64,000 nucleotides of DNA, from the NCBI RefSeq assembly GCF_036013745.1, contig NZ_CP107880.1:2542001-2606000 (forward strand), in the 5' to 3' direction. Of the stretch, positions 1 through 64,000 are shown one piece after another. Below the pieces are notes generated by a model. The model made no database searches. It was given only the letters and a program-made list of their open reading frames with translations, and was not told the DNA's origin. The position numbers were made by a program, and so were the translations under genes. This DNA comes from Streptomyces sp. NBC_00483. GTDB lineage: Bacteria > Actinomycetota > Actinomycetes > Streptomycetales > Streptomycetaceae. Positions within the stretch are counted from its first letter, which is position 1. Each line of letters opens with the position of its first letter.

Positions 1-384
1 GGTGCAGAACCCGCACTGCATGCCGTGGCACGCGTGGAAGGCCTCCTGCACCGGGGTGAGCGGCGCGTCCGGCCGGGCCAGGCCCTCGACGGTGCGCAGT
101 TCGGCGCCTTCGCACTGCACGGCGAGCGTGAGGCAGGAGCGGACGGGCGTGCCGTCGACCAGGACGGTGCAGGCGCCGCACACGCCGTGCTCGCAGCCGA
201 CGTGCGTGCCGGTGAGGCGCAGCCGGTCGCGCAGGAAGTCGCTGAGCAGCAGCCGGGATTCGACCTGGGCGGTGACGGGTTCACCGTTCACGGTGAGGCG
301 GACCTCGTGCCAGCCGGAGGGTTCGGCGAGCGGCGGCGTCCGTACGGCCTTGGGGGTGACGGGCGTGGGTGTCGTGGCGGTCAT
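1..384 (-). CDS. (2Fe-2S)-binding subunit of a molybdenum hydroxylase (CoxS/XdhC-like), 3' end outside window
   Basis: This is the small iron-sulfur subunit of a xanthine dehydrogenase/CO dehydrogenase-type molybdenum hydroxylase; it carries electrons between the molybdopterin and FAD subunits. The visible 128 codons contain the plant-type ferredoxin cluster signature (CEHGVCGAC, then a further Cys in SCLTL) and the start of the second cluster domain (CGFCT), where the window ends. The ATG at 384 lies inside the stop of the FAD subunit gene (ATGA, 4-base overlap), so the two are translationally coupled. The large catalytic (CoxL) gene would be expected beyond position 1. A hydroxylase of this type next to a ring-oxygenase cluster suggests hydroxylation of an N-heteroaromatic or an aldehyde, but the substrate is inference. 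Confidence 0.9.
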   Translation of the reverse strand, partial: MTATTPTPVTPKAVRTPPLAEPSGWHEVRLTVNGEPVTAQVESRLLLSDFLRDRLRLTGTHVGCEHGVCGACTVLVDGTPVRSCLTLAVQCEGAELRTVEGLARPDAPLTPVQEAFHACHGMQCGFCT

Positions 385-1253
385 CGGGTGCGCTCCCATG
401 CGGTGGTGCAGGCGCGGGCGAGGAGGTGGGCGGCGGCCTCGCGGCGGTACGCGGCCGTGGCGTGGACGTCGCCGGACGGGTCGAGGTGTGCGAGGGCGGC
501 TTCGCGTGCGGCGTCGAGGGCGGCCGGTCCCGCGTCGGTGCCGGTCAGCGCCGCTTCGGCGGCGGGCAGCCGGACCGGGGTGGGGCCGACGCCGCAGAAG
601 ACGACGCGGGCGGCGCTCACGGCGGGGCCCGAGCGCTCGAGGTGGACGGCGACGCCGACCGTGGCGAAGTCGCCGTGCCGGCGGGCGAGTTCCTCGAAGG
701 CCCAGCCGCCGCGGCGGGCCGGGAACACGACCTCGGTGAGGAGTTCGTCCGGTTCCACGGCGGTCTGGAAGGTGGCGACGAAGAACTCCTCGGCCGCGAC
801 GGTGCGCTCCCCCGCCGGCCCCGCGATGACGAAACGGGCGTCCAACGCCACGGCGGCGGTGGGGAGTTCGGCGGCCGGGTCGTGGTGGACGAGGCTGCCG
901 CAGACGGTGCCGCGGGCCCGGATCTGCGGGTGTCCGATGTGACCGATCGCGGCGGCGAGCAGCGGCCAGCCTTCGCGGAGCCGGGGGTCGGCGGCCGCGG
1001 CGGACTGACGGACGGCGGCGCCGATGCGCAGCGCGCCCGACGCGTCGACGGAGAGGTCACCGAGGCCGGGGATGCGCGTGATGTCGACGAGGAGCCCGGG
1101 GCGGGCGAGCCGCATGCTCAGCATCGGGATCAGCGACTGGCCGCCGGCCACCACCTTGGGCTCGCGGTCCTCGTCGGCGAGCAGCGCGAGCGCCTCCGGG
1201 ACGGAGTGCGGCGCGCTGTAGTCGAAGGGTGTGGGTTTCAAGCCGTCTGCCAC
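381..1253 (-). CDS. FAD-binding subunit of a molybdenum hydroxylase (CoxM/XdhB-like)
   Basis: The 290-residue protein has the usual length of the medium FAD subunit of xanthine dehydrogenase/CO dehydrogenase-type enzymes. The N-terminal half shows the FAD-binding signatures (VVAGGQSLIPMLSMR around residues 36-50 and IGHPQIRARGTVCGSL around 106-121); the second half matches the CoxM C-terminal domain. It accepts electrons from the 2Fe-2S subunit and passes them to an external acceptor. It is the first gene of a minus-strand operon continuing into the CoxS-like gene with a 4-base overlap. The upstream region up to the divergent TetR-MarR gene carries an imperfect repeat array and an inverted repeat, so this operon is probably controlled by that regulator. 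Confidence 0.9.
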   Translation of the reverse strand: MADGLKPTPFDYSAPHSVPEALALLADEDREPKVVAGGQSLIPMLSMRLARPGLLVDITRIPGLGDLSVDASGALRIGAAVRQSAAAADPRLREGWPLLAAAIGHIGHPQIRARGTVCGSLVHHDPAAELPTAAVALDARFVIAGPAGERTVAAEEFFVATFQTAVEPDELLTEVVFPARRGGWAFEELARRHGDFATVGVAVHLERSGPAVSAARVVFCGVGPTPVRLPAAEAALTGTDAGPAALDAAREAALAHLDPSGDVHATAAYRREAAAHLLARACTTAWERTR

Positions 1254-1294
1254 CAGGCCTCTCGGATCGGTAGAGCGGGTACGGGTGCACCTCA

Positions 1295-1356
1295 GGCCAT
1301 GTACCTAAGGCGCCATGCATCCAAGGCCATGCACCTGGAGCCATGTACCTAAGGCC
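1295..1356. repeat. array of four imperfect 13-16 bp repeats in the coxM/regulator intergenic region
   Basis: Four variants of GGCCATGTACCTAA lie head to tail at about 1295-1308, 1309-1324, 1325-1339 and 1340-1352. The 15-mer CCATGTACCTAAGGC occurs identically at 1297 and 1341, 44 bases apart (about four helical turns). The array sits just upstream of the coxM start at 1253 and is unlike the surrounding GC-rich sequence. A regulator binding array is the simplest reading. Confidence 0.55.
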
Positions 1357-1405
1357 TGAAATGATTGATGCTGAAGTACCTTCTTGGCAAGAGGCAGCGA
1401 TAGGT

Positions 1406-1446
1406 CCGTTCAAACCAGTGTTTTCAACGACTACCGTTTTGAACGG
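1406..1446. promoter_or_regulatory. inverted repeat, probable operator of the TetR-MarR regulator
   Basis: CCGTTCAAAC at 1406-1415 is answered by GTTTTGAACGG at 1436-1446, with a further half-like GTTTTCAACG at 1420-1429 between them. The AT-rich arms sit 46 bases upstream of the regulator's probable start, where autoregulation by a TetR-type protein would be expected. The assignment to this regulator is inference. Confidence 0.5.
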
Positions 1447-1458
1447 TCGTGCAGAAAC

Positions 1459-1485
1459 TTGACCGCCCTCCGACTCGACTACTGT
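1459..1485 (+). promoter_or_regulatory. candidate promoter for a leaderless regulator transcript
   Basis: TTGACC at 1459-1464 and TACTGT at 1480-1485 (15-base spacer, shorter than ideal) precede the GTG at 1492 by the distance expected if transcription starts on the start codon. There is no purine-rich ribosome binding site before that GTG. Leaderless regulator mRNAs are common in Streptomyces. Confidence 0.4.
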
Positions 1486-1491
1486 TGCGCC

Positions 1492-2589
1492 GTGGACGGA
1501 CAGCACGAGACGCAGGAGAGGCGGCGCGGCCGCTCCCACGACCCCGCGGGGAACCGGAGGGCCGTGCTCGAAGCGGCGCGGCGACTGTTCGCGGCCCACG
1601 GGTACCAAGGCGTCGGCATCCGAGCGATCGCCACCGAGGCCGGCGTGACGCCCGGCCTCGTCATGGCGTACTTCGGATCCAAGGACGGGCTCTTCCGCGC
1701 CGTCGTCGGCGAGGGGACCGGTGTCACGGCCGCCCTGCTCGACGAGGCGGGCAACGATCCGGCCGGCCTCCCGGGGGCCCTCGCCCACTCCTACCTCGAC
1801 CGCTGGGACCGCCTCTCCGCCGAGGACCCGCTGGCCGCGCTGATCCGCTCGGCGCTCAACCACCCGCCCAGCGCACAGCAGTTGAGCGAGCTCCTGGAAC
1901 GGCTGGTGACCGGGCCCCTGCGGGGCGTACTCGGCGAGAGCCCCGAGGCGACGGCCAGGATCGGCATGATCCGCAGCGTCCTGTTCGGCGTCATCATGGA
2001 GCGCTACCTGTTCGCGCACGAGCCGGCCCGCTCGGTGCCGACGGCCGACCTGGAGCCGCTGCTCGCGGACGTACTGGCCGCGGCCATCGGCACGCCCGCG
2101 GCGGGCGCCGCCGGGCCGACGCGCCCCGAGGACTCCCCCGCCACCGACGCCGACACCCGCGCCTTCGCCGCCCTCACCGACTGCGCCGACCGCTACCGCA
2201 CCCTGATCGGCCGTGTCGTCAAGCGGCACGGCATCGGCCTCGCCGCCTTCGAGGTGCTCGCCGAGCTGAGCCGCGCCCCGGCCCCGCACCGCCGCACCAT
2301 GGGCGAGCTCGCGGCGGCGGGCGCGGTCCGGGCCGGCGGGATGACCCAGCACGCGGACCGGCTGGAGCGGGCCGGGCTCATCGAGCGGGAGCGGGACGAC
2401 CGGGACCGGCGGATCGTGTACCTGCGCCTCAGCGGGGCGGGGCGGGAGCTGGTCGACCGGGTGGCCGAGGAACGTACGGCGGTCGAGCGGGAGCTGCTCG
2501 ACGGGCTCGGGGTGGACGAGCGGCGCCAACTGCGGGTGCTGCTGGGGGCGTTGGGTGCGACCCTCGCGGACCCGCCGGACCCCGCGTGA
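1492..2589 (+). CDS. TetR-MarR fusion transcriptional regulator
   Basis: This 365-residue protein appears to join two complete regulator modules. Residues about 15-65 form a TetR-type HTH (AARRLFAAHGYQGVGIRAIA, then YFGSKDGLF), followed by a TetR-like helical ligand domain to about residue 195. After an Ala/Pro-rich linker, residues about 220-360 match a MarR winged helix: a TMGELAAAGAV recognition region, DRLERAGLIERE, then the wing DDRDRRIVYLRLSGAGRELV. TetR proteins are usually about 200 residues, so the C-terminal 150 residues are extra. GTG at 1492 was chosen because the TetR domain follows shortly and a -10 element fits leaderless transcription; the frame is open back to 1384. The gene is divergent from the molybdenum hydroxylase genes and probably controls them and perhaps the catabolic operon. 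Confidence 0.85.
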   Translation: MDGQHETQERRRGRSHDPAGNRRAVLEAARRLFAAHGYQGVGIRAIATEAGVTPGLVMAYFGSKDGLFRAVVGEGTGVTAALLDEAGNDPAGLPGALAHSYLDRWDRLSAEDPLAALIRSALNHPPSAQQLSELLERLVTGPLRGVLGESPEATARIGMIRSVLFGVIMERYLFAHEPARSVPTADLEPLLADVLAAAIGTPAAGAAGPTRPEDSPATDADTRAFAALTDCADRYRTLIGRVVKRHGIGLAAFEVLAELSRAPAPHRRTMGELAAAGAVRAGGMTQHADRLERAGLIERERDDRDRRIVYLRLSGAGRELVDRVAEERTAVERELLDGLGVDERRQLRVLLGALGATLADPPDPA

Positions 2590-2658
2590 CATCGGGCGCT
2601 CACGCGACGGCGGCGCCGGGGGCACCTGCCTCCGACGCCGCGACACCCCCACCCTCCG

Positions 2659-4041
2659 TTACGAGTTGAGCTCCTCCAGCGTCTTCCCCTTCGTCTCCAC
2701 CGCGAACAGGGCGATCACCGCGCCCACCATCGCCACGGCCGCCAACTGCGCGAAGACCAGGCCGAGTCCGCCACCCGAGCCGATGATCGCGCCGACCGTG
2801 ATCGGGCCGAGGATGACACCGAGCCGGTTCCACAGGCCGCCGAAGGCCGCGCCGGTGGCCCGGTTCCGCGTCGGGTACAGCTCCGGCGAGTAGAGATAGA
2901 GGCCCGCGTTGATCGCGTAGACGAAGAACGTCGTGCAGGACGCGAACAGGGCGACCTGGATCCCCGACGTGACCCCGACCAGGGCCAGGATCCCGAGGGT
3001 GAGCGCCGTGCCGCCGAGCGCGGCGACCAGGGCGGGGCGGCGGCCGATCCGGTCGATGAGGAGCGCGACCACGAAAGTGCCGACCAGGCCGGTGATGTTG
3101 CTGAGCAGCGTGTAGACCAGCGCGGTCGTCAGGTCGAGGCCGAAGTTCTTGGTGTAGAGCGAGGGCAGCCACGTCGAGATGCCGTGGTTGACGTAGTACG
3201 CGACGAACCACAGCCCGGACAGGACGGCGGTGCGTCGCAGATAGCGGCCGGTGAACAGGTCCCGCAGCCGGCCGCGCCCGGTCTCCGCCACGGGCGCGGG
3301 ACCGGGCTCCGGCAGCGGTTCGCCCACGGCCCGCTCGACCTCGCCCTCGATCCGGGCGATGACCTGCTCGGCCTCCTCCAGACGCCCCTGCGAGAGCAGC
3401 CACCGCGGCGACTCGGCGACCTGCTTGGGCAGCGCCACGGCGATCAGGACGGGCAGCGCGCCGAGTACGAACATCGCGCGCCAGCCCAGGTTCGGCACGA
3501 CCCACACCGCGACGAGGCTGGCCGCCGCGAGTCCGGCCGGGAAGATCATTTCGTAGAGCAGGACGAAGCGGCCGCGCTTGTCGGAGCGGGAGATCTCGTT
3601 GATGTACGTGGCCGCGACCGGGACGACGCCGCCGATGCCGAGCCCCTGGACGAACCGGAAGAGCGAGAACAGCTCGATCCCGTTGGCCATGGCGACCGCG
3701 AGGCTGGCGACGCCGGTGATCGCGACGCCCAGGGCCACCGTGCGCACCCTGCCGATCCGGTCCCCCAGCCACCCGGCGACCAGCGCGCCGAACAGCATGC
3801 CGACGGATCCCGTGGTGACCGCGAAGGTCGCCTGCCCCGTGCTCAGGTGCCAGTCCTTGATGAGGACGGGCAGCGCGGAGGCGGCCAGGAGCTGGTCGAA
3901 GGCCTCGAAGAACGTCACGGCGCCGATCAGGAAGCGCACCTTGACGTGCCAGCGGGAGTGCGGCAGCCGTTCGAGTCTGGCCGCGATCGAGCCGAGGCCC
4001 TGTTTGCCGGATTCTCCGGCTTTACCGGCCACAGTCGTCAT
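2659..4041 (-). CDS. MFS transporter (metabolite:H+ symporter / sugar-porter-like)
   Basis: The 460-residue protein has about 12 membrane segments and MFS landmarks: GWLGDRIGRVR in the first inter-helix loop, the PESPRW-like AESPRWLL after helix 6, DRIGRRP at the matching loop of the second half, and the C-terminal ETKGKTLEEL typical of sugar-porter-like and aromatic acid/benzoate symporters. It probably imports the substrate of the adjacent catabolic operon. ATG at 4041 follows AAGGA at a good distance; an in-frame extension upstream has no ribosome binding site. It is divergent from the aldehyde dehydrogenase gene across a 207-base region with two palindromes. Confidence 0.88.
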   Translation of the reverse strand: MTTVAGKAGESGKQGLGSIAARLERLPHSRWHVKVRFLIGAVTFFEAFDQLLAASALPVLIKDWHLSTGQATFAVTTGSVGMLFGALVAGWLGDRIGRVRTVALGVAITGVASLAVAMANGIELFSLFRFVQGLGIGGVVPVAATYINEISRSDKRGRFVLLYEMIFPAGLAAASLVAVWVVPNLGWRAMFVLGALPVLIAVALPKQVAESPRWLLSQGRLEEAEQVIARIEGEVERAVGEPLPEPGPAPVAETGRGRLRDLFTGRYLRRTAVLSGLWFVAYYVNHGISTWLPSLYTKNFGLDLTTALVYTLLSNITGLVGTFVVALLIDRIGRRPALVAALGGTALTLGILALVGVTSGIQVALFASCTTFFVYAINAGLYLYSPELYPTRNRATGAAFGGLWNRLGVILGPITVGAIIGSGGGLGLVFAQLAAVAMVGAVIALFAVETKGKTLEELNS

Positions 4042-4116
4042 GGAGGGGTCCTTCCGCGAGCACGCGAACACGAGGGGATTGCGGCGACAGTAGAAGCCAA
4101 CTCCTTAGCGGTCAAT

Positions 4117-4201
4117 GGTTAGGCGCTTAGGCATCTGAAGTCATGAGAAGCACGAAGCTTCCGGTGGCAGGGTCTTGCGGGAAAACATTTAAGCGCTTAG
4201 C
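4117..4201. promoter_or_regulatory. two palindromic operator candidates between the MFS gene and the catabolic operon
   Basis: GGTTAGGCGCTTAGGC (4117-4132) and TTTAAGCGCTTAGC (4188-4201) share the palindromic core TTARGCGCTTAG, 70 bases apart, in the region between the divergent MFS and aldehyde dehydrogenase genes. The AAGCGCTT centre with a middle CG resembles LacI-family operators, but no LacI gene is in the window. Two sites flanking divergent promoters suggest joint repression; the regulator is unknown. Confidence 0.55.
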
Positions 4202-4248
4202 TTTCTAGCACTTCAGCAAGTCAACTCCCGTACGCCGGAGGCTCCGCC

Positions 4249-5733
4249 GTGTCCCACCACCCCACCGAAATCCTCGTCGCGGGCCAGTGGCGACGCGGCG
4301 GCGGCGCTCCGCTGGACACCGTGAACCCCGCCACAGGACAGGTGCTCGCCACGCTGCACACCGCGTCCGCCGAGGACGTCGACGAGGCCGCGCGGGCGGC
4401 GGCAGCGGCCGCGGCGGATCCGGCCTGGCGCGAGCTTCTCCCCCACCAGCGGGCCCGGCTCCTGTACCGGATCGCGGAGCTGACCGAGGAGGCCGCCGAC
4501 GAGCTGGCCGCGACGCAGACCGCCGACACCGGCAAGACCCTCACCGAGACGAAGGCGCTCGCGCTCAGCGCTGCCGGCACCTTCCGGTACCTGGCCGCGA
4601 CCCTGGAGACCGCCGAGGAGGCGATCACGCCCTCGCGCGGCCCGTACGTCACGATGAGCGTGCACGAGCCGATCGGCGTGGTCGGGGCGATCAACCCGTG
4701 GAACTCGCCGGTCGCCAGCGACGCGCAGAAGATCGCGCCCGCCCTGGCCGCAGGGAACGCGGTGCTGCTGAAGCCGGCCGCCTGGACCCCGCTGGTCTCG
4801 CTGAAGCTCGGGCGGATCATTACCCGCGCCCTCGCCGAACTCGACCTGCCCACCGCCCTGTTGTCCGTACTCCCGGGCAGCGGACGGGTCGTCGGCGACG
4901 CCGTCGTACGGCATCCCCTCGTCGGCCGGATCGGGTTCACGGGCGGCACGGAGACCGGCCGTTCCATCGCCGAGATCGCCGCGCGCAAGCTGATCCCCGC
5001 CTCCCTCGAACTGGGCGGCAAGTCGCCGACGATCGTGCGGGCCGACGCGGACGTCGAACAGGCCCTCGCGGGCGTGATGTTCGGGATCTTCTCGTCCAGC
5101 GGGCAGTCCTGCATCGCGGGTTCTCGACTGTTCGTCCACGCGTCGCTGTACGAGTCGTTTGTCGATGAACTCGTCTCGCGGGTAGGGAAGTTGCGCGTCG
5201 GGCCCGGGACCGATCCCGACACCCAGGTCGGTCCGCTCGTGCACCAGAAGCACCGGGACTCGGTCGCCGACTACGTCGACCTCGCTCGCTCCGAGGGCGC
5301 CGAGGTGCTGTGCGGCGGCGCCGCGCCCGAGGGACCCGCGTACGAGAACGGCGCGTACTACCTGCCCACCGTCCTCGCCGGACTGCCGAACGACTCCCGC
5401 ACCTGCCAGGAGGAGATCTTCGGCCCGGTCCTGGTGGTCCTCCCCTACGACGACGAGGACGACCTCGTCCGCCAGGCCAACGACTCCGTGTACGGCCTGG
5501 CCTGCGGGATCTGGACCCGCGACCACCGCGCCGCCTGGAACCTGGCCCGCCGGATCGACGCGGGCACCGTGTGGATCAACACGTACAAGCAGTTCAGCGC
5601 GTCCACCCCGTTCAGCGGGATGAAGGACAGCGGCCTCGGCACCGAGAAGGGGCGTGACGCCATCCGCGCCTACCAACGCCAGAAGTCCCTGTACTGGGGC
5701 ACGTCCGAAGCCCCGCTCCCCTGGGCCAACTGA
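4249..5733 (+). CDS. NAD(P)+-dependent aldehyde dehydrogenase
   Basis: A 494-residue ALDH-superfamily enzyme that oxidises an aldehyde to the acid. Visible landmarks: PWNSP, KPAAWTP of the cofactor site, LELGGKS with the general base Glu254, the catalytic cysteine in SGQSC (Cys288), and EEIFGPVL. Length is normal. It is the first gene of the plus-strand catabolic operon, so it probably handles an aldehyde formed after ring cleavage or from a side chain; semialdehyde dehydrogenases of meta-cleavage pathways look like this. GTG at 4249 follows GGAGG. The upstream palindromes suggest repression in the absence of substrate. Confidence 0.92.
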   Translation: MSHHPTEILVAGQWRRGGGAPLDTVNPATGQVLATLHTASAEDVDEAARAAAAAAADPAWRELLPHQRARLLYRIAELTEEAADELAATQTADTGKTLTETKALALSAAGTFRYLAATLETAEEAITPSRGPYVTMSVHEPIGVVGAINPWNSPVASDAQKIAPALAAGNAVLLKPAAWTPLVSLKLGRIITRALAELDLPTALLSVLPGSGRVVGDAVVRHPLVGRIGFTGGTETGRSIAEIAARKLIPASLELGGKSPTIVRADADVEQALAGVMFGIFSSSGQSCIAGSRLFVHASLYESFVDELVSRVGKLRVGPGTDPDTQVGPLVHQKHRDSVADYVDLARSEGAEVLCGGAAPEGPAYENGAYYLPTVLAGLPNDSRTCQEEIFGPVLVVLPYDDEDDLVRQANDSVYGLACGIWTRDHRAAWNLARRIDAGTVWINTYKQFSASTPFSGMKDSGLGTEKGRDAIRAYQRQKSLYWGTSEAPLPWAN

Positions 5734-5755
5734 CCACGATCCAGGAGTTCCTGAG

Positions 5756-6709
5756 ATGTCCCACCCCCCGATCGCCCGGCTGCGCGCGCTGCGCTCCGTC
5801 GAACTGCTCACCCCCTCCTTCGCCGAGGCCACCGACTTCTACGAGGAGGCCTGGGGCCTGGAGGTCGTCGAGTCCGAGCACAGCGCGAGCTGGCTGCGCG
5901 GCACCGGCGAGCAGCACCACGCCCTCCAGCTCACCCGCTCCGACCGCACCGGCCTCGGCCGCCTCGTGTTCGCCGTCGCCACCCCCGCCGAGATCGACGA
6001 GGCGGCGCGCCGCCTGGAGGCCCGCGGGATCGTGCCGGTCGCGGGGCCAGGGCCGCTCGACCAGGTCGGCGGCGGCTACGGCCTCCGGTTCCACGACCAC
6101 GAGGGCCGACTCGTCGAGCTGTCCGCCGAGACCTGGGCCGTCGCGCCGCGCGGGCAGGACACGGCCGTGCCGGTCGGCGTCACGCACACCGTCCTCAACA
6201 CCCCCGACATCGACGCCGCCGTCGCCTTCTACTGCGACGTCCTCGGCCTGCGCGTGTCCGACTGGTCCGAGCACCAGATGGCGTTCCTGCGCTGCAACGC
6301 CGACCACCACTGCATCGCGTTCAACCAGGCCGAGTGGGTGTCCCTCAACCACGTGGCGTACGAGATGAGTTCGGTCGACCACTTCATGCGCGGGCTCGGC
6401 CGGCTCCGGCACCACGGGATCGTCCCGAAGTGGGGTCCCGGGCGGCACGGGCCCGGCAACAACACCTTCTCCTACTTCACCGACCCGACCGGGCTCGTCT
6501 GCGAGTACACGTCCGAGGTCGCGCAGATCGTCGAGGACCGGTGGATCGCCAAGGTGTGGCGGCGGGTGCCGGAGCTGTCCGATCTGTGGGGCACGGCGGG
6601 GGCGCCGTCGAAGGAGATCCGCTGTCACATGGCCGGTTCGCCGGAGTCCCGGGTCATCCCGGCCGGTTCGCCGGAGTCACCGGTCATTCCGGAAGGAGCA
6701 CAGAAATGA
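5756..6709 (+). CDS. VOC-superfamily extradiol ring-cleavage dioxygenase (type I)
   Basis: The 317-residue protein has two vicinal-oxygen-chelate modules, the architecture of type I extradiol (catechol 2,3-type) dioxygenases. The metal triad is in the C-terminal module: His144 (THTVLNTPD), His199 (LNHVAYE) and Glu250 (VCEYTS); GPGRHGPGNN corresponds to the conserved loop of this family. It would open a dihydroxylated ring next to one hydroxyl using O2 and Fe(II). It follows the ALDH gene by 22 bases, and its TGA overlaps the next gene's ATG (ATGA). The last 26 residues are unusual: a perfect-length 30-base tandem duplication encodes AGSPESRVIP then AGSPESPVIP, a tail not needed for the fold. 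Confidence 0.88.
   Translation: MSHPPIARLRALRSVELLTPSFAEATDFYEEAWGLEVVESEHSASWLRGTGEQHHALQLTRSDRTGLGRLVFAVATPAEIDEAARRLEARGIVPVAGPGPLDQVGGGYGLRFHDHEGRLVELSAETWAVAPRGQDTAVPVGVTHTVLNTPDIDAAVAFYCDVLGLRVSDWSEHQMAFLRCNADHHCIAFNQAEWVSLNHVAYEMSSVDHFMRGLGRLRHHGIVPKWGPGRHGPGNNTFSYFTDPTGLVCEYTSEVAQIVEDRWIAKVWRRVPELSDLWGTAGAPSKEIRCHMAGSPESRVIPAGSPESPVIPEGAQK
6631..6690 (+). repeat. two 30 bp tandem repeats inside the 3' end of the VOC dioxygenase gene
   Basis: Positions 6631-6660 and 6661-6690 are near-identical (three mismatches). The unit is in frame and gives a duplicated SPES-containing decapeptide at the protein's C terminus. The copies also cover the region just upstream of the next gene's ribosome binding site (GGAAGGAG at about 6690). 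Confidence 0.85.
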
Positions 6710-7500
6710 GCACGCTGAAGGTCGGACTCGTCGGCTGGGGCGCCATCGGCCGCGTCGTCGGCACGGCGCTCGCCCAAGGCGACGTCCAGGGAGCCGAGTT
6801 GACGTGCATCGTCGACAACCGGCCGCTCGGCGAGGCGGCGCCCGCGCCGCAGGTGACCTTCGACGAGGCCATCGACCTCTGCGACCTGATCGTCGAGGCC
6901 GCAGGTCAGGGCGTCGTACGGGAGTGGGGCGAGCACGTCCTCACCTCCGGCACCGATCTGCTCGTGGCCTCGACCGGGGCCCTCACCGACGACGAGCTCG
7001 CCAAGCGGCTGCTCGACGCCGGTCCCGGCCGGGTGTACTTCACGGGCGGCGCCGTCGGCGGCCTCGATCTGCTCCAGGCCGTGCGGGCCCTGGGGCCGAT
7101 CGAGGACGTCCGGCTCACCACCACGAAGCTGCCGTCCACCCTCGAACAGCCTTGGATGGACGAGGAGTTGCTGGGCCGCATGCGCTCGGCGACCGGCCCC
7201 GTCGAGGTCATGTCCGGCACGGCGCGCGACGTGCCGGTGAAGTTCCCCAAGTCGACGAACGTGGCCGCCTCGGTCGCCCTCGCCGTCGGCGACCTGGACG
7301 CTGTGCGGGTCGAGGTCGTCGCCGATCCGGGGGCCACCCGCACCCGGCACGTCATCGAGGCGTCCGGGGAGCACGGCGCGTACCGCTTCGAGGTCGCGCA
7401 CCGGCCCGACCCGGGCAACCCGGCGACCAGCCAGGTCGTGCCGTACGCGGTACTGCGGTCGGTGGCCGCGCTCGCCGGGCGCTCGGGGCAGATCCTGTGA
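6706..7500 (+). CDS. aspartate dehydrogenase family oxidoreductase (NadX-like)
   Basis: The 264-residue protein matches the L-aspartate dehydrogenase family: N-terminal Rossmann motif GLVGWGAIGR, then VEAAGQGVVREWGEHVL, STGALTDDELAK, TGGAVGGLDLL, FPKSTNVAASVALA and ADPGATRTRHVIEASG, which carries the family's conserved His. Known members convert L-aspartate to iminoaspartate with NAD(P)+, feeding NAD synthesis. Here the gene lies inside a catabolic operon (ATGA overlap with the dioxygenase, GTGA overlap with the hydrolase), so it more likely acts on a pathway intermediate such as an imine, amine or oxo-acid. That role is inference. Confidence 0.85.
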   Translation: MSTLKVGLVGWGAIGRVVGTALAQGDVQGAELTCIVDNRPLGEAAPAPQVTFDEAIDLCDLIVEAAGQGVVREWGEHVLTSGTDLLVASTGALTDDELAKRLLDAGPGRVYFTGGAVGGLDLLQAVRALGPIEDVRLTTTKLPSTLEQPWMDEELLGRMRSATGPVEVMSGTARDVPVKFPKSTNVAASVALAVGDLDAVRVEVVADPGATRTRHVIEASGEHGAYRFEVAHRPDPGNPATSQVVPYAVLRSVAALAGRSGQIL

Positions 7501-8267
7501 CCGGCGTACATGTCGAAGAGGCGGGAACCGAAGGTCCGCTGCTGCTGTGCCTGCACGGCATCGGCTCCTCGTCGGCCGCGTTCGCGCCGCAGCTCGAAGG
7601 GCTCGCCCCGCACGCCCGGGTCATCGCCTGGGACGCGCCCGGATACGCCAAGTCCCCTGATTCGGACGGCCCGTTGGACCTCGACGGATTCGCGGACGCC
7701 GCGGCGGAGCTGATCCGCTCGTACGGCCCGTCGGCACACGTCCTCGGTGTCTCGTGGGGCGGTGTCATCGCGCTGCGGCTCGCGACCCGTCACCCCGACC
7801 TCGTCGACTCGCTGATCGTCGCCGACTCCAGCGCGGGCTCCGGCACCGACGAGGCGAAGGCGGCCGGGATGCGGGCGCGCTCCGCGGAGTTGGCGGAGGC
7901 CGGGCCGCGCGCGTTCGCCGAGAAGCGCGGGCCGCGCCTCGTCTCGGACCTCGCGCCCACCGAACTCGTCGAGCGGGTCGTCGACACCATGGCCTCCTCC
8001 GTGCGACTGCCCGGCTACGGGTACGCCGCCGAGGCCATGGCCGGCGCCGACCTGCGCCCCGAACTGTCCGCCGTCTCCGCGCCCACGCTCGTGATCTGCG
8101 GCGACCGCGACAAGGTCACCGGCGTCGAGGCCTCCCAGGTCATCGCCGGCGGCCTGCACAAGACGGCCTACGTGATCGTCAAGGACGCCGGTCACCTCGC
8201 CAACCAGGAACAGCCCGAGCGGTTCAACGCCTGGGTCCTGTCCCACCTGCACATCGTCACCCGCTGA
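7497..8267 (+). CDS. alpha/beta hydrolase (meta-cleavage product hydrolase-like)
   Basis: A 256-residue alpha/beta-hydrolase with the full triad: nucleophile Ser in GVSWGG, Asp in CGDRDKVTG and His in DAGHLANQEQPE, plus the oxyanion HGIGSS loop near residue 20. The size and its place behind an extradiol dioxygenase fit hydrolysis of a C-C bond in a ring-fission product (BphD/MhpC-like) or of an enol-lactone. GTG at 7497 overlaps the previous gene's stop (GTGA), indicating coupling. The exact substrate is not visible. Confidence 0.87.
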   Translation: MTGVHVEEAGTEGPLLLCLHGIGSSSAAFAPQLEGLAPHARVIAWDAPGYAKSPDSDGPLDLDGFADAAAELIRSYGPSAHVLGVSWGGVIALRLATRHPDLVDSLIVADSSAGSGTDEAKAAGMRARSAELAEAGPRAFAEKRGPRLVSDLAPTELVERVVDTMASSVRLPGYGYAAEAMAGADLRPELSAVSAPTLVICGDRDKVTGVEASQVIAGGLHKTAYVIVKDAGHLANQEQPERFNAWVLSHLHIVTR

Positions 8268-8289
8268 CGCACCTCGAAAGGCTCACACC

Positions 8290-8811
8290 ATGCCTCTGAC
8301 CACCACCGAGTACGACAACGGCGGCGACCTCGGCACGTACACCGACTCGCTGATCGCGTCGAAGGAGTCCCGCGTCGCCGACTTCGACACGCTCTCCTTC
8401 CAGGAGAAGGCGGGCAAGCAGTACCGCCGCGGCCAGATCCGCTACGTCGGCTCCGGCGCCACCGGCAACCACGAGGGCGACAGCCGCATCCTCCCGTCCG
8501 GCGGCTTCACCTTCTCCAACATGCTCCTTCCGCCCGGCGCCGAGGGCCCGGCCCACACGCACCACGACGTGGAGGAGGCCTTCTTCGTCCTGGAGGGCGA
8601 GGTACGCGTCGGCGTCCACCGCGGCCCGGACGAGGTCGAGTACCGCACCCTCGGCTACCGCGACATGATCGTGGTGCCCGCCGGTGTGACCCGCTCGCTG
8701 AAGAACGAGGGCGACACCGACGCCCTGTTCTGCGTGGTCATCGGCACCCAGAAGCCGCAGGTGCCCTCGTACCCCGAGTACTCGCCGATGCACGGCGTCA
8801 CCCGTGACTGA
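8290..8811 (+). CDS. cupin-domain protein
   Basis: The 173-residue protein contains one cupin barrel. The metal-binding motif HTHHDVEEAFFVLEGEV (about residues 94-110) provides three His and a Glu; the second motif is PAGVTRSLKN. Single-domain cupins in catabolic operons act as dioxygenases, isomerases or small-molecule binding proteins, and the sequence does not decide between these. It starts 22 bases after the hydrolase gene (AAAGG upstream of ATG) and overlaps the following SDR gene by 8 bases. Confidence 0.85.
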   Translation: MPLTTTEYDNGGDLGTYTDSLIASKESRVADFDTLSFQEKAGKQYRRGQIRYVGSGATGNHEGDSRILPSGGFTFSNMLLPPGAEGPAHTHHDVEEAFFVLEGEVRVGVHRGPDEVEYRTLGYRDMIVVPAGVTRSLKNEGDTDALFCVVIGTQKPQVPSYPEYSPMHGVTRD

Positions 8812-9553
8812 CTCGCGTGACGCGCGCACGGTCGTCGTGACCGGGGCGGGCCGTGGTCTGGGACTGGCCATGGCCCGCCGGGCCGGCGCGGACGGCTTCC
8901 GGGTCGTCCTCGCCGAGCTCGACCCGGAGCGCGGCGCCCGCGCGGCCGAGGAGCTGCGGAGCGAGGGGCACGACGCGCACTTCGCACGCTGCGACGTGGC
9001 GGACCCGGCGTCCGTCGAGGAACTCGCCTCGTTCGTACGGGACTTGGGCGGGCTCTACGGGCTCGTCAACAACGCCGCCCTCGCCAACGGCGTCGGCGGC
9101 AAGGAGTTCCAGGACATCGACATCGAGGCCTGGGACCGCCTGATGACGGTGAACGCGCGCGGCCCCTGGCTGGTGTCCAAGGCGCTGCACCCGCTGTTCG
9201 GCCCGACCGGACGCATCGTCAACATCGCCTCGGACGCCGCCCTTTACGGTTCGCCCCGGCTCGCGCACTACATCACGTCGAAGGGCGCGGTCATCGCCCT
9301 CACCCGCGCGATGGCCCGGGAGCTCGGCGAGCGCGGCATCACCGTGAACGCGCTGGCGCCGGGCCTCACCGAATGCGAGGCGACCGAGACGGTCCCGGAG
9401 GAGCGGCACGGTCTCTACGCCGCGAACCGGGCGATCTCCCGGCCGCAGCAGCCCGACGACCTGACCGGGTTCGCGTCCTTCCTCCTCTCCGAGGAGTCCC
9501 GCTATCTGACCGGACAGGTGATCGCCGTCAACGGCGGATTCACCATGAACTGA
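8804..9553 (+). CDS. short-chain dehydrogenase/reductase with intact active site
   Basis: A classical 249-residue SDR: cofactor motif TGAGRGLG near the N terminus, the NNAALAN segment, Ser in NIASDAA, and catalytic Tyr156 and Lys160 in YITSK. The C terminus VIAVNGGFTMN is typical. In a ring-hydroxylation operon it is a good candidate for the cis-dihydrodiol dehydrogenase that rearomatises the Rieske product, or for a secondary-alcohol dehydrogenase. The GTG start lies 8 bases inside the cupin gene. Confidence 0.88.
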   Translation: MTDSRDARTVVVTGAGRGLGLAMARRAGADGFRVVLAELDPERGARAAEELRSEGHDAHFARCDVADPASVEELASFVRDLGGLYGLVNNAALANGVGGKEFQDIDIEAWDRLMTVNARGPWLVSKALHPLFGPTGRIVNIASDAALYGSPRLAHYITSKGAVIALTRAMARELGERGITVNALAPGLTECEATETVPEERHGLYAANRAISRPQQPDDLTGFASFLLSEESRYLTGQVIAVNGGFTMN

Positions 9554-9588
9554 CCCAACACCCAACTTCCGTACTGGAGAACTGAGTT

Positions 9589-10365
9589 ATGGATCTGGGC
9601 CTCGCCGACCGGACCTATGTGGTCACCGGAGGCAGCTCGGGCGTCGGCCTGGCCACGGTCCGCGCCCTCCTCGACGAAGGCGCGAACGTCGCCACCTGCG
9701 GGCGCGACGCCGACCGCCTGAAGAAGCTCGGCACCCACGAGCGCCTCTTCACCGCCACCTGCGACGTGCGCGACGCCGACGCCGTACGCGGCTTCGTGGC
9801 GGCGTCCGCGCAGGCCTTCGACGGGCGCATCGACGGACTGGTCAACAACGCCGGCCAGTCCCGCATGAAGCGCCTCGACGACACGACCGAGGACGACTGG
9901 CGCGACGAGCTGGAGCTGAAGTTCGCGGGCGTGCTGAATCCGCTGCAGGCGGCGCGGGAGTATCTGCGGGCGTCCGAAGCGGCCTCCGTCGTCAACGTCA
10001 ACGCGGTGCTCGCCAAGCAGCCCGAGCCGCGGCTGATCACGACGAGCGCCGCCCGCGCCGGCATCCTCAACCTCTCCAAGTCCCTTTCCCAGGAGCTGGC
10101 TTCGGACGGCATCCGGGTCAACTCGGTCTGCCTCGGGCTCATCGACACCGGGCAGTGGACGCGCCGGCACGCCGCCGCGGACTCCGGGATGTCGTACGAG
10201 GACTGGCAGGCGGAACTGGCCGCCGACCGCGGCGTCTCGCTCGGTCGGCTCGGCCGCGCCGAGGAGGTCGCGTACGCGATCGTCGCGCTGCTCTCGCCAC
10301 GCGCCTCGTACATCACCGGGACCGCCATCGACGTCTGCGGCGGCGTCGGCCGCGGCATCCTCTGA
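9589..10365 (+). CDS. SDR-family protein lacking the usual catalytic Tyr and Lys
   Basis: The 258-residue protein has the SDR fold signature (TGGSSGVGLA, VNNAGQS, RVNSVCLGLI, a C-terminal VCGGVGRGIL), but the active site is altered. Where SDRs have YSASK it reads TSAAR, replacing Tyr by Thr and Lys by Arg, and the usual Ser region reads NVNAVLA. Some SDR subfamilies carry such changes and may bind cofactor or substrate through another mechanism. It sits between an intact SDR (35-base gap) and the ThDP enzyme (9-base gap), with AGTT-type weak spacing and an ATG at 9589. Confidence 0.8.
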   Translation: MDLGLADRTYVVTGGSSGVGLATVRALLDEGANVATCGRDADRLKKLGTHERLFTATCDVRDADAVRGFVAASAQAFDGRIDGLVNNAGQSRMKRLDDTTEDDWRDELELKFAGVLNPLQAAREYLRASEAASVVNVNAVLAKQPEPRLITTSAARAGILNLSKSLSQELASDGIRVNSVCLGLIDTGQWTRRHAAADSGMSYEDWQAELAADRGVSLGRLGRAEEVAYAIVALLSPRASYITGTAIDVCGGVGRGIL

Positions 10366-10374
10366 GGAGTTCAC

Positions 10375-12003
10375 ATGCAGTACACCACCGGCGGTGACCT
10401 CCTCGTCGCCGTCCTGAAGGAACTCGGCGTCGACACGGTCTTCGGCATCGTGTCCGTGCACAACCTGCCGCTGGTCGAGGCTGTCGACCGCGAGCTGCGC
10501 TTCGTACCGGTGCGGCACGAGGCGAGCGCCGTGAACGCCGCCGACGCGTACGGCCGGGCCCGCGGGGGCATCGGCTGCGCGCTCACCTCGACCGGGACGG
10601 GTGCGGGCAACGCGGCCGGGTCGCTGATCGAGGCGCTCGCCTCCGGCACGTCCGTGCTGCACGTCACCGGCCAGGTCGAGGCCGAATTCCTGGGCAGCGG
10701 CCGCGGGTTCATCCACGAGACGAAGAACCAGCTCGGCATGCTCGACGCGGTCTCGGCGTACGCCGCCACCGTCTGCTCCACCGAGGAGGCGGGCACCGTC
10801 CTGCGCGCCGCCGCCCGCGCCGCGCTCGCCGCACCCGGCGGCCCGGCGAGCGTGGAGTGGCCGATCGACCTTCAGTACGCGGCGCAGACGGACGCTCCCG
10901 AGGACGTCGAGCAGGTCACCACCGCAATCGATGCCACCCAACTTGCCTCCGCAGCAGCTCTGTTGACCTCCGCCGAGCGCCCCCTCATCTGGGCCGGCGG
11001 CGGTGCCACCCGCGCCGGCGCCGAACTCACGGCGCTCGTCGAGGCGGCCGGCGCCGGGCTGCTCACCTCCAACTCCGGGCGCGGCGCGGTCCCCGAGGAC
11101 CACCCGCAGGTCATCGGCAACTTCGCCACCACCCCCGCCGGGCGGGCCCTGCTCGCCGACGCGGACGTTCTGCTGACCATCGGCACGCACTTCCGCTCCA
11201 ACGAGACCGCCGACTACGGGCTCCAACTCCCCGGCGCCGACCGGCACATCCAGATCGACGTCGATGCCGCCGCCCTCGGCCGTGTCTACCCGGCCGCGCA
11301 CACCTTGCACGCCGACGCCGTAGACGCCCTGGCCGCCCTGCTCCCGCACGCCCGCCCCGCCGAGCCGTCGTGGACCCAGCGGATCAAGGACGTACGCGCC
11401 GAGGTACGTGCCACGCTCCACGACAACATCGGCCCCCAGGCCGCCATCTGCGACGCACTGCGCGCCGTGCTGCCGCGCGACGCCGTCGTCGCCCGCGACG
11501 TCACCATCCCGTCCAGCAGCTGGGGCAACCGGCTCCTGGAGATGTACGACCCGCGCTCCAACGTGTTCCCGCGCGGTGGCGGCATCGGACAGGGACTCGG
11601 CATGGGCATCGGCGCCGCGCTCGCCGACCCGGAGCGGCCCACCGTCGTCATCGCGGGCGACGGCGGCCTCGCCGTGCACCTCGGCGAGCTGCTCACCGTC
11701 GCCCAGGAACGCCCCCGCCTGACCGTCCTGGTCTTCAACGACGGCGGCTACGGCGTGCTGCGCAATATGCAGGACCGCTACAGCGAGCGCCGCTCCGGCG
11801 TCGACCTCGCCACCCCGGACTTCGAACTCCTCGCCCGCGCCTGCGGGTTGCCGTACCTCCGGATCGCCGACGCCGAGCACGCGCGCCCGGTGATCGAGCA
11901 GGCCGTCGGCGCCGAGGGGCCGACGCTCGTCGAGGTCGACCTCGCCTCGCTCGGCCCGATGAAGAACCCGTTCACCCCGCCCGTGAAGATCCCCGGCGCG
12001 TAA
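10375..12003 (+). CDS. thiamine-diphosphate-dependent enzyme (acetolactate synthase / benzoylformate decarboxylase-like)
   Basis: The 542-residue protein has the three-domain layout of ThDP decarboxylases and synthases. The N-terminal domain carries the activating Glu49 (RHEASAVNAADAYGR); the middle domain shows LIWAGGGATRAGAELTAL; the C-terminal domain has the Mg/ThDP motif from GDGGLAVH (Asp429) to NDGGYGVLRN. Such enzymes decarboxylate or carboligate 2-oxo acids, and here it probably acts on an oxo acid generated after ring opening, the aldehyde product then going to the operon's ALDH. Which reaction it performs is not decided by sequence. GAGGAG precedes the ATG. Confidence 0.9.
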   Translation: MQYTTGGDLLVAVLKELGVDTVFGIVSVHNLPLVEAVDRELRFVPVRHEASAVNAADAYGRARGGIGCALTSTGTGAGNAAGSLIEALASGTSVLHVTGQVEAEFLGSGRGFIHETKNQLGMLDAVSAYAATVCSTEEAGTVLRAAARAALAAPGGPASVEWPIDLQYAAQTDAPEDVEQVTTAIDATQLASAAALLTSAERPLIWAGGGATRAGAELTALVEAAGAGLLTSNSGRGAVPEDHPQVIGNFATTPAGRALLADADVLLTIGTHFRSNETADYGLQLPGADRHIQIDVDAAALGRVYPAAHTLHADAVDALAALLPHARPAEPSWTQRIKDVRAEVRATLHDNIGPQAAICDALRAVLPRDAVVARDVTIPSSSWGNRLLEMYDPRSNVFPRGGGIGQGLGMGIGAALADPERPTVVIAGDGGLAVHLGELLTVAQERPRLTVLVFNDGGYGVLRNMQDRYSERRSGVDLATPDFELLARACGLPYLRIADAEHARPVIEQAVGAEGPTLVEVDLASLGPMKNPFTPPVKIPGA

Positions 12004-12013
12004 GGAGACCACC

Positions 12014-12964
12014 ATGACCGACGACCGTCTCCTGGACCTGCTGGTCCGGCGGATGACCTGGGAGGCCGACGGCGTCCTGTCCGTCGAGCTGACCCGGCCC
12101 GCCGACCAGCTCGGCAAGCCGCTGCCCGCCTGGGCGCCGGGCGCGCACCTCGACGTGCACGTCGGCGGGCAGATCCGCCAGTACAGCCTGTGCGGCGACC
12201 CGTCCGACTGCGGCACGTACCGCATCGGTGTGCTCAACGAGCCGTCCTCGCGCGGTGGTTCGCGCCACGTGCACACCAAGCTGCGCCCCGGCCAGCAGGT
12301 CACCGTGTCCGAGCCGCGCAACCACTTCGTACTGGAGGACGCCCCCGCGTACGTGTTCATCGCCGGCGGCATCGGTGTCACGCCGATCCTCGCGATGGCA
12401 CGGGAGGCGTCCCGACGCGGCGCCGACTGGCGCATGGTGTACGGCGGCCGGGGGCGCGCCTCGATGGCGTTCACCGAGGAACTGGCAGCACTTGGCGGTG
12501 ACTTGACCCTCGTACCGCAGGACGAGCAGGGGCACATCGACCTGGACGCGACGCTCGCCGGGCTGCCCGAAGGGGCCCTCGTCTACTCCTGCGGGCCCGA
12601 GCCGCTGCTCGCCGCCGTCGGGGAGCGCTGCCCCGGCGACCGACTGCGCCTCGAAAGGTTCTCCGCACCCGTCGCCGAACGGTCCGAGGACGACGGCCAG
12701 TTCGAGGTCGAGTGCCGCACCTCGGGGCAGACCCTCACCGTCGGCGCCGACACCTCGATCCTGGAGGCCGCCGAGACCGCGGGCATCGATGTCACCAGCT
12801 CGTGCCGCGACGGCATCTGCGGCTCCTGCGAGACCCGCGTCATCGAAGGCGCCCCCGAACACCGCGACTTCCTCCTGTCGGAAGCCGAGCACGCCGCGAG
12901 CGCCTCGATGATGATCTGCGTCTCGCGCTGCGCGGCCGGCTCCCGCCTCGTACTGGACCTGTAA
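12014..12964 (+). CDS. PDR/VanB-family oxygenase reductase (FMN, NAD, 2Fe-2S)
   Basis: The 316-residue reductase shows the phthalate dioxygenase reductase/VanB domain order: flavin-binding barrel (RQYSLCGDP), NAD domain (FIAGGIGVTPILAMAR) and C-terminal plant-type ferredoxin with cluster ligands Cys264, Cys269, Cys272 and Cys302. It passes electrons from NAD(P)H to a Rieske oxygenase, and the oxygenase gene follows two genes downstream. This reductase class is typical of O-demethylases and phthalate-type oxygenases. AAGGAG precedes the ATG, 10 bases after the ThDP gene. Confidence 0.93.
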   Translation: MTDDRLLDLLVRRMTWEADGVLSVELTRPADQLGKPLPAWAPGAHLDVHVGGQIRQYSLCGDPSDCGTYRIGVLNEPSSRGGSRHVHTKLRPGQQVTVSEPRNHFVLEDAPAYVFIAGGIGVTPILAMAREASRRGADWRMVYGGRGRASMAFTEELAALGGDLTLVPQDEQGHIDLDATLAGLPEGALVYSCGPEPLLAAVGERCPGDRLRLERFSAPVAERSEDDGQFEVECRTSGQTLTVGADTSILEAAETAGIDVTSSCRDGICGSCETRVIEGAPEHRDFLLSEAEHAASASMMICVSRCAAGSRLVLDL

Positions 12965-12968
12965 GCCC

Positions 12969-13004
12969 CTCCTGAACCTCCTGAACCTCCTGAACCTCCT
13001 GAAG
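12969..13004 (+). repeat. four tandem 9 bp repeats (CTCCTGAAC)
   Basis: Four consecutive copies of CTCCTGAAC (the last ends in G) fill the gap between the reductase gene and the small 80-residue gene. The unit is a simple tandem duplication and could change spacing or message structure within the operon. Confidence 0.85.
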
Positions 13005-13019
13005 ACGTAGGAGACACCC

Positions 13020-13262
13020 ATGAGCAGCACCACCGAGACCACCACCGACTGGCCGTACCTGGAGGTCCACCAGTCCCGCGACCACGAGCCGAGCCCCTAC
13101 GAGTTCAAGCTGGCGGCGACGCTCGAAGAGGTCTTCACGAAGGTCGGCCACGAACTCACCGACGTCGTGAGCGGGCTGAACGCCCGTCAGGTCCACGCCC
13201 CCGACGGGGCGCCGTGGACCGAGGAATCCTTCCGCGCCGAGATGCACCGACTGGGAGCGTGA
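13020..13262 (+). CDS. small helical protein of ring-oxygenase operons (recombinase-like HTH family)
   Basis: The 80-residue protein resembles a family, which I know only as recombinase-like helix-turn-helix domain proteins, that recurs beside Rieske oxygenases. Features are YLEVHQSRDHEPSPYE near residue 15, a central helix (LEEVFTKVGHEL), then APDGAPWTEESFRAEMHRL at the end. The C-terminal part looks like a recombinase-type HTH, yet there is no catalytic domain. It lies between the reductase gene (55-base gap with tandem repeats) and the oxygenase gene (7-base gap), so an accessory role for the oxygenase or local regulation are both possible. Confidence 0.7.
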   Translation: MSSTTETTTDWPYLEVHQSRDHEPSPYEFKLAATLEEVFTKVGHELTDVVSGLNARQVHAPDGAPWTEESFRAEMHRLGA

Positions 13263-13269
13263 CACACCC

Positions 13270-14271
13270 ATGGCTCTGACCGCCGACAAGATCTACGCGA
13301 CCGGCCTGCGCAACCAGTGGCACCCCGTCGTCCCCTCCTCCTTCGTCGCGCCCGGCGCGATGCGCAAGGTCACCGTCCTCGGCGAGCAGTGGCTGCTGTT
13401 CCGCCGCTCCGACGGCACCCTGAGCATGCTCGCCGACCGCTGTCCGCACCGCGGCGCCCCGCTCTCCCTCGGGAAACACCTGGGCGACCGGGTGGCCTGC
13501 TGGTACCACGGCATCGAGATCGAGACCGACGGCACCGTCTCCTCCGTGCCCGGCCTGCCCGGCTGCAACCTGGAGGGCAAGAAGCTCGTCACGTCGCTTC
13601 CCGTGCGCGAGGTGTCCGGCGCCGTCCTCGCCTACTTCGGCGACGAACAGCACCCGGAACCGGCCGAGTTGACGCTCCCCGAGCCGCTGACCGACCCCGA
13701 CACCGACGCGATCCTCTGCTACGCGGAGTGGAACGTGCCGTGGCGCTACGGCGTCGAGAACCTGCTCGACCCGATGCACGGCCAGTTCCTGCACCACGAC
13801 TCACACACCATGTTCGACGGTGACACCACCGCCAAGTTCCGCATCCGGGAGACCGACCGCGGCTACTTCTTCGAGAAGACCGACCAGCGGGGGGTGAACT
13901 TCGACTGGGTCGAGCTGTGCCGTACGGGCGTGGACTGGGTCGACCTGTCGATCCCCTACCCGCCGTCCGCCGGCCCCGGCGGCCCGTTCGGCATCGTCGG
14001 CATGGTGCGCCCGGTCGACGAGGGGCGCTGCGCCGTCTTCTTCTGGCGCTACCGCAAGGTCCAGGGCTGGCAGCGCGACACCTGGCGCTTCCTCTACAAG
14101 ACGCTCATCGAGAAGCGGCACTGGGAGGTCCTGGAGCAGGACCGGGAGATGCTGGAGGCCATGCCGGCCGACGCCGACCAGCAGGAGAACCTGTACCAAC
14201 ACGACCTCGGCGTGGTCCGCCTCCGCCGCATGTACCGCGGCGAGGCCGAGAAGCAGACCGCGGGCGCATGA
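13270..14271 (+). CDS. Rieske non-heme iron oxygenase, alpha subunit (VanA/phthalate-oxygenase type)
   Basis: The 333-residue oxygenase has a Rieske cluster with Cys58, His60, Cys77 and His80 (CPHRG and CWYHG) and a mononuclear iron site Asp167-His170-His175 (DPMHGQFLHH). Size and the lack of a beta subunit gene fit the one-component-oxygenase class that works with PDR/VanB reductases: aromatic hydroxylation, or demethylation of methoxy- or N-methyl groups. It would produce the diol or catechol for the VOC dioxygenase. Its TGA overlaps the ATG of the MFS gene (ATGA). Confidence 0.93.
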   Translation: MALTADKIYATGLRNQWHPVVPSSFVAPGAMRKVTVLGEQWLLFRRSDGTLSMLADRCPHRGAPLSLGKHLGDRVACWYHGIEIETDGTVSSVPGLPGCNLEGKKLVTSLPVREVSGAVLAYFGDEQHPEPAELTLPEPLTDPDTDAILCYAEWNVPWRYGVENLLDPMHGQFLHHDSHTMFDGDTTAKFRIRETDRGYFFEKTDQRGVNFDWVELCRTGVDWVDLSIPYPPSAGPGGPFGIVGMVRPVDEGRCAVFFWRYRKVQGWQRDTWRFLYKTLIEKRHWEVLEQDREMLEAMPADADQQENLYQHDLGVVRLRRMYRGEAEKQTAGA

Positions 14272-15516
14272 GCACACGGGCCCGCTGGGCGGGTGTCCTC
14301 AGCCTGCTGGTCATCGTCCTGATCAGCTACGTGGACCGCGTGAACGTCTCCGTCCTCATCACGGACAAGGCGTTCACCGACCACTTCGGCATCACCGGCG
14401 ACCCGACGGCGCAGGGCGCCCTGTCGACCGTGTTCCTCGTCGGGTACGGCATCGCGGCGTTCGTCCTCACCCCGTTCTACGAGACGTCGCTCGGGGTGCG
14501 CCGCGGCCTCGTCATCAGCGTCACCCTGTGGTCGCTGATGACGCTGCTTTCGCCGTACGCGCTCGGCGCGCTCACGCTGACCGCGCTGCGGGCCCTGCTC
14601 GGCGCCGCCGAAGGTCCGCTGTTCTCGCTCAAGACGATGTACGTGCGCGAGCACTTCGCGCCGCACGAGGCGGGCCGCCCGAACGCGGTCAGCTCGATGG
14701 GGGTGTCCCTCGGCACGGCCGCGGGCCTCCCCCTGATCACGTACCTCGTCTACCGCTTCGACTGGCACACCTCGTTCCTCGCCCTCGCGGCGCTGAACGC
14801 GGTGATCGGCCTGCCGCTGATTCTGCTGTGCGTACGAGGACGTGGCGTGCGCGGCGCCGAGCGGCCGGGCTTCGGGGCCACCCTGAAGGGCGCGCTACGC
14901 ATGCCGCGCCTGGCGCCCATCCTGGTCATCGAGATCGCCACGCTCGCGTATCTGTGGGGGTCGAGCGCCTGGCTGCCCTCGTATCTGCTGCACGAGCGGC
15001 ACTTCTCCCTCTCCGCGATGGGGATCGTCTCCGCCCTGCCGTTCCTGATGTCGCTGGTGTCCGGGTTCCTGGGCGGGCTGCTGCTCGACCGGCTGCCGCG
15101 GCGGCTGCTCGCGCTGCCGTTCGTGGTGGGCTCGACCGGCACCGCCGTGTGTGTGCTGCTCGTCGCGGGCGCGGACAGCGACGGGGCCGCGGCCACCGGC
15201 CTGATTCTGGCCGGCGCCTTCTGGGGCCTTCAGGGCCCGGCCATCCCCACCCTCGTCCAGCACTGCGCGCCCGCACACTTCGTCGGCAGCGCCTACGGGG
15301 TCGTGAACGGGGTCCGGCAACCTCGTGTCGGCGTTCATGCCCACCCTCATGGGCGTGGCCATCGCGGCGAGCGGCGGCCACGGCTTCGGCGCCGGATTCA
15401 CCCTGCTCGCCGGGGCCCAGGCGCTGACCCTGGTGTGCGGGGCATGGCTGCTGGTCAGGCCGATCCGCGAGGCACCGGCCGCCGAACCCGACGCGGCGCG
15501 GCTCGCGCGGACCTGA
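14268..15516 (+). pseudogene. MFS permease (ACS family) broken by a one-base frameshift
   Basis: The first 349 codons encode an anion:cation-symporter-type MFS protein (SYVDRVNVSV after helix 1, LRALLGAAEGP, then a second half with SSAWLPSYLLHERHFS). At 15312-15316 the reading GV-RQ leaves the family pattern. Dropping one C of the GTCCGG run restores GVGNLVSAFMPTLMGV and about 66 further residues with the last two membrane segments, ending at 15516. The restored protein would be about 415 residues, normal for the family. Either the gene is mutated or the base is an assembly error. Without correction the frame runs on far past the terminator as nonsense. Confidence 0.88.
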
Positions 15517-15519
15517 CGA

Positions 15520-15558
15520 CTGCCCCACGGTGGAGTGGACCACTCCGCCGTGGGGCAG
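15520..15558 (+). terminator. hairpin terminator of the catabolic operon
   Basis: CTGCCCCACGG and CCGTGGGGCAG form an 11-base-pair stem, extended inward by GGAGTG/CACTCC, four bases after the TGA of the MFS gene. It marks the 3' end of the island operon. Confidence 0.85.
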
Positions 15559-15657
15559 TGTTGGGGGCAGTCCGCGCCCACAAGGGGGCTGCGGAGGGCC
15601 CCCGCCGACGCCGTAAGGTGGGCAGGTACGCGAGGGCACGTCGGAAGGAGGCACTGG

Positions 15658-16623
15658 GTGATCGAGCTCGAGGGGGTTCCCGAGCTGGTCGACCCGGTCA
15701 TGGTGGCCGCGTTCGAGGGCTGGAACGATGCCGGCGACGCCGCCTCCACCGCGGTCGCGCATCTCGACAAGGAGTGGAAGGGCGAGGTGTTCGCGGCGCT
15801 GGACGCCGAGGACTACTACGACTTCCAGGTCAACCGCCCGACCGTGTTCGTCGACGCCGGCGTGCGAAAGATCACATGGCCGACGACGCGGCTCTCGGTG
15901 ATCCGTATCGGCGGGGACAAGCCGCGCGACCTGGTTTTGGTCCGGGGCATCGAGCCGTCCATGCGCTGGCGCTCGTTCTGCAACGAGCTGCTCGGCTTCG
16001 CGCACGAGCTGGGCGTCGAACTCGTCGTCGTCCTCGGCGCGCTGCTCGGCGACACCCCGCACACCAGGCCCGTTCCGGTCAGCGGTGTCACGTCGGACGC
16101 GGACCTGGCCTCGCGGATGAACCTGGAGGAGACCAAGTACGAGGGTCCGACGGGCATCGTCGGCATCCTCCAGGAGGCCTGCACGCACGCGGGCGTTCCC
16201 GCGGTCTCGCTGTGGGCGGCCGTTCCGCACTACGTGTCGCAGCCGCCGAACCCGAAGGCGACGCTGGCCCTCCTGAACCGTCTGGAGGACCTGATCGACC
16301 TGCGCATCCCGCTGGGCGACCTGGCCGAGGACGCGCGGGCCTGGCAGTTGGGCGTGGACCAGCTGGCGGCCGAGGACAGCGAGGTCGCCGAGTACGTGCA
16401 GTCCCTTGAGGAGGCCCGCGACACCGCGGAGCTGCCCGAGGCCTCCGGCGAGGCCATCGCCCGCGAGTTCGAGCGCTACTTGCAGCGCCGCGATCCGGAC
16501 GCCGGTCCTGGCGGTCACGCGACGGACGGCGGCGACGGCTCCTCGCACCTGCGCGACAACCCGAGCGGCCGGACCAGGCCGCCGAAGCCGCCGCGCCCGG
16601 AGGGCGACGACGGCGACGAGTAG
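15658..16623 (+). CDS. PAC2-family protein
   Basis: The 321-residue protein belongs to the PAC2 family, named after a eukaryotic proteasome assembly chaperone. Landmarks are AAFEGWNDAGDAAS at the N terminus, VRGIEPSMRW, and VVVLGALLGDTPHTRPV; the last 60 residues are a charged, Pro/Gly-rich tail that looks disordered. Its function in actinobacteria is not established; a chaperone-like role is only suggested by the family. GTG at 15658 follows GGAAGGAGG. From memory it neighbours mshC in other Streptomyces, whereas here two extra genes separate them. A strong hairpin follows at 16642. Confidence 0.88.
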   Translation: MIELEGVPELVDPVMVAAFEGWNDAGDAASTAVAHLDKEWKGEVFAALDAEDYYDFQVNRPTVFVDAGVRKITWPTTRLSVIRIGGDKPRDLVLVRGIEPSMRWRSFCNELLGFAHELGVELVVVLGALLGDTPHTRPVPVSGVTSDADLASRMNLEETKYEGPTGIVGILQEACTHAGVPAVSLWAAVPHYVSQPPNPKATLALLNRLEDLIDLRIPLGDLAEDARAWQLGVDQLAAEDSEVAEYVQSLEEARDTAELPEASGEAIAREFERYLQRRDPDAGPGGHATDGGDGSSHLRDNPSGRTRPPKPPRPEGDDGDE

Positions 16624-16641
16624 CCGCAGCACGAAGTGACC

Positions 16642-16672
16642 GGAGGGCGGGGCGCCGAGCGCCCCGCCCTCC
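16642..16672 (+). terminator. hairpin terminator after the PAC2-family gene
   Basis: A 14-base-pair GC stem (GGAGGGCGGGGCGC with its complement) with a CGA loop lies 18 bases after the TAG of the PAC2 gene. No T-run follows, as usual in Streptomyces. Confidence 0.85.
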
Positions 16673-16777
16673 GTCGTGCCCGCACCCGCACCCGCGCCCG
16701 CGCCCCGAATCTGGCCGGTTTGCGGCGTGACAGTTGTTTCCGGCCGAATTGATGGCAGTTGCAGGGGGTTCCCCATT

Positions 16778-16800
16778 CAACTTGTTTTCAAACGCAGTTG
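16778..16800. promoter_or_regulatory. AT-richer palindrome upstream of the S8 protease gene
   Basis: CAACT...AGTTG arms enclose GTTT-TC-AAAC, giving a nested inverted repeat in an otherwise gene-free 250-base stretch between the PAC2 terminator and the protease. It lies about 120 bases upstream of the protease start and could be an operator. No matching second site was seen. Confidence 0.4.
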
Positions 16801-16921
16801 GTCGGCAGGGGGGTGGACGGGCGGGCGTCGGCGTAGCAGGGTGAGCCCCGACAAGCCGCAAGGAAACACACGGCACAAGCAGACCCGTACGACCTGATGT
16901 GGCGAGGGGAGCTGTGGACCG

Positions 16922-18664
16922 ATGACCGACCAGCACGCAAGCCCGGCGCAGGGGCCGGGAGCGGCCGGGCCGGGGCCGGAGGGATCCGGTTTCACCTATC
17001 GCGGGGCGGAAGAGGAACTGATCGTTGTGGCGCGCCCGGAGGCCCGCCTGCGCGTTCAGACCGACGGTGTGCGCTCCGCGGCGGGCGCCGACGTATCGGC
17101 GCTGAACATGTTCCTCGGAGACGAACAACTCGCTCTTGAACCGCTGTTCGGCAGCGAGGAGCGGGTACAGGAAGTCGGCGAGGCACCCGCGGCCGACGTA
17201 CCGGACCTGGCGCTGTTCTACCGGGTGCGCGGCGGGGCCGAGCGGGCGCAGGAGCTGCGGTCGCGGATCGCGGCGCTCCCGGAGATCGACACGGCGTACG
17301 TGAAGCCCGGCGCGGTGCCGGCGGCGCGCGCGTCGTCCCCGGAGAACTTCGACGAGGCGCGGCGGCAGAAGGAGAAGACGGCCGCGACGCCCGACTACAC
17401 GGGCCGCCAGGGCTACTTGGGCCCCGCGCCCGCCGGCATCGACGCGCAGTGGGCGTGGCGGCGGCTCGGCGGCAGCGGCGAGGGCGTCACCGTCATCGAT
17501 GTCGAGGGCGCCTGGCAGTTGGGGCACGAGGACCTGTCGGCGAAGCTCGCCGGCATCGTGGTCGGCACGCCGATCTCGGACGTGGCCTGGCGCAATCACG
17601 GCACCGCGGTCCTCGGCGTGATCGGCGGCGACCGCAACGATCGCGGCATCACCGGCATCGTGCCGGAGGCCGTGACGGCGGCCGCGTCCTTCCAGGGCGT
17701 GGGCACGGCGGCGGCGATCCACGCGGCGGCCGACCGGCTGAGCCCCGGCGACGTCATCCTCATCGAACTGCACCGCCCGGGGCCGCGGTTCGACTTCGAA
17801 CCGCGAGACGACCAGCGCGGCTACATCGCCCTGGAGTGGTGGCCCGACGACTTCGCGGCCATCAAGTACGCGACGGCGAAGGGCATCGTGGTCGTGGGCG
17901 CGGCGGGCAACGGGTCCGAGTCCCTCGACGACGCCGTGTACGAGCGGCGGCCCGACGAGTTCCCGACGTGGTGGCACAACCCGTTCAACCCGTCGAACCG
18001 CTCCTCGGACGCGGTCCTCGTCGGCGCGGGCGCCCCGCCACCCGGCACCCACGGCCGCGACCACGGCCCGGACCGCTCGCGCCTCTCGTTCTCCAACTAC
18101 GGCGCCCGCGTGGACGCCCAGGGCTGGGGCCGCGAGGTCACCACCACCGGTGGCTCCTGGAACAAGCCCGGCGATCTTCAGGGCGGCACCGAGGAGATCG
18201 CCTGGTACACCGACACCTTCTCAGGCACCTCGTCCGCCTCCCCGGTGGTCGTCGGCGCGCTGACCGCCCTCCAAGGAATGCTCAAGGCAGGCGGTCAGCG
18301 CCCGATGATCTCGCAGCGGGCGCGCGAGGTACTCCGGGCGACCGGCTCACCACAGCAGGACGCCCCCGGCCGGCCCGCTTCGCAGCGGATCGGCAACCGG
18401 CCCGACATCAAGGGAGCGGTCACCAACCTGCTTCCCTCGACGGTCGGTTCGGGCCAGGCCGAGCGGTACTGGGACGAGCTGATCCCGTATCCGCCCGAAC
18501 TCCCGCCCCGGCTACGCCTGTTCGTGGCGGGCTCCTGGCGCAATCTGAACAATCCGTCCCCCGAGACCCGCCAGGCGGTGCACACCGCCTTCGCAGGGGG
18601 ACGGCCCGACGTACGTGTGTGGTTCTCGGACGACGAGGTCGTCGGCCTGGTCGTCACGGGCTGA
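16922..18664 (+). CDS. subtilisin-like serine protease (S8) with an extra C-terminal domain
   Basis: The 580-residue protein has a hydrophilic N-terminal region (residues 1-165) without signal peptide or membrane segment, then an S8 catalytic domain with Asp193 (VIDVEGAW), His226 (NHGTAVLG) and Ser437 (GTSSASP), and the oxyanion Asn in AAGNGS. After about residue 520 comes a small domain ending LFVAGSWRNLNNPSPETR and a hydrophobic beta-like end. Secreted subtilases normally start with a signal and prodomain, so this looks intracellular. The next gene, 40 bases downstream, encodes a Gln-rich protein whose C terminus resembles this small domain, suggesting protease and partner or substrate. ATG at 16922 was chosen, with GAGGGGAG upstream. 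Confidence 0.88.
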   Translation: MTDQHASPAQGPGAAGPGPEGSGFTYRGAEEELIVVARPEARLRVQTDGVRSAAGADVSALNMFLGDEQLALEPLFGSEERVQEVGEAPAADVPDLALFYRVRGGAERAQELRSRIAALPEIDTAYVKPGAVPAARASSPENFDEARRQKEKTAATPDYTGRQGYLGPAPAGIDAQWAWRRLGGSGEGVTVIDVEGAWQLGHEDLSAKLAGIVVGTPISDVAWRNHGTAVLGVIGGDRNDRGITGIVPEAVTAAASFQGVGTAAAIHAAADRLSPGDVILIELHRPGPRFDFEPRDDQRGYIALEWWPDDFAAIKYATAKGIVVVGAAGNGSESLDDAVYERRPDEFPTWWHNPFNPSNRSSDAVLVGAGAPPPGTHGRDHGPDRSRLSFSNYGARVDAQGWGREVTTTGGSWNKPGDLQGGTEEIAWYTDTFSGTSSASPVVVGALTALQGMLKAGGQRPMISQRAREVLRATGSPQQDAPGRPASQRIGNRPDIKGAVTNLLPSTVGSGQAERYWDELIPYPPELPPRLRLFVAGSWRNLNNPSPETRQAVHTAFAGGRPDVRVWFSDDEVVGLVVTG

Positions 18665-18704
18665 GAGGCAACGCAACCAACCATTGATGGAAGGTGGCAC
18701 CCGC

Positions 18705-19349
18705 ATGAGCATCACCCCCCAAATGGGCCAGCAGGGTCAGCAGTTCCCGAGCACCTCGCCCTACCAGCAGCAACAGCACGGCATGGGCCAGCAGTCGTAC
18801 GGTCAGCAGCAGCCGGGCATGAGCGGTCAGGGCCAGGGTGGTCAGGGCCAGGAGCAGCTCGTCCAGCAGCTCCAGCAGCAGCTCCAGCAGCTCGGCCAGC
18901 AGCAGCCGTACCAGCAACTGCTCCAGCAGCTCGGCGGGCAGCAGCAACAGCAGCCCTTCGGCCAGCAGATGCAGCAGGGCCAGCAGCAGTACGGGCAACA
19001 GCAGTACGGTCAGCAGCAGGACCAGCAGGCACAGCAGATCGAGCAGCAGGTGCAACAGCATCTGCAGCAGGTCCAGCAGGCCGCGCACCAGCAGGCCCAG
19101 CAGCAGATCGAGCAGCAGGCACTCGCCTCCGGCGTGGCGAACGGCTACATCGACATCGTGCAGCCGCTCCCGGGTCAGCCGCGGCAGATCTTCCTGCGCA
19201 TCAACAACCAGTTCCGGGTCCTCAACAACCCGACCCCGCAGGCCCACGACGAGGTCCAGGAGGCCTTCGCGTTCGGCCACCAGGTCGTCGGCATCTGGGA
19301 CACGGGCACGCCGCTCGTCCTGCGCAGCGTGCGCGTCCAGCGCATCTGA
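18705..19349 (+). CDS. extremely glutamine-rich protein sharing a C-terminal domain with the adjacent protease
   Basis: The 214-residue protein has two parts. Residues about 6-140 are low-complexity, dominated by Gln with Gly, Tyr, Leu and Ser (repeats such as QQYGQQQ and heptad-like LQQQLQQL), resembling prion-like or coiled-coil sequences. Residues about 150-214 form an ordered-looking domain containing RVLNNPTPQAHDEVQEAF, which aligns with WRNLNNPSPETRQAVHTAF at the end of the upstream S8 protease. No signal peptide is visible. The CAG-rich DNA is unusual for this genome. ATG at 18705 follows GGAAGG; function is unknown, and a substrate, regulator or scaffold of the protease is plausible. 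Confidence 0.8.
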   Translation: MSITPQMGQQGQQFPSTSPYQQQQHGMGQQSYGQQQPGMSGQGQGGQGQEQLVQQLQQQLQQLGQQQPYQQLLQQLGGQQQQQPFGQQMQQGQQQYGQQQYGQQQDQQAQQIEQQVQQHLQQVQQAAHQQAQQQIEQQALASGVANGYIDIVQPLPGQPRQIFLRINNQFRVLNNPTPQAHDEVQEAFAFGHQVVGIWDTGTPLVLRSVRVQRI

Positions 19350-19377
19350 CGGGAAGGTGAAAGGCACACACGAAAAG

Positions 19378-19407
19378 GGGCGCCTCCCCGTGCACAGGGA
19401 GGCGCCC
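19378..19407. terminator. bidirectional hairpin between the Gln-rich gene and mshC
   Basis: GGGCGCCTCCC pairs with GGGAGGCGCCC around an 8-base loop, between the convergent ends of the Gln-rich gene (19349) and mshC (19430). It can terminate both. Confidence 0.88.
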
Positions 19408-19429
19408 TCTTGGTTGTTGTCGGGTGGGA

Positions 19430-20659
19430 CTACAGCGCCACGCCCAGCAGGGCGTCCACGGCACGCGATACGACGCCGGGGGCGCCCTCGTCCGTGCCAC
19501 CACCGGCCGCCTGGGCCTCGGCCCAGCGGTCGACGGCGATCAGCGCGGTGGGTGCGTCCAGGTCGTCGGCGAGCGCCTCGCGGATCTCCTCGACGAGCGC
19601 CTCGGCGGACGGGCCGTCGGGGCGGGAGACGGCGGCGCGCCAGCGGTCGAGACGGGCCACCGCGTCGGCGAGCACCTGGTCCGTCCACTCCCAGTCGGAG
19701 CGGTAGTGGTGGTCGAGGAGCGCGAGCCGGATGGCGGCGGGGTCGACACCCTCGCGGCGCAGCGCGGAGACGAACACCAGGTTGCCCTTGGACTTGGACA
19801 TCTTCTCGCCGTCGAGCGCGACCATGCCGGCGTGCACGTACGCCTTGGCCATCGGGAACTCGCCGGTGAGCGCCTGGGCGTGCGAGGCACCCATCTCGTG
19901 GTGCGGGAAGGCCAGGTCGGAGCCGCCGCCCTGGACGTCGAAGCCCATGCCAAGGTGGTCGAGGGCGATGGCGACACACTCGATGTGCCAGCCGGGGCGC
20001 CCCTGGCCGAGCGAGCCGCCGTCCCAGCTGGGCTCGCCCTCGCGGGCGGCCATCCACAGCATCGGGTCGAGCGGGTTCTTCTTGCCCGGACGGTCCGGGT
20101 CGCCCCCGCGCTCGGCGGAGAGCAGCCGCATCGCTGCGGCGTCGAGGTTCGAGACGGACCCGAAGTGCGGGTCGGCGTCCACGGAGAAGTAGGTGTCGCC
20201 CTCGAGCTCGTAGGCGGCACCGGAGTCACGCAGTCGTTCGACGAGCGGCACGATGCCGGGTATCGCCTCGACGGCGCCTATGTAGTGCTGCGGCGGCAGC
20301 ATCCGCAGGGCGGTCATGTCCTCACGGAAGAGGGCGGTCTCGCGCTCGGCGAGGCCGTCCCACTCGATGCCGTCACGCACGGCCCGCTCCAGCAGAGGAT
20401 CGTCGACGTCCGTCACGTTCTGGACGTAGTGAACCTGCCGCTTGGTGTCGAGCCACACGCGCTGCACGAGGTCGAACGCGTTGTAGGTCGCCGCGTGACC
20501 CATGTGGGTCGCGTCGTACGGCGTGATGCCGCAGACGTAGATACGGGCGACGGGACCGGGGTCAAGGGTGACGAGCCCACCGGTCGCGGTGTCGTGGATC
20601 CGGAGGTCGCGGCCCTTGCCGGGCAGGGCGGGGACCTCAGAAGCGGGCCAGGCATGCAT
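19430..20659 (-). CDS. mshC: cysteine:GlcN-Ins ligase MshC (mycothiol biosynthesis)
   Basis: MshC joins L-cysteine to 1-D-myo-inosityl-2-amino-2-deoxy-glucopyranoside with ATP, the third step of mycothiol synthesis. It is a 409-residue relative of cysteinyl-tRNA synthetase, with the Zn ligand Cys43 ([14 protein letters not shown]), the HIGH-type motif HMGH at 52-55 and KMSKSKGN near residue 285; no tRNA anticodon domain follows. The start at 20659 begins [16 protein letters not shown] as in other actinomycetes; the longer open frame to 20740 has no family support. It is the last gene of a minus-strand group with the SCO1664-type, DUF3090 and phosphomutase genes. Confidence 0.96.
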
Positions 20660-20766
20660 GCATCGAGCGTAACCGGACGCTGCTTCCACATACGAACCGG
20701 ACCAGGCGTAATGGCCGAACTCGCCCTCTTGCGTGATCATGCCGGGCGCGCTAGGAGCGGCGATTT

Positions 20767-21597
20767 TCAGACGGGCGGCCAGGGAATCGCGGGCCAGTCC
20801 CCGCCCGGCTCCCGGTGCCGACCGGTCTTGAGGAGGTCCGCGACCCGCTCCCGTACGGCTTCCAGCTCGGCCGGCGTGATCAGCTCACCGAGCCGCTCAG
20901 CGAGCCGCTCGCCCGCCCCCAAGGACGCCCGCAGCGCCTCCAGGGCCCCGGTCGCCTCCTCGGTCAGCGGCTCCCCCGCCCAGCCCCACAGCAGCGTGCG
21001 CAGCTTGTCCTCGGCGTTGAACGTCACACCGTGATCGATGCCGAACAGGTGGCCTTCGGCGTCGACGAGCAGATGCCCGCCCTTGCGGTCACCGTTGTTG
21101 ATCACCGCGTCGAGCACCGAGAGCCGCCGCAGACGGGTGTCGTCGGCGTGCACCAGCAGCGCCGTGCGGCCCTCTCCGACCTCGGCGAACCCGATGGCCT
21201 TCCAGCCCTCCCCCGGCTCCTCACCGTCGACGAGGGCGAGCAGCCCGTCGCCCTCGTCCACCTCTTCCGGGGTGTCGATCCACAGCTGGACCATGCCCTC
21301 GCCGTACGGCCCGTCGCGCAGCACCGTCGGCGGCACGAGGCCCCAGCCGAGCGCCTCGGAGACCTCGTACGCGGCGACCTCGCGCCGCGCCAGGTTCCCG
21401 TCGGGGAAGTCCCACAGCGGGCGCTCGCCGCGTACCGGCTTGTAGACGCAGGTGGCCTCGCGGCCCTCGTGGGTGACGGTGCACACCAGCACCGCGTTCG
21501 ACGCCTCGCGGATCTGTCCCTCGACGTTCAGCTCACCGAAGGTGAGCAGGTCCCGGTCGCTCACGCGTCCCGCCGGTATCCGTTCTGGCGCGGACAT
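20767..21597 (-). CDS. SCO1664-family conserved protein
   Basis: The 276-residue protein belongs to the actinobacterial SCO1664 family, which has a kinase-like appearance: [17 protein letters not shown] with a possible nucleotide-site Lys, [13 protein letters not shown] and IDHGVTFN resemble the catalytic and metal loops of phosphatidylinositol-kinase-like proteins. No biochemical function is established. The ATG at 21597 lies 37 bases inside the 3' end of the DUF3090 gene, so both are co-translated; mshC follows after 107 bases. Constant association with mshC hints at thiol or redox metabolism, which is inference. Confidence 0.85.
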
Positions 21598-22151
21598 ACG
21601 TGTCCCTCCGGGTCGAGCGGCAGGCTGCACAGCGGGCACGGCGGGCGGCCCGCGTTCACGACGTCCAGGGCCCGCTTGGCGAAGGCGCGGGCCTGGTTCC
21701 CTGTGAGGCGGACGCGGAGCATCGGCGGGCCGTTCTCCTCGTCCTGGAGAAGCTGCTCCTCGGCCTCCGCCAGGTCCTCCTCGGACTCGGCGTCCAGCTC
21801 GACGAGGGCCTGCGCCTCGACGATCATGCGCTGTTCGTCGCCGTCCCACGCGAGCGCCATCGTGCCGACGCGGAACTCCTCCTCAACGGGCGCCTCCAGC
21901 GGCGCGGTGTCGGAGATCTCGCTGGGGGCCACGGCGGGCACCGGGGCGTTGCCCCCGGTGCGCCGCACGACCTCGTCGAGCAGTTCGTCCATGCGCTCGG
22001 CGAGCGCGGCCACCTGGGTCTTCTCCAGGGCCACGCTGGTGACCCGGGGTCCTGCCGTGGCCTGCAGAAAGAAGGTTCGGCGCCCGGGGAGCCCGACCGT
22101 ACCGGCCACAAACCGCTCCGGAGGGTCGTAGAGGAACACCTGACGGGACAC
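21561..22151 (-). CDS. DUF3090-family conserved protein
   Basis: The 196-residue protein starts MSRQVFLYDPPERFVAGTVG, characteristic of DUF3090. It has a central acidic segment (about residues 120-140) and a C-terminal zinc-ribbon-like CPLC...C motif ([18 protein letters not shown]), unusual for an otherwise enzyme-like small protein. The function is unknown. It overlaps the SCO1664-type gene by 37 bases and follows the phosphomutase-like gene, forming the conserved actinobacterial trio beside mshC. Confidence 0.87.
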   Translation of the reverse strand: MSRQVFLYDPPERFVAGTVGLPGRRTFFLQATAGPRVTSVALEKTQVAALAERMDELLDEVVRRTGGNAPVPAVAPSEISDTAPLEAPVEEEFRVGTMALAWDGDEQRMIVEAQALVELDAESEEDLAEAEEQLLQDEENGPPMLRVRLTGNQARAFAKRALDVVNAGRPPCPLCSLPLDPEGHVCPRQNGYRRDA

Positions 22152-22250
22152 GTCCTGATCTCCATGGGATCGAAATCGACTGGCTGGAACCGGTCAGGGC
22201 CGACCGGGTCGACCGTGCTGACGGCTGCTTCACCCTACTGCGGCCGACGA

Positions 22251-22937
22251 TCACGGTGCGCCCGCGCCGCCCCCGACCGGTGCGTCCGGCTCCCCCGGCT
22301 CCTCGCGCGGTGCCAGGGACGCGAAGTCCCCGGTGTCTCCGAGGCGTACGAGAAAGGGGCGCAGCCGTGTGTAACGGATCGCCGTGATGGAACACGGCTC
22401 TACGGAGATGCGCTGAAAGAGGTCCAGATGCAGCCCGATGGCGTCCGCGACAAGGGACTTGATGATGTCGCCGTGCGAACACATCACATAGGCGGCGTCC
22501 TCGCCGTGCTCGCGCTCCACGCGCGCGTTCCACTCACGTACCGCCTCAGCGGCCCGGTGCTGCATCTGCCGCATCGACTCCCCGCCGGGGAACGCGGCGG
22601 CCGTCGGGTGCTGCTGCACGACCTGCATCAGCGGCTCGTCGGACAGCTCGGCGAGCTTGCGGCCGGACCAGTCCCCGTAGTCGCACTCGCCGATGCGGTC
22701 CTCGGTGCGCAGGGTCAGTTCCGGCCGCGCGGCGAGCAGCGGCGCGACGGTCTCCCGGCAGCGCTGCAGCGGGCTGGCGACGATCTCGGCGAGGGGCAGG
22801 TCCGCAAGCCGCTCGGGCAGCCGCGCGGCCTGCGCGGCGCCGCGCTCGTCGAGCGCCACACCGGGCGTCCACCCGGCGAGCACTCCCGCGGTATTGGCGG
22901 TGGAACGTCCGTGCCGGACAAGGATCAGCGTGGGCAT
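22251..22937 (-). CDS. histidine phosphatase / putative phosphomutase (MSMEG_4193 family)
   Basis: The 228-residue protein has the phosphoglycerate-mutase superfamily signature LVRHGRST at residues 5-12, the acid residue in GECDYGDWSG, and the second catalytic His in CSHGDIIK. It belongs to the small MSMEG_4193-type branch found next to the SCO1664 and DUF3090 families. It should hydrolyse or transfer a phosphate through a phosphohistidine; the substrate is unknown. MPTLILVRHG at 22937 was taken as the start. The last 20 residues are a Pro/Gly-rich tail. Confidence 0.87.
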   Translation of the reverse strand: MPTLILVRHGRSTANTAGVLAGWTPGVALDERGAAQAARLPERLADLPLAEIVASPLQRCRETVAPLLAARPELTLRTEDRIGECDYGDWSGRKLAELSDEPLMQVVQQHPTAAAFPGGESMRQMQHRAAEAVREWNARVEREHGEDAAYVMCSHGDIIKSLVADAIGLHLDLFQRISVEPCSITAIRYTRLRPFLVRLGDTGDFASLAPREEPGEPDAPVGGGAGAP

Positions 22938-22999
22938 GTGCCCCACCCTAGGCATACGACGACGTGCGGCAGTGCCGGGTACTGGGAAGAATTCACTTC

Positions 23000-24001
23000 G
23001 TGATCGTCGACTGCGCCATCTACCGGGACGGGCGTCGCACGGAGCGGCCCGCCGACTTCTCCGACGCCCTCGACGAGGCGCGCTCGACGGGCGACGCGTT
23101 CGTGTGGATCGGGCTGCACGAGGCGACCGAGGACGAGTTCGACCGGGTCAGCCAGGAGTTCGGCCTCCACCCGCTGGCCGTGGAGGACGCCCTGAAGGCG
23201 CACCAGCGGCCCAAGCTGGAGATCTACGACGACTCCCTGTTCGTGGTCCTCAAGCCGGTCGTGTACGAGCCGAAGAGCGACAAGGTGTCCTCGGGCGAGC
23301 TGATGCTGTTCCTGGGCGACTCGTTCGTGGTGACCGTGCGGCACGGCGAGGGCGCGCCCCTGAAGGCCGTACGACAGCGTCTTGAGGCCGAGCCGGAGTT
23401 CCTCAAGCAGGGGCCGACGGCGGTCCTGTACTCGGTCGCGGACGCCACGGTGGACCACTACCTGGAGGTCGCGGCCGAGCTGCAGACCGACCTGGAGGAG
23501 CTGGAGACGGAGGTCTTCTCCCCGCAGGGCGGCGGCACCCGTGACACCGCCGAGCGGATCTACACGTTCAAGCGCCAGATCCTCGAATTCCGGCGCGCGA
23601 CCGGGCCGTTGACGGTGCCGCTGGACCGGCTCGCCGGGGTCGGACCGTGGGGCCTCGCCGCCGTGCCGTTCGTGCACGAGGAGGCGCGGCCGTTCTTCCG
23701 CGACGTGAACGACCACCTGACGCGGGTCAACGAGTCCGTGGACGGCCTGGACCGCCTCGTGTCGGACATCCTGTCCGCGCACCTGGCGCAGATGAGCGTG
23801 CGGCAGAACGACGACATGCGGAAGATCTCCGCGTGGGCGGCGATGGCCGCGGTGCCCACGATGATCGCGGGCGTCTACGGCATGAACTTCGACCACATGC
23901 CGGAACTGCACTGGGTGTGGGCGTACCCGGCGGTGATCGCACTGATGGCCGGCCTGGAACTCCTGCTGTTCCGCACGTTCAAGCGCCGCGGGTGGCTCTG
24001 A
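23000..24001 (+). CDS. corA: CorA-family magnesium/cobalt transporter
   Basis: The 333-residue protein has the CorA plan: a long acidic cytoplasmic domain (residues 1-270), the pore signature YGMNF after the first membrane helix, then a second helix and a basic end (FKRRGWL). It forms a homopentameric Mg2+/Co2+ channel in the membrane. GTG at 23000 starts VIVDCAIYRDGRR like relatives; an upstream ATG at 22964 is possible but lacks a clear site. It is divergent from the phosphomutase gene with a 62-base gap. Confidence 0.92.
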   Translation: MIVDCAIYRDGRRTERPADFSDALDEARSTGDAFVWIGLHEATEDEFDRVSQEFGLHPLAVEDALKAHQRPKLEIYDDSLFVVLKPVVYEPKSDKVSSGELMLFLGDSFVVTVRHGEGAPLKAVRQRLEAEPEFLKQGPTAVLYSVADATVDHYLEVAAELQTDLEELETEVFSPQGGGTRDTAERIYTFKRQILEFRRATGPLTVPLDRLAGVGPWGLAAVPFVHEEARPFFRDVNDHLTRVNESVDGLDRLVSDILSAHLAQMSVRQNDDMRKISAWAAMAAVPTMIAGVYGMNFDHMPELHWVWAYPAVIALMAGLELLLFRTFKRRGWL

Positions 24002-24013
24002 AGCGGCTCGGGC

Positions 24014-24802
24014 TCAGGCGAACTCGGCCGCCGTGGCCGCGGAACCGCCCAACGCATCCCGCCGCTCCGGCATCCGCAACGACACCATCCGCCGCCAGCC
24101 GCCCAGGCGCTCGTACGCGTACACGCCGTGGATCCCCGCAGCAAGCGCAGCGGCCTTCGGCTTCGGCCAGCCCAGGACGCGACCCATGTGGTCCATGACG
24201 GCGAGGCTGACGTCCCGGTAGACGGCGATCTCCGCCATGGCGCACTCGCGCAGGATGCGCTGGATGGTACGGCCGTGACCCGCGTACGCGAAACGCAGCA
24301 ACTCCTCGTGGCAGTACGCGAGATGGTTGTCCTCGTCGTTGGAGATCATCTTGACGGCGCGGCCGAGGTCGGGGTCGTCGGCGAAGTGCTTGCGGAGCAT
24401 CACCATCTGCTCGGAGGCCCGCTGCTCGGTGACGCGGCTGTGCGCCAGGTACGTCACGATGTTCTGCACGGAGAGCCGCTCGTCGCGCCGCAGCTGGTCG
24501 TGCGCGAGCCCGATCCCGTGCTTCTCCAGAAGCATCGTGTAGTCGGCCTCGGCGGGGACGGGCGCCGGCTCCAGACCGCGCTTCTTCATGAGGGCGTTGA
24601 AAATCCGCCCGTGCTTGTCCTCGTCCGCACCGTGCCGCGCGATCTTGGGGGCGAGGCCGCGCTCGCTCTCGGGGACCAGCGCGGCGATCCGCCCGTTCTC
24701 CCAGCCGCCCTGGGACTCACCGCTCGCCGCGATGGAGCAGAACAGCCGGAACGACTCGTCGTTGTCGATGATCTCCTGGAACAGACTCTTGGCCGACAGC
24801 AT
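24014..24802 (-). CDS. ferritin-like domain protein
   Basis: The 262-residue, mostly helical protein has ferritin-like di-iron hints: ARHGADEDKHGRIF and ISNDEDNHLAYCHEELL each supply an E/D-x-x-H pair, as in the rubrerythrin/ferritin-like superfamily. This suggests an oxygen-activating or iron-binding di-metal site; no specific substrate is evident. ATG at 24802 follows GGAGG at six bases. It is convergent with corA, with only 12 bases between stops. Confidence 0.8.
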   Translation of the reverse strand: MLSAKSLFQEIIDNDESFRLFCSIAASGESQGGWENGRIAALVPESERGLAPKIARHGADEDKHGRIFNALMKKRGLEPAPVPAEADYTMLLEKHGIGLAHDQLRRDERLSVQNIVTYLAHSRVTEQRASEQMVMLRKHFADDPDLGRAVKMISNDEDNHLAYCHEELLRFAYAGHGRTIQRILRECAMAEIAVYRDVSLAVMDHMGRVLGWPKPKAAALAAGIHGVYAYERLGGWRRMVSLRMPERRDALGGSAATAAEFA

Positions 24803-24969
24803 CCGCAACCTCCACCTCGCCGCACCCGACTCCGCAGTACTGCAAAGTCCGAGTCAAATGCGGGACATGAGGCAGGGCAACAGATATGCGGGTCAACTCG
24901 TCCGAACGGAGGACACGGGGCGCGGGACGAGCCGTAACCAGGCCCCTCGTGGCGCGTTGTGCAAGGCGT

Positions 24970-25011
24970 CGGCCGTGGCGGGGAAGACCCCCCGAGCCCC
25001 CACCACGGCCG
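24970..25011 (-). terminator. hairpin terminator downstream of the F420-type oxidoreductase gene
   Basis: CGGCCGTGG at 24970-24978 pairs with CCACGGCCG at 25003-25011, with a further GGGG/CCCC pairing inside, 20 bases after the oxidoreductase stop at 25033. The rest of the 230-base gap to the ferritin-like gene shows no gene. Confidence 0.75.
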
Positions 25012-25032
25012 CAGAAGAACTTTCCTGGATCC

Positions 25033-26088
25033 TTACGCCAGCCCGGCGCGCTCCATCGCCTCGATACCCGCGCGCAGCGAGGCCAGGCGGTCGGCGAGCG
25101 TGAGCCCGGCCGGGTTGATGGTCAGCGTGGTGACACCGGCCTCGGCGTAGGCCCGCATCCGGTCGGCGATCCGGTCCACGGAGCCGAGCAGCGTGGTGGA
25201 GTCGATGAGCTGCTGCGGGATCGCCGCGGCCGCGCCCTCCTTGTCGCCGGCCAGGTACTTGTCCTGGATCTCGGCGGCCTCCTTCTCGTACCCCATGCGC
25301 TGCGCGAGCTGGTTGTAGAAGTTCTGCTTACGGCTTCCCATGCCGCCCACGTAGAGCGCGGTGTACGGCCGGAACATGTCGGCGAGCGTGCTCACGTCCT
25401 TGTCCTCGCCAAGCGCAAGCGGAACCGTCGGACAGACGTCGAAGCCCTCCATGGTCTTGCCGGCCTTCTCGCGGCCCGCCCGGATGTGCTGGAGCGCGGT
25501 CTCCTCCAGGTGCTCGGCAGCCGGGAAGATCAGCAGGGCGCCGTCGGCGATCTCGCCGGTCTGCTCCAGGTTCTTCGGGCCGATCGCGGCGATGTAGAGC
25601 GGAATCTGCTCGCGCTCGGGGTGCACGATCAGCTTCAGCGGCTTGCCGGGCCCGTCCGGCAGCGGGAGCGTCCAGTGCGCACCGTCGTGGGAGACCCGCT
25701 CGCGGCTCATGGCCTTGCGGATGATCTCGACGTACTCGCGGGTGCGCGCCAGCGGCTTGTCGAACTTGACCCCGTACCAGCCCTCGGAAACCTGCGGACC
25801 GGAGACACCGAGGCCGAGCCGGAAGCGGCCCCCGGACAGCGAGTCGAGGGTCGCGGCCGTCATCGCCGTCATCGTGGGCTGGCGGGCCGGGATCTGGAAG
25901 ATCGCCGAGCCGACGTCGATCCGCTCCGTCTGTGCGGCGACGTACGCGAGGACCGTGGCGGCGTCGGAACCGTAGGCCTCGGCGGCCCAGCACACCGAGT
26001 AACCGAGCTGGTCGGCCTCCTTCGCGACGGCCAGGTTGTCCGCGTCCATCCCCGCGCCCCAATAGCCGAGGTTGATGCCGAGCTTCAT
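25033..26088 (-). CDS. LLM-class F420-dependent oxidoreductase
   Basis: The 351-residue protein has the luciferase-like TIM-barrel pattern: MKLGINLGYWGAGMDADN at the N terminus, VGSAIFQIPARQPTMTAMTAATLD with the non-prolyl cis-peptide region, and FRLGLGVSGPQVSEGWYG. Such actinobacterial enzymes use reduced coenzyme F420 (or FMN) to reduce unknown substrates. The start at 26088 gives the standard N terminus; the open frame extends to 26190 without support. It is divergent from the aldo/keto reductase gene. Confidence 0.88.
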   Translation of the reverse strand: MKLGINLGYWGAGMDADNLAVAKEADQLGYSVCWAAEAYGSDAATVLAYVAAQTERIDVGSAIFQIPARQPTMTAMTAATLDSLSGGRFRLGLGVSGPQVSEGWYGVKFDKPLARTREYVEIIRKAMSRERVSHDGAHWTLPLPDGPGKPLKLIVHPEREQIPLYIAAIGPKNLEQTGEIADGALLIFPAAEHLEETALQHIRAGREKAGKTMEGFDVCPTVPLALGEDKDVSTLADMFRPYTALYVGGMGSRKQNFYNQLAQRMGYEKEAAEIQDKYLAGDKEGAAAAIPQQLIDSTTLLGSVDRIADRMRAYAEAGVTTLTINPAGLTLADRLASLRAGIEAMERAGLA

Positions 26089-26232
26089 TGACCACATCCC
26101 CTTAACGCCTTGCCGGTTCCAGTGAATTACCCATGGGTAAGGTGCCTCGCCCGGCACCCTAACCCGGCGACCCCGGCGACAGATATCCACAGGGGCCCCG
26201 TTCCTGACCTTCGGCCAGTAACCTCAGCGCCC

Positions 26233-27216
26233 ATGGAGCAGAGGCATCTCGGCCGCACCGGCCTGCGTGTGTCCCGGATCGGACTCGGCACCCTCCTGTG
26301 GGGCCGGGACACCGACGAGCACGACGCCGCCGACCTGATGAAGGCCTTCTGGGAAGCGGGCGGCACGCTCGTCGACACGGCCGACGTGTACGGGGACGGG
26401 GAGTCGGAGTATCTGCTCGGCAGGCTCATCGAGGGCCTGGTGCCGCGGCGAGATCTGGTCATCTCCACGAAGGCGGGCAGCGTGCCCGATCCCGACCGGC
26501 GCTTCGACGGCTCGCGCGGGCACCTGCTCTCCGCGCTCGACGCCTCGCTCGCCCGGCTCGGCACGGAGTACGTCGACCTGTGGCAGGTGCACGCGTACGA
26601 CCCCGGGACCCCGCTCGAGGAGACGCTCCAGGCCCTCGACATCGCGGTCAGCAGCGGGCGTGCGCGCTACGCGGGCGTCTCGAACTTCTGCGGCTGGCAG
26701 CTGGCCAAGGCCGGTACGTGGCAGCTCGCCGCGCCCGGCACGCGCACGCGTCTCGCCAGTACGCAGATGGAGTACTCGCTGCTGCAGCGGGGCGTGGAGC
26801 GCGAGGTGCTGCCGGCGGCGCTGGACCTCGGTATGGGCCTGCTGCCCTCGTCGCCGCTGGGCCGCGGGGTGCTGACCGGCAAGTACCGCTCCGGCACCCC
26901 GACCGACTCGCGGGGCGGCTCGGACCACATGGCGCCGTTCGTCGAGCCGTATCTCGACGAGGCGGCAGGGCACATCGTGGCCGCGGTCGCGACGGCGGCG
27001 GACGGGCTCGCCGTGACGCCGCTGCAGGTGGCCCTCGCGTGGGTCAGGGACCGGCCGGGAGTGGCCGCGCCGATCGTCGGCGCGCGCAACGCGCAGCAGC
27101 TCACGGAGGCATTGTCAGTGGAGGCCCTTAGTCTTCCTGACGAGATCTGCCAGGCGCTCGACGATGTGTCGGCGCCCGTGCACCGCTATCCCGATCAGGA
27201 CTGGAGCACGTTGTGA
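26233..27216 (+). CDS. aldo/keto reductase
   Basis: The 327-residue (alpha/beta)8 oxidoreductase has the AKR tetrad: Asp and Tyr in DTADVYGDGESE, Lys in STKAGS, His in WQVHAYDP. The NADPH site near the end reads PIVGARNAQQL. It reduces aldehydes or ketones with NADPH; the substrate is not readable. Its TGA overlaps the GTG of the RecD-like gene (GTGA), so the two are co-translated. Confidence 0.92.
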   Translation: MEQRHLGRTGLRVSRIGLGTLLWGRDTDEHDAADLMKAFWEAGGTLVDTADVYGDGESEYLLGRLIEGLVPRRDLVISTKAGSVPDPDRRFDGSRGHLLSALDASLARLGTEYVDLWQVHAYDPGTPLEETLQALDIAVSSGRARYAGVSNFCGWQLAKAGTWQLAAPGTRTRLASTQMEYSLLQRGVEREVLPAALDLGMGLLPSSPLGRGVLTGKYRSGTPTDSRGGSDHMAPFVEPYLDEAAGHIVAAVATAADGLAVTPLQVALAWVRDRPGVAAPIVGARNAQQLTEALSVEALSLPDEICQALDDVSAPVHRYPDQDWSTL

Positions 27217-29639
27217 GTACGGAGTCCGCTGCCGCGGAGAACGAGTCAGGGGCCCGCCCCGACACGGATCCGGCTGCCGCCGCGAGCGCGGAGGCGGAGC
27301 CGGTGTCGGCGGACGGCGCCGGGGCCGGGGCTGCCGCCTCCGAGGCCGGAACCGCCGACGCCGAGGCGGCGGCCGGGACGGATGGCGCGGAGGACCGCGA
27401 ACCCGAAGCCGCGGCGGCCGGGGCCGACGACGCCGAGGACTTGGCGGGCCGGGCCGACGGCGCGGAGGACAGCGCCGAAGGGGCGGAGGCCGCCGACGCG
27501 GGGGCGACGCCGGACGAGGTCGACGCGGAGGCCGAGGACGACGCGGACGACGCGGACGACGCGGACGACGCCGAAGCCTCTTCGAAGGATGGTGCCGCGA
27601 AGGGCGCCGAGGTGTCCGAGGCCGAGGCCGAGTTGGCGGCGCAGCGGGAGTTCCGGGAGCGGATCGCGGAGCGGAAGGCCGCCAAGGAAGGGCCGATCGA
27701 CGCCGGGACGAAGCTGAGCGGGACCGCCGCCGACCTGCTGGCCGCCGTGCGCGCGGTGGAGAGCGGGGAGAAGCCGGCCGCCGCCCCCGTGCTCGCGCGG
27801 CCCGAGCCCGAGCCGCGGCAGGACGCCCCGGCCGCCGCCCCCGCCGAACCCGTGCGCAGGCCGCAGGCCACAGTTCATACGGGCGCCGACCCGGAAGCCG
27901 TCGACTCGGTGCGGGCCGTACTCGCCGAGGGCGGGGCTCCCGAATCGCTGGCCGGCGCGGCCGCCGCGGCCCTGGGCGAGGGCGCGGGCGACGAACTGCG
28001 CGCGGATCCTTGGCAGTTGCTGCGGGTGAGCGGGGTGCGCCCCGAGCAGGCCGACGGGTTCGCGCGGGCGCTGCTCGGCGCGGAGTGCGGGCCCGACGAC
28101 GAGCGGCGGGGCCGCGCCGTCACCGTATGGCTGCTCGAGCAGGCCGCGAACGCCGGGCACACGGCCCTCGACCTGTCGGTGCTCGCCGAGGCGCTCGGCA
28201 AGCAAGGGGTTCCCGATGCGGAGGAGGCCGTGCAGAGCGCCGTCGCGGAAGGCGACGCGCTGATCTTCCACGACCCCCTGGAGGAGGCGCCGATCCCCGC
28301 GCCCGCCGCCGAGGAGGACGGCGAGGAGGAAGAGGCGGAGCGGCCGGTACGCGTCCTGGTCGGTCTTGAGCGGTACGCGCTCGCCGAGGAGAGCCTCGCC
28401 GACGGGCTGGCCCGACTGCTCAACTCCGCGCCCAAGGACGAGGGTTCGGCCACCGCAGGACTGGAGGAGGCCGCCGCGGTCGAGCGCGGCACGACGGCCG
28501 AGCTGATCCGGGCGATCGCCGCGCACCGCCTCGTCCTGCACACCGGCGGCGAGGCGGCCCGTGCCGAGCCGATCGCCGCGGCGGCCGCCGCGGGCAAGCT
28601 GGGCCTGCGGGTGTGCGTCGCCGCGCACGGTGCGGACGGCCGCCGCCGGGCCGCCGAGCTCCTCGGCCCGGACGCGCCCGAGACGGCCACCGCGACCGTC
28701 GCGGGCCTGCTCGCGCAGGCGGAGGGCCCCGGGCTCGACCAGGACGGGGCGTTCGCCCTCGACGTCCTGGTCGTCCTGGACGCGCCGCAGTTGGACGTGG
28801 GCGACGCCGCGATGCTCGTGGAACTGCTTGCCGACGGGACGTGCCTGGTGCTCAGCGGAGACCCGGGGACGCTGTGGTCGGCGGGCCCGGGCCGGGTCTT
28901 CGCGGACGTCGCCGCGGCGGAGATCTGCCCGCGCATCGCCTCCCGCACGCCGGACTTCGGACCGATCGGCGAGCTGGTCTCCGGTATCGGCATCGGTGAG
29001 CTGAACCAGGTGGAGGCGCCCGGCAAGGAGGTGGTGATCGTTCCGGTGCGGGACCCGGCCGAGGCGATCCACCGCACCGTGCAGCTCGTCGCGGACTCGG
29101 TGCCGCGGGCGATCGGAGTGCCGGCCGAGCAGACGCAGGTGATCACGCCGGGGCACGGGGGCGCCGCGGGGACGCGGGCGTTGAACGTGGCGCTGAAGGA
29201 GCGGCTCAACCCGGGGCCCGGGCGGTTCGGGGGCTTCGACCCCGGTGACCGGGCGGTGTACGTGACCGGGCGCGGGCGGATCCGGTCCGGCGTGGTCGTC
29301 GGGGCCGACGCGGAGGGCCTGCGGCTCGAGTGCGACGGCGCCCCCGTCCTCGTACCGAAGGAGCAGGTGGAGCAGGGGGCCGTGCGGCACGGGTGGGCCG
29401 TGACCGGACATCAGGCCGTCGGGGTCCGGTGGCCCGCGGCCGTGGTCGTACTGCCCGGCGATGCCACGCAGGCGCTCAGTCGCCCCTGGGTCTACACGGC
29501 CTTCGGTCGCGGCGAGCGGCACCTCTCGGTGGTCCACGGCGCGGACACGGCCCTCCCGCGAGCCGTATCGGAGATCGCAGCCAAGCCACGCACCACACGA
29601 CTGCGAGGCTTGGTCGCTGCCCAGGTACCGCAGCCGTAA
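27213..29639 (+). CDS. RecD2-like helicase homologue with eroded ATPase motifs and long acidic N terminus
   Basis: This 808-residue protein resembles RecD2 helicases from about residue 260 on. A helix-hairpin-helix region (PWQLLRVSGVRPEQADGFAR, VWLLEQAANAGHT) leads into the ATPase core and a UvrD-like C terminus (TPGHGGAAGTRALN, VYVTGRGRIRSGVVVG). The P-loop place holds HTGGEAARAE rather than a GxGKT motif (near residue 443), and Walker B reads VVLDAP instead of DEx (near 517), so ATP hydrolysis is doubtful. Residues 1-200 are Ala/Glu/Asp-rich with a DDADDADD tract, probably disordered. Such HHH proteins are annotated in other Streptomyces. GTG at 27213 overlaps the AKR stop. Confidence 0.78.
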   Translation: MSTESAAAENESGARPDTDPAAAASAEAEPVSADGAGAGAAASEAGTADAEAAAGTDGAEDREPEAAAAGADDAEDLAGRADGAEDSAEGAEAADAGATPDEVDAEAEDDADDADDADDAEASSKDGAAKGAEVSEAEAELAAQREFRERIAERKAAKEGPIDAGTKLSGTAADLLAAVRAVESGEKPAAAPVLARPEPEPRQDAPAAAPAEPVRRPQATVHTGADPEAVDSVRAVLAEGGAPESLAGAAAAALGEGAGDELRADPWQLLRVSGVRPEQADGFARALLGAECGPDDERRGRAVTVWLLEQAANAGHTALDLSVLAEALGKQGVPDAEEAVQSAVAEGDALIFHDPLEEAPIPAPAAEEDGEEEEAERPVRVLVGLERYALAEESLADGLARLLNSAPKDEGSATAGLEEAAAVERGTTAELIRAIAAHRLVLHTGGEAARAEPIAAAAAAGKLGLRVCVAAHGADGRRRAAELLGPDAPETATATVAGLLAQAEGPGLDQDGAFALDVLVVLDAPQLDVGDAAMLVELLADGTCLVLSGDPGTLWSAGPGRVFADVAAAEICPRIASRTPDFGPIGELVSGIGIGELNQVEAPGKEVVIVPVRDPAEAIHRTVQLVADSVPRAIGVPAEQTQVITPGHGGAAGTRALNVALKERLNPGPGRFGGFDPGDRAVYVTGRGRIRSGVVVGADAEGLRLECDGAPVLVPKEQVEQGAVRHGWAVTGHQAVGVRWPAAVVVLPGDATQALSRPWVYTAFGRGERHLSVVHGADTALPRAVSEIAAKPRTTRLRGLVAAQVPQP

Positions 29640-29682
29640 ATCAAGCCCCGCGAATCCAGCCCGCTCTTCGGACGAGAGCTCG

Positions 29683-29756
29683 CGGGGTCCGGGGCAGAGC
29701 CCCGATCCTTCCAGCCCCGCCGGCGTTTGAGGCGCGGGGTCCGGGGCGGAGCCCCG
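29683..29756. repeat. dispersed GC-rich intergenic element, two copies (site A)
   Basis: Two copies of GGGGTCCGGGGCRGAGCCCC (within 29683-29704 and 29735-29756) flank a CAGCCCCGCCGGCG-type spacer, between the convergent RecD-like and hypothetical genes. Each copy is self-complementary at its ends and can fold, so it may act as a bidirectional terminator. The same element recurs at 45148 and 50024 in reverse orientation. Confidence 0.88.
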
Positions 29757-29783
29757 TGGCGTGGGGCACCGCTCCGGCGGATG

Positions 29784-30455
29784 TCAGCGGTCCGGGTCCT
29801 CCAACGGCGCGTCCGGCCCGGAGGGCTCGTCGGGGTCGAACTCGTCGTCGTCGAAGACCGCGCTCACATCGAAGCGGCACACGACCCGCTGCGGGTCGAC
29901 CTGCTCGAAGGGGGCCTCCAGCCACTCACCGGGATCCGTGGAGTCGTCCGACGCCGTGACCCAGAGCGTGGAGTCGCCCTCCTCCAGGCCGAACTCCTTG
30001 TGCCGGGAGGCGATTTCGTCGGGCTCGAACTCGCCGAAGAGGACGCCGAGCGCGGCGTGCACACTGCTGCCCGCCCCGTTCGCCGCCTCCGCGTCCGGCT
30101 CCGCCTCCAGGTCGGCGACCCGCCCGGCCTGGGCGAGGAGACGCTGCGGCTCGACCACGGCGTAGTCGCGTCGGATCAGCACGCTCAGCGCGTTCGGCTC
30201 CTCCGGTCCCGCGTACGGCGGCAGCGAGTCCTCGCTGCCGGGGATCTCGAAGGGGGTGACCTCGTCGTAGCGGTCGTAGAGGAGCTCGTCGTACTCCTCG
30301 GCCGCGGCGGCGAGTTCGTTGAACGCTTCGTAGACGGCCGGATCGTCTTCTCCCGACCGGCGCTCGACCGCCGCCAAGTGGACGTCGAGCGCAGCCTTGA
30401 CCGCCTCGGCGGCGGCGCGTACCTCGGCAGCGGTGGGCTGCGCAGCATCAGACAT
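29784..30455 (-). CDS. conserved hypothetical acidic protein
   Basis: I do not recognise a named family. The 223-residue protein is acidic and soluble, with an N-terminal helix rich in Ala/Glu (residues 8-35), a YDELLYDRYDEVTPFEIPG segment near residue 75, SVLIRRDYAVVEPQRL around 105, and an Asp/Glu/Pro-rich end (FDDDEFDPDEPSG). No membrane segments or catalytic motifs are visible. ATG at 30455 is close to the divergent DUF5703 gene (47-base gap). Codon use is normal Streptomyces. Confidence 0.75.
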   Translation of the reverse strand: MSDAAQPTAAEVRAAAEAVKAALDVHLAAVERRSGEDDPAVYEAFNELAAAAEEYDELLYDRYDEVTPFEIPGSEDSLPPYAGPEEPNALSVLIRRDYAVVEPQRLLAQAGRVADLEAEPDAEAANGAGSSVHAALGVLFGEFEPDEIASRHKEFGLEEGDSTLWVTASDDSTDPGEWLEAPFEQVDPQRVVCRFDVSAVFDDDEFDPDEPSGPDAPLEDPDR

Positions 30456-30502
30456 AGTGCAGACGCTATCCGTACCGGGCCGCTGCCCGCACAATAGATG
30501 CG

Positions 30503-30691
30503 ATGCCGGAATACGAATTCGTCGACGTGTACGTACCGCGCGGGGTCTCCCGCAAGGACGCGACACGTCTGCTGACGGACCATGCAGAGTACGGACACTG
30601 GGAGTTGGACCGATTGAGCCTGCGCCGCGACGGCAGTCGCCGCGTGCGCCTGCGCCGACGGATCATCCGCCAGGTGCGGGCCACATGGTGA
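30503..30691 (+). CDS. DUF5703-family small basic protein
   Basis: The 62-residue protein matches the small Streptomyces family DUF5703: MPEYEFVDVYVPRG at the start, then LTDHAEYGHWELDRLSL and a strongly basic end (RRVRLRRRIIRQVRATW). The function is unknown; the basic tail could contact nucleic acid or membrane. It is divergent from the acidic hypothetical gene and followed by a strong terminator. Confidence 0.85.
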   Translation: MPEYEFVDVYVPRGVSRKDATRLLTDHAEYGHWELDRLSLRRDGSRRVRLRRRIIRQVRATW

Positions 30692-30726
30692 CCTGAGGGC
30701 AGGCCGAGCCCCTCGGGCAGGAATCG

Positions 30727-30768
30727 AAAACGGAGCGGGCCCCGTCCGTGCGGGGCCCGCTCCGTTTT
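30727..30768. terminator. bidirectional terminator between DUF5703 and the long chaplin gene
   Basis: AAAACGGAGCGGGCCCCG pairs with CGGGGCCCGCTCCGTTTT around a 6-base loop: 18 base pairs with A- and T-runs on the outside, so it can act on both strands. Confidence 0.93.
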
Positions 30769-30782
30769 CGTAGTGCCTGATG

Positions 30783-31511
30783 TCACGCCGCCGCGTTCGC
30801 CCGCCGGTAGAGCAGCGCGCCCGCGAGCAGCGCGCCGCCGGCGAGCGGGATGACCGCGCCGATCGGCACCGAGCTGCCGGTCTCCGCGAGCTCGCCGGTC
30901 GCCGCCCTCGGGCTGCCCGTCTGCCCGAGCTGGGACTCGCCCTTGGGCATGTCGACGGTCTGCGTGCCCGGAACGTTGCCCCCGCCCGAGTGCTCCGAGG
31001 AGCCTTGCGGGTCCCCGGCGCGCGAGGGCGGGGTGTTCGAGTCCACCGGGGGCGTGGTGGTGCCGCCGCCCCCGCCGTCGTCGGAGCAGCCGTTGCCGGT
31101 CGTCCCGTTGCCGACCGAGCCGGCGCCGATGGAGTTCCCGCACCCGTTCACCGGCACGTGAATCGGGACCGACACGTGGTTGCCGGAGCCGACACCGGGC
31201 GAGTCGCTGGTGTTCCCTCCGGTCTGCGCGCCGCCGTCCGAGGACTGGTCGCCGGCCTTGTCGCCGCCGCCCGAGCCGCCGCAGTCGTTGCCCGACGCCG
31301 GGTTGAGCAGTCCGACGACGTTGATCGTGTTGCCGCAGACGTTCACCGGGACGTCCACGGGCGCCTCGACGGAGTTGCCGGACAGGACGCCCGGCGAGTC
31401 CGACGAGCTTCCGTTCGCACTCGAGTCCGCGTGCGCGTAGCCGCCGGTGACGGCGAGTACGCCGGACGCGGCCGCCACGGTGATCAGGCCCTTCCGCATG
31501 ACCTGTCGCAT
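30783..31511 (-). CDS. chpC: long chaplin with sortase signal (ChpC-like)
   Basis: Chaplins coat Streptomyces aerial hyphae with amyloid rodlets. This 242-residue precursor has a signal peptide (residues 1-28), two chaplin repeats (VDVPVNVCGNTINVVGLLNP and a diverged one with VPVNGCGNSI), a Gly/Ser/Pro-rich linker, and a cell-wall sorting signal LAETG near residue 207 followed by a hydrophobic stretch and YRRANAAA. LAxTG suits class E sortases. The second chaplin domain looks less canonical than the first: it reads NGTTGNGC where the first has LLNPASGNDC. The neighbouring short chaplin gene (127 bases upstream) points to the chpC-chpH pair of S. coelicolor. Confidence 0.93.
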   Translation of the reverse strand: MRQVMRKGLITVAAASGVLAVTGGYAHADSSANGSSSDSPGVLSGNSVEAPVDVPVNVCGNTINVVGLLNPASGNDCGGSGGGDKAGDQSSDGGAQTGGNTSDSPGVGSGNHVSVPIHVPVNGCGNSIGAGSVGNGTTGNGCSDDGGGGGTTTPPVDSNTPPSRAGDPQGSSEHSGGGNVPGTQTVDMPKGESQLGQTGSPRAATGELAETGSSVPIGAVIPLAGGALLAGALLYRRANAAA

Positions 31512-31566
31512 AGGTTTCCCTGCCTTGCCTTATTAAGTCTTGCCCTGGAACCGTGTCCAACCCGTC

Positions 31567-31599
31567 GGCCCCGGAGTGCATGGCTCGCACTCCGGGGCC
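31567..31599 (-). terminator. hairpin terminator after chpH
   Basis: GGCCCCGGAGTGC pairs with GCACTCCGGGGCC: 13 perfect base pairs and a 7-base loop, 40 bases past the chpH stop and before chpC. Confidence 0.88.
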
Positions 31600-31638
31600 G
31601 TGGGCTCAAACCCTCAAGGGGTGAGGCACAACAACGTG

Positions 31639-31872
31639 TCAGTCGTTGGCGCAGGTGTTACCGAAGGCAGGGTTCAGCAGCCCGATCACAGAGACCGTGT
31701 TGCCGCACACGTTCACCGGCACGTGGACCGGGACCTGGATGACGTTGCCCGAAACGACGCCGGGGGACTGCGTGGCAGCACCCTGAGCGCCGGAGTCGGC
31801 GACGGCCATGCCCGCACCCGCGAGAACCAGACCACCAGTGGCAGCCGCAGCGGCGATGACCTTCTTGAGCAT
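31639..31872 (-). CDS. chpH: short chaplin (ChpH-like)
   Basis: The 77-residue precursor has a Sec signal peptide (residues 1-26, ending AVADSG) and one chaplin domain with the two Cys that form a disulfide (VNVCGNTVSV and GNTCAND). Short secreted chaplins self-assemble at the surface and are essential for aerial growth in S. coelicolor. The ribosome binding site GGAGG lies six bases before the ATG at 31872, among the strongest in the window, fitting high expression. An inverted repeat lies in its leader. Confidence 0.95.
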   Translation of the reverse strand: MLKKVIAAAAATGGLVLAGAGMAVADSGAQGAATQSPGVVSGNVIQVPVHVPVNVCGNTVSVIGLLNPAFGNTCAND

Positions 31873-31891
31873 TATTCCTCCTAGTTGGCAA

Positions 31892-31914
31892 TGCAGTCCC
31901 AGCCGCGGACTGCA
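31892..31914 (-). promoter_or_regulatory. hairpin in the chpH leader
   Basis: TGCAGTCC and GGACTGCA are perfectly complementary across a 7-base loop, 20-42 bases upstream of the chpH ATG and just before its ribosome binding site. It may stabilise the message or bind a regulator; the promoter itself was not identified. Confidence 0.55.
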
Positions 31915-32023
31915 CTCCCTGTAACGAGGAAGAACTGATGGGGCTACGAGCGTACGGAGCCTTTCACTCTTTCCGGTCCATTACGCACGCGCGAACGATT
32001 TCCGACCTTGTGCCGGGTTGACG

Positions 32024-33349
32024 TCAGGACGCGTCGATGAAGCGGTCCAGGACCCGCACACCGAACTTGAGGCCGTCCACCGGCACCCGCTCGTCGACGC
32101 CGTGGAACATGCCGGCGAAGTCCAGCTCGGGCGGCAGCTGCAGCGGCGCGAAGCCGAAGTTGCGGATGCCGAGCTCCACGAAGGACTTGGCGTCGGTGCC
32201 GCCGGAGAGCATGTACGGGATGGCCTTGCCGATCGGGTCCTCCGCCTCGATCGAGGTCTTCATGGCCTCGACGAGCGCCCCATCGAACGTGGTCTCGACG
32301 GCCTTGTCCGCGTGCACGTCCGAACGCTTGACCTTCGGGCCGAGGATCCGGTCGAGGTCGGCGAGGAACTCGTCCTCGTGGCCGGGCAGGAAGCGGCCGT
32401 CGACGTTGGCGGTGGCCTCGCCGGGGATCACGTTCACCTTGTAACCGGCGTTCAGCTGCGTGGGGTTCGCGGTGTTGGAGAGCGTGGCGCCGATCAGCTT
32501 GGCGATGCCGCCGAGCTTGGCGATGGTCTCCTCCATGTCCTCCGGGTCGAGCTCGGTGCCGAGGGCGTCGCCGAGCTCGTCGAGGAAGTGCCGGAGCGTC
32601 TTGGTGACGCGGACCGGGAACTTGTGGCGGCCGAGGCGCGCGACGGCCTCGGACAGCTCGGTGATCGCGTTGTCCCGGTGGATCATGGAGCCGTGTCCGG
32701 CGGTGCCGGCCACGGACAGCTTCATCCAGTGCATGCCCTTCTCTGCGGTCTGGACGAGGTAGAGCCTGCGCTGCTCGTTCACCGTGAAGGAGAAGCCGCC
32801 GACCTCGCTGATCGCCTCGGTGACGCCCTCGAAGAGGTCCGGGTGGTTGCGCACCAGGTGGCGGGCGCCGAAGACGCCGCCGGCCTCCTCGTCGGCGAGG
32901 AAGGCGAGGACGATGTCGCGCGGGGGCTTGCGGCCGGTGCGCAGCCGGTCGCGGACGACCGCGAGGGTCATCGCGTCCATGTCCTTCATGTCGACGGCGC
33001 CGCGGCCCCAGACACAGCCGTCGGCGATCTCGCCGGAGAACGGGTGGTGGGTCCAGTCCGCCGCGTTCGCCGGGACGACGTCGGTGTGGCCGTGGATGAG
33101 GAGGGCGGGCCGCGACGGGTCCTCGCCCTCGATCCGGGCGACCGTGGAGGCGCGGCCGGGGTGGGACTCGAAGATCTTCGGCTCGAGGCCGACCTCGGCG
33201 AGCTTCTCCGCCGTCCACTCGGCGGCCTTGCGCTCGCCCGGGCCCGAGTGGTCGCCGTAGTTACTGGTGTCGATCTGGATCAGTTCGCGGCAGAGGTCGA
33301 CGACCTCGTCCTGTCCGGAGACCGCCCTGCCCGTGCTCGGCTCGCTCAC
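32024..33349 (-). CDS. M20-family metallopeptidase
   Basis: The 441-residue protein has the M20 (ArgE/DapE/CPG2) pattern: HGHTDVVP with metal-binding His and catalytic Asp, the metal Asp in GRGAVDMKDM, the DEEAGG Glu pair, and GGTDAKSF with MFHGVDERV at the end. It is a zinc-dependent aminoacylase, carboxypeptidase or dipeptidase of unknown substrate. GTG at 33349 with GAGGAA upstream was chosen; an upstream ATG at 33379 to 33409 is open but less supported. No signal peptide, so intracellular. From memory, an M20 gene occupies this place after chpH in S. coelicolor as well. Confidence 0.9.
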   Translation of the reverse strand: MSEPSTGRAVSGQDEVVDLCRELIQIDTSNYGDHSGPGERKAAEWTAEKLAEVGLEPKIFESHPGRASTVARIEGEDPSRPALLIHGHTDVVPANAADWTHHPFSGEIADGCVWGRGAVDMKDMDAMTLAVVRDRLRTGRKPPRDIVLAFLADEEAGGVFGARHLVRNHPDLFEGVTEAISEVGGFSFTVNEQRRLYLVQTAEKGMHWMKLSVAGTAGHGSMIHRDNAITELSEAVARLGRHKFPVRVTKTLRHFLDELGDALGTELDPEDMEETIAKLGGIAKLIGATLSNTANPTQLNAGYKVNVIPGEATANVDGRFLPGHEDEFLADLDRILGPKVKRSDVHADKAVETTFDGALVEAMKTSIEAEDPIGKAIPYMLSGGTDAKSFVELGIRNFGFAPLQLPPELDFAGMFHGVDERVPVDGLKFGVRVLDRFIDAS

Positions 33350-33545
33350 GCTGGTTCCTCTCTTGCCGTGGATACCTCTCATCCTCTCTCCCCCGGCCCC
33401 CGGACCCAAGGCCGGGCGCCTCTCGTCACGTGCCGTTCACAGGCGGGGGCACCGGGCCGGGGGGCTGATCGAGGCACTCCGAATCCCTGGTAATGTTCTC
33501 TGTGTCGCCGCGGGAAACGCCCCGCACACAGGCGGCAGACACCTT

Positions 33546-33630
33546 GTCCGGGTGGCGGAATGGCAGACGCGCTAGCTTGAGGTGCTAGTGCCCTTTATCG
33601 GGCGTGGGGGTTCAAGTCCCCCCTCGGACA
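33546..33630 (+). tRNA. tRNA-Leu (anticodon GAG)
   Basis: The 85-base gene folds as a class II tRNA: acceptor GTCCGGG with CTCGGAC, a D-arm with TGGCAGACG, anticodon stem CTAGC/GCTAG with loop TTGAGGT (anticodon GAG), a long variable arm (GCCCTTTATCGGGC) and a T-arm GGGGG-TTCAAGT-CCCCC. The 3' CCA is not encoded. It reads CUC/CUU leucine codons. A possible -10, TAATGT, lies at 33491. Confidence 0.97.
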
Positions 33631-33638
33631 CAGAGAAA

Positions 33639-33664
33639 GACCCCAGATGATTCTGGGGTCTTTT
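33639..33664 (+). terminator. terminator of the tRNA-Leu gene
   Basis: GACCCCAGA and TCTGGGGTC form a 9-base-pair stem with a T-run (TTTT) after it, eight bases past the tRNA. Confidence 0.93.
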
Positions 33665-33710
33665 GCGTTGCCCGGCACCGACGGAGGGGTGCGTTGCGTC
33701 ACGTGATGCA

Positions 33711-35606
33711 ATGGACCTTCGACGCAACCTGGGGGTGCAGCGGGACGTGTGGGCGAACAGGGAGCCCGGCAACGGCGGTTTCCGTCCGCTGGACGACAAG
33801 GATCCGCGGACGGCCGGCGGATACCGCCTGGTCGCGGGGCTCGGCTCCGGTGGCATGGGCCGCGTCTATCTGTCGCACACGCCGGGCGGCCGGGCCGTCG
33901 CGGTCAAGGTGATCAGACCCGAGCTGGCCGAGGACCCCGAGTTCCGCCGCAGATTCCGTACCGAGGTCGCCGCGGCGAGCAAGGTGCACGGGCTCTACAC
34001 GGCGCCGGTCGTCGACAGTGACACGGAGAGCCCGGTGCCGTGGTGCGCGACCGCGTACGTGCCCGGGCCCTCGCTCGCGGAGGCGGTGCGCGAGCACGGG
34101 CCGCTGCCGGTGGACACGGTGCTGCGGATGACGGCCGGGATCGCGGAGGCGCTCCAGGCGGTGCACGACGCGGGGATCGTGCACCGCGACCTGAAGCCGT
34201 CGAACGTGCTGCTGGCCTCCGACGGGCCCCGCGTCATCGACTTCGGTGTGGCGCGGGCGGCGGACGCGACGTCCGTGACGCGCAGCGGGTCGGCCGTGGG
34301 CACGGTCGCGTACATGGCTCCGGAGCAGGTGCTCGGCGGCTCCGCGAGCGGCTCGGCCGATGTGTTCGCGCTCGGCCAGACCGCGGTGTTCGCCGCCACC
34401 GGGAGCACCGCGTACGGGGAGGGCGATCCGCACGCGGTGCTGTACCGGGTCGTGCACGAGGAGCCGGATCTGTCCAAGGTCCCGGACCCCCTGCGGGAGT
34501 TGATATCCCGCTGCCTCAGCAAGCCGGCCGATGACCGGCCGACGGTGCGGGAGGTCATCGAGACGGTCCAGGTGATCCGTGAGTCGTTGCCCGGTGGTCC
34601 CGGGCCCGCGACGGACGCCTGGCTTCCGGGTGAGCTCGCCGAGGGGATCGCGGCGCGTGCCGAGGGGGCCCGGGTGACCGGGGCGGAGCCGACGGGTCAT
34701 GCGACGCCGCCGCGCGGTGCCACGGGTCCCGACGAGACGCCCGGGAGCGCCGCCCCCGCCGGTGTGTTCGGGCCGCCCGTCGCGTTTTCCCAGGAACCGA
34801 CCGCCGGGCAGGGGCAGCAGGGCCATCCGGCGACGGCCCCCGACAGCCCCTCTCCCGTCGCACCTCTGGGCGCCGAGACCGCCGCCGTGAGTACGGAGCC
34901 CCGACGCAGGCGCTCCCGTGCCTGGCTGATGGCGGCCGCCGGGGTCGTGCTGGTCGCGTGCGGCGCGGCCGCCACGCTGTATTTCGTGCCCGGTGGCCGG
35001 CAGGCCGACGGAGCGGCAGGTCCTGCGGCCTCCGGCCACCCCGAGGCGACGCGCTCCGCGTCGAAGTCGGCGTCCGCGTCGAAGTCCGCCTCCCCGAGCG
35101 CCTCGAAGTCGCCGAAAGCGTCCAAGTCGGGTGCGGCGCCCGCCCCTTCGGGCTCGGCCGCGGACCCCACGTCCGCTCCCCCGACGGATCCCACGAGCGG
35201 GCCCCCGACCTCGGCGCCCCCGCTCCCGTCGACGTACAACGGCATCGTGATGACGGACAGCCAGGACCTGTATCTCGCGGACGATCCGGTGCGGGCCAAG
35301 CCGGACGACGGGCAGTCGACCGAGGATCTGACCTACGCCGTCTACAGCAACGGCGCGGTGCTGGCGCCCGGCACCACCTCGGGGAGTTCGCTCGCGCTGC
35401 TCCCCGCCGGGCAGCCGGGCACCCGCGAAGCGTGCCGCAACGCGCATGCGGCCAAGGACTCCTACTGGGTCTACGACCTGCCGGTGGGGCAGCGCCTGTG
35501 CCTGGACGCCGGCTCGGGGGACGTCGGGCTGCTGACGCTCCGGGGCAAGACGGAGGGCAAGAACGTCACCCTGGACGCGAAGGTCTGGCGCAACGCCGGC
35601 CGGTAG
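33711..35606 (+). CDS. membrane-bound Ser/Thr protein kinase (Hanks type)
   Basis: The protein of about 631 residues has a kinase domain in the first 300: GSGGMGRV glycine loop, the Lys of AVKVIRP, catalytic HRDLKPSN, DFGVA and APEQ. A Pro/Ala-rich juxtamembrane linker leads to one membrane helix (AWLMAAAGVVLVACG), then an Ala/Ser/Lys/Pro-rich spacer (SKSASASKSAS) and an extracellular C-terminal domain of about 125 residues starting after STYNGIVMTD. That domain has no PASTA or NHL repeat I recognise and is a likely sensor. The start is uncertain: ATG 33711 is given, but GTG 33747 would also leave an intact kinase. It stands alone after tRNA-Leu. Confidence 0.9.
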   Translation: MDLRRNLGVQRDVWANREPGNGGFRPLDDKDPRTAGGYRLVAGLGSGGMGRVYLSHTPGGRAVAVKVIRPELAEDPEFRRRFRTEVAAASKVHGLYTAPVVDSDTESPVPWCATAYVPGPSLAEAVREHGPLPVDTVLRMTAGIAEALQAVHDAGIVHRDLKPSNVLLASDGPRVIDFGVARAADATSVTRSGSAVGTVAYMAPEQVLGGSASGSADVFALGQTAVFAATGSTAYGEGDPHAVLYRVVHEEPDLSKVPDPLRELISRCLSKPADDRPTVREVIETVQVIRESLPGGPGPATDAWLPGELAEGIAARAEGARVTGAEPTGHATPPRGATGPDETPGSAAPAGVFGPPVAFSQEPTAGQGQQGHPATAPDSPSPVAPLGAETAAVSTEPRRRRSRAWLMAAAGVVLVACGAAATLYFVPGGRQADGAAGPAASGHPEATRSASKSASASKSASPSASKSPKASKSGAAPAPSGSAADPTSAPPTDPTSGPPTSAPPLPSTYNGIVMTDSQDLYLADDPVRAKPDDGQSTEDLTYAVYSNGAVLAPGTTSGSSLALLPAGQPGTREACRNAHAAKDSYWVYDLPVGQRLCLDAGSGDVGLLTLRGKTEGKNVTLDAKVWRNAGR

Positions 35607-35616
35607 ACGCACCAAA

Positions 35617-35648
35617 AAGCCCGCCGGACCGCGAGGTCCGGCGGGCTT
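35617..35648. terminator. bidirectional terminator between the kinase and gnd genes
   Basis: AAGCCCGCCGGACC pairs with GGTCCGGCGGGCTT (14 base pairs, GCGA loop) between two convergent genes. Confidence 0.93.
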
Positions 35649-35660
35649 CGTGTGTGGCGC

Positions 35661-36536
35661 CTACTTGGACTCGACGGCGTGGCCGCCGAACTGGTTGCGC
35701 AGCGCCGCGATCATCTTCATCTGCGGCGAGTCCTCCTGGCGGGAGGTGAAGCGCGCGAAGAGCGACGCGGTGATCGCCGGCAGCGGCACGGAGTTGTCGA
35801 TGGCCGCCTCGACGGTCCAGCGGCCCTCGCCGGAGTCGGCGGCGAAGCCGCGCAGCTTGTCGAGGTGCGTGTCCTCGTCCAGCGCGTTGACCGCGAGGTC
35901 GAGCAGCCAGGAACGGATGACCGTGCCCTCCTGCCAGGAGCGGAAGACCTCGCGGACGTTGTCCACGGAGTCGACCTTCTCCAGGAGCTCCCAGCCCTCG
36001 GCGTAGGCCTGCATCATGGCGTACTCGATGCCGTTGTGGACCATCTTGGAGAAGTGGCCCGCGCCGACCTTGCCCGCGTGGACGTAGCCGAAGTCACCCT
36101 CGGGCTTGAGGGCGTCGAAGACCGGCTTGACCTTGGCGACGTTCTCCTCGGAGCCGCCGACCATGAGCGCGTAGCCGTTCTCCAGGCCCCACACACCACC
36201 GGAGACACCGGCGTCGACGAAGCCGATGCCCTTGGCGGCGAGCTCCTCGGCGTGCTTCTCGTCGTCGGTCCAGCGGGAGTTGCCGCCGTCGACGACGATG
36301 TCGCCCTCGGAGAGCAGGCCGCCGAGCTCGTCGACGGTCGACTGGGTGGCAGCGCCGGCCGGAACCATCACCCAGACCACGCGCGGGCCCTCGAGCTTCT
36401 CGACGAGCTCCTGGAGGGAGGCGACGTCGGAGACCTCGGGGTTGCGGTCGTAGCCGATGACGGTGTGGCCGGCGCGGCGGATGCGCTCGCGCATGTTGCC
36501 GCCCATCTTGCCGAGACCGATGAGACCGAGCTGCAT
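35661..36536 (-). CDS. gnd: 6-phosphogluconate dehydrogenase, short NAD-type form
   Basis: The enzyme oxidatively decarboxylates 6-phosphogluconate to ribulose 5-phosphate. The 291-residue protein has the Rossmann motif GLIGLGKMGGNM, the signature VDAGVSGGVWGLENG, the catalytic Lys in GHFSKMVHNG, and SGEGRWT in the substrate region. The length fits the short decarboxylating branch (about 300 residues, often NAD-linked) rather than the 470-residue form, so it is complete. It is the last gene of the minus-strand pentose phosphate operon and lies 53 bases after pgi. Confidence 0.94.
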   Translation of the reverse strand: MQLGLIGLGKMGGNMRERIRRAGHTVIGYDRNPEVSDVASLQELVEKLEGPRVVWVMVPAGAATQSTVDELGGLLSEGDIVVDGGNSRWTDDEKHAEELAAKGIGFVDAGVSGGVWGLENGYALMVGGSEENVAKVKPVFDALKPEGDFGYVHAGKVGAGHFSKMVHNGIEYAMMQAYAEGWELLEKVDSVDNVREVFRSWQEGTVIRSWLLDLAVNALDEDTHLDKLRGFAADSGEGRWTVEAAIDNSVPLPAITASLFARFTSRQEDSPQMKMIAALRNQFGGHAVESK

Positions 36537-36589
36537 GTCAGTTCACTTACCTTCAGTGCTAGTTGAGGCTGTTTGAGGCTGGTTGCGGG

Positions 36590-38239
36590 CTACTTGCGGC
36601 CGCGCAGCGCGCGGTACGTGCCGACCAGGGACTGCGTCGAGGCGTCGAGGCCGGGAACCTCCGCGCCCTCGGTGAGGGCGGGCTCCACTCGCTTGGCGAG
36701 GACCTTGCCGAGCTCGACGCCCCACTGGTCGAAGGAGTCGATGTTCCAGATGGCGCCCTGGACGAAGACCTTCTGCTCGTAGAGGGCGATGAGCTGGCCG
36801 AGGACCGACGGGGTCAGCTCGCGCGCGAGGATCGTCGTCGTCGGGTGGTTGCCCTTGAACGTGCGGTGGGCGACCTGCTCCTCGGCGACGCCCTCGGCGC
36901 GCACCTCCTCGGCGGTCTTGCCGAAGGCGAGGGCCTGGCCCTGCGCGAACAGGTTGGCCATCAGCAGGTCGTGCTGGTCCGCGAGGGTGTCGGACAGCTC
37001 GTCGACCGGCTTCGCGAAGCCGATGAGGTCCGCCGGGATCAGCTTCGTGCCCTGGTGGATGAGCTGGTAGTAGGCGTGCTGCCCGTTGGTGCCGGGGGTG
37101 CCCCAGACGACCGGGCCCGTCTGCCACTCCACGCCGCGGCCCTGGCGGTCCACGGACTTGCCGTTGGACTCCATGTCGAGCTGCTGGAGGTACGCGGTGA
37201 ACTTGGAGAGGTAGTGCGAGTACGGCAGCACCGCGTGCGACTGGGCGCTGTGGAAGTTGCCGTACCAGACGCCGAGGAGGCCGAGCAGCAGCGGCGCGTT
37301 CGCCTCGGCCGGGGCCGTGCGGAAGTGGTCGTCGACCAGGCGGAAGCCGTCGAGCAGCTCGCGGAAGGCGTCCGGGCCGATCGCGATCATCAGCGAGAGG
37401 CCGATGGCCGAGTCGAAGGAGTAGCGGCCGCCGACCCAGTCCCAGAACGCGAACATGTTGGCCGTGTCGATGCCGAACTCGGAGACCTTCTCGGCGTTCG
37501 TCGACAGGGCGACGAAGTGCTTCGCGACCGCCGCGTCGTCACCCAGCGCCGCCAGCAGCCAGGAGCGCGCCGCCTTCGCGTTGGTGATCGTCTCGATCGT
37601 CGTGAAGGTCTTGGACGCGATGATGAACAGCGTCTCGGCCGGGTCGAGGTCGCGGACGGCCTCGTGCAGGTCGGCGCCGTCGACGTTCGACACGAAGCGG
37701 AACGTCAGGTCGCGGGCGGTGAACGGGCGCAGCGCCTCGTACGCCATGGCCGGGCCGAGGTCCGAGCCGCCGATGCCGACGTTGACGACGTTCTTGATCG
37801 CCTTGCCGGTGTGGCCGGTCCACTCGCCCGAACGGATCTTGTCCGCGAAGGCGGCCATCTGGCCGAGGACCTCGTGCACCTTCGGCACGACGTTCTCGCC
37901 GTCGACCTCGACCACGGCGTCGGCCGGGGCGCGCAGGGCCGTGTGCAGCACGGCGCGGTCCTCGGTCGTGTTGATCTTCTCGCCGCGGAACATGGCGTCG
38001 CGCTGCCCGAACACGTCGGTGGCGGTGGCCAGTTCCTGGAGCAGGGCGAGGGTCTCGTCCGTGATCAGGTGCTTGGAGTAGTCGATGTGCAGGTCACCGA
38101 CGTCGAGCGTGTAGCGCTCGGCACGGGCCGCGTCCTTCGCGAACAGGTCGCGCAGGTGCGTGCCGTTGAACTTCGCGCGGTGGTCCTCAAGGGCCGTCCA
38201 CTGCGGGCGGCGGGTGAGGAAGGGGGCGGTGTCAGGCAT
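36590..38239 (-). CDS. pgi: glucose-6-phosphate isomerase
   Basis: The 549-residue protein interconverts glucose 6-phosphate and fructose 6-phosphate. Signatures present are [25 protein letters not shown] and the C-terminal [10 protein letters not shown]. Its start lies 8 bases inside opcA, so translation is coupled. Within an operon with zwf it recycles fructose 6-phosphate formed by transaldolase and transketolase, raising flux through the oxidative branch. Confidence 0.96.
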
Positions 38240-39179
38240 GTTGAACGGACTCCTTGGTGACTTTGCCGTGGGCGGCTGCCTGCAGGGCCACGGCGTACAT
38301 CTCGTCGGCGTCGAGGCGGCGGAGCTCCTCCGCGATCAGCTCGGCGGTGGAGCGGACCTTGAGGGCCAGGGTGCGCTCGGGCTGGCCGGGAAGGGTCAGC
38401 TTGGCGAGCGGGCCCTCGGGGCGGTCGATGCGGATCTCGCCGGCCGGCGTGCCGAGGCGGACCGCGGTGACGACGGGGCCGTCCGTGGTGACCCGCTCGA
38501 CCTTGACGCCGAGCCGGGCGCCGAGCCAGCGCGCGAGCAGTTCGGCGCTGGGGTTGTCGGCCTCGGACTCGACGGCCGCGGAGACGATCTCGGCGCGGGC
38601 CTGGTCGAGCGCGGCGGCCAGCATGGAGCGCCACGGGGTGAGCCGGGTCCAGGCCAGGTCGGTGTCGCCGGGCGCGTAGGACTTCGAGCGCTGGGCGAGC
38701 GCGGCGACCGGGTCCTCGACGGCGTACGCGTCGGTGATCCGGCGCTGGGCGAGCGCGCCCAGCGGGTCCTTGGCGGGGTTCTCCGGCGCGTCCACGGGCC
38801 ACCACACGACGACCGGGGCGTCGGGCAGCAGCAGCGGCAGGACGACGGAGTCGGCGTGCTTGCCGACCTCGCCGTACAGGCGCAGCACCACGGTCTCGCC
38901 GGTGCCGGCCTCGGAGCCGAGGCGGACCTCGGCGTCGAGCCGGTTGCCGTGGCGTTCGCGGGCCAGGCGCTTGGTGCGCCGGATGACGACGAGGGTGCGC
39001 GAGGGGTGCTCGCGGGACGCCTCCTGGGCGGCCTTCGTCGCGTCGTACGCGTTCTCCTCGTCCGTGACGATGACCATCGTCAGGACCATGCCCACGGCGG
39101 GGGTCCCGATGGCGCGGCGCCCTTCGACGAGCGCCTTGTTGACCTTGCTTGCCGTGGTGTCGGTCAGGTCGATCCTCAT
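38232..39179 (-). CDS. opcA: glucose-6-phosphate dehydrogenase assembly protein OpcA
   Basis: OpcA is needed for full G6PDH activity in actinobacteria and cyanobacteria. The 315-residue protein starts [17 protein letters not shown], a standard OpcA N terminus, and contains [18 protein letters not shown] near residue 130. The start at 39179 overlaps the zwf stop (ATGA), and the end overlaps pgi by 8 bases. Like most OpcA proteins it shows no catalytic motif. Confidence 0.95.
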
Positions 39180-40708
39180 GGCCTGCGCCAGCTCCGTCCG
39201 TCTCGTGCGAGCATCTCGTCCGCTTCCTTCGGGCCCCAGCTGCCCGAGGCGTACTGGGCGGGCCTGCCGACCTTGTCCCAGTTCTCCTCGATGGGGTCGA
39301 GGATGCGCCAGGACTCCTCGACCTCTTCCGTGCGCGGGAAGAGGTTGGCGTCGCCCAGCAACACGTCCAGGATCAGCCGCTCGTACGCTTCCGGGCTGGA
39401 CTCGGTGAACGACTCGCCGTAAGCGAAGTCCATGGACACGTCGCGGATCTCCATCGACGTACCCGGCACCTTGGATCCGAAGCGCACCGTCATGCCCTCG
39501 TCCGGCTGAACGCGGATGACGATCGCGTTCTGGCCGAGTTCCTCGGTGGCGGTGTGGTCGAACGGGGAGTGCGGGGCGCGCTGGAAGACGACGGCGATCT
39601 CGGTGACGCGGCGGCCGAGGCGCTTGCCGGTGCGCAGGTAGAACGGGACGCCCGCCCAGCGGCGGTTGTCGATGCCCAGCTTCACGGCCGCGTAGGTGTC
39701 GGTCTTCGACGCCCGGTCGATGCCGTCTTCCTGGAGGTAGCCGGGGACCTTCTCGCCGCCCTGCCAGCCGGCCGCGTACTGCGCGCGGACCGTGGACTTC
39801 TCCAGGTCGTCGGGGAGCCGTACGGACTTGAGGACCTTGAGCTTCTCGTTGACCAGCGACTCGGCGTCGAACGCGGCCGGCTCCTCCATCGCCGTGAGGG
39901 CGAGCAACTGGAGCAGGTGGTTCTGGATGACGTCGCGGGCGGCGCCGATGCCGTCGTAGTAGCCGGCGCGGCCGCCGATGCCGATGTCCTCGGCCATCGT
40001 GATCTGCACGTGGTCCACGTACGACCGGTTCCAGATGGGCTCGTACATCTGGTTGGCGAAGCGGAGCGCCAGGATGTTCTGGACGGTCTCCTTGCCGAGG
40101 TAGTGGTCGATGCGGAAGACCTGCTCGGGCGAGAACACGTCGTGCACGATCGCGTTCAGGTCGCGTGCCGACTCCATGTCGTGGCCGAACGGCTTCTCGA
40201 TGACGGCGCGCCGCCAGGATCCCTCGGGCGCGTCCGCGAGGCCGTGCTTCTTGAGCTGCTGCACGACCTTGGGGAAGAACTTCGGCGGTACGGAGAGGTA
40301 GAACGCGTAGTTGCCGCTGGTGCCGCGCTTCTCGTCGAGCTCGTCGACGGACTCGCGCAGCTGCTTGAACGCGGTGTCGTCGTCGAAGTCGCCGGGGATG
40401 AAGCGCATGCCGTCGGCGAGCTGCTGCCAGACCTCCTCGCGGAAGGGGGTGCGGGCGTGCTCCTTGACCGAGTCGTGGACGACCTGCGCGAAGTCCTGGT
40501 CCTCCCACTCGCGGCGGGCGAAGCCGAGGAGCGAGAAGCCCGGCGGCAGCAGGCCGCGGTTGGCGAGGTCGTAGACGGCCGGCATCAGCTTCTTGCGGGA
40601 CAGGTCGCCCGTGACGCCGAAGATGACGAGCCCGGAGGGGCCCGCGACGCGCGGCAGACGGCGGTCGCGGGGGTCCCTCAGCGGGTTCTGCCAAGCGGTG
40701 GAGCTCAC
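39176..40708 (-). CDS. zwf: glucose-6-phosphate 1-dehydrogenase
   Basis: The 510-residue enzyme makes 6-phosphoglucono-lactone and NADPH from glucose 6-phosphate. It has the cofactor motif [10 protein letters not shown] near residue 31 and the catalytic RIDHYLGKE. The GTG start overlaps the tal stop (GTGA), and its stop overlaps opcA (ATGA). Length is typical. Confidence 0.97.
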
Positions 40709-41826
40709 TTGGACTCAGCCTCCGTCAGGCGGGAGGAGACGGTGGAGAGCAGGTCGTTCCAGGCGATCTCGAACTTGGCGACGGCCTCGTCCTCGAGCTG
40801 CTGGGTGACCTCGTCGAGGGAGATGCCGAGCGCGTCGACGGCGGCCAGCTCGACGCGGGCCTGCTCGTAGCGGCCGGTGATGGTGTCACCGGTGATCTCG
40901 CCGTGGTCGGCGGTCGCCTTCAGGGTGCCCTCGGGCATGGTGTTGACGGTGCCGGGCGCGACCAGCTCGTCGACGTACAGGGTGTCCTTGTACGCGGGGT
41001 CCTTGACGCCGGTGGAGGCCCACAGCGGGCGCTGCTTGTTGGCGCCCGCGGCCTCCAGCTTGGTGGCGCGCTCGGTACCGAAGGCCTGCTCGAACGCCTC
41101 GTAGGCGAGACGCGCGTTGGCGAGGGCAGCCTTGCCCTTCGCCGAAGCGGACTCGTCCGTGCCGATCTTGTCGAGGCGCTTGTCGATCTCGGCGTCGACG
41201 CGGGAGACGAAGAAGGAGGCGACCGAGTGGATCGTGGCGAGGTCGATGCCGCGCTCGTGGGCCTTCTCCAGGCCGGCCAGGTAGGCGTCCATGACGGCCT
41301 GGTAGCGGTCGAGGGAGAAGATCAGCGTGACGTTGACCGAGATGCCGAGGCCGATGACCTCGGTGATGGCCGGGAGGCCCGCGAGGGTCGCCGGGATCTT
41401 GATCATCACGTTGGGGCGGTCGACGAGCCAGGCGAGCTGCTTGGCCTCGGCGATGGTGGCCTCGGTGTTGTGGGCCAGGCGCGGGTCGACCTCGATGGAG
41501 ACGCGGCCGTCACGGCCCTGCGTGGCGTCGTACACCGGGCGCAGGATGTCGGCGGCGGCGCGCACGTCCTGCGTGGTCATCATGCGGACGGCCTCGTCGA
41601 CGGTGACCTTGCGGACGGCCAGGTCGGCGAGCTGCTCCTCGTAGCCCTCGCCCTTGCCGATGGCGGCCTGGAAGATCGAGGGGTTCGTGGTGACGCCCAC
41701 GACGTGCTGGGTCGCGATGAGCTCTGCGAGGTTGCCGGACTCGATGCGGGTGCGGGACAGGTCGTCCAGCCAGATGGAAACGCCTTCGTCGGACAGCGAC
41801 TTGAGGGGTGCGACGGCGTTGCTCAT
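40705..41826 (-). CDS. tal: transaldolase
   Basis: The 373-residue protein is the actinobacterial long transaldolase that moves a dihydroxyacetone unit between sugar phosphates. Motifs are [10 protein letters not shown], the Schiff-base Lys in VMIKIPAT and [18 protein letters not shown]. The start at 41826 (MSNAVAPL) is preferred to one four codons upstream. It follows tkt by 55 bases and overlaps zwf by 4. Confidence 0.95.
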
Positions 41827-41881
41827 GTTCTGCTTCATCTTCTTTCGGGCGTACGGGGTGGTGTTTCTCAGTGTGTGAGGG

Positions 41882-43996
41882 TCAGGCGCGGGCGGCGGCG
41901 AGAGCTCGTGCTTCCTTCAAAGAGGCGCGGGCCTTGTCGGCGACGTTCTCGGCGGTGAAGCCGAACTCGGCGAAGAGCGTGCCCGCGTCGGCGGAGGCGC
42001 CGAAGTGCTCCAGGGAGACGATGCGACCGGCGTCACCGACGTAGCGGTACCAGGTCAGACCGATGCCGGCCTCGACCGCCACGCGGGCCTTCACCGACGG
42101 CGGCAGGACGGCGGCGCGGTACTCGGCGTCCTGCTCCTCGAACCACTCGACGGACGGCATCGACACGACGCGGGTGGCGACGCCCTCGGCCTCCAGCTGC
42201 TCACGGGCGGCGACGGCGAGCTGGACCTCGGAGCCGGTGGCGATCAGGACGACGTCCGGGGTCCCCTTCGAGGCCTCGACCAGGACGTAACCGCCCTTGG
42301 CCGCGTCCTCGTTGGCCTCGTACGTCGGCAGGCCCTGACGGGAGAGCGCCAGGCCGTGCGGGGCCGGCTTCTCGGTGCCGCGCTTGAGGATCTCGCGCCA
42401 GGCGATGGCGGTCTCGTTGGCGTCGGCCGGGCGGATCACGTTCAGGCCCGGGATGGCGCGCAGCGCGGCGAGGTGCTCGACGGGCTGGTGGGTCGGGCCG
42501 TCCTCACCGAGACCGATGGAGTCGTGGGTCCAGACGTAGGTGACCGGGAGCTGCATGAGGGCGGACATGCGGACGGCGTTGCGCATGTAGTCGGAGAACA
42601 CCAGGAAGGTGCCGCCGTAGATGCGGGTGTTGCCGTGCAGCGCGATGCCGTTCATCTCGGCGGCCATCGAGAACTCGCGGATGCCGAAGTGCACGGTGCG
42701 GCCGTACGGGTCGGCCTCGGCCAGCGGGTTGCCCTTCGGGAGGAAGGAGCTGGTCTTGTCGATCGTCGTGTTGTTGGAGCCGGCGAGGTCGGCGGAGCCG
42801 CCCCACAGCTCGGGGACGACCGGGCCGAGGGCCTGGAGGACCTTGCCGGACGCGGCGCGCGTGGCGACCTTCGTGCCGGTCTCGAAGGACGGCAGGGCGT
42901 CCTCCCAGCCCTCGGGGAGGCGGCCCGCAAGCACGCGGTCGAGGGTCGCGGAGCGCTCGGGGTTGGTGTTCCGCCACTCGGCGAGCTGCTTGTCCCAGGC
43001 GGCGTGCGCCTCGGCGCCGCGGTCGAGGGCGCCACGGGTGTGGGCGATGACCTCGTCCTCGACGATGAAGGACTGCTCGGGGTCGAAGCCGAGGACGCGC
43101 TTGGTGGCGGCGATCTCCTCGGCGCCGAGCGCGGAGCCGTGCGAGGCCTCGGTGTTCTTCGCGGTCGGGGCCGGCCAGGCGATGATCGTGCGCATCGCGA
43201 TGATGGACGGCTTGTCGGTGACGGCCTTGGCGGCGGCGAGCGCCTCGTACAGGGCCTTCGGGTCGACATCGCCCTCGGCGGTGGGCGTGACGCGCTGCAC
43301 GTGCCAGCCGTACGCCTCGTAGCGCTTCAGGACGTCCTCGGAGAAGGCGGTCGCGGTGTCGCCCTCGATGGAGATGTGGTTGTCGTCGTAGACGAAGACG
43401 AGGTTGCCGAGCTTCTGGTGGCCCGCGAGGGACGAGGCCTCGGCGGAGACACCCTCCTCCAGGTCGCCGTCGGAGACGATCGCCCAGATGGTGTGGTCGA
43501 AGGGGGAGGCGCCCTCGGCGGCCTCGGGGTCGAACAGGCCGCGCTCGTAGCGGGCGGCCATCGCCATGCCCACGGCGTTGGCGACACCCTGGCCGAGCGG
43601 ACCGGTCGTGGTCTCGACACCGGCGGTGTGGCCGTACTCGGGGTGGCCCGGCGTCTTCGAACCCTGGGTGCGGAACGCCTTCAGGTCGTCGAGCTCCAGC
43701 TCGTAACCGGAGAGGAAGAGCTGGGTGTAGAGGGTAAGGCTGGTGTGGCCGGGCGACAGGACGAAGCGGTCGCGGCCGGTCCACTCCGGGTCGGCCGGGT
43801 CGTGCCGCATGGCCTTCTGGAAGATGGTGTACGCGGCCGGGGCCAGGCTCATGGCGGTGCCGGGGTGTCCGTTGCCGACCTTCTGCACCGAGTCCGCCGC
43901 CAGGAGGCGCGCGGTGTCGACGGCACGCTGGTCGCGTTCGGTCCACTCGAAGGGCTTCTCGAAGGGGTCGAGTCCGTCCGGTGTCTGCGTGCTCAT
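41882..43996 (-). CDS. tkt: transketolase
   Basis: A 704-residue ThDP enzyme transferring two-carbon ketol units in the pentose phosphate pathway. Signatures are [13 protein letters not shown], the ThDP/Mg motif [10 protein letters not shown], and [16 protein letters not shown]. It is the first gene of the operon; AAGGAAG precedes the ATG at 43996. Its promoter region, shared with the divergent AraC-type gene, contains an inverted repeat at 44051. Confidence 0.97.
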
Positions 43997-44050
43997 CTGT
44001 CCAGCTTCCTTCACATCCGTTGTCCTGCCGAGGTACCAAAAGGCACCGCC

Positions 44051-44075
44051 CGACCGGGACCAAAGTCCCAGGTCG
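44051..44075. promoter_or_regulatory. inverted repeat between tkt and the AraC-type gene
   Basis: CGACC-GGGAC and GTCCC-A-GGTCG form a 10-base inverted repeat around CAAA, 55 bases upstream of tkt. It could be an operator for the divergent AraC-type regulator or a leader hairpin. Confidence 0.5.
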
Positions 44076-44180
44076 AACCACCTACGAATGTAAAGGTCAT
44101 ACTTTTCGCTCGACAGGTGCCCCCGTGCCAGCGTTCGGTGAAAATGGGACACACACATCGGTCGAAGTCAAGGAAAGTGG

Positions 44181-45110
44181 ATGACGGAGCAGGACCCCTC
44201 ACAGACGAGCGCACATCTGGGAACGGCGGCGCACATCCGCACCTATCCGTTCGACCCGAGCGCGAGCCTGTCCGGCGTCGGGATACAGGTCGGGCCGATG
44301 GGCTCCGAGGGTCCATGGGCGGGTGGCGTCGGGCTGTCGCGGCGCGTGCACCGCATCGACTTCCACGTCCTGCTGTTCTTCCGCGAGGGCCCCGTCCGCC
44401 ACATGATCGACTTCACCGAGTACGAGGTGGGGGCCGGGGACATCCTGTGGATCCGGCCGGGGCAGGTGCACGGGTTCTCCGCGGACGACGCGTATGTCGG
44501 CACGGCGTTGACCATGCAGCCGGGCTTTCTGCCGCGGGCGATCGTCGAGGCGACGGGGCTCTACCGCTACGACCGGCCGCCGCTGCTGCACCCCGACCCG
44601 CACCAACTCGCCGCACTGGACGCCTCATTGGAGCAGTTGCGGCGCGAGTACCTGGACACGGTCACGCTGCCGCTGAGCCTGCACACGTCGGTGCTGCGGC
44701 ACACCCTGACGGCCCTGATGCTGCGGGTCGCGCATGTGTCGGCGCAGGCCGCGGCGGAGGCGGAGGACGGGAAGCCGCAGCAGGACGCTGTGGCCTCTGC
44801 GTTCTCGCGGTTCCGTACGGCGGTCGAGCACGGGTTCACGTCCAACCACAGCGTCTCCGCGTACGCGGATGAGTTGGGGTACTCGCGGCGGACGCTGGTC
44901 CGTGCGGTGCGGGCGGCGACGGGGCTCACCCCGAAGGCGTTCATCGATCGGCGGGTGATTCTGGAGGCCAAGCGGATGCTTGCGCATACGGAGTTGCCGG
45001 TGGGGCGGATCGGGGTTGCGGTCGGGTTTGCGGACTCGGCGAACTTTTCGAAGTTCTTCCAGCAACACGTGGGGGCTTCGCCGGCCGGGTTTCGGGCGGA
45101 GCAGGTGTGA
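44181..45110 (+). CDS. AraC-family transcriptional regulator
   Basis: The 309-residue regulator has an N-terminal cupin-like sensing domain (FREGPVRHMIDF, WIRPGQVHGFS) and a C-terminal double HTH (residues about 205-305) with ADELGYSRRTLVRAVRAATG and VGFADSANFSKFFQQHVGASPAGFR. It is divergent from the pentose phosphate operon and probably controls it; the effector may be a sugar or a sugar-derived metabolite (inference). ATG at 44181 follows AAGGAA. Confidence 0.92.
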   Translation: MTEQDPSQTSAHLGTAAHIRTYPFDPSASLSGVGIQVGPMGSEGPWAGGVGLSRRVHRIDFHVLLFFREGPVRHMIDFTEYEVGAGDILWIRPGQVHGFSADDAYVGTALTMQPGFLPRAIVEATGLYRYDRPPLLHPDPHQLAALDASLEQLRREYLDTVTLPLSLHTSVLRHTLTALMLRVAHVSAQAAAEAEDGKPQQDAVASAFSRFRTAVEHGFTSNHSVSAYADELGYSRRTLVRAVRAATGLTPKAFIDRRVILEAKRMLAHTELPVGRIGVAVGFADSANFSKFFQQHVGASPAGFRAEQV

Positions 45111-45147
45111 CGTCCGGGTGGGGTTCGGCCAGCCGTGGTTGACGACT

Positions 45148-45193
45148 CGGGGCTCTGCCCCGGACCCCGCGCCTCAATCGCCGGCGGGGCTTA
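45148..45193. repeat. dispersed GC-rich intergenic element (site B)
   Basis: One copy of GGGGCTCTGCCCCGGACCCC followed by CGCCTCAATCGCCGGCGGGG lies after the AraC-type gene. It is the reverse of site A at 29683 and the same orientation as site C at 50024. Confidence 0.88.
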
Positions 45194-45280
45194 ATTTGCT
45201 CGATCGCCGCCGAGGCCTGATCCATTCGATCGCTGCCGAGGCTTGATCCATTCGATCGCTGCCGAGGCTTGAACCATTGG
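45190..45280. repeat. 26 bp tandem repeat, three copies plus a partial fourth
   Basis: Units at 45190-45215, 45216-45241 and 45242-45267 share CGATCGCYGCCGAGG; units 2 and 3 differ at one base and unit 1 is more diverged. A partial unit runs into the YchJ leader. The array is continuous with site B. Confidence 0.88.
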
Positions 45281-45292
45281 CAGAATGAGGGG

Positions 45293-45673
45293 ATGTCACG
45301 TCACACCCCCACCTGTCCCTGCGGGCTCCCCTCCCCCTACGAGAACTGCTGCGGTCGCTACCACCGTGGTGACGCGGCGGCGCCCACCGCCGAGGCGCTC
45401 ATGCGGTCCCGGTATGCCGCCTTCGTGCGGCAGGACGGGGCGTATCTGATGCGGACCTGGCACCCGGACACGCGGCCGCCGGGTATCGACTTCGGTGACG
45501 CGCCGCGGTGGACCGGGCTTGAGATCTTGGAGGCGGCTGACGGGTCCGCGTTTCATCAGCACGGCACCGTCACCTTCCGCGCCCGCTACAAGGGCGGAGA
45601 GCTGCACGAGCGCAGTCGGTTCTCCCGGGTGGACGGGGCGTGGGTGTACGTCGACGGGGACTTCATCGAGTAG
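45293..45673 (+). CDS. YchJ-family SEC-C metal-binding protein
   Basis: The 126-residue protein begins with a SEC-C-like zinc motif (CPCGLPSPYENCC and RYHRG), followed by the YchJ NTF2-like domain (ALMRSRYAAFVRQDGAYLMRTWHP). Family members are conserved but without established function. ATG at 45293 follows GAGGGG. It is convergent with the gntR gene. Confidence 0.9.
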   Translation: MSRHTPTCPCGLPSPYENCCGRYHRGDAAAPTAEALMRSRYAAFVRQDGAYLMRTWHPDTRPPGIDFGDAPRWTGLEILEAADGSAFHQHGTVTFRARYKGGELHERSRFSRVDGAWVYVDGDFIE

Positions 45674-45696
45674 CCCCGACGTGTGGCCCGACGCGT

Positions 45697-45721
45697 AACT
45701 CCCGTTCCCTATACGGGAGTT
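45697..45721. terminator. bidirectional hairpin between the YchJ and gntR genes
   Basis: AACTCCCGT pairs with ACGGGAGTT around a 7-base loop between two convergent genes; the last base touches the gntR stop. Confidence 0.85.
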
Positions 45722-46425
45722 CAGGGTGCCAGGATGTCCAGCTCGTGCAGCGCGCCCACCGCGATCTCGCGCGTGAGTTCCTCCGCGCGCTGCGCGTTCC
45801 CCTCCCGTACCGCCTCCGCGACCTTGACGTGCAGGCTGACCGCCGCCGGGTCCGGGTCCTCGAACATGACCTGGTGGTGGGTGCGGCCCGCGAGGACCTC
45901 CGCCACCAGGTCACCCAGGTGGGCGAACATCTCGTTGCCCGACGCGTTCAGGACGATCCGGTGGAACTCGATGTCGTGGCCGAGGTACGCCTCCAGCTGC
46001 TGGCCCCGTGACGTCGCCACCATGCCGAGCGCGCACTCGGTCAGCGCCGCGCACTGCTGCGCGCTCGCGGCCCGCGCGGCCAGACCCGCGGCGACCGGCT
46101 CGACCGCCGAGCGGAGCACCGTCAACGAACGCAGCTGGCGGGGGCGGTCGGCGCCCGCGAGGCGCCAGCGGATGACCTGCGGGTCGTAGACGTTCCACTC
46201 CTCGGCGGGCCGCACCGTCACGCCGACCCGGCGCCGCGAGGCCACGAGGTGCATCGACTCCAGGACGCGCACCGCCTCCCGCATGACCGAGCGGGACACC
46301 TCGAAGCGCTGCGCGAGTTCATCCGTACGCAACACGCTGCCCGCGGGGTACTCGCCCGCAGTGATCGCGGGACCGAGGCTGTCCAGTACACGGGCATGGA
46401 GGCCCCGGCTGCCCTCTGTGGTCAT
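45721..46425 (-). CDS. gntR: GntR/FadR-family repressor of the gluconate genes
   Basis: The 234-residue protein has an N-terminal winged HTH (DELAQRFEVSRSVMREAVRVLES at residues 34-56) and a C-terminal all-helical FCD domain with metal-ligand candidates (HDIEFHRIVL and HVKVAEAV). It is divergent from gntK, with an inverted repeat in the 130-base gap. The simplest model is repression of gntK-gntP relieved by gluconate or 6-phosphogluconate, as for gluconate regulators known elsewhere. Confidence 0.92.
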   Translation of the reverse strand: MTTEGSRGLHARVLDSLGPAITAGEYPAGSVLRTDELAQRFEVSRSVMREAVRVLESMHLVASRRRVGVTVRPAEEWNVYDPQVIRWRLAGADRPRQLRSLTVLRSAVEPVAAGLAARAASAQQCAALTECALGMVATSRGQQLEAYLGHDIEFHRIVLNASGNEMFAHLGDLVAEVLAGRTHHQVMFEDPDPAAVSLHVKVAEAVREGNAQRAEELTREIAVGALHELDILAP

Positions 46426-46446
46426 GGGAATACCCTAGCCCCGAGT

Positions 46447-46498
46447 CCAATGGTCTGACTTATACGTCACACCCCCTTGAATTAATCAGACCTATTGG
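46447..46498. promoter_or_regulatory. inverted-repeat operator candidate between gntR and gntK
   Basis: CCAATGGTCTGA at 46447-46458 is mirrored by TCAGACCTATTGG at 46486-46498. TGGTCTGA-type arms are GntR-like. The pair surrounds AT-rich sequence (TTATACG, AATTAAT) suited to divergent promoters. Confidence 0.65.
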
Positions 46499-46555
46499 GT
46501 TTCAGTGTGGTGTCACAGCGATGTCGACGAAGACAGCGAAGCGAGGCAGTACCCG

Positions 46556-47080
46556 ATGAGCACCCCCCACGTCGTCGTGGTCATGGGCGTGGCAGGAACC
46601 GGCAAGACAACGATCGGTCCCCTGCTCGCCGAACGACTCGGCGTTCCCTACGCCGAGGGCGACGACTTCCACCCCCAGGCCAACATCGACAAGATGTCGG
46701 CCGGCACCCCCCTGACGGACGAGGACCGCTGGCCCTGGCTCGACGCCATCGGCCGCTGGGCGCACAGCCGCGCGGGACTCGGCGGGGTGGTCTCCAGCTC
46801 CGCCCTCAAGCGCAGCTACCGCGACCGCCTGCGGGCCGAGGCCCCCGGCGCCGTCTTCGTCCACCTCACCGGCTCGCGCGAGCTGATCGAGGACCGGATG
46901 GGGCATCGCGAGGGGCACTTCATGCCCACCTCGCTCCTCGACTCGCAGTTCGCCACGCTCCAGCCGCTCGCGGCGGACGAGGCGGGCGTGGCCGTCGATG
47001 TCGCGGGATCGCCCGAGGAGATCGCCGACCGGGCCACCGCGGCCCTGGCCGGGCTCGACTCCCCCGCCGCGACCGCGTAA
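46556..47080 (+). CDS. gntK: gluconokinase
   Basis: The 174-residue kinase phosphorylates gluconate to 6-phosphogluconate. It has the P-loop GVAGTGKTT at residues 10-18 and the gluconate-kinase pattern EGDDFHPQANIDKMSAGTPL plus SSALKRSYRDRLR. ATG at 46556 gives the family N terminus; an upstream GTG at 46505 is rejected. It is followed after 54 bases by gntP. Confidence 0.95.
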   Translation: MSTPHVVVVMGVAGTGKTTIGPLLAERLGVPYAEGDDFHPQANIDKMSAGTPLTDEDRWPWLDAIGRWAHSRAGLGGVVSSSALKRSYRDRLRAEAPGAVFVHLTGSRELIEDRMGHREGHFMPTSLLDSQFATLQPLAADEAGVAVDVAGSPEEIADRATAALAGLDSPAATA

Positions 47081-47134
47081 CCCCCCACACCGGCAAGTTC
47101 TCCCCCTCCCCCCACTCGTTCAAGGGATAAGACC

Positions 47135-48541
47135 GTGACCAGACTCAGCGTCGAGATGCTGGCAGCGGACACCGTCGAGCCGATCACGTCCGCGGGCCAT
47201 GCCCAGCTCGGGATCGCCGTGCTCGCGGGAATCGCCGTCATCGTCCTTCTCATCACCAAGTTCAAGATGCACGCCTTCCTGGCGCTGACCATCGGCTCGC
47301 TCGCGCTCGGCGCGTTCGCCGGTGCGCCGCTGGACAAGGTGATCGAGAGCTTCAGCGCCGGACTCGGTGACACCGTCGCCGGCGTCGGCGTACTGATCGC
47401 GCTCGGCGCGATCCTCGGCAAGCTGCTCGCCGACTCCGGCGGCGCCGACCAGATCGTCGACACGATCCTCGCCAAGGCCGGCAAGTCCGGTGGCAAGGCC
47501 ATGCCGTGGGCCATGGTGCTCATCGCGGCCGTGATCGGCCTGCCGCTCTTCTTCGAGGTCGGCATCGTCCTGCTGATCCCCGTCGTCCTGATGGTCGCCA
47601 AGCGCGGCAACTACTCGCTGATGCGGATCGGCATCCCGGCCCTCGCCGGTCTGTCCGTGATGCACGGCCTGATCCCGCCGCACCCCGGCCCGCTCGTCGC
47701 GATCGACGCGGTCGACGCCAACCTCGGGCTCACGCTCGCGCTCGGCATCCTCGTCGCCATCCCGACGGTCGTCATCGCGGGCCCGGTCTTCTCGAAGTAC
47801 GCGGCCAAGTGGGTCGACGTCCAGGCCCCCGACAAGATGATCCCGGCGCGCGCCTCCGACGACCTGGAGAAGCGTCCGAGCTTCGGCGCCTCCGTGGCGA
47901 CGATCCTGCTGCCCGTCGTGATGATGCTGTCCAAGGCCCTGGTCGACGTCATCGTGGACAACCCGGACGCCACCGTCCAGCGCGTCTTCGACGTGGTCGG
48001 CAACCCGATGATCGCGCTGCTCGCGGCCGTCGTCGTCGCCATGTTCACCCTCGGCCGCCCGGCCGGCTTCACCAAGGGCAAGGTGCTCTCCACCACCGAG
48101 AAGTCCCTCGGCCCGATCGCGGGCGTGCTGCTCATCGTGGGCGCGGGCGGTGGCTTCAAGGGCACCCTGGTCGACTCCGGTGTCGGCGAGATGATCATGG
48201 AGATCTCCAAGGACTGGGGGCTCCCGACGCTGCTGCTCGCCTGGCTCATCGCGGTCGTCATCCGCGTCGCCACGGGTTCGGCGACGGTCGCCACGGTCTC
48301 CGCCGCCGGTCTCGTCGCGCCCCTCGCGGCCGACATGACCGACACCCACACGGCGCTGCTCGTCCTGGTGATCGGCGCGGGTTCGCTGTTCTTCAGCCAC
48401 GTCAACGACGCCGGTTTCTGGCTGGTCAAGGAGTACTTCGGGCTCACCGTCGGCCAGACCGTCAAGACCTGGTCGCTCATGGAGACCATCATCTCCGTGG
48501 TCGCCGGTGCGCTGGTGCTGCTGCTGTCCTTGGTGATCTAG
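47135..48541 (+). CDS. gntP: gluconate:H+ symporter (GntP family)
   Basis: The 468-residue permease has about 12-14 membrane segments and GntP features: GDTVAGVGVLIALGAILGKLL, HGLIPPHPGP, and RVATGSATVATVSAAGLVAP near the end. It imports gluconate for GntK. GTG at 47135 follows AAGGGA. A strong terminator follows. Confidence 0.95.
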   Translation: MTRLSVEMLAADTVEPITSAGHAQLGIAVLAGIAVIVLLITKFKMHAFLALTIGSLALGAFAGAPLDKVIESFSAGLGDTVAGVGVLIALGAILGKLLADSGGADQIVDTILAKAGKSGGKAMPWAMVLIAAVIGLPLFFEVGIVLLIPVVLMVAKRGNYSLMRIGIPALAGLSVMHGLIPPHPGPLVAIDAVDANLGLTLALGILVAIPTVVIAGPVFSKYAAKWVDVQAPDKMIPARASDDLEKRPSFGASVATILLPVVMMLSKALVDVIVDNPDATVQRVFDVVGNPMIALLAAVVVAMFTLGRPAGFTKGKVLSTTEKSLGPIAGVLLIVGAGGGFKGTLVDSGVGEMIMEISKDWGLPTLLLAWLIAVVIRVATGSATVATVSAAGLVAPLAADMTDTHTALLVLVIGAGSLFFSHVNDAGFWLVKEYFGLTVGQTVKTWSLMETIISVVAGALVLLLSLVI

Positions 48542-48562
48542 CCGAGGACCGACTGCCCGAGC

Positions 48563-48610
48563 ATGCGAAGAGGGCGTCCCCGCCGGTCGGCGGGGGCGCC
48601 CTCTTCGCAT
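48563..48610 (+). terminator. terminator after gntP
   Basis: ATGCGAAGAGGGCG pairs with CGCCCTCTTCGCAT, with an inner CCCCGCC/GGCGGGG stem: over 20 base pairs, 21 bases past the gntP stop, and also usable for the convergent cytochrome b gene. Confidence 0.93.
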
Positions 48611-48637
48611 GGCACGGTCTTGCACGGCACGGCACGG

Positions 48638-49255
48638 TCACGGCTCGTCGAGCCACTCGCCGTGCTCCCGCGCGGCCCAGTCCCGGTCCACGAATCCCGT
48701 ACGCAGGCCCTTGCGCGCCTCGGGGTCGCCGACGGCCATGCCGATGTGCCCGGCGAGCACGACACCGAGGGCCAGCGCCAGCCAGTCGTGCACGAAGGTG
48801 CTGCCGGTGCGCACGGTGAGCGGGGCGAGGTGCGTGAACCACATGAGCAGGCCCGTGCCTAGCATCACCAGGACGGCGCCGGCGAGCCAGGCCGCCCACA
48901 GTTTCTGCCCGGCGTTGAACTTGCCCGCCGGGCGGTGGCCGGGGCGCCGGTGCAGAACGGCGCGGAGCCACGCCTTGTCGTGGGGGCCGAACCGGTTGAG
49001 CCGGCCCAGGTCCGCGCGGAAGGCGCGGGAGACGAGGCCCACCAGGAACGGCACCGGCAGCAGCAGGCCCGACCACTCGTGCAGCGTGACCACGAGGGCG
49101 CGGCGGCCGACGAGTTCGGCGAGCTGCGGAACGTAGAGGCAGGCGGCCGTCACGACGCACACACCCATCAGGGCGGCCGTGGCGCGGTGCACCCAACGTT
49201 CGGCGCGGGTGAACCGGCGGACGGTGGCCGTGAGTTGTTCAGTTCGTGGGCTCAT
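48638..49255 (-). CDS. membrane cytochrome b subunit (formate-dehydrogenase-gamma / b561-like)
   Basis: The 205-residue protein has four hydrophobic segments with candidate heme ligands in RAERWVHRATA, LHEWSGLLLP, TFVHDWLALAL and VLAGHIGMAVG. This pattern suits di-heme cytochrome b of the formate-dehydrogenase gamma or Ni/Fe-hydrogenase type. Its GTG/ATG at 49255 lies 17 bases inside the molybdenum-oxidoreductase gene, so it is probably the quinone-linked membrane anchor of that enzyme. Confidence 0.87.
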   Translation of the reverse strand: MSPRTEQLTATVRRFTRAERWVHRATAALMGVCVVTAACLYVPQLAELVGRRALVVTLHEWSGLLLPVPFLVGLVSRAFRADLGRLNRFGPHDKAWLRAVLHRRPGHRPAGKFNAGQKLWAAWLAGAVLVMLGTGLLMWFTHLAPLTVRTGSTFVHDWLALALGVVLAGHIGMAVGDPEARKGLRTGFVDRDWAAREHGEWLDEP

Positions 49256-49940
49256 CGTCGCGTCCGTTCGAGCGGCCGACCCAGGCGTCGACGTCGTAGC
49301 CGCGCTCCTCCCAGTAACCCGGCTGTACGTCGTCGGTGACGGTGATCCCGGAGAGCCACTTCGCCGACTTGTAGAAGTACATGGGGGCGGCGTAGAGGCG
49401 TACCGGGCCGCCGTGCGCGTGGCTCAGGTCCTTGTCCTGCATGCGCAGCGCCACCAGTACGTCGGCGCGGCGCGCCTGTCGGAGCGTGAGGCTCTCGCTG
49501 TACGTGCCGTCGAAGCAGGTCAGACGTACGGCTTTCGCGGAGGGGCGCACCCCCGCGGCGTCCAGGATCCGCGAGAGCCGTACGCCTTCGAAGGGCGTGT
49601 GCGGGACCCGCCAGCCCGTGACGCACTGGACGTCGCGGACGAGGCGGGTCTGGGGCAGCGCCCTCAGTTCGGGGAGCGTGTACGTCGACGGGTGGTCGAC
49701 CAGGCCGTCGACCTTGAGGCGGTAGGTGTCCGCGCTCTTGTGGGGGACGGAGGCGGCGACCGAGTAGTAGCGGAAGCCGCCGCCGTTGGGCAGTACGCCC
49801 GTGAGGCCGGTGGGGTCCTTCTGGGCGACGCGCTCGAAGGCGTGTTGGAGGGCGGGGGCCGCGGCCACGGTGAGCGCGCCTGCGCCCAGCATGCCGAGGA
49901 CTAGGCGTCGGCCTACCGGTGGACCTTGGTTCGGTTTCAC
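49239..49940 (-). CDS. molybdopterin-dependent oxidoreductase (sulfite-oxidase fold, MsrP-like)
   Basis: The 233-residue protein has the sulfite-oxidase-fold Mo-binding core: VQCVTGWRVPHTPFEGV with the Mo-ligand Cys, LTCFDGTYSESL and HGGPVRLYAAPMYFYKSAKW. The N terminus reads GRRLVLGMLGAGALTVAAAPA, resembling a twin-arginine signal or membrane anchor. With the overlapping cytochrome b gene it parallels the MsrP/MsrQ protein-repair pair, but the substrate is unproven. GTG at 49940 was chosen; the open frame upstream to 50156 overlaps repeat DNA and lacks support. Confidence 0.88.
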   Translation of the reverse strand: MKPNQGPPVGRRLVLGMLGAGALTVAAAPALQHAFERVAQKDPTGLTGVLPNGGGFRYYSVAASVPHKSADTYRLKVDGLVDHPSTYTLPELRALPQTRLVRDVQCVTGWRVPHTPFEGVRLSRILDAAGVRPSAKAVRLTCFDGTYSESLTLRQARRADVLVALRMQDKDLSHAHGGPVRLYAAPMYFYKSAKWLSGITVTDDVQPGYWEERGYDVDAWVGRSNGRDDEPTN

Positions 49941-50023
49941 GTCTCGATTGCAGCACCGTTTGGGGGACGGGTACCAGGGGTTACGGCCCGCCGTCAGGGT
50001 TTCGTCACTTGTGGTTGCGCTCG

Positions 50024-50097
50024 CGGGGCTCTGCCCCGGACCCCGCGCCTCAAACGCCGGCGGGGCTGAAAAGATCGGGGCTCCGCCCCGGACCCCG
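50024..50097. repeat. dispersed GC-rich intergenic element, two copies (site C)
   Basis: GGGGCTCTGCCCCGGACCCC occurs within 50024-50045 and with CTCCGCCCC at 50076-50097, separated by CGCCTCAAACGCCGGCGGGG. The diverged remainder to 50177 (GGCGGGGCTTGAAAT motifs) fills the gap after the APC permease gene. Orientation is as at 45148. Confidence 0.88.
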
Positions 50098-50177
50098 CTG
50101 GCTCTCGTTCGAAAGGCGGGGCTTGAAATACGGGGTTCAGCGGCCCCGTCGCTCAACCCCCGCAGGGCTTGAAATGC

Positions 50178-51722
50178 TCAGCCGCCGGAAGCGCTTGAAC
50201 GTTGGTCCAGCTGGAAGGCCTCGTTGCCCAGGCCGATGCGGGCGTGGGCCTGGGGGTTTCGGCGGCGGAGGAGCAGGCCGTATGTCGCGCCCGCGAGTGC
50301 GGCCAGGGCGATGATGCCGGGGAGGATCCAGTTGAGTGGGGAGTTCGGGCCCGAGCCGACCAGGACGTCGAAGTCCTTGACCGTGTAGCCGGCGATCACC
50401 AGGAGGGCGACGCCCGCCACGCCGGACGCCACGAGGCGCCAGGCCTGCGCGGCCGCGGCCCCGCGGCGCGCGAAGAACACGATGACGGCCAACGACGCCG
50501 TGGCCATGAGGAGGATGACGCCGAGCGCGCCCACGTTGCCGCCCCAGGTGAACAGGTGCAGGACCGGCGCCGTCGGGTCGCCGAACGGGCCGTCGTCGGC
50601 GATCGCGAAGCCGACGACCGCGACCAGCGAGATCACCGACTGCAGCACCGAGCTCTTGCCGGGCGCGCCGGTCGCCGTGTTCGTCCGCCCGAATCCGGCG
50701 GGCAGCAGCCCCTCGCGCCCCATCGCGAACGCGTACCGCGCCACCACGTTGTGGAAGCTGAGCAGCGCCGCGAACATGCCCGTCACGAACAGGACATGGA
50801 CGACGTCCGTGAACGCGCCGCCCAGCCGGTCCTCCGTCAGGCCGAAGAGGAGGCCCGCCGACTGCTTCTGCGCCGCGCCCACGATGCCCGAGGGCCCCGT
50901 CGCCACCGTCATCGCCCACGAGCTGAACGCGAAGAACAGGGCGACGCCGCCGACCGCGAAGAACATCACGCGCGGCACCAGGACGTGCGGCCTGCTGGTC
51001 TCCTCCGCGTACACGGGGGCCTGCTCGAAGCCGGTGAACGCGGCGATGCAGAAGCACAGCGCCGTGCCGAGCCCGACGCCCGAGAGGGTCTCCGGATTGA
51101 AGGCATGCAGGGACAGGCCCTGAGGACCGGGGTCGCCGATGGCCGCGATGTCGAAGACGACCACCACGGCGACCTCGATCAGCAGCAGCACGCCGAGGAC
51201 CTTCGCGTTCACGTCGATCTTCAGCAGGCCGAGCGCGCCAACGGCGAGTACGGCCACCAACGCCGGTATCCACCACGCCAGTTCGAGGCTCAGATACTGA
51301 TCGGCGAGGCCCGCGACCTCGTAGCCGAACAGGCCGAAGATGCCGACCTGGAGCGAGCTGTAGGCGACGAGCGCGACGAGGGCCGCCGCCGCGCCGGCGG
51401 TCGGGCCGAGGCCACGGGCGATGTACGCGTAGAACGCGCCGGCGTTGTGCACGTGCCGGCTCAACTCCGCGTAGCCGACGCTGAAGAGGGCGAGCACGAC
51501 GCCGAGGAGGAGGAAGAGCAGCGGCATGCCGACCACTCCCATCACCGCGAACGTCGTCGGCATGACGCCCGCGACGACCATCAGCGGGCCGGTCGCGGCG
51601 AGCACGGAGAGCAGCAGCCCCGCCGTACCGAGCCGCCCGGCGCGCAGCGCGCTCGTCTCGCCCAGATACGTGTGAATGGCCGGATCCGCCGTGGCCTCGG
51701 GCGGTCGCTCGCTCGCGCTCAT
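50178..51722 (-). CDS. APC-superfamily amino acid permease
   Basis: The 514-residue permease has about 12-14 membrane segments and APC landmarks: ATGPLMVVAGVMP in helix 1, AELSRHVHNAGAFYAYIARG, and GFEQAPVYAEETSRPHVLVPR. The substrate is an amino acid or amine; the sequence does not decide. It starts at 51722. A 90-base gap to the upstream TPR-like gene contains GT-rich direct repeats and AAGGAAGG just before the ATG. Confidence 0.9.
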   Translation of the reverse strand: MSASERPPEATADPAIHTYLGETSALRAGRLGTAGLLLSVLAATGPLMVVAGVMPTTFAVMGVVGMPLLFLLLGVVLALFSVGYAELSRHVHNAGAFYAYIARGLGPTAGAAAALVALVAYSSLQVGIFGLFGYEVAGLADQYLSLELAWWIPALVAVLAVGALGLLKIDVNAKVLGVLLLIEVAVVVVFDIAAIGDPGPQGLSLHAFNPETLSGVGLGTALCFCIAAFTGFEQAPVYAEETSRPHVLVPRVMFFAVGGVALFFAFSSWAMTVATGPSGIVGAAQKQSAGLLFGLTEDRLGGAFTDVVHVLFVTGMFAALLSFHNVVARYAFAMGREGLLPAGFGRTNTATGAPGKSSVLQSVISLVAVVGFAIADDGPFGDPTAPVLHLFTWGGNVGALGVILLMATASLAVIVFFARRGAAAAQAWRLVASGVAGVALLVIAGYTVKDFDVLVGSGPNSPLNWILPGIIALAALAGATYGLLLRRRNPQAHARIGLGNEAFQLDQRSSASGG

Positions 51723-51744
51723 TGGGGGCGTCCCTTCCTTCGTG

Positions 51745-51782
51745 CAGTGAAGTGAGGTGGGGTGAAGTGGGGTGCGGTGGGG
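51745..51782. repeat. short GT-rich direct repeats upstream of the APC permease gene
   Basis: GTGAAGTGAGGTGGG and GTGAAGTGGGGTGCG lie head to tail, followed by a further GTGGGG. The stretch is purine/GT-biased on the plus strand. It may be a slipped duplication; no function is evident. Confidence 0.6.
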
Positions 51783-51812
51783 CTTGGTTGTTGGCTGCTC
51801 TGCGTCCGTGCT

Positions 51813-52790
51813 CTACGCCGAGCCGAGCGCGGCGCTGCGCGCGACCCGGAACGCCTCGTACGGGTCCCGGTCGGGATACGACCAGGGGTACGGCGTGCTG
51901 TGCCGGCCGATCCGGTGGAACAGGGCGGCCGCCTCTGCGGGGCGGCCCTCGCAGTACTTGGCGTGCGCAAGGTAGTTGAGGTCGATGCGGCCGCGCGGGT
52001 GCGAGGCGCCGGGCCGGTCGCGCGCGGCGCCCCACTCCAACCACCAGTCGAACGCGGCCTTCAGCACGAGCCGGGCGCGCCGCCCCGACCAGTGCCCGGA
52101 CGCCTTCGGGTCGTCGGCGAGCACACCCGCGCGCGCGAGCACCCGATAGCGCTCGGCGTGCGCGACGACCGGGAGCAGAGCCAACGGCGAGTCCTGCGTG
52201 ACCTGTTCGGACGCCCAGGACGCGAAGTCGTACACCTCGTGCAGCGGGTCCTGCCCGACGTCGGCGCGCCGCTCGGCGAGCCGCGCGACCATCAGGTGGT
52301 GTGCGTGGTGATGCCCGGGATGCCGCAGCCGCACCTCGTCGAAGAGCCGCACGACGTCCTCCTCGCTGCCCAACTCCCGCTCCAGGAGCATGAGTCCGAG
52401 CAGGGGCGTCGGGTCGTCGGGCACGAGCTCCGACGCCTCCACGCATGCCGCGCGCGCCTTCTCGGGGCGGCCGCGGCCCTCGACGGCGCGCAACACGCCC
52501 GCGCAGGCGAGCAGGACGACCGCGTCCGTGGAGTCGGGTTCGGCGAGCAGCCAGTCGCGGGCCCAGACCCGGGCCGTGGGTTCGCCCGCGAGGCCAAGGA
52601 CCCGGTGGCCGCGCAGGTCCCAGTCGGAACCGGTGGCGCGGAGCAGGGATCTGACCTCGGTCCAGCGGCCGCGGGCGAGCGCGGAGCGGGCCGCGACGAG
52701 TTCGGCGTCGTCGAGTGCGGGGTCGCCGAAGGGAGGGGTGTGCGCGGGCTTCTTGCGGGAGCGCCCGAGCGGAGGCGGAGGTGGGGGCAC
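51813..52790 (-). CDS. hypothetical TPR-like helical protein
   Basis: I do not recognise a named family. The 325-residue protein is helical and rich in Ala/Arg/Leu, with repeated segments resembling tetratricopeptide units (for example WTEVRSLLRATGSDW, RPEKARAACVEASELVPDDP, RPAEAAALFHRIGRH) and a conserved-looking WSYPDRDPYEAFRVARSA end. This points to a protein-protein scaffold or a TPR protein with YDFASWASEQ helices. No signal or membrane segment. GTG at 52790 with AAGGA upstream. It precedes the APC permease in the same direction, so they may be an operon. Confidence 0.7.
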   Translation of the reverse strand: MPPPPPPLGRSRKKPAHTPPFGDPALDDAELVAARSALARGRWTEVRSLLRATGSDWDLRGHRVLGLAGEPTARVWARDWLLAEPDSTDAVVLLACAGVLRAVEGRGRPEKARAACVEASELVPDDPTPLLGLMLLERELGSEEDVVRLFDEVRLRHPGHHHAHHLMVARLAERRADVGQDPLHEVYDFASWASEQVTQDSPLALLPVVAHAERYRVLARAGVLADDPKASGHWSGRRARLVLKAAFDWWLEWGAARDRPGASHPRGRIDLNYLAHAKYCEGRPAEAAALFHRIGRHSTPYPWSYPDRDPYEAFRVARSAALGSA

Positions 52791-53000
52791 CGCGGCGGGG
52801 TCCTTACGAATGTTCAGATGTGGGTGAGATGGACGGCAAGACGATGATCAAGCACAGCAAACCGGTACGGAGGCGTCCGCGTCAAGGGCAGCCCGTGACG
52901 CACCTCACCAACTCGCCGAACCAGCAGGTGAGTTCGGACAAGCGGAAGGAGGCCGTAAGGAGGCGGCGGTCGCTCGCGCGCGGGTGGCCGCGCGGGCCGC

Positions 53001-53006
53001 TATCGT
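53001..53006 (+). promoter_or_regulatory. candidate -10 for a leaderless DMT-transporter transcript
   Basis: TATCGT lies seven bases before the GTG at 53014, fitting transcription start on the start codon. No clear -35 or ribosome binding site was seen. Confidence 0.3.
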
Positions 53007-53013
53007 CGTCAGC

Positions 53014-53904
53014 GTGTCGGTTGTCGTCCTCGTCCTCTCCGTGAGCGCGGCGTTCTGTCTGGGCATCGGTTTCGTCCTCCAGCAGAACGCGGCGGTGCGG
53101 GCCCCGCTCAGCGACTTCCTCTCACCCCGGCTGCTGCTCGACCTGGTGCGCGTGCCGCGCTGGCTCGGCGGGATCGGCCTGATGGTGTGCGGGATGGTGC
53201 TGGGCGCGATGGCCCTCGGCCTGGGCGAGGTGACCCTCGTCGAGCCGCTGCTCGCCACGAACCTCCTCTTCGCCCTGCTGCTGTCGCGCCGTCAGACGAG
53301 ATCCCCGCTCGGCCGACAGGGCTGGGCCGGGCTGTTGCTGCTCGCGGGCGGTGTCACGGCGTTCATCGTGGCCGGTCAACCGCACGGCGGCAGCGCGGTC
53401 ACCGATCCGCTGCGGCACTGGCTGATCATCGGCGTGATGGTCGGCGGGGCGCTGTCCCTCGCGGCCCTCGCCAAGCGCTCCCGACTGAGCGCGGGCCCCG
53501 CGCTGCTCGCGGTGGCGGCGGGCCTGCTGTACGGGGTGCAGGACGCGTTGACGCGGGTGAGCGGGCAGCGGTTCGCCGCGGGCGGCTGGCCCGAGCTGTT
53601 CACCGGCTGGCAGCCGTACGCGGTGGCGGTGTTGGGGATCACGGGGCTGGTCCTGGTGCAGAGCGCGTTCGAGACGGCGCCGCTGCGGAGGTCGCTGCCC
53701 GCGCTCACCGCGGCGCAGCCGCTGGCCGGGATCGTGTGCGGCGTGGGCTTCCTGGGCGACCAGTTGCGGATGGACACGGGGGCGCTCGCCTGGGAGGCGG
53801 CGGGCCTGGCCGGGATCGTGGCGGGCGTCGTCCTGCTCGGGCTGCACCCCGCGATGCCGGGCGCCGCCGCGACCGGACGGGACCGGGTGGGAGCGCCCCT
53901 CTAA
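53014..53904 (+). CDS. DMT-superfamily (EamA-like) transporter
   Basis: The 296-residue protein has about nine or ten hydrophobic helices with the inverted-repeat layout of DMT proteins: EPLLATNLLFALLLSRRQTRSPL at the end of the first half, and ALTAAQPLAGIVCGVGFLGDQL in the second. It is an efflux or uptake carrier of unknown substrate. GTG at 53014 gives a compact hydrophobic N terminus; GTG at 52984 is an alternative. The NUDIX gene follows after 10 bases. Confidence 0.85.
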   Translation: MSVVVLVLSVSAAFCLGIGFVLQQNAAVRAPLSDFLSPRLLLDLVRVPRWLGGIGLMVCGMVLGAMALGLGEVTLVEPLLATNLLFALLLSRRQTRSPLGRQGWAGLLLLAGGVTAFIVAGQPHGGSAVTDPLRHWLIIGVMVGGALSLAALAKRSRLSAGPALLAVAAGLLYGVQDALTRVSGQRFAAGGWPELFTGWQPYAVAVLGITGLVLVQSAFETAPLRRSLPALTAAQPLAGIVCGVGFLGDQLRMDTGALAWEAAGLAGIVAGVVLLGLHPAMPGAAATGRDRVGAPL

Positions 53905-53914
53905 CCTGCGGGGC

Positions 53915-54481
53915 ATGAACCCCGCCGAAGTGAATCCCACCGAAGAGAACCGCACCGAAGAGACCCCCGCCGCAGTGGACCCGGCCGAGGAGATCCTCGA
54001 CATCGTCGACGAGCACGACCACGTCATCGGCCGGTCACCCCGCGGCGAGGCCTACGCGAAGAACCTGCGCCACCGGTGCGCCTTCATCCTCGCCAGGAAC
54101 CCGGCCGGCGACATCTTCGTGCACCGCCGCACCCCCACCAAGCTCGTCTTCCCCTCCCACTACGACATGTTCGTCGGCGGCGTGGTCGGCGCCGGCGAGA
54201 CGTACGACAAGGCGGCGCTGCGCGAGGCGGAGGAGGAACTGGGGGTGAGCGGACTCCCGCAGCCCACCCCGCTGTTCAAGTTCCTGTACGAGGGCGATGC
54301 CGGCCAGTCCTGGTGGTCGTACGTCTACGAGGTCACCTTCGACCTGCCGGTGCGCCCGCAGGTCGAGGAGATCGACTGGCACGCCTTCCTGAGCCCCGAA
54401 GAGCTGGAGCGGCGGATCGGCGAGTGGGACTGGACGCCCGACGGGCTCGCGGCGTACGAGCGGTGGAAAGCGCACGGGTAA
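53915..54481 (+). CDS. NUDIX hydrolase
   Basis: The 188-residue protein has the Nudix box GGVVGAGETYDKAALREAEEELGV (residues about 88-111) coordinating Mg2+. The pattern DIVDEHDHVIGRSPRGEAYAKNLRHR before it resembles the isopentenyl-diphosphate isomerase-like/YfcD branch, so pyrophosphohydrolase or isomerase-like chemistry is possible. The first 28 residues are an acidic Thr/Glu-rich extension (NPTEENRTEETP). ATG at 53915. Confidence 0.9.
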   Translation: MNPAEVNPTEENRTEETPAAVDPAEEILDIVDEHDHVIGRSPRGEAYAKNLRHRCAFILARNPAGDIFVHRRTPTKLVFPSHYDMFVGGVVGAGETYDKAALREAEEELGVSGLPQPTPLFKFLYEGDAGQSWWSYVYEVTFDLPVRPQVEEIDWHAFLSPEELERRIGEWDWTPDGLAAYERWKAHG

Positions 54482-54482
54482 T

Positions 54483-54884
54483 GTGCCGCGAGTGATCGAA
54501 TTTGTACGCAGTATCCGTCTCTGGTTCGTGCCGGAGCGGATCAGAGACGAGGGTGACACTCCCGACTACCGCTTCTCGCTCGCCAACGAGCGCACCTTCC
54601 TTGCGTGGGTGCGCACCGCGCTCGCGCTGATCGGTGGCGGTTTCGCCGTGGACCAGTTCCTGCCGGACCTGCGCTGGGGCTGGCGCGTCGGGCTCGCGCT
54701 GGCGCTGCTCGCGGCGGGCGCGCTGTGCTCACTGCGGGCCGTGGGGCACTGGGTGCGCTGCGAGCTGGCGATGCGGCGCGGCGAGGACCTGCCGGTGTCG
54801 AAGTTCCCCGCGGTGCTCGGCGTGGTGGTGGCGCTCGTCTCGGTGGCCATGGTCGTCATCGTGTTCGTGGGGTGGGAGGGGTGA
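54483..54884 (+). CDS. DUF202 membrane protein (YidH-like)
   Basis: The 133-residue protein has the DUF202 signature (YRFSLANERTFLAWVRTALALIGGGFAVDQFL) and three membrane helices. The function is unknown. GTG at 54483 begins one base after the Nudix stop; a second GTG at 54492 (VIEFVRSIRLW) is an equally plausible start. Its stop overlaps the next DUF202 gene (GTGA). Confidence 0.88.
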   Translation: MPRVIEFVRSIRLWFVPERIRDEGDTPDYRFSLANERTFLAWVRTALALIGGGFAVDQFLPDLRWGWRVGLALALLAAGALCSLRAVGHWVRCELAMRRGEDLPVSKFPAVLGVVVALVSVAMVVIVFVGWEG

Positions 54885-55207
54885 GCGAGGCGGGCGGTCC
54901 CGTGCGCGACCCCGGCCTTCAGCCCGCGCGGACGCGGCTCGCGTGGCGGCGTACGACGCTGTCGGGCACGGTCGCCGCGGTGCTCGCGGTGAAGGCGACG
55001 CTGAACAGTGGCGTCGGGCCCACGCGGTTCGTGGCCACGGCGCTGTGTCTCGTGCTGTGGCTCGGCTTCGTGGCGGTAGCCCACCAGCGGATCACCGGGC
55101 TCGCCCGGAACGAGGCCGCGCCGCCCGTGATGACCCGGCGGCAGGCGGCGGCCGCCGCGCTCTGCACGGTGGCGATCACGCTTTGCGCGGCGGTGCTCAT
55201 CGCGTGA
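54881..55207 (+). CDS. second, shorter DUF202-family membrane protein
   Basis: The 108-residue protein contains the DUF202 start QPARTRLAWRRTTLSGTVAAVLAVKATL and three hydrophobic helices. It differs from its neighbour in sequence, so it is a paralogue, not a frame-split half. It overlaps the preceding gene by 4 bases; DUF202 proteins often occur in such pairs and may form one complex. Confidence 0.85.
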   Translation: MSEAGGPVRDPGLQPARTRLAWRRTTLSGTVAAVLAVKATLNSGVGPTRFVATALCLVLWLGFVAVAHQRITGLARNEAAPPVMTRRQAAAAALCTVAITLCAAVLIA

Positions 55208-55265
55208 GGGCGCGGGGGCGCTCGTTCCAGTACATGAGGGCGCGGGGTCACTCGTCCCAGTCGAC
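55206..55265. repeat. 30 bp tandem repeat covering the 3' end of the quinone-oxidoreductase-like gene
   Basis: Units 55206-55235 and 55236-55265 share GAGGGCGCGGGG and CTCGT-CCAGT. The second unit contains the stop and last codons of the minus-strand oxidoreductase gene (stop at 55248), so the first looks like a duplicated gene end placed behind the stop. Confidence 0.75.
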
Positions 55266-56183
55266 CGTGACCACCACTTTCCCGCGCGTGCGGCCCGACT
55301 CGCTCAACTCGTGGGCACGCGCCGCCTGCTCCAGCGGAAGCGTCTCGTCGACGTGCACCGTCACCACGTCGGCCTCCGCGAGCGCCGTGAGGCGGGCGAG
55401 GTCGGCGGCGTCGGGGCGCACCCAGCAGTAGCGGCCGCCGAGCCCGACCACGTCGCCGTCGGCGATGGAGGCGAGCCGGCCGCCGGGGGCCAGCAGTTCG
55501 GCGGAGACCCGGAGCGTCTCGCCGCCCACCGTGTCGAACGCCGCGTCGACGCCCTCCGGGGCGAGCGCCCGGACCCGTTCGGCGAGGCCGTCCCCGTAGG
55601 TGACCGGTTCGCCGCCCAGTTCCCGTACGTAGTCGTGGTTGCGCTCGCTCGCGGTGCCGATGACGCGCGCGCCGAAGTGCCGGGCGATCTGGACCGCGAA
55701 CGAGCCGACGCCGCCGGCCGCCGCGTGCACGAGGACCACGTCGCCCTCCTGCACCTCCAGGCCGCCGGTCAGCACCTGGAGCGCGGTGAGCCCGGCGAGC
55801 GGAAGGCCTGCCGCCTCCTCGAAGGTGAGGTTGCGGGGCTTGCGGGCGAGGGTGCGCACGGGCGCGGCCACGTACTCGGCGAAGGTGCCGCGGGACAGGA
55901 AGTCCTCGCGTACGTAGCCGATGACCTCGTCGCCCGGCGCGAACTCGGTGACGGCGACGCCGGGTTGGACCACCACGCCCGACACGTCCCAGCCGGGGAT
56001 CACCGGGAAGACGGGGTCGAGCAGCGCGTCCAGGTGCCCGGCGCGGCAGTGCCGGTCCACGGGGTTCACGGCGGCGGCCCGCACCTTCACCAGGACCGAG
56101 TCGGGCCCGACCTTGGGGTCGCGGATCTCGCCGTATTCGAGGACTTCGGGGCCGCCGTACGAGCGGTAACTGATCGCCTTCAT
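55248..56183 (-). CDS. NADP-dependent quinone oxidoreductase / zinc-free alcohol dehydrogenase
   Basis: The 311-residue MDR-superfamily enzyme has the quinone-oxidoreductase pattern: YGGPEVLEYGEI at the start, AAAVNPVDRHCRAG, AAGLPLAGLTALQ and the NADPH site VLVHAAAGGVGSFAVQIA. Zinc-binding Cys residues of alcohol dehydrogenases are absent, as in this subfamily. It reduces quinones or alpha,beta-unsaturated carbonyls. Start at 56183. It is divergent from the His-rich gene (89-base gap). Confidence 0.92.
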   Translation of the reverse strand: MKAISYRSYGGPEVLEYGEIRDPKVGPDSVLVKVRAAAVNPVDRHCRAGHLDALLDPVFPVIPGWDVSGVVVQPGVAVTEFAPGDEVIGYVREDFLSRGTFAEYVAAPVRTLARKPRNLTFEEAAGLPLAGLTALQVLTGGLEVQEGDVVLVHAAAGGVGSFAVQIARHFGARVIGTASERNHDYVRELGGEPVTYGDGLAERVRALAPEGVDAAFDTVGGETLRVSAELLAPGGRLASIADGDVVGLGGRYCWVRPDAADLARLTALAEADVVTVHVDETLPLEQAARAHELSESGRTRGKVVVTVDWDE

Positions 56184-56272
56184 GGCCGGAGGTTCCCATA
56201 GCCGAGAATATGGGGCATTCCGGACTAGCCTGTGAGGGTCAGCCAGGCCGTCCGTCACCGAAGGTGAGCGTC

Positions 56273-56569
56273 ATGACCACCCTCCACCAGGAACACCCCG
56301 TTCACGAGCACACGCACGGCCCGTCCTGCGGTCACCAGGAGGTGCCGCACGGGGACCACGTCGACTACGCGCACGACGGGCATCTGCACGCCCAGCACGG
56401 CGGGCACTGGGACGAGTGCGAGCCGACGGGGCACGTCGCGCACGAGGGGCACGAGCACCGGCACGGCGCGGACTGCGGCCATGAGGCGGTCACCCACGGC
56501 GACCACGTCGACTACCTCCACGACGGCCACCGGCACGCCGCGCACGAGGGGCACTGGGACGACCACTGA
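56273..56569 (+). CDS. histidine-rich metal-binding protein built of two repeats
   Basis: The 98-residue protein contains 27 His and three Cys. Residues 11-47 and 60-96 are near-duplicates, offset by 49, each with HGxxCGHxxVxHGDHVDYxHDGHxHAxHxGHWD. No signal or membrane segment. Clustered His with Asp and Cys suggests binding of several Zn, Ni or Co ions, so storage, chaperone or buffering is likely; a catalytic role is not evident. AAGGTGA precedes the ATG at 56273. It is a single-gene unit between the divergent oxidoreductase and the phosphotransferase. Confidence 0.85.
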   Translation: MTTLHQEHPVHEHTHGPSCGHQEVPHGDHVDYAHDGHLHAQHGGHWDECEPTGHVAHEGHEHRHGADCGHEAVTHGDHVDYLHDGHRHAAHEGHWDDH

Positions 56570-56685
56570 TCCGCTCGCGCGGAGGAGGTGGAGGGAAGGG
56601 CTCGGCGTGTTCCGTCGGGCCCTTCCGTCTGCCCGCGCGGCAGGGCGCCGTAAGAACGATCACGTTTCCGAGAGGCCCTGGACGC

Positions 56686-56705
56686 CATACCGACTGGTCG
56701 GCATG
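56686..56705. promoter_or_regulatory. TetR-type operator upstream of the phosphotransferase gene
   Basis: CATACCGACTGGTCGGCATG has a perfect central palindrome CCGACTGGTCGG and lies 74 bases before the ATG at 56779. CATACCGACTGGT is shared with 60278-60294 in front of the AMP-binding gene; the TetR gene between is the likely regulator. Confidence 0.7.
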
Positions 56706-56778
56706 ATGGGGCGCACTGTTGGCGGAAGTAGCCCCGGACGCTGCCCGGATTCGCTGCCCGGATTCTCGGAGGACCGCA

Positions 56779-57816
56779 ATGAGCCATCCCCCAGGCCTCG
56801 ATCTCGACCAGCTGCGCGCCCACCTCGACCGGGAGCGCCCCGGCCTGGTCACCGGGCCGCTGACCGGGCGGCTCATCGAGGGCGGGCGCTCGAACCTGAC
56901 GTACCAGGTGAGCGACGGCGCCACGAAGTGGGTGGTGCGCAGGCCGCCGCTGGGGCATGTGCTCGCGACCGCGCACGACATGAAGCGCGAGCACCGGGTG
57001 ATCGCGGGGCTGCACTCCACGAACGTGCCGGTGCCGGAGCCGGTGCTGCTGTGCGAGAACCCCGATAACGCGGCCGCCATCGGGTCGCCGTTCTACGTCA
57101 TGGAGTTCGTGGACGGGACGCCGTACCGGACCTCCGACGAGCTGGCCCCGCTCGGGCCCGAGCGCACGCGCGCCGCGGTGCTCGGCCTCGTGGACACGCT
57201 GGTCGATCTGCACGCGGTGGACCCCGCCGCGGTCGGGCTCGGCGACTTCGGCCGGCCCGAGGGCTTCCTCGACCGGCAGCTGCGCCGCTGGGGCAAGCAG
57301 CTGGACGCGTCCCGCAACCGCGAGCTCCCCGGGATCGACGAGCTTCAGGCGGCGCTCGGCCGTGAGCTGCCGACCTCGCCCGCGCCGACGATCGTGCACG
57401 GCGACTACCGGCTCGACAACGTGCTCGTACGGCAGGATCCCGACGGGGTCGACCGGATCAAGGCGATCCTCGACTGGGAGATGTCGACGCTCGGCGACCC
57501 GCTCACGGACGTGGGTCTGCTGGCGATGTACAGCGCGCAGCTCGACATGCCCGACTCGCCCATCTCCACGACCGCTTCGGCGCCCGGCCACCCCTCCCCC
57601 GCCGAGCTGATCGAGCGCTATGCCGAGCGGTCGGGCCGCGATGTGTCGGCGATCGCCTGGTACACGGCGTTCGCCTGGTTCAAGCTCGCCGTGATCCTTG
57701 AGGGCATCCACTACCGCTACACGCTCGGCCAGACCGTGGGCGCGGGCTTCGACCGCATCGGCGAGCTGGTCCCGGTCTTCATCTCCCACGGCCTGAACAC
57801 CCTCAAGGAGGGCTGA
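56779..57816 (+). CDS. phosphotransferase-family protein (acyl-CoA-dehydrogenase-associated type)
   Basis: The 345-residue protein has the aminoglycoside-phosphotransferase-like kinase fold: WVVRRPPLG with the ATP-site Lys equivalent near residue 60, catalytic HGDYRLDNVL and ILDWEMSTLGDPLTDVG with the metal Asp. This sequence type is typical of the branch that accompanies fatty acid or acyl-CoA genes rather than antibiotic resistance, fitting the adjacent TetR and acyl-CoA-ligase genes. The substrate is unknown. ATG at 56779 follows GGAGG. Confidence 0.9.
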   Translation: MSHPPGLDLDQLRAHLDRERPGLVTGPLTGRLIEGGRSNLTYQVSDGATKWVVRRPPLGHVLATAHDMKREHRVIAGLHSTNVPVPEPVLLCENPDNAAAIGSPFYVMEFVDGTPYRTSDELAPLGPERTRAAVLGLVDTLVDLHAVDPAAVGLGDFGRPEGFLDRQLRRWGKQLDASRNRELPGIDELQAALGRELPTSPAPTIVHGDYRLDNVLVRQDPDGVDRIKAILDWEMSTLGDPLTDVGLLAMYSAQLDMPDSPISTTASAPGHPSPAELIERYAERSGRDVSAIAWYTAFAWFKLAVILEGIHYRYTLGQTVGAGFDRIGELVPVFISHGLNTLKEG

Positions 57817-57834
57817 GCCGGCGGGCCCCGGGCC

Positions 57835-58428
57835 CTACGGTCGCAGCGCCCGCAGCAGCAGGTCCGCCAGTTGGTCGGCCAGTTGCTGCGGGGTCAGTGG
57901 GCCGTCGGGGCGGTACCACGTGGACAGGTGGTGGATCGAGCCGAAGTGGTAGTCGACCACCAGGTCGGCCGGCGTCTCGGTCGTGAAGACTCCGGTCTTC
58001 TGGCCCTCTTCGATCAGCGCCCGGAAGCGCTCGTGGTAGCGGCGCCGCTCGGCCCGTACCTGCTTGTTCTTCTCCGGGCTCAGATGGTGCATGGAGCGGA
58101 AGAAGATCGACGCGTCGTCGAGGTTGTCGATCGTCGTGACGACCACGTCCGCGGCGGCGGCCCGCAGCCGCTTCTCGACCGGCTCGTCCCGGTCGGCGAA
58201 CGCGTCGAGCCGCTCCTGCTGGAGGCGCAGCACGCGCGCGTACACCTCGTGCAGCAGATCGTCCTTCGAGCCGAAGTAGTGGTAGAGGGCGCCCTTCGTG
58301 ACACCCGCCGCCTCCACGATCTCCTGCACCGACGTGCGGTCGTAGCCGCGGTCGGCGAAGAGCCGGGTGGCGGCCGCGAGGAGTCGTTGCGGGACGGGCG
58401 TGCCGTCGCCGTCGGTCGTCCTGGGCAC
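57835..58428 (-). CDS. TetR-family regulator (FadR-like)
   Basis: The 197-residue repressor has an N-terminal HTH (AATRLFADRGYDRTSVQEIVEAAGVTKGALYHYFGSKDDLL) and a helical ligand domain. It lies between the phosphotransferase gene (convergent, 18 bases) and the acyl-CoA-ligase gene (same strand, 130 bases downstream), both preceded by CATACCGACTGGT. An acyl-CoA effector is likely for this group (inference). GTG at 58428 was chosen. Confidence 0.9.
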   Translation of the reverse strand: MPRTTDGDGTPVPQRLLAAATRLFADRGYDRTSVQEIVEAAGVTKGALYHYFGSKDDLLHEVYARVLRLQQERLDAFADRDEPVEKRLRAAAADVVVTTIDNLDDASIFFRSMHHLSPEKNKQVRAERRRYHERFRALIEEGQKTGVFTTETPADLVVDYHFGSIHHLSTWYRPDGPLTPQQLADQLADLLLRALRP

Positions 58429-58558
58429 TGCCGCCACCTGCCTTTCCGTAGTTCTCGGCCTGAGCCTCGTACTGACGGGAACGCGGTTCCCGCCGGAGGA
58501 TCTTCCCACTCGCCGGCCGCTCGCCGTCCACTCGCCGCCCGCCACCTGCGTCACGGCC

Positions 58559-60232
58559 TCACTGCCGCAGCTCCCTGCGCAGGATCTTGCCGCTCGCCGT
58601 CTTCGGGAGCTCGACCAGGACCTCGACCTCGCGCGGGTACTTGTACGCGGCGAGGCGCTCCTTGCAGTACGCGGACAGGTCCTCGGGGCTCGCTTCCGCC
58701 CCGGGGCGCAGGCTCACGTAGGCCTTCACGCTCTCGCCCCGGTACGCGTCGGGGATGCCGACGACCGCCGCCTCGCGCACGGCGGGGTGGCCGTAGAGGA
58801 CGTCCTCGACCTCGCGGGGCCACACCTTGAACCCGGACGCGTTGATCATGTCCTTCTTGCGGTCGACGACGTACAGCCAGCCGTCCTCGTCCATGAAGCC
58901 GATGTCGCCGGTGCGCAACTCACCGTCGGGGAAGCCCTCTTCCGTCGCCTCCGGACGGCGCCAGTAGCCGGGCACGACCTGCGGGCCGCGCACCGCGATC
59001 TCGCCCTGCTCCCCGAAGGGCACGTCCTTCCCGTGGTCGTCGATGATGCGGACCACCGAGTCCGGCCCCGGCACGCCCACCGCGAGCGTCCCCGACGCCG
59101 GGTCGACGGGCGCCTCGACGCCCGGCGGCACGGACGCGCAGGGCGCCGTGCACTCGGTCAGGCCGTAGCCGTTGTGGATGTACGGGCCGAAGGCGGCGCG
59201 GAACTTCTCCACCAGGGCGGGCGGCACGGGCGCGCCGCCCGACGAGATCGAGTGGAAGGACGCGAAGTGCTCGCGCGTCGCCTGCGGCTGCGCGCCGAGC
59301 GCCATGAAGGCCGTCGAGGGGCCGACCGTGTACGCGGGCCGGTGCTCGGTGAACGCGTCGAGGACGACGCCCGGCTCGAAGCGGTAGGCGAGCGCGAGGG
59401 TGCCCGCGTTGGCGAAGGAGGCGACGAGCTCGCAGACCATGCCGGTGATGTGGAACAGCGGCGCGAGCGCGAAGTAGACGGCTCCTTCGGGCAGGCCGAG
59501 GCCCGTGCGCTGGCGCTCCGCGTTGAAGGTGATGTTGCGGTGCAGGTTGGTGGCGCCCTTCGGGGTGCCGCTGGTGCCCGACGTATAGCTGATCAACGCG
59601 ATGTCGTCGCCGGACAGGTCGCGGTCGGCCGGTGCCTTGTGCCCCGCGTGCGCGACCGCGACGAGGTCGTCGGCGTCCGACGCCCCCGGTTCGACCCGCT
59701 CGAAGTTCAGCACCCGCTCGTCGCCCCGCGTCTGGAGGTCCAGCTCGCAGGCGGTCAGGGCGATGCGTACGGGAGAGTCGACCGCGGTCTCGCGCAGATA
59801 CGACTCCCAGGCCCGGTCCGAGCAGACGAGCCCGGTCACCTCGGCGTCGTGCAGGACGTGCCGCACCTCCCCCGCCTTGTACATCGGGTTCACCGGGACC
59901 ACGACGGCGCCCGCCTTGAACGCGCCGAGCAGCGCGAGCACGAAGTGCGGCGAGTTCTGCAGCATGATCGCGACGCGGTCGCCGCGCTCCAGGCCGCGGG
60001 CGGCGAGATGACCGGCCACGGAGTCGGAGAGCGCGTCCACGTCGGCGTACGAGAGGCGGCCGTCGAAGTAGGCGAGGGCCGCGCGGTCCGGGGCGCGGCG
60101 CACCGCGTCGGCGAAGGCGTGCACGACGGTGGCGGCCGGGGTGATCGGGGCCTTCTGCGCGTCGTTGAGGACGCCCAGCCAGGGCCTGGCCTCGTAGATC
60201 GAAGCGGACTGTCCCTGCGAATCGTGCACCAT
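58559..60232 (-). CDS. AMP-binding acyl-CoA ligase (long-chain-fatty-acid / aromatic-acid CoA ligase)
   Basis: The 557-residue enzyme activates a carboxylic acid as acyl-AMP and transfers it to CoA. Landmarks are the P-loop-like YTSGTSGTPKGA, NGYGLTECTAP, GELRTGDIGFMDEDGWLYVVDRKKDM and the C-terminal PKTASGKILRREL with the catalytic Lys. There is no carrier-protein domain, so it is not an NRPS. It starts at 60232 with GGAGAT-like spacing, and a TetR-type operator lies in its 5' region. The fatty or aromatic acid it uses is undefined. Confidence 0.93.
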   Translation of the reverse strand: MVHDSQGQSASIYEARPWLGVLNDAQKAPITPAATVVHAFADAVRRAPDRAALAYFDGRLSYADVDALSDSVAGHLAARGLERGDRVAIMLQNSPHFVLALLGAFKAGAVVVPVNPMYKAGEVRHVLHDAEVTGLVCSDRAWESYLRETAVDSPVRIALTACELDLQTRGDERVLNFERVEPGASDADDLVAVAHAGHKAPADRDLSGDDIALISYTSGTSGTPKGATNLHRNITFNAERQRTGLGLPEGAVYFALAPLFHITGMVCELVASFANAGTLALAYRFEPGVVLDAFTEHRPAYTVGPSTAFMALGAQPQATREHFASFHSISSGGAPVPPALVEKFRAAFGPYIHNGYGLTECTAPCASVPPGVEAPVDPASGTLAVGVPGPDSVVRIIDDHGKDVPFGEQGEIAVRGPQVVPGYWRRPEATEEGFPDGELRTGDIGFMDEDGWLYVVDRKKDMINASGFKVWPREVEDVLYGHPAVREAAVVGIPDAYRGESVKAYVSLRPGAEASPEDLSAYCKERLAAYKYPREVEVLVELPKTASGKILRRELRQ

Positions 60233-60277
60233 CGATCTCCTTCGAAAGCTCCCCGAAAGCTCCGGCCTGCCGGGCAG

Positions 60278-60294
60278 ACTAACCAGTCGGTATG
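60278..60294. promoter_or_regulatory. TetR-type operator upstream of the acyl-CoA ligase gene
   Basis: ACTAACCAGTCGGTATG (its complement reads CATACCGACTGGTTAGT) matches the site at 56686 over CATACCGACTGGT, 46 bases before the ligase ATG. Confidence 0.7.
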
Positions 60295-60395
60295 TCGCTG
60301 CGAAAGGGCTTCAGGGTGTCGGTTCGTTCCGCAGCGGGGATTCCGCGACTAGCGTGCGTGGCCACGCCAGTCCCCAAGATCACGGAGGTTCACCC

Positions 60396-61670
60396 ATGAA
60401 CGTGTCGAGACGAGGGCTGCTCGCGGCGAGTGCGGGCGTCGCGGGTGGCCTGGGCGTCGGCGGCGCAGAGGCGAGCGCCGCCCCCGGCAGCGTCGGAGCC
60501 GGCGGCCCCGGCATCGGTGGTCCCCGCCTTCGCACCGGCTTCGAGCGCCTCGTGGACAGCGGCTACGCGCTGCTCGCGGGCCAGAAGGTCGGCATGGTCA
60601 CCAATCCGACCGGCGTCACCCGCGACGTACGGCACATCGTCGACGTGATGCACGCCGACGAACAGGTCGACCTGAAGGCGGTGTTCGGGCCCGAGCACGG
60701 CTTCCGCGGCACCGCGCAGGCGGGCGGTTCCGAGGGGAAGACCGAGGACCCGGCGACCAAACTGCCGGTCTACGACACGTACTTGAAGAGCGGTCAGGCG
60801 CTCGCCGACATCTTCACGGAGTCCGGCGTCGACACGATCGTCTTCGACATCCAGGACGTGGGCGCGCGCTTCTACACGTACATCTGGACGCTCTACGACT
60901 GCATGGAGGCGGCCCAGCTCGCCGGCAAGAAGTTCGTGGTGCTCGACCGCCCGAACCCGGTCACCGGACGGAACGCCTACGGGCCCATCCTGGACCGGAA
61001 GTTCGCGAGCTTCGTGGGCCGCCGCGAGATCGCGCAAGCGCACGGCATGACGGTCACCGAGCTGGCCCGCCTGTTCAACGCCGAGTACCTGGAGCACCCC
61101 GTCGAGCTGGAGACGGTGCTGATGAGCGGCTGGAAGCGGCGGGACTTCTACGACGCCTCCGGCCTGCCCTGGGTGCCGCCGAGCCCCAATATGCCGACGC
61201 CCGACACGGCCCTCGTCTACTCCGGCACCTGCATGTTCGAGGGCACCCTGCTCTCCGAGGGCCGCGGCACCACCCGCCCCTTCGAACTGCTCGGTGCCGA
61301 GGGCATCGACGCGAGCTGGGCGGCGGCCGCCAATGAACTCGCCCTGCCCGGCGTGCACTTCAGGGAGGCGTACTTCGCGCCGACGTTCTCCAAGTTCCAG
61401 GGCAAGACGATCGGCGGCGTCCAGATCCACGTCGACGACCGCGAGGCGTTCGAGCCGGTACGCACCGGCATCGGCCTCCTGGTGACGGCCAAGAAGGCCT
61501 GGAAGGACTTCGGTTGGCGTCCCGACAACGCGATCGACCGGCTCACCGGGTCCACGCGGGTGCGCACGATGGTCGACGCGGGCGCGTCCACGGACGAGAT
61601 CGTCGGGGCGTGGCAGCAGGAGCTGGCCGCATTCCGGGGCGTACGGCGCAAGTACCTCACGTACAAGTAG
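60396..61670 (+). CDS. exported NamZ-type protein (DUF1343, exo-beta-N-acetylmuramidase-like)
   Basis: The 424-residue protein begins with a twin-arginine-type signal (SRRGLLAASAGVAGGLG, residues 4-20). The mature part matches the DUF1343/NamZ family: GYALLAGQKVGMVTNPTGV, VDLKAVFGPEHGFRGTAQAG, PVYDTY, DIQDVGARFYTYIWTL and LDRPNP. NamZ of Bacillus removes terminal MurNAc from peptidoglycan fragments, so cell-wall recycling is likely. ATG at 60396 follows GGAGG. An MHS permease gene follows after 48 bases. Confidence 0.9.
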   Translation: MNVSRRGLLAASAGVAGGLGVGGAEASAAPGSVGAGGPGIGGPRLRTGFERLVDSGYALLAGQKVGMVTNPTGVTRDVRHIVDVMHADEQVDLKAVFGPEHGFRGTAQAGGSEGKTEDPATKLPVYDTYLKSGQALADIFTESGVDTIVFDIQDVGARFYTYIWTLYDCMEAAQLAGKKFVVLDRPNPVTGRNAYGPILDRKFASFVGRREIAQAHGMTVTELARLFNAEYLEHPVELETVLMSGWKRRDFYDASGLPWVPPSPNMPTPDTALVYSGTCMFEGTLLSEGRGTTRPFELLGAEGIDASWAAAANELALPGVHFREAYFAPTFSKFQGKTIGGVQIHVDDREAFEPVRTGIGLLVTAKKAWKDFGWRPDNAIDRLTGSTRVRTMVDAGASTDEIVGAWQQELAAFRGVRRKYLTYK

Positions 61671-61718
61671 CCGCCGAGTGACCGGCATCTCGGGATCCGG
61701 GACGGGCATTCCGAGATA

Positions 61719-63077
61719 TTGACTGGACGGTACACGGACAACGACAGTTCGGTCGTGCTCAAAGACGAATCGACCAGGGAAGACCTCGCCGAGGCGGAAC
61801 CGGCGCAGGCTCAGCCGGAGAGCCTGCGCCGCGTGGCCGTGGCCAGCTTCATCGGCACGGCCATCGAGTTCTACGACTTCTACGTCTACGGAACGGCCGC
61901 CGCGCTCGTCCTCAACGCCGCGTTCTTCCCGAACCTCACCCCGATCAACGCCACCCTCGCCTCGTTCTCGACGTACGCCGTCGCGTTCGCGGCCCGCCCG
62001 ATCGGCTCGCTGATCTTCGGCCACTTCGGCGACCGGATCGGCCGCAAGTCGGTCCTGGTGGCCTCGCTGCTCCTGATGGGCCTGTCGACGGCCTTCGTCG
62101 GCCTGCTGCCCGGGTACAGCACCCTCGGCCTGTGGGCGCCGATCCTCCTCGTGCTGCTCCGGTTCCTTCAGGGCGTCGGCCTCGGCGGCGAGTGGGGCGG
62201 GGCCGCGCTGCTCGCCGTGGAGCACGCGCCGCGCGGCAAACGCGGGTTGTTCGCCGCGTTCCCCCAACTCGGCCCGTCCGTAGGCTTCTTCGCCGCCACC
62301 GGCATCTTCTGGCTGCTTTCCGAGTCCCTCTCGGACGACGCCTTCAAGTCGTGGGGCTGGCGCATCCCGTTCCTGCTGTCGTTCCTCCTCGTGGCGGTCG
62401 GCCTGTTCGTCCGCCTGAAGATCAGCGAGACGCCGGTCTTCGCCAAGGTGATGGCGGAGCAGGAGGCCAGCAGGGCACCGGCGTTGGAGGTCTTCAAGCG
62501 GCACCCGAAGGAGATCCTGCTCGGCGCGGGCGGCATGATCATCGCGTACGGGCTCTTCTACACGGCCACGACGTACTGCCTCGCCTACGGCACCACGACG
62601 CTCGGCATCCCGCGCTCCACGATGCTCGCCGTGTCGCTTGTGGCGTGCCTGTTCCTCGCGGCCGGCACCTGGCTCGCGGCGACCCGCTCCGACGGTCGCG
62701 GCCGCCGCAAGATGGTGCTCATCGGTTCGAGCCTCGCCATCGTGTGGGGCCTGGCCCTGTTCCCGCTGATGGACACCGAGAAGCCGGTGCTCATCGCCCT
62801 CGCGCTCGGCGGCGCCCTGTTCTGCATGGGCGTGGTGTACGGGCCGATGGGCGCGTATCTGCCGGAGCTGTTCGGGGCGAAGGTGCGCTACTCCGGCGCC
62901 TCCTTCGCGTACAACCTGGGTGGCGTCCTCGGCGGCGCCGTCTCCCCGCTCATCGCGACGCGACTGCAGAGCGCGCTCGGCTCTTCGTCGGTGGGCTGGT
63001 ACGTCAGCGCCATGGCGGTCGTGTCACTGCTGTGCGTGCTGGCCCTTCCGGAGACACGGGAGCGTCAACTTGATTGA
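61719..63077 (+). CDS. MFS permease of the metabolite:H+ symporter (MHS) family
   Basis: The permease of about 452 residues has 12 membrane segments and MHS features: FIGTAIEFYDFYVYGTAAALV, FGHFGDRIGRKS, GVGLGGEWGGAALLAVEHAP and WRIPFLLS. Substrates in this family are organic acids or compatible solutes. The start is uncertain: the frame opens with TTG at 61719, while GTG at 61755 is an alternative; neither has a good ribosome binding site. With the preceding NamZ-type gene it may import muropeptide-derived compounds (inference). Confidence 0.87.
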   Translation: MTGRYTDNDSSVVLKDESTREDLAEAEPAQAQPESLRRVAVASFIGTAIEFYDFYVYGTAAALVLNAAFFPNLTPINATLASFSTYAVAFAARPIGSLIFGHFGDRIGRKSVLVASLLLMGLSTAFVGLLPGYSTLGLWAPILLVLLRFLQGVGLGGEWGGAALLAVEHAPRGKRGLFAAFPQLGPSVGFFAATGIFWLLSESLSDDAFKSWGWRIPFLLSFLLVAVGLFVRLKISETPVFAKVMAEQEASRAPALEVFKRHPKEILLGAGGMIIAYGLFYTATTYCLAYGTTTLGIPRSTMLAVSLVACLFLAAGTWLAATRSDGRGRRKMVLIGSSLAIVWGLALFPLMDTEKPVLIALALGGALFCMGVVYGPMGAYLPELFGAKVRYSGASFAYNLGGVLGGAVSPLIATRLQSALGSSSVGWYVSAMAVVSLLCVLALPETRERQLD

Positions 63078-63082
63078 TACGT

Positions 63083-63096
63083 CCGTCAATTGACGG
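63083..63096. promoter_or_regulatory. perfect 14 bp palindrome after the MHS permease gene
   Basis: CCGTCAATTGACGG is an exact palindrome in the 101-base gap between the permease and the next gene. It could be an operator for the following gene or the top of a terminator (the stem has no long GC run, so the operator reading is favoured). Confidence 0.4.
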
Positions 63097-63178
63097 CGGA
63101 ACATCTGGCCAACCCCCGGGTACGGCGGGACGATGCGCGGCACGCGTTGCCGCACGACGCCTACCACGGGGGTTCGCC

Positions 63179-64000
63179 ATGTCCGCACCCAAGGCACGTC
63201 AAGCACCTGAAGTCCACGTCCGGCCCTACTGGGAGCTGAGGTTCGACGCCGACGGCGATCCGGATCCCCGGCAGCTCGCCACGCTCCTGCGCGAAGCGCG
63301 CCAGGTGCGCGATCTGGTGGTCTTCGCGCACGGCTGGAACAACAGCCGCTCCATCGCGATCCGCCTGTACGACCGCTTCTTCGCGCCGTTCCCCGGCCTG
63401 GCGCCCGGCGCCTCCCTCGGCTACGTGGGCGTCCTGTGGCCGTCCATGCGGTTCACGGACGAGCAGATCCCGGACTTCGACCGGTCGGCCGCCGACTCGA
63501 CCACGGCCGCCACCGTCCCGCGGACCACGCTCGACAAGGGCACCCGGCAGGGGCTCGCCGAGGCCTTCCCGCGCAGTGGGCCCGTCGTGGACCTGCTGGC
63601 GCGGCGCCTGGAGGAGCAGTCGGACGCGGCGTCCGCCTTCGACGAGTTCGGTGGTCTCGTACGGCAGTTGGTCGGGGTCGGGCCCTCGGTGTCCGGCTCC
63701 GACACCTCGGAGGACGGCGGGCCGCACAGCACGCCCGCGATGCTCCACGAGGACACCCGGGCGATGTGCCTGGAGTTCGCGGCGGCCCTGGAGACGGCGG
63801 CGGGCCCGGGCGCGGCGGAGGCCTTCCGGCTGCCCGGCGGGCTCGCCAAGGCGTGGAAGGGGGCGCATGAACTGCTGCGCCAGGCCACGTATTTCGCGAT
63901 GAAGCGGCGGGCGGGAAAGGTCGGCAAGGCCGGGCTCGGTCCTGCGCTCGGGCGTCTCGCCGAGGAGGCGCCGAAGGTGCGCGTGCACCTGGTGGGGCAC
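63179..64000 (+). CDS. alpha/beta-hydrolase-like protein, 3' end outside window
   Basis: The first 274 codons encode a hydrolase-like N-terminal region: YWELRFDADGDPDP, then LVVFAHGWNNSRS, whose HGWN resembles an oxyanion-hole loop. A long, partly disordered insert follows (about residues 95-205). The last visible residues, RVHLVGH, look like the beginning of the nucleophile elbow GHSxG, but the next base is missing. No signal peptide. GGGGGTTC precedes the ATG at 63179. The catalytic Asp/His and function cannot be seen here. Confidence 0.82.
   Translation, partial: MSAPKARQAPEVHVRPYWELRFDADGDPDPRQLATLLREARQVRDLVVFAHGWNNSRSIAIRLYDRFFAPFPGLAPGASLGYVGVLWPSMRFTDEQIPDFDRSAADSTTAATVPRTTLDKGTRQGLAEAFPRSGPVVDLLARRLEEQSDAASAFDEFGGLVRQLVGVGPSVSGSDTSEDGGPHSTPAMLHEDTRAMCLEFAAALETAAGPGAAEAFRLPGGLAKAWKGAHELLRQATYFAMKRRAGKVGKAGLGPALGRLAEEAPKVRVHLVGH

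Follow-up and report, generated by a model that had tools for sequence, protein, structure and literature searches.

A Streptomyces subtilase shares its C-terminal domain with the product of the next gene, a layout that recurs across phyla with other tails

In the AB5 subtilase cytotoxin, a subtilase gene is followed by the gene of a small OB-fold protein. A different arrangement is that of the effector-associated domains (EADs), small nonenzymatic terminal domains of which a second copy is encoded in an adjacent gene, and for which homotypic pairing has been proposed in the passages cited here (PMC7159879). According to the same passages, the role of EADs in NTP-dependent conflict systems is to link an effector with a core component (VMAP, iSTAND, GAP1, or Ubl), and they may occur in many proteins per genome (PMC7159879). 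Furthermore, the excerpts cited present two small subtilase regulators that are encoded separately from the protease, namely, Bacillus IPI with Isp1 (PMC3901451) and the propeptide-like protein of Plasmodium SUB1 (PMC6993865).

We analyzed 64,000 nucleotides of Streptomyces sp. NBC_00483 (this whole stretch is called the window), in which a signal-less S8 protease and the Gln-rich product of the next gene had been predicted to share a C-terminal domain. The features of the locus, in positions of the window, are as follows.

15658 to 16623, plus strand: flanking PAC2-family gene (parJ, SCO1662 in S. coelicolor), by PF09754 (223 bits) and synteny
16922 to 18664, plus strand: S8 subtilase of 580 amino acids with no evident signal peptide (ATG at 16922, stop at 18664)
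16994 to 17320, plus strand: N-terminal propeptide-like domain of the protease, approximate borders, by the profile of free upstream copies and alignment
17498 to 17500, plus strand: codon of catalytic Asp193, by alignment
17597 to 17599, plus strand: codon of catalytic His226, by alignment
17909 to 17911, plus strand: codon of oxyanion-hole Asn330, by alignment
18230 to 18232, plus strand: codon of catalytic Ser437, by alignment
18428 to 18661, plus strand: LNNP domain at the C terminus of the protease, shared with the partner, roughly residues 503 to 580, by phmmer, profile comparison, and domain model
18705 to 19349, plus strand: partner gene (ATG at 18705), 214 amino acids, with a Gln-rich N-terminal part and the shared domain at the C terminus
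18705 to 19124, plus strand: Gln-rich N-terminal part of the partner, about half Gln, by sequence
19125 to 19346, plus strand: shared domain of the partner, predicted OB fold, by AlphaFold (pLDDT 94.6) and profile comparison
19430 to 20659, minus strand: flanking gene that we take to be mshC (SCO1663 in S. coelicolor), by gene call, place, sequence, and synteny

In S. coelicolor, parJ is SCO1662 and mshC is SCO1663, according to the passage cited (PMC4255298). The window protease matched PF00082 with 41.9 bits against a cut-off of 21.8, which places it in the S8 family, and it consists of an N-terminal propeptide-like domain, a catalytic domain, and the C-terminal shared domain. A profile of the free-standing N-domains found at other loci also matched it (E = 5e-8 for the whole ORF). 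The active-site Asp, His, Asn, and Ser of subtilases are all present in the window protease, and the catalytic residues are intact in 114 of the 116 protease sequences that we aligned. By a crude hydrophobicity scan, two of these 116 (at loci L078 and L079) have a hydrophobic N terminus and the window protease does not, in agreement with its prediction as signal-less. The partner gene starts 40 nt after the protease stop, in the same direction, and its product begins with the Gln-rich stretch, whose composition suggests disorder and whose length varies; the total length of the partner ranges from 159 to 228 residues across 22 genomes. No Pfam family matched the Gln-rich protein up to an E value of 1. 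Among the anti-phage defense models of PADLOC, one subtilase model matched the protease of the window weakly (17.2 bits, E = 6.9e-4), and none matched the other five proteins submitted.

The domain common to the C termini of the protease and the Gln-rich protein spans about 75 residues. When the window protease was searched against its own genome with phmmer, we recovered the protease itself, one paralogue, and the C terminus of the Gln-rich protein, which aligned with protease residues 506 to 570 at 34% identity (E = 7.4e-4). When a profile of 25 protease tails was compared with one of 20 partner domains, the probability was 97.6% (E = 4e-12), and control searches of tails in foreign loci, cleared beforehand of proteases and known partners, were positive in 1 of 335 cases. 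These results confirm the predicted sharing of a domain. Conservation is higher in the protease tail than in the remaining protease (mean distances of 0.131 and 0.167), and the partner domain, with a mean distance of 0.417, evolves fast. In an AlphaFold model, the shared domain adopts an OB fold whose nearest solved folds are B subunits of AB5 toxins, a likeness at the level of fold only; the B subunit of the subtilase toxin is among the matches, lower in the list. Searching the PDB by sequence gave nothing significant for the LNNP profile or for those of two other tail types, WHW and THAK (see below), and a viral fold library gave no match at E ≤ 0.001.

We then ran a model of the domain on 392 Streptomyces genomes, of which 66 matched at E ≤ 0.01, 64 of them strongly. 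In 58 of the 64, the number of strong copies is exactly two, and these lie next to each other on one strand at a distance of 533 to 863 nt. In Streptomyces, the domain thus occurs almost only in this pair. It is not a common domain of unrelated proteins, nor do the genes belong to the core of the genus (64/392 genomes), so that the original prediction stands on both points. The remaining six genomes have one copy (G011, G018, G108, G593, and G681) or three (G723). The third copy in G723 belongs to a second, diverged protease elsewhere in the genome, which is followed after 35 nt by a Gln-rich partner of its own; the C terminus of this partner was missed by the genome search and matched the domain model with an E value of 5e-5 for 400 sequences. 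Among the single-copy genomes, G018 has Ala in place of the active-site Asp, G681 has an altered C terminus with intact active-site residues, and in G593 the protease is reduced to a relic of 85 residues that corresponds to the tail domain. In G011 and G108, the protease has no partner and retains its active-site residues.

L244, 6441 to 8728, minus strand: second protease and Gln-rich partner of G723, outside the PAC2-mshC interval
L242, 6341 to 6598, plus strand: 85-amino-acid tail-domain ORF of G593, within the PAC2-mshC interval

Among 150 Streptomyces genomes, the one of the window included, the protease had a match at E ≤ 0.01 in 47 and an orthologue (E below 1e-200) in 24. All but one of these orthologues (23/24) lie inside the PAC2-mshC interval, and 21/24 have an adjoining Gln-rich gene. 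The partner at L053 (G086) was missed by phmmer and recovered by BLAST and the domain model; at L164 (S. poonensis, LNNP tail), phmmer gave no partner match. A weak match of the window protease, G123:C11, was discarded: the long ORF in which it falls is of a different kind, and the domain model did not pick it up. Two diverged proteases (L056, 6845 to 8632, plus strand; L243, 5791 to 7581, minus strand) share another locus with an adjoining gene that reads as TerB-like; one of them has Ala replacing the catalytic Asp, the other has an altered C terminus, and neither is partnered. Streptomyces sp. NBC_01016 (L085, 6001 to 7945) encodes a protein 100% identical to the paralogue of the window genome.

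PAC2 and mshC had been proposed to be neighbors in other Streptomyces. Indeed, in all of the 98 genomes that have both genes, among 101 searched, they lie on one contig. The protease is located between them in 15 of the 98, with a gap of 1.9 to 6.1 kb. Of the other 83, 62 have a gap of at most 600 nt and 5 a gap of 600 to 2,000 nt, whereas it measures 2 to 6 kb in 12 genomes and exceeds 6 kb in 4 (300 nt was subtracted from gap sizes for the unsearched end of PAC2). The related claim that the gene pair is an insert in conserved synteny holds for the conserved interval; as for a recent insertion, vertical descent with repeated loss of the protease fits the data at least as well. Such a history is plausible because the divergence of the protease follows that of mshC (r = 0.80, 22 genomes) and because relics are found, in G593 as described above and in G022 as a 37-residue protease remnant in the PAC2-mshC interval. 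The window protease matched 4 of 50,697 phage records, at best with 35% identity, and the paralogue matched 5 of 72,556 plasmid records, so that cargo of mobile elements is not suggested. Three Streptomyces loci have a large gene between the Gln-rich gene and mshC, which reads as glycosidase-like at L034 (2953 to 5979) and L041 (9578 to 12592) and is of similar size at the corresponding place of L040 (2903 to 5962).

The paralogue of the window genome is 54% identical to the window protease over residues 10 to 503 and ends in a different tail, and the gene that follows it is a free 84-residue copy of this other tail. Using the paralogue as query, we scanned genome contigs and retained the best 80 of 249 relatives, a set that favors the relatives of the paralogue. 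These best 80 of 249 come from Actinomycetota, Pseudomonadota, Cyanobacteriota, Chloroflexota, Acidobacteriota, Bacteroidota, and Planctomycetota and further from Nitrospira, Armatimonadota, Myxococcales, Paenibacillus, and methanogenic archaea; in Haloferax mediterranei, the pair (WP_014732744 and WP_004061042) is located on plasmid pHME505. Classed by eye, the tails of the 80 loci fall into WHW (33), THAK (8), Lys/Glu-rich or KE (14), and others (25), the last including no tail, FG-GAP, crystallin, BTRD1, DUF6623, and one LNNP (L164). A downstream homologue of the tail was detected at 20/33 WHW, 6/8 THAK, 1/14 KE, and 0/25 other loci. For WHW, THAK, and LNNP together, 47 of 67 tails (one protein, at L004 and L085, entered twice) yielded a homologue encoded within the same locus at E < 1e-3, nearly always by the next gene, against 1 of the 335 foreign-locus controls. 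The layout thus extends beyond the Gln-rich pair for which it was first proposed, since it recurs across phyla with two other tail types and without Gln-richness: the WHW and THAK partners are bare domains of about 73 to 84 residues. The partner genes that we looked up have no Pfam family and, where named, are nearly always called "hypothetical protein."

By profile comparison, neither LNNP nor THAK is similar to WHW. A possible link between LNNP and THAK, whose strand order looks alike by eye, was not significant (probability 3.9%, E = 0.011). The tail and an adjacent copy are present in 17 of 30 WHW genomes and the tail only in 13; similarly, the 8 THAK genomes comprise 6 pairs and 2 singles, and no further copies were found in either set. 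Thirteen of the 33 WHW loci have a protease with intact catalytic residues and no partner, although the sequence of at least L101 stops 310 nt beyond the protease, so that a partner might be missed there. A tree of 33 WHW tails and 20 WHW partners, built on 92 columns, separates the tails from the partners with a single change (88% of 200 bootstraps). We recognized no conserved third gene common to the tail types in gene clusters, most of the large ones being ORFs that overlap the protease in other frames.

WHW domains also occur outside the proteases. A 904-residue BNR/sortilin-type protein (L081, 7290 to 10001, minus strand) ends in WHW and is followed by a free WHW gene (7026 to 7286, minus strand), an instance of the tail-copy layout outside subtilases. 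In another genome, a 675-residue ORF ends in WHW, and a second copy was not found there.

Downstream genes are common to 13 of the 14 KE loci (L120, L127, L131, L133, L134, L137, L145, L147, L148, L150, L154, L156, and L159) and include an ATP-grasp enzyme that comes close to the MvdC/MvdD families of peptide maturases, an assignment made at L145 and L120 only, with E values of 1e-26 to 1e-42 and matches below the curated cut-offs. At L120, a 513-residue protein with a weak B-lectin match (7910 to 9448) has a Lys/Glu-rich C terminus and an HFI..LRPDL motif that match the tail of the upstream protease. The Lys/Glu-rich tail could be the modified substrate of the ATP-grasp enzyme. Branches of ATP-grasp enzymes tied to peptidases, with no known precursor, appear in the excerpt cited (PMC8939145).

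What might a second copy of the tail do? We tentatively favor a module of docking partners, in which a cytosolic subtilase is positioned or clustered by the complex of its tail with the free copy; this could well be the case. The protease would combine its propeptide-like N-domain with a C-terminal docking domain, and the next gene would supply a second, separately evolving copy of the latter. The two copies would most likely bind each other in a defined complex, which would set both the place where the protease acts and its oligomeric state. Meanwhile, the N-domain would keep the protease latent, and in Streptomyces the Gln-rich extension would probably self-associate into protease clusters or a scaffold, as its composition suggests. 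Binding, oligomerization, latency, and scaffolding are thus what we infer for such a module. The docking pair is favored by the exclusivity of the domain, its recurrence with several tail types, its long retention, and the conservation of the tail, and also by its presence as a unit at the second locus of G723. Further support comes from the split of WHW tails and partners by role, which suggests an old division of labor, from the catalytic residues, intact in 114 of 116 sequences, and from the precedent of the EADs for the sharing principle (PMC7159879). Members of the family can do without a tail partner, since G011, G108, 13/33 WHW loci, and most other tail types have none. Furthermore, the fast evolution of the partner domain is more what one expects of a target than of a rigid scaffold and counts against an obligatory role.

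The N-terminal domain has a free twin as well. With a profile of free copies, we found such a copy (N*) in 53 of the 80 loci. In 47 of these, it immediately precedes the protease on the same strand, in 4 it takes this place on the opposite strand, and in 2 it lies elsewhere; single-sequence phmmer found it in 31 of 113 loci, mostly with E values of 1e-2 to 1e-8. Profiles of N* and of the protease N-domains matched with a probability of 99% (E = 3e-18). The N-domain reads like a subtilase propeptide; no Pfam model matched it or N* above the cut-off, and one N* resembled Fervidolysin_NPro below the cut-off (E = 0.093). In its fullest layout, the locus reads N*, N-S8-X, X* (X being the tail), with both twins at 17/33 WHW and 4/8 THAK loci. 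The Streptomyces LNNP loci have N-S8-X and an X* that bears the Gln-rich extension, and N* was found in none of 24.

These N* genes, together with the damaged single-copy loci, help the idea that the partner is a propeptide-like inhibitor or folding helper acting in trans, a role that such proteins have for some subtilases, and that N* and X* both restrain the protease. A propeptide-like inhibitor of a malaria-parasite subtilase is indeed described in the excerpt cited (PMC6993865), and three of the five single-copy Streptomyces genomes (G018, G681, and G593) have a damaged or lost protease. However, catalytic residues are kept in the absence of a partner in G011, G108, and the 13 WHW loci, the LNNP loci do without N*, and a copy of the tail would be an unusual inhibitor. 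We consider restraint by the partner unlikely.

The difference in pace between the two copies could also mean that the shared domain docks the partner so that the protease can cut its Gln-rich part. A substrate, which beside a scaffold was one of the two versions first proposed for this pair, would account for a partner that diverges fast beside a conserved protease tail and for a Gln-rich part that looks disordered and varies in length. This reading is weakened by the WHW and THAK partners, in which the bare domain leaves nothing evident to remove, although the domain itself could be cut, and it appears distinctly unlikely.

The predicted OB fold suggests yet another possibility, namely, that the partner and the protease tail assemble into a ligand-binding, AB5-like ring that aims the protease. 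Its nearest solved folds are AB5 B subunits, that of the subtilase toxin being further down, and the order of enzyme gene and small OB-fold gene is that of AB5 toxins. In its broadest form, this would be a pan-prokaryotic cytosolic protease system whose noncatalytic domains are also encoded in trans by the flanking genes (as N* and X*) and whose OB-fold form is an intracellular ring, with the tail as one subunit and the B-subunit-like domains of the neighbor as the others, which we regard as quite improbable, as we do the ring as such. If true, such systems could be the cellular background from which enzyme-plus-B-subunit toxins are drawn. Finally, common ancestry by local duplication with no joint work of the two copies would fit the genomes in which the partner is missing and the fast divergence of its domain, but it is highly improbable, as retention beside the protease in 58/64 genomes, in many phyla, and with three tail types is otherwise hard to explain than by a joint function.

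Coming back to docking, a single protease family has uncharacterized partner genes beside it in organisms as far apart as Streptomyces, cyanobacteria, Bacteroidota, and archaea, and the arrangement suggests an overlooked mode of protease control, exerted by a second, free version of the enzyme's tail. A physical pairing would provide a testable rule for how a potentially self-destructive cytosolic subtilase is restrained. It would also pinpoint subtilase regulators in many genomes at once, with tractable models that include nonpathogenic Streptomyces and Haloferax mediterranei, and the interchangeable tails with their matching partners permit tests of specificity.

In our searches of the open-license PMC literature, we found no account of such a layout around a subtilase. 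The principle of a shared domain is known from EADs, and the tail-copy layout around this subtilase is apparently undescribed in open-license papers. As with EADs, a second copy of the domain is found in the adjacent gene. Unlike EADs, no copy is fused to VMAP, iSTAND, Ubl, or GAP1, none occurs beyond the pair in the 30 WHW and 8 THAK genomes, the LNNP copies are in the pair in 58/64 genomes, and the partner has no Pfam family. Moreover, adjacent WHW copies are not nearest relatives but group by role rather than by locus, as seen in the WHW tree only. The domain also differs from the jelly-roll domain of Tk-SP subtilisin and from PPC-like collagenase domains in being free-standing in the next gene as well; Foldseek gave no strong match, with Tk-SP at rank 15 (E = 0.67). 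The AB5 subtilase cytotoxin resembles our locus in gene order and, as far as the model goes, in its B subunits, which provide the nearest solved folds. Unlike AB5 toxins, neither protein has an evident secretion signal (by the crude scan and the Gln-rich start, respectively), the protease tail itself carries the domain, and there is no significant sequence match in the PDB. To our knowledge, neither IPI nor the SUB1 propeptide-like protein is a copy of the C-terminal domain of its protease. Nevertheless, the layout is like the IPI/Isp1 and SUB1 cases in that a subtilase goes with a separate small protein, and N* resembles the propeptide case.
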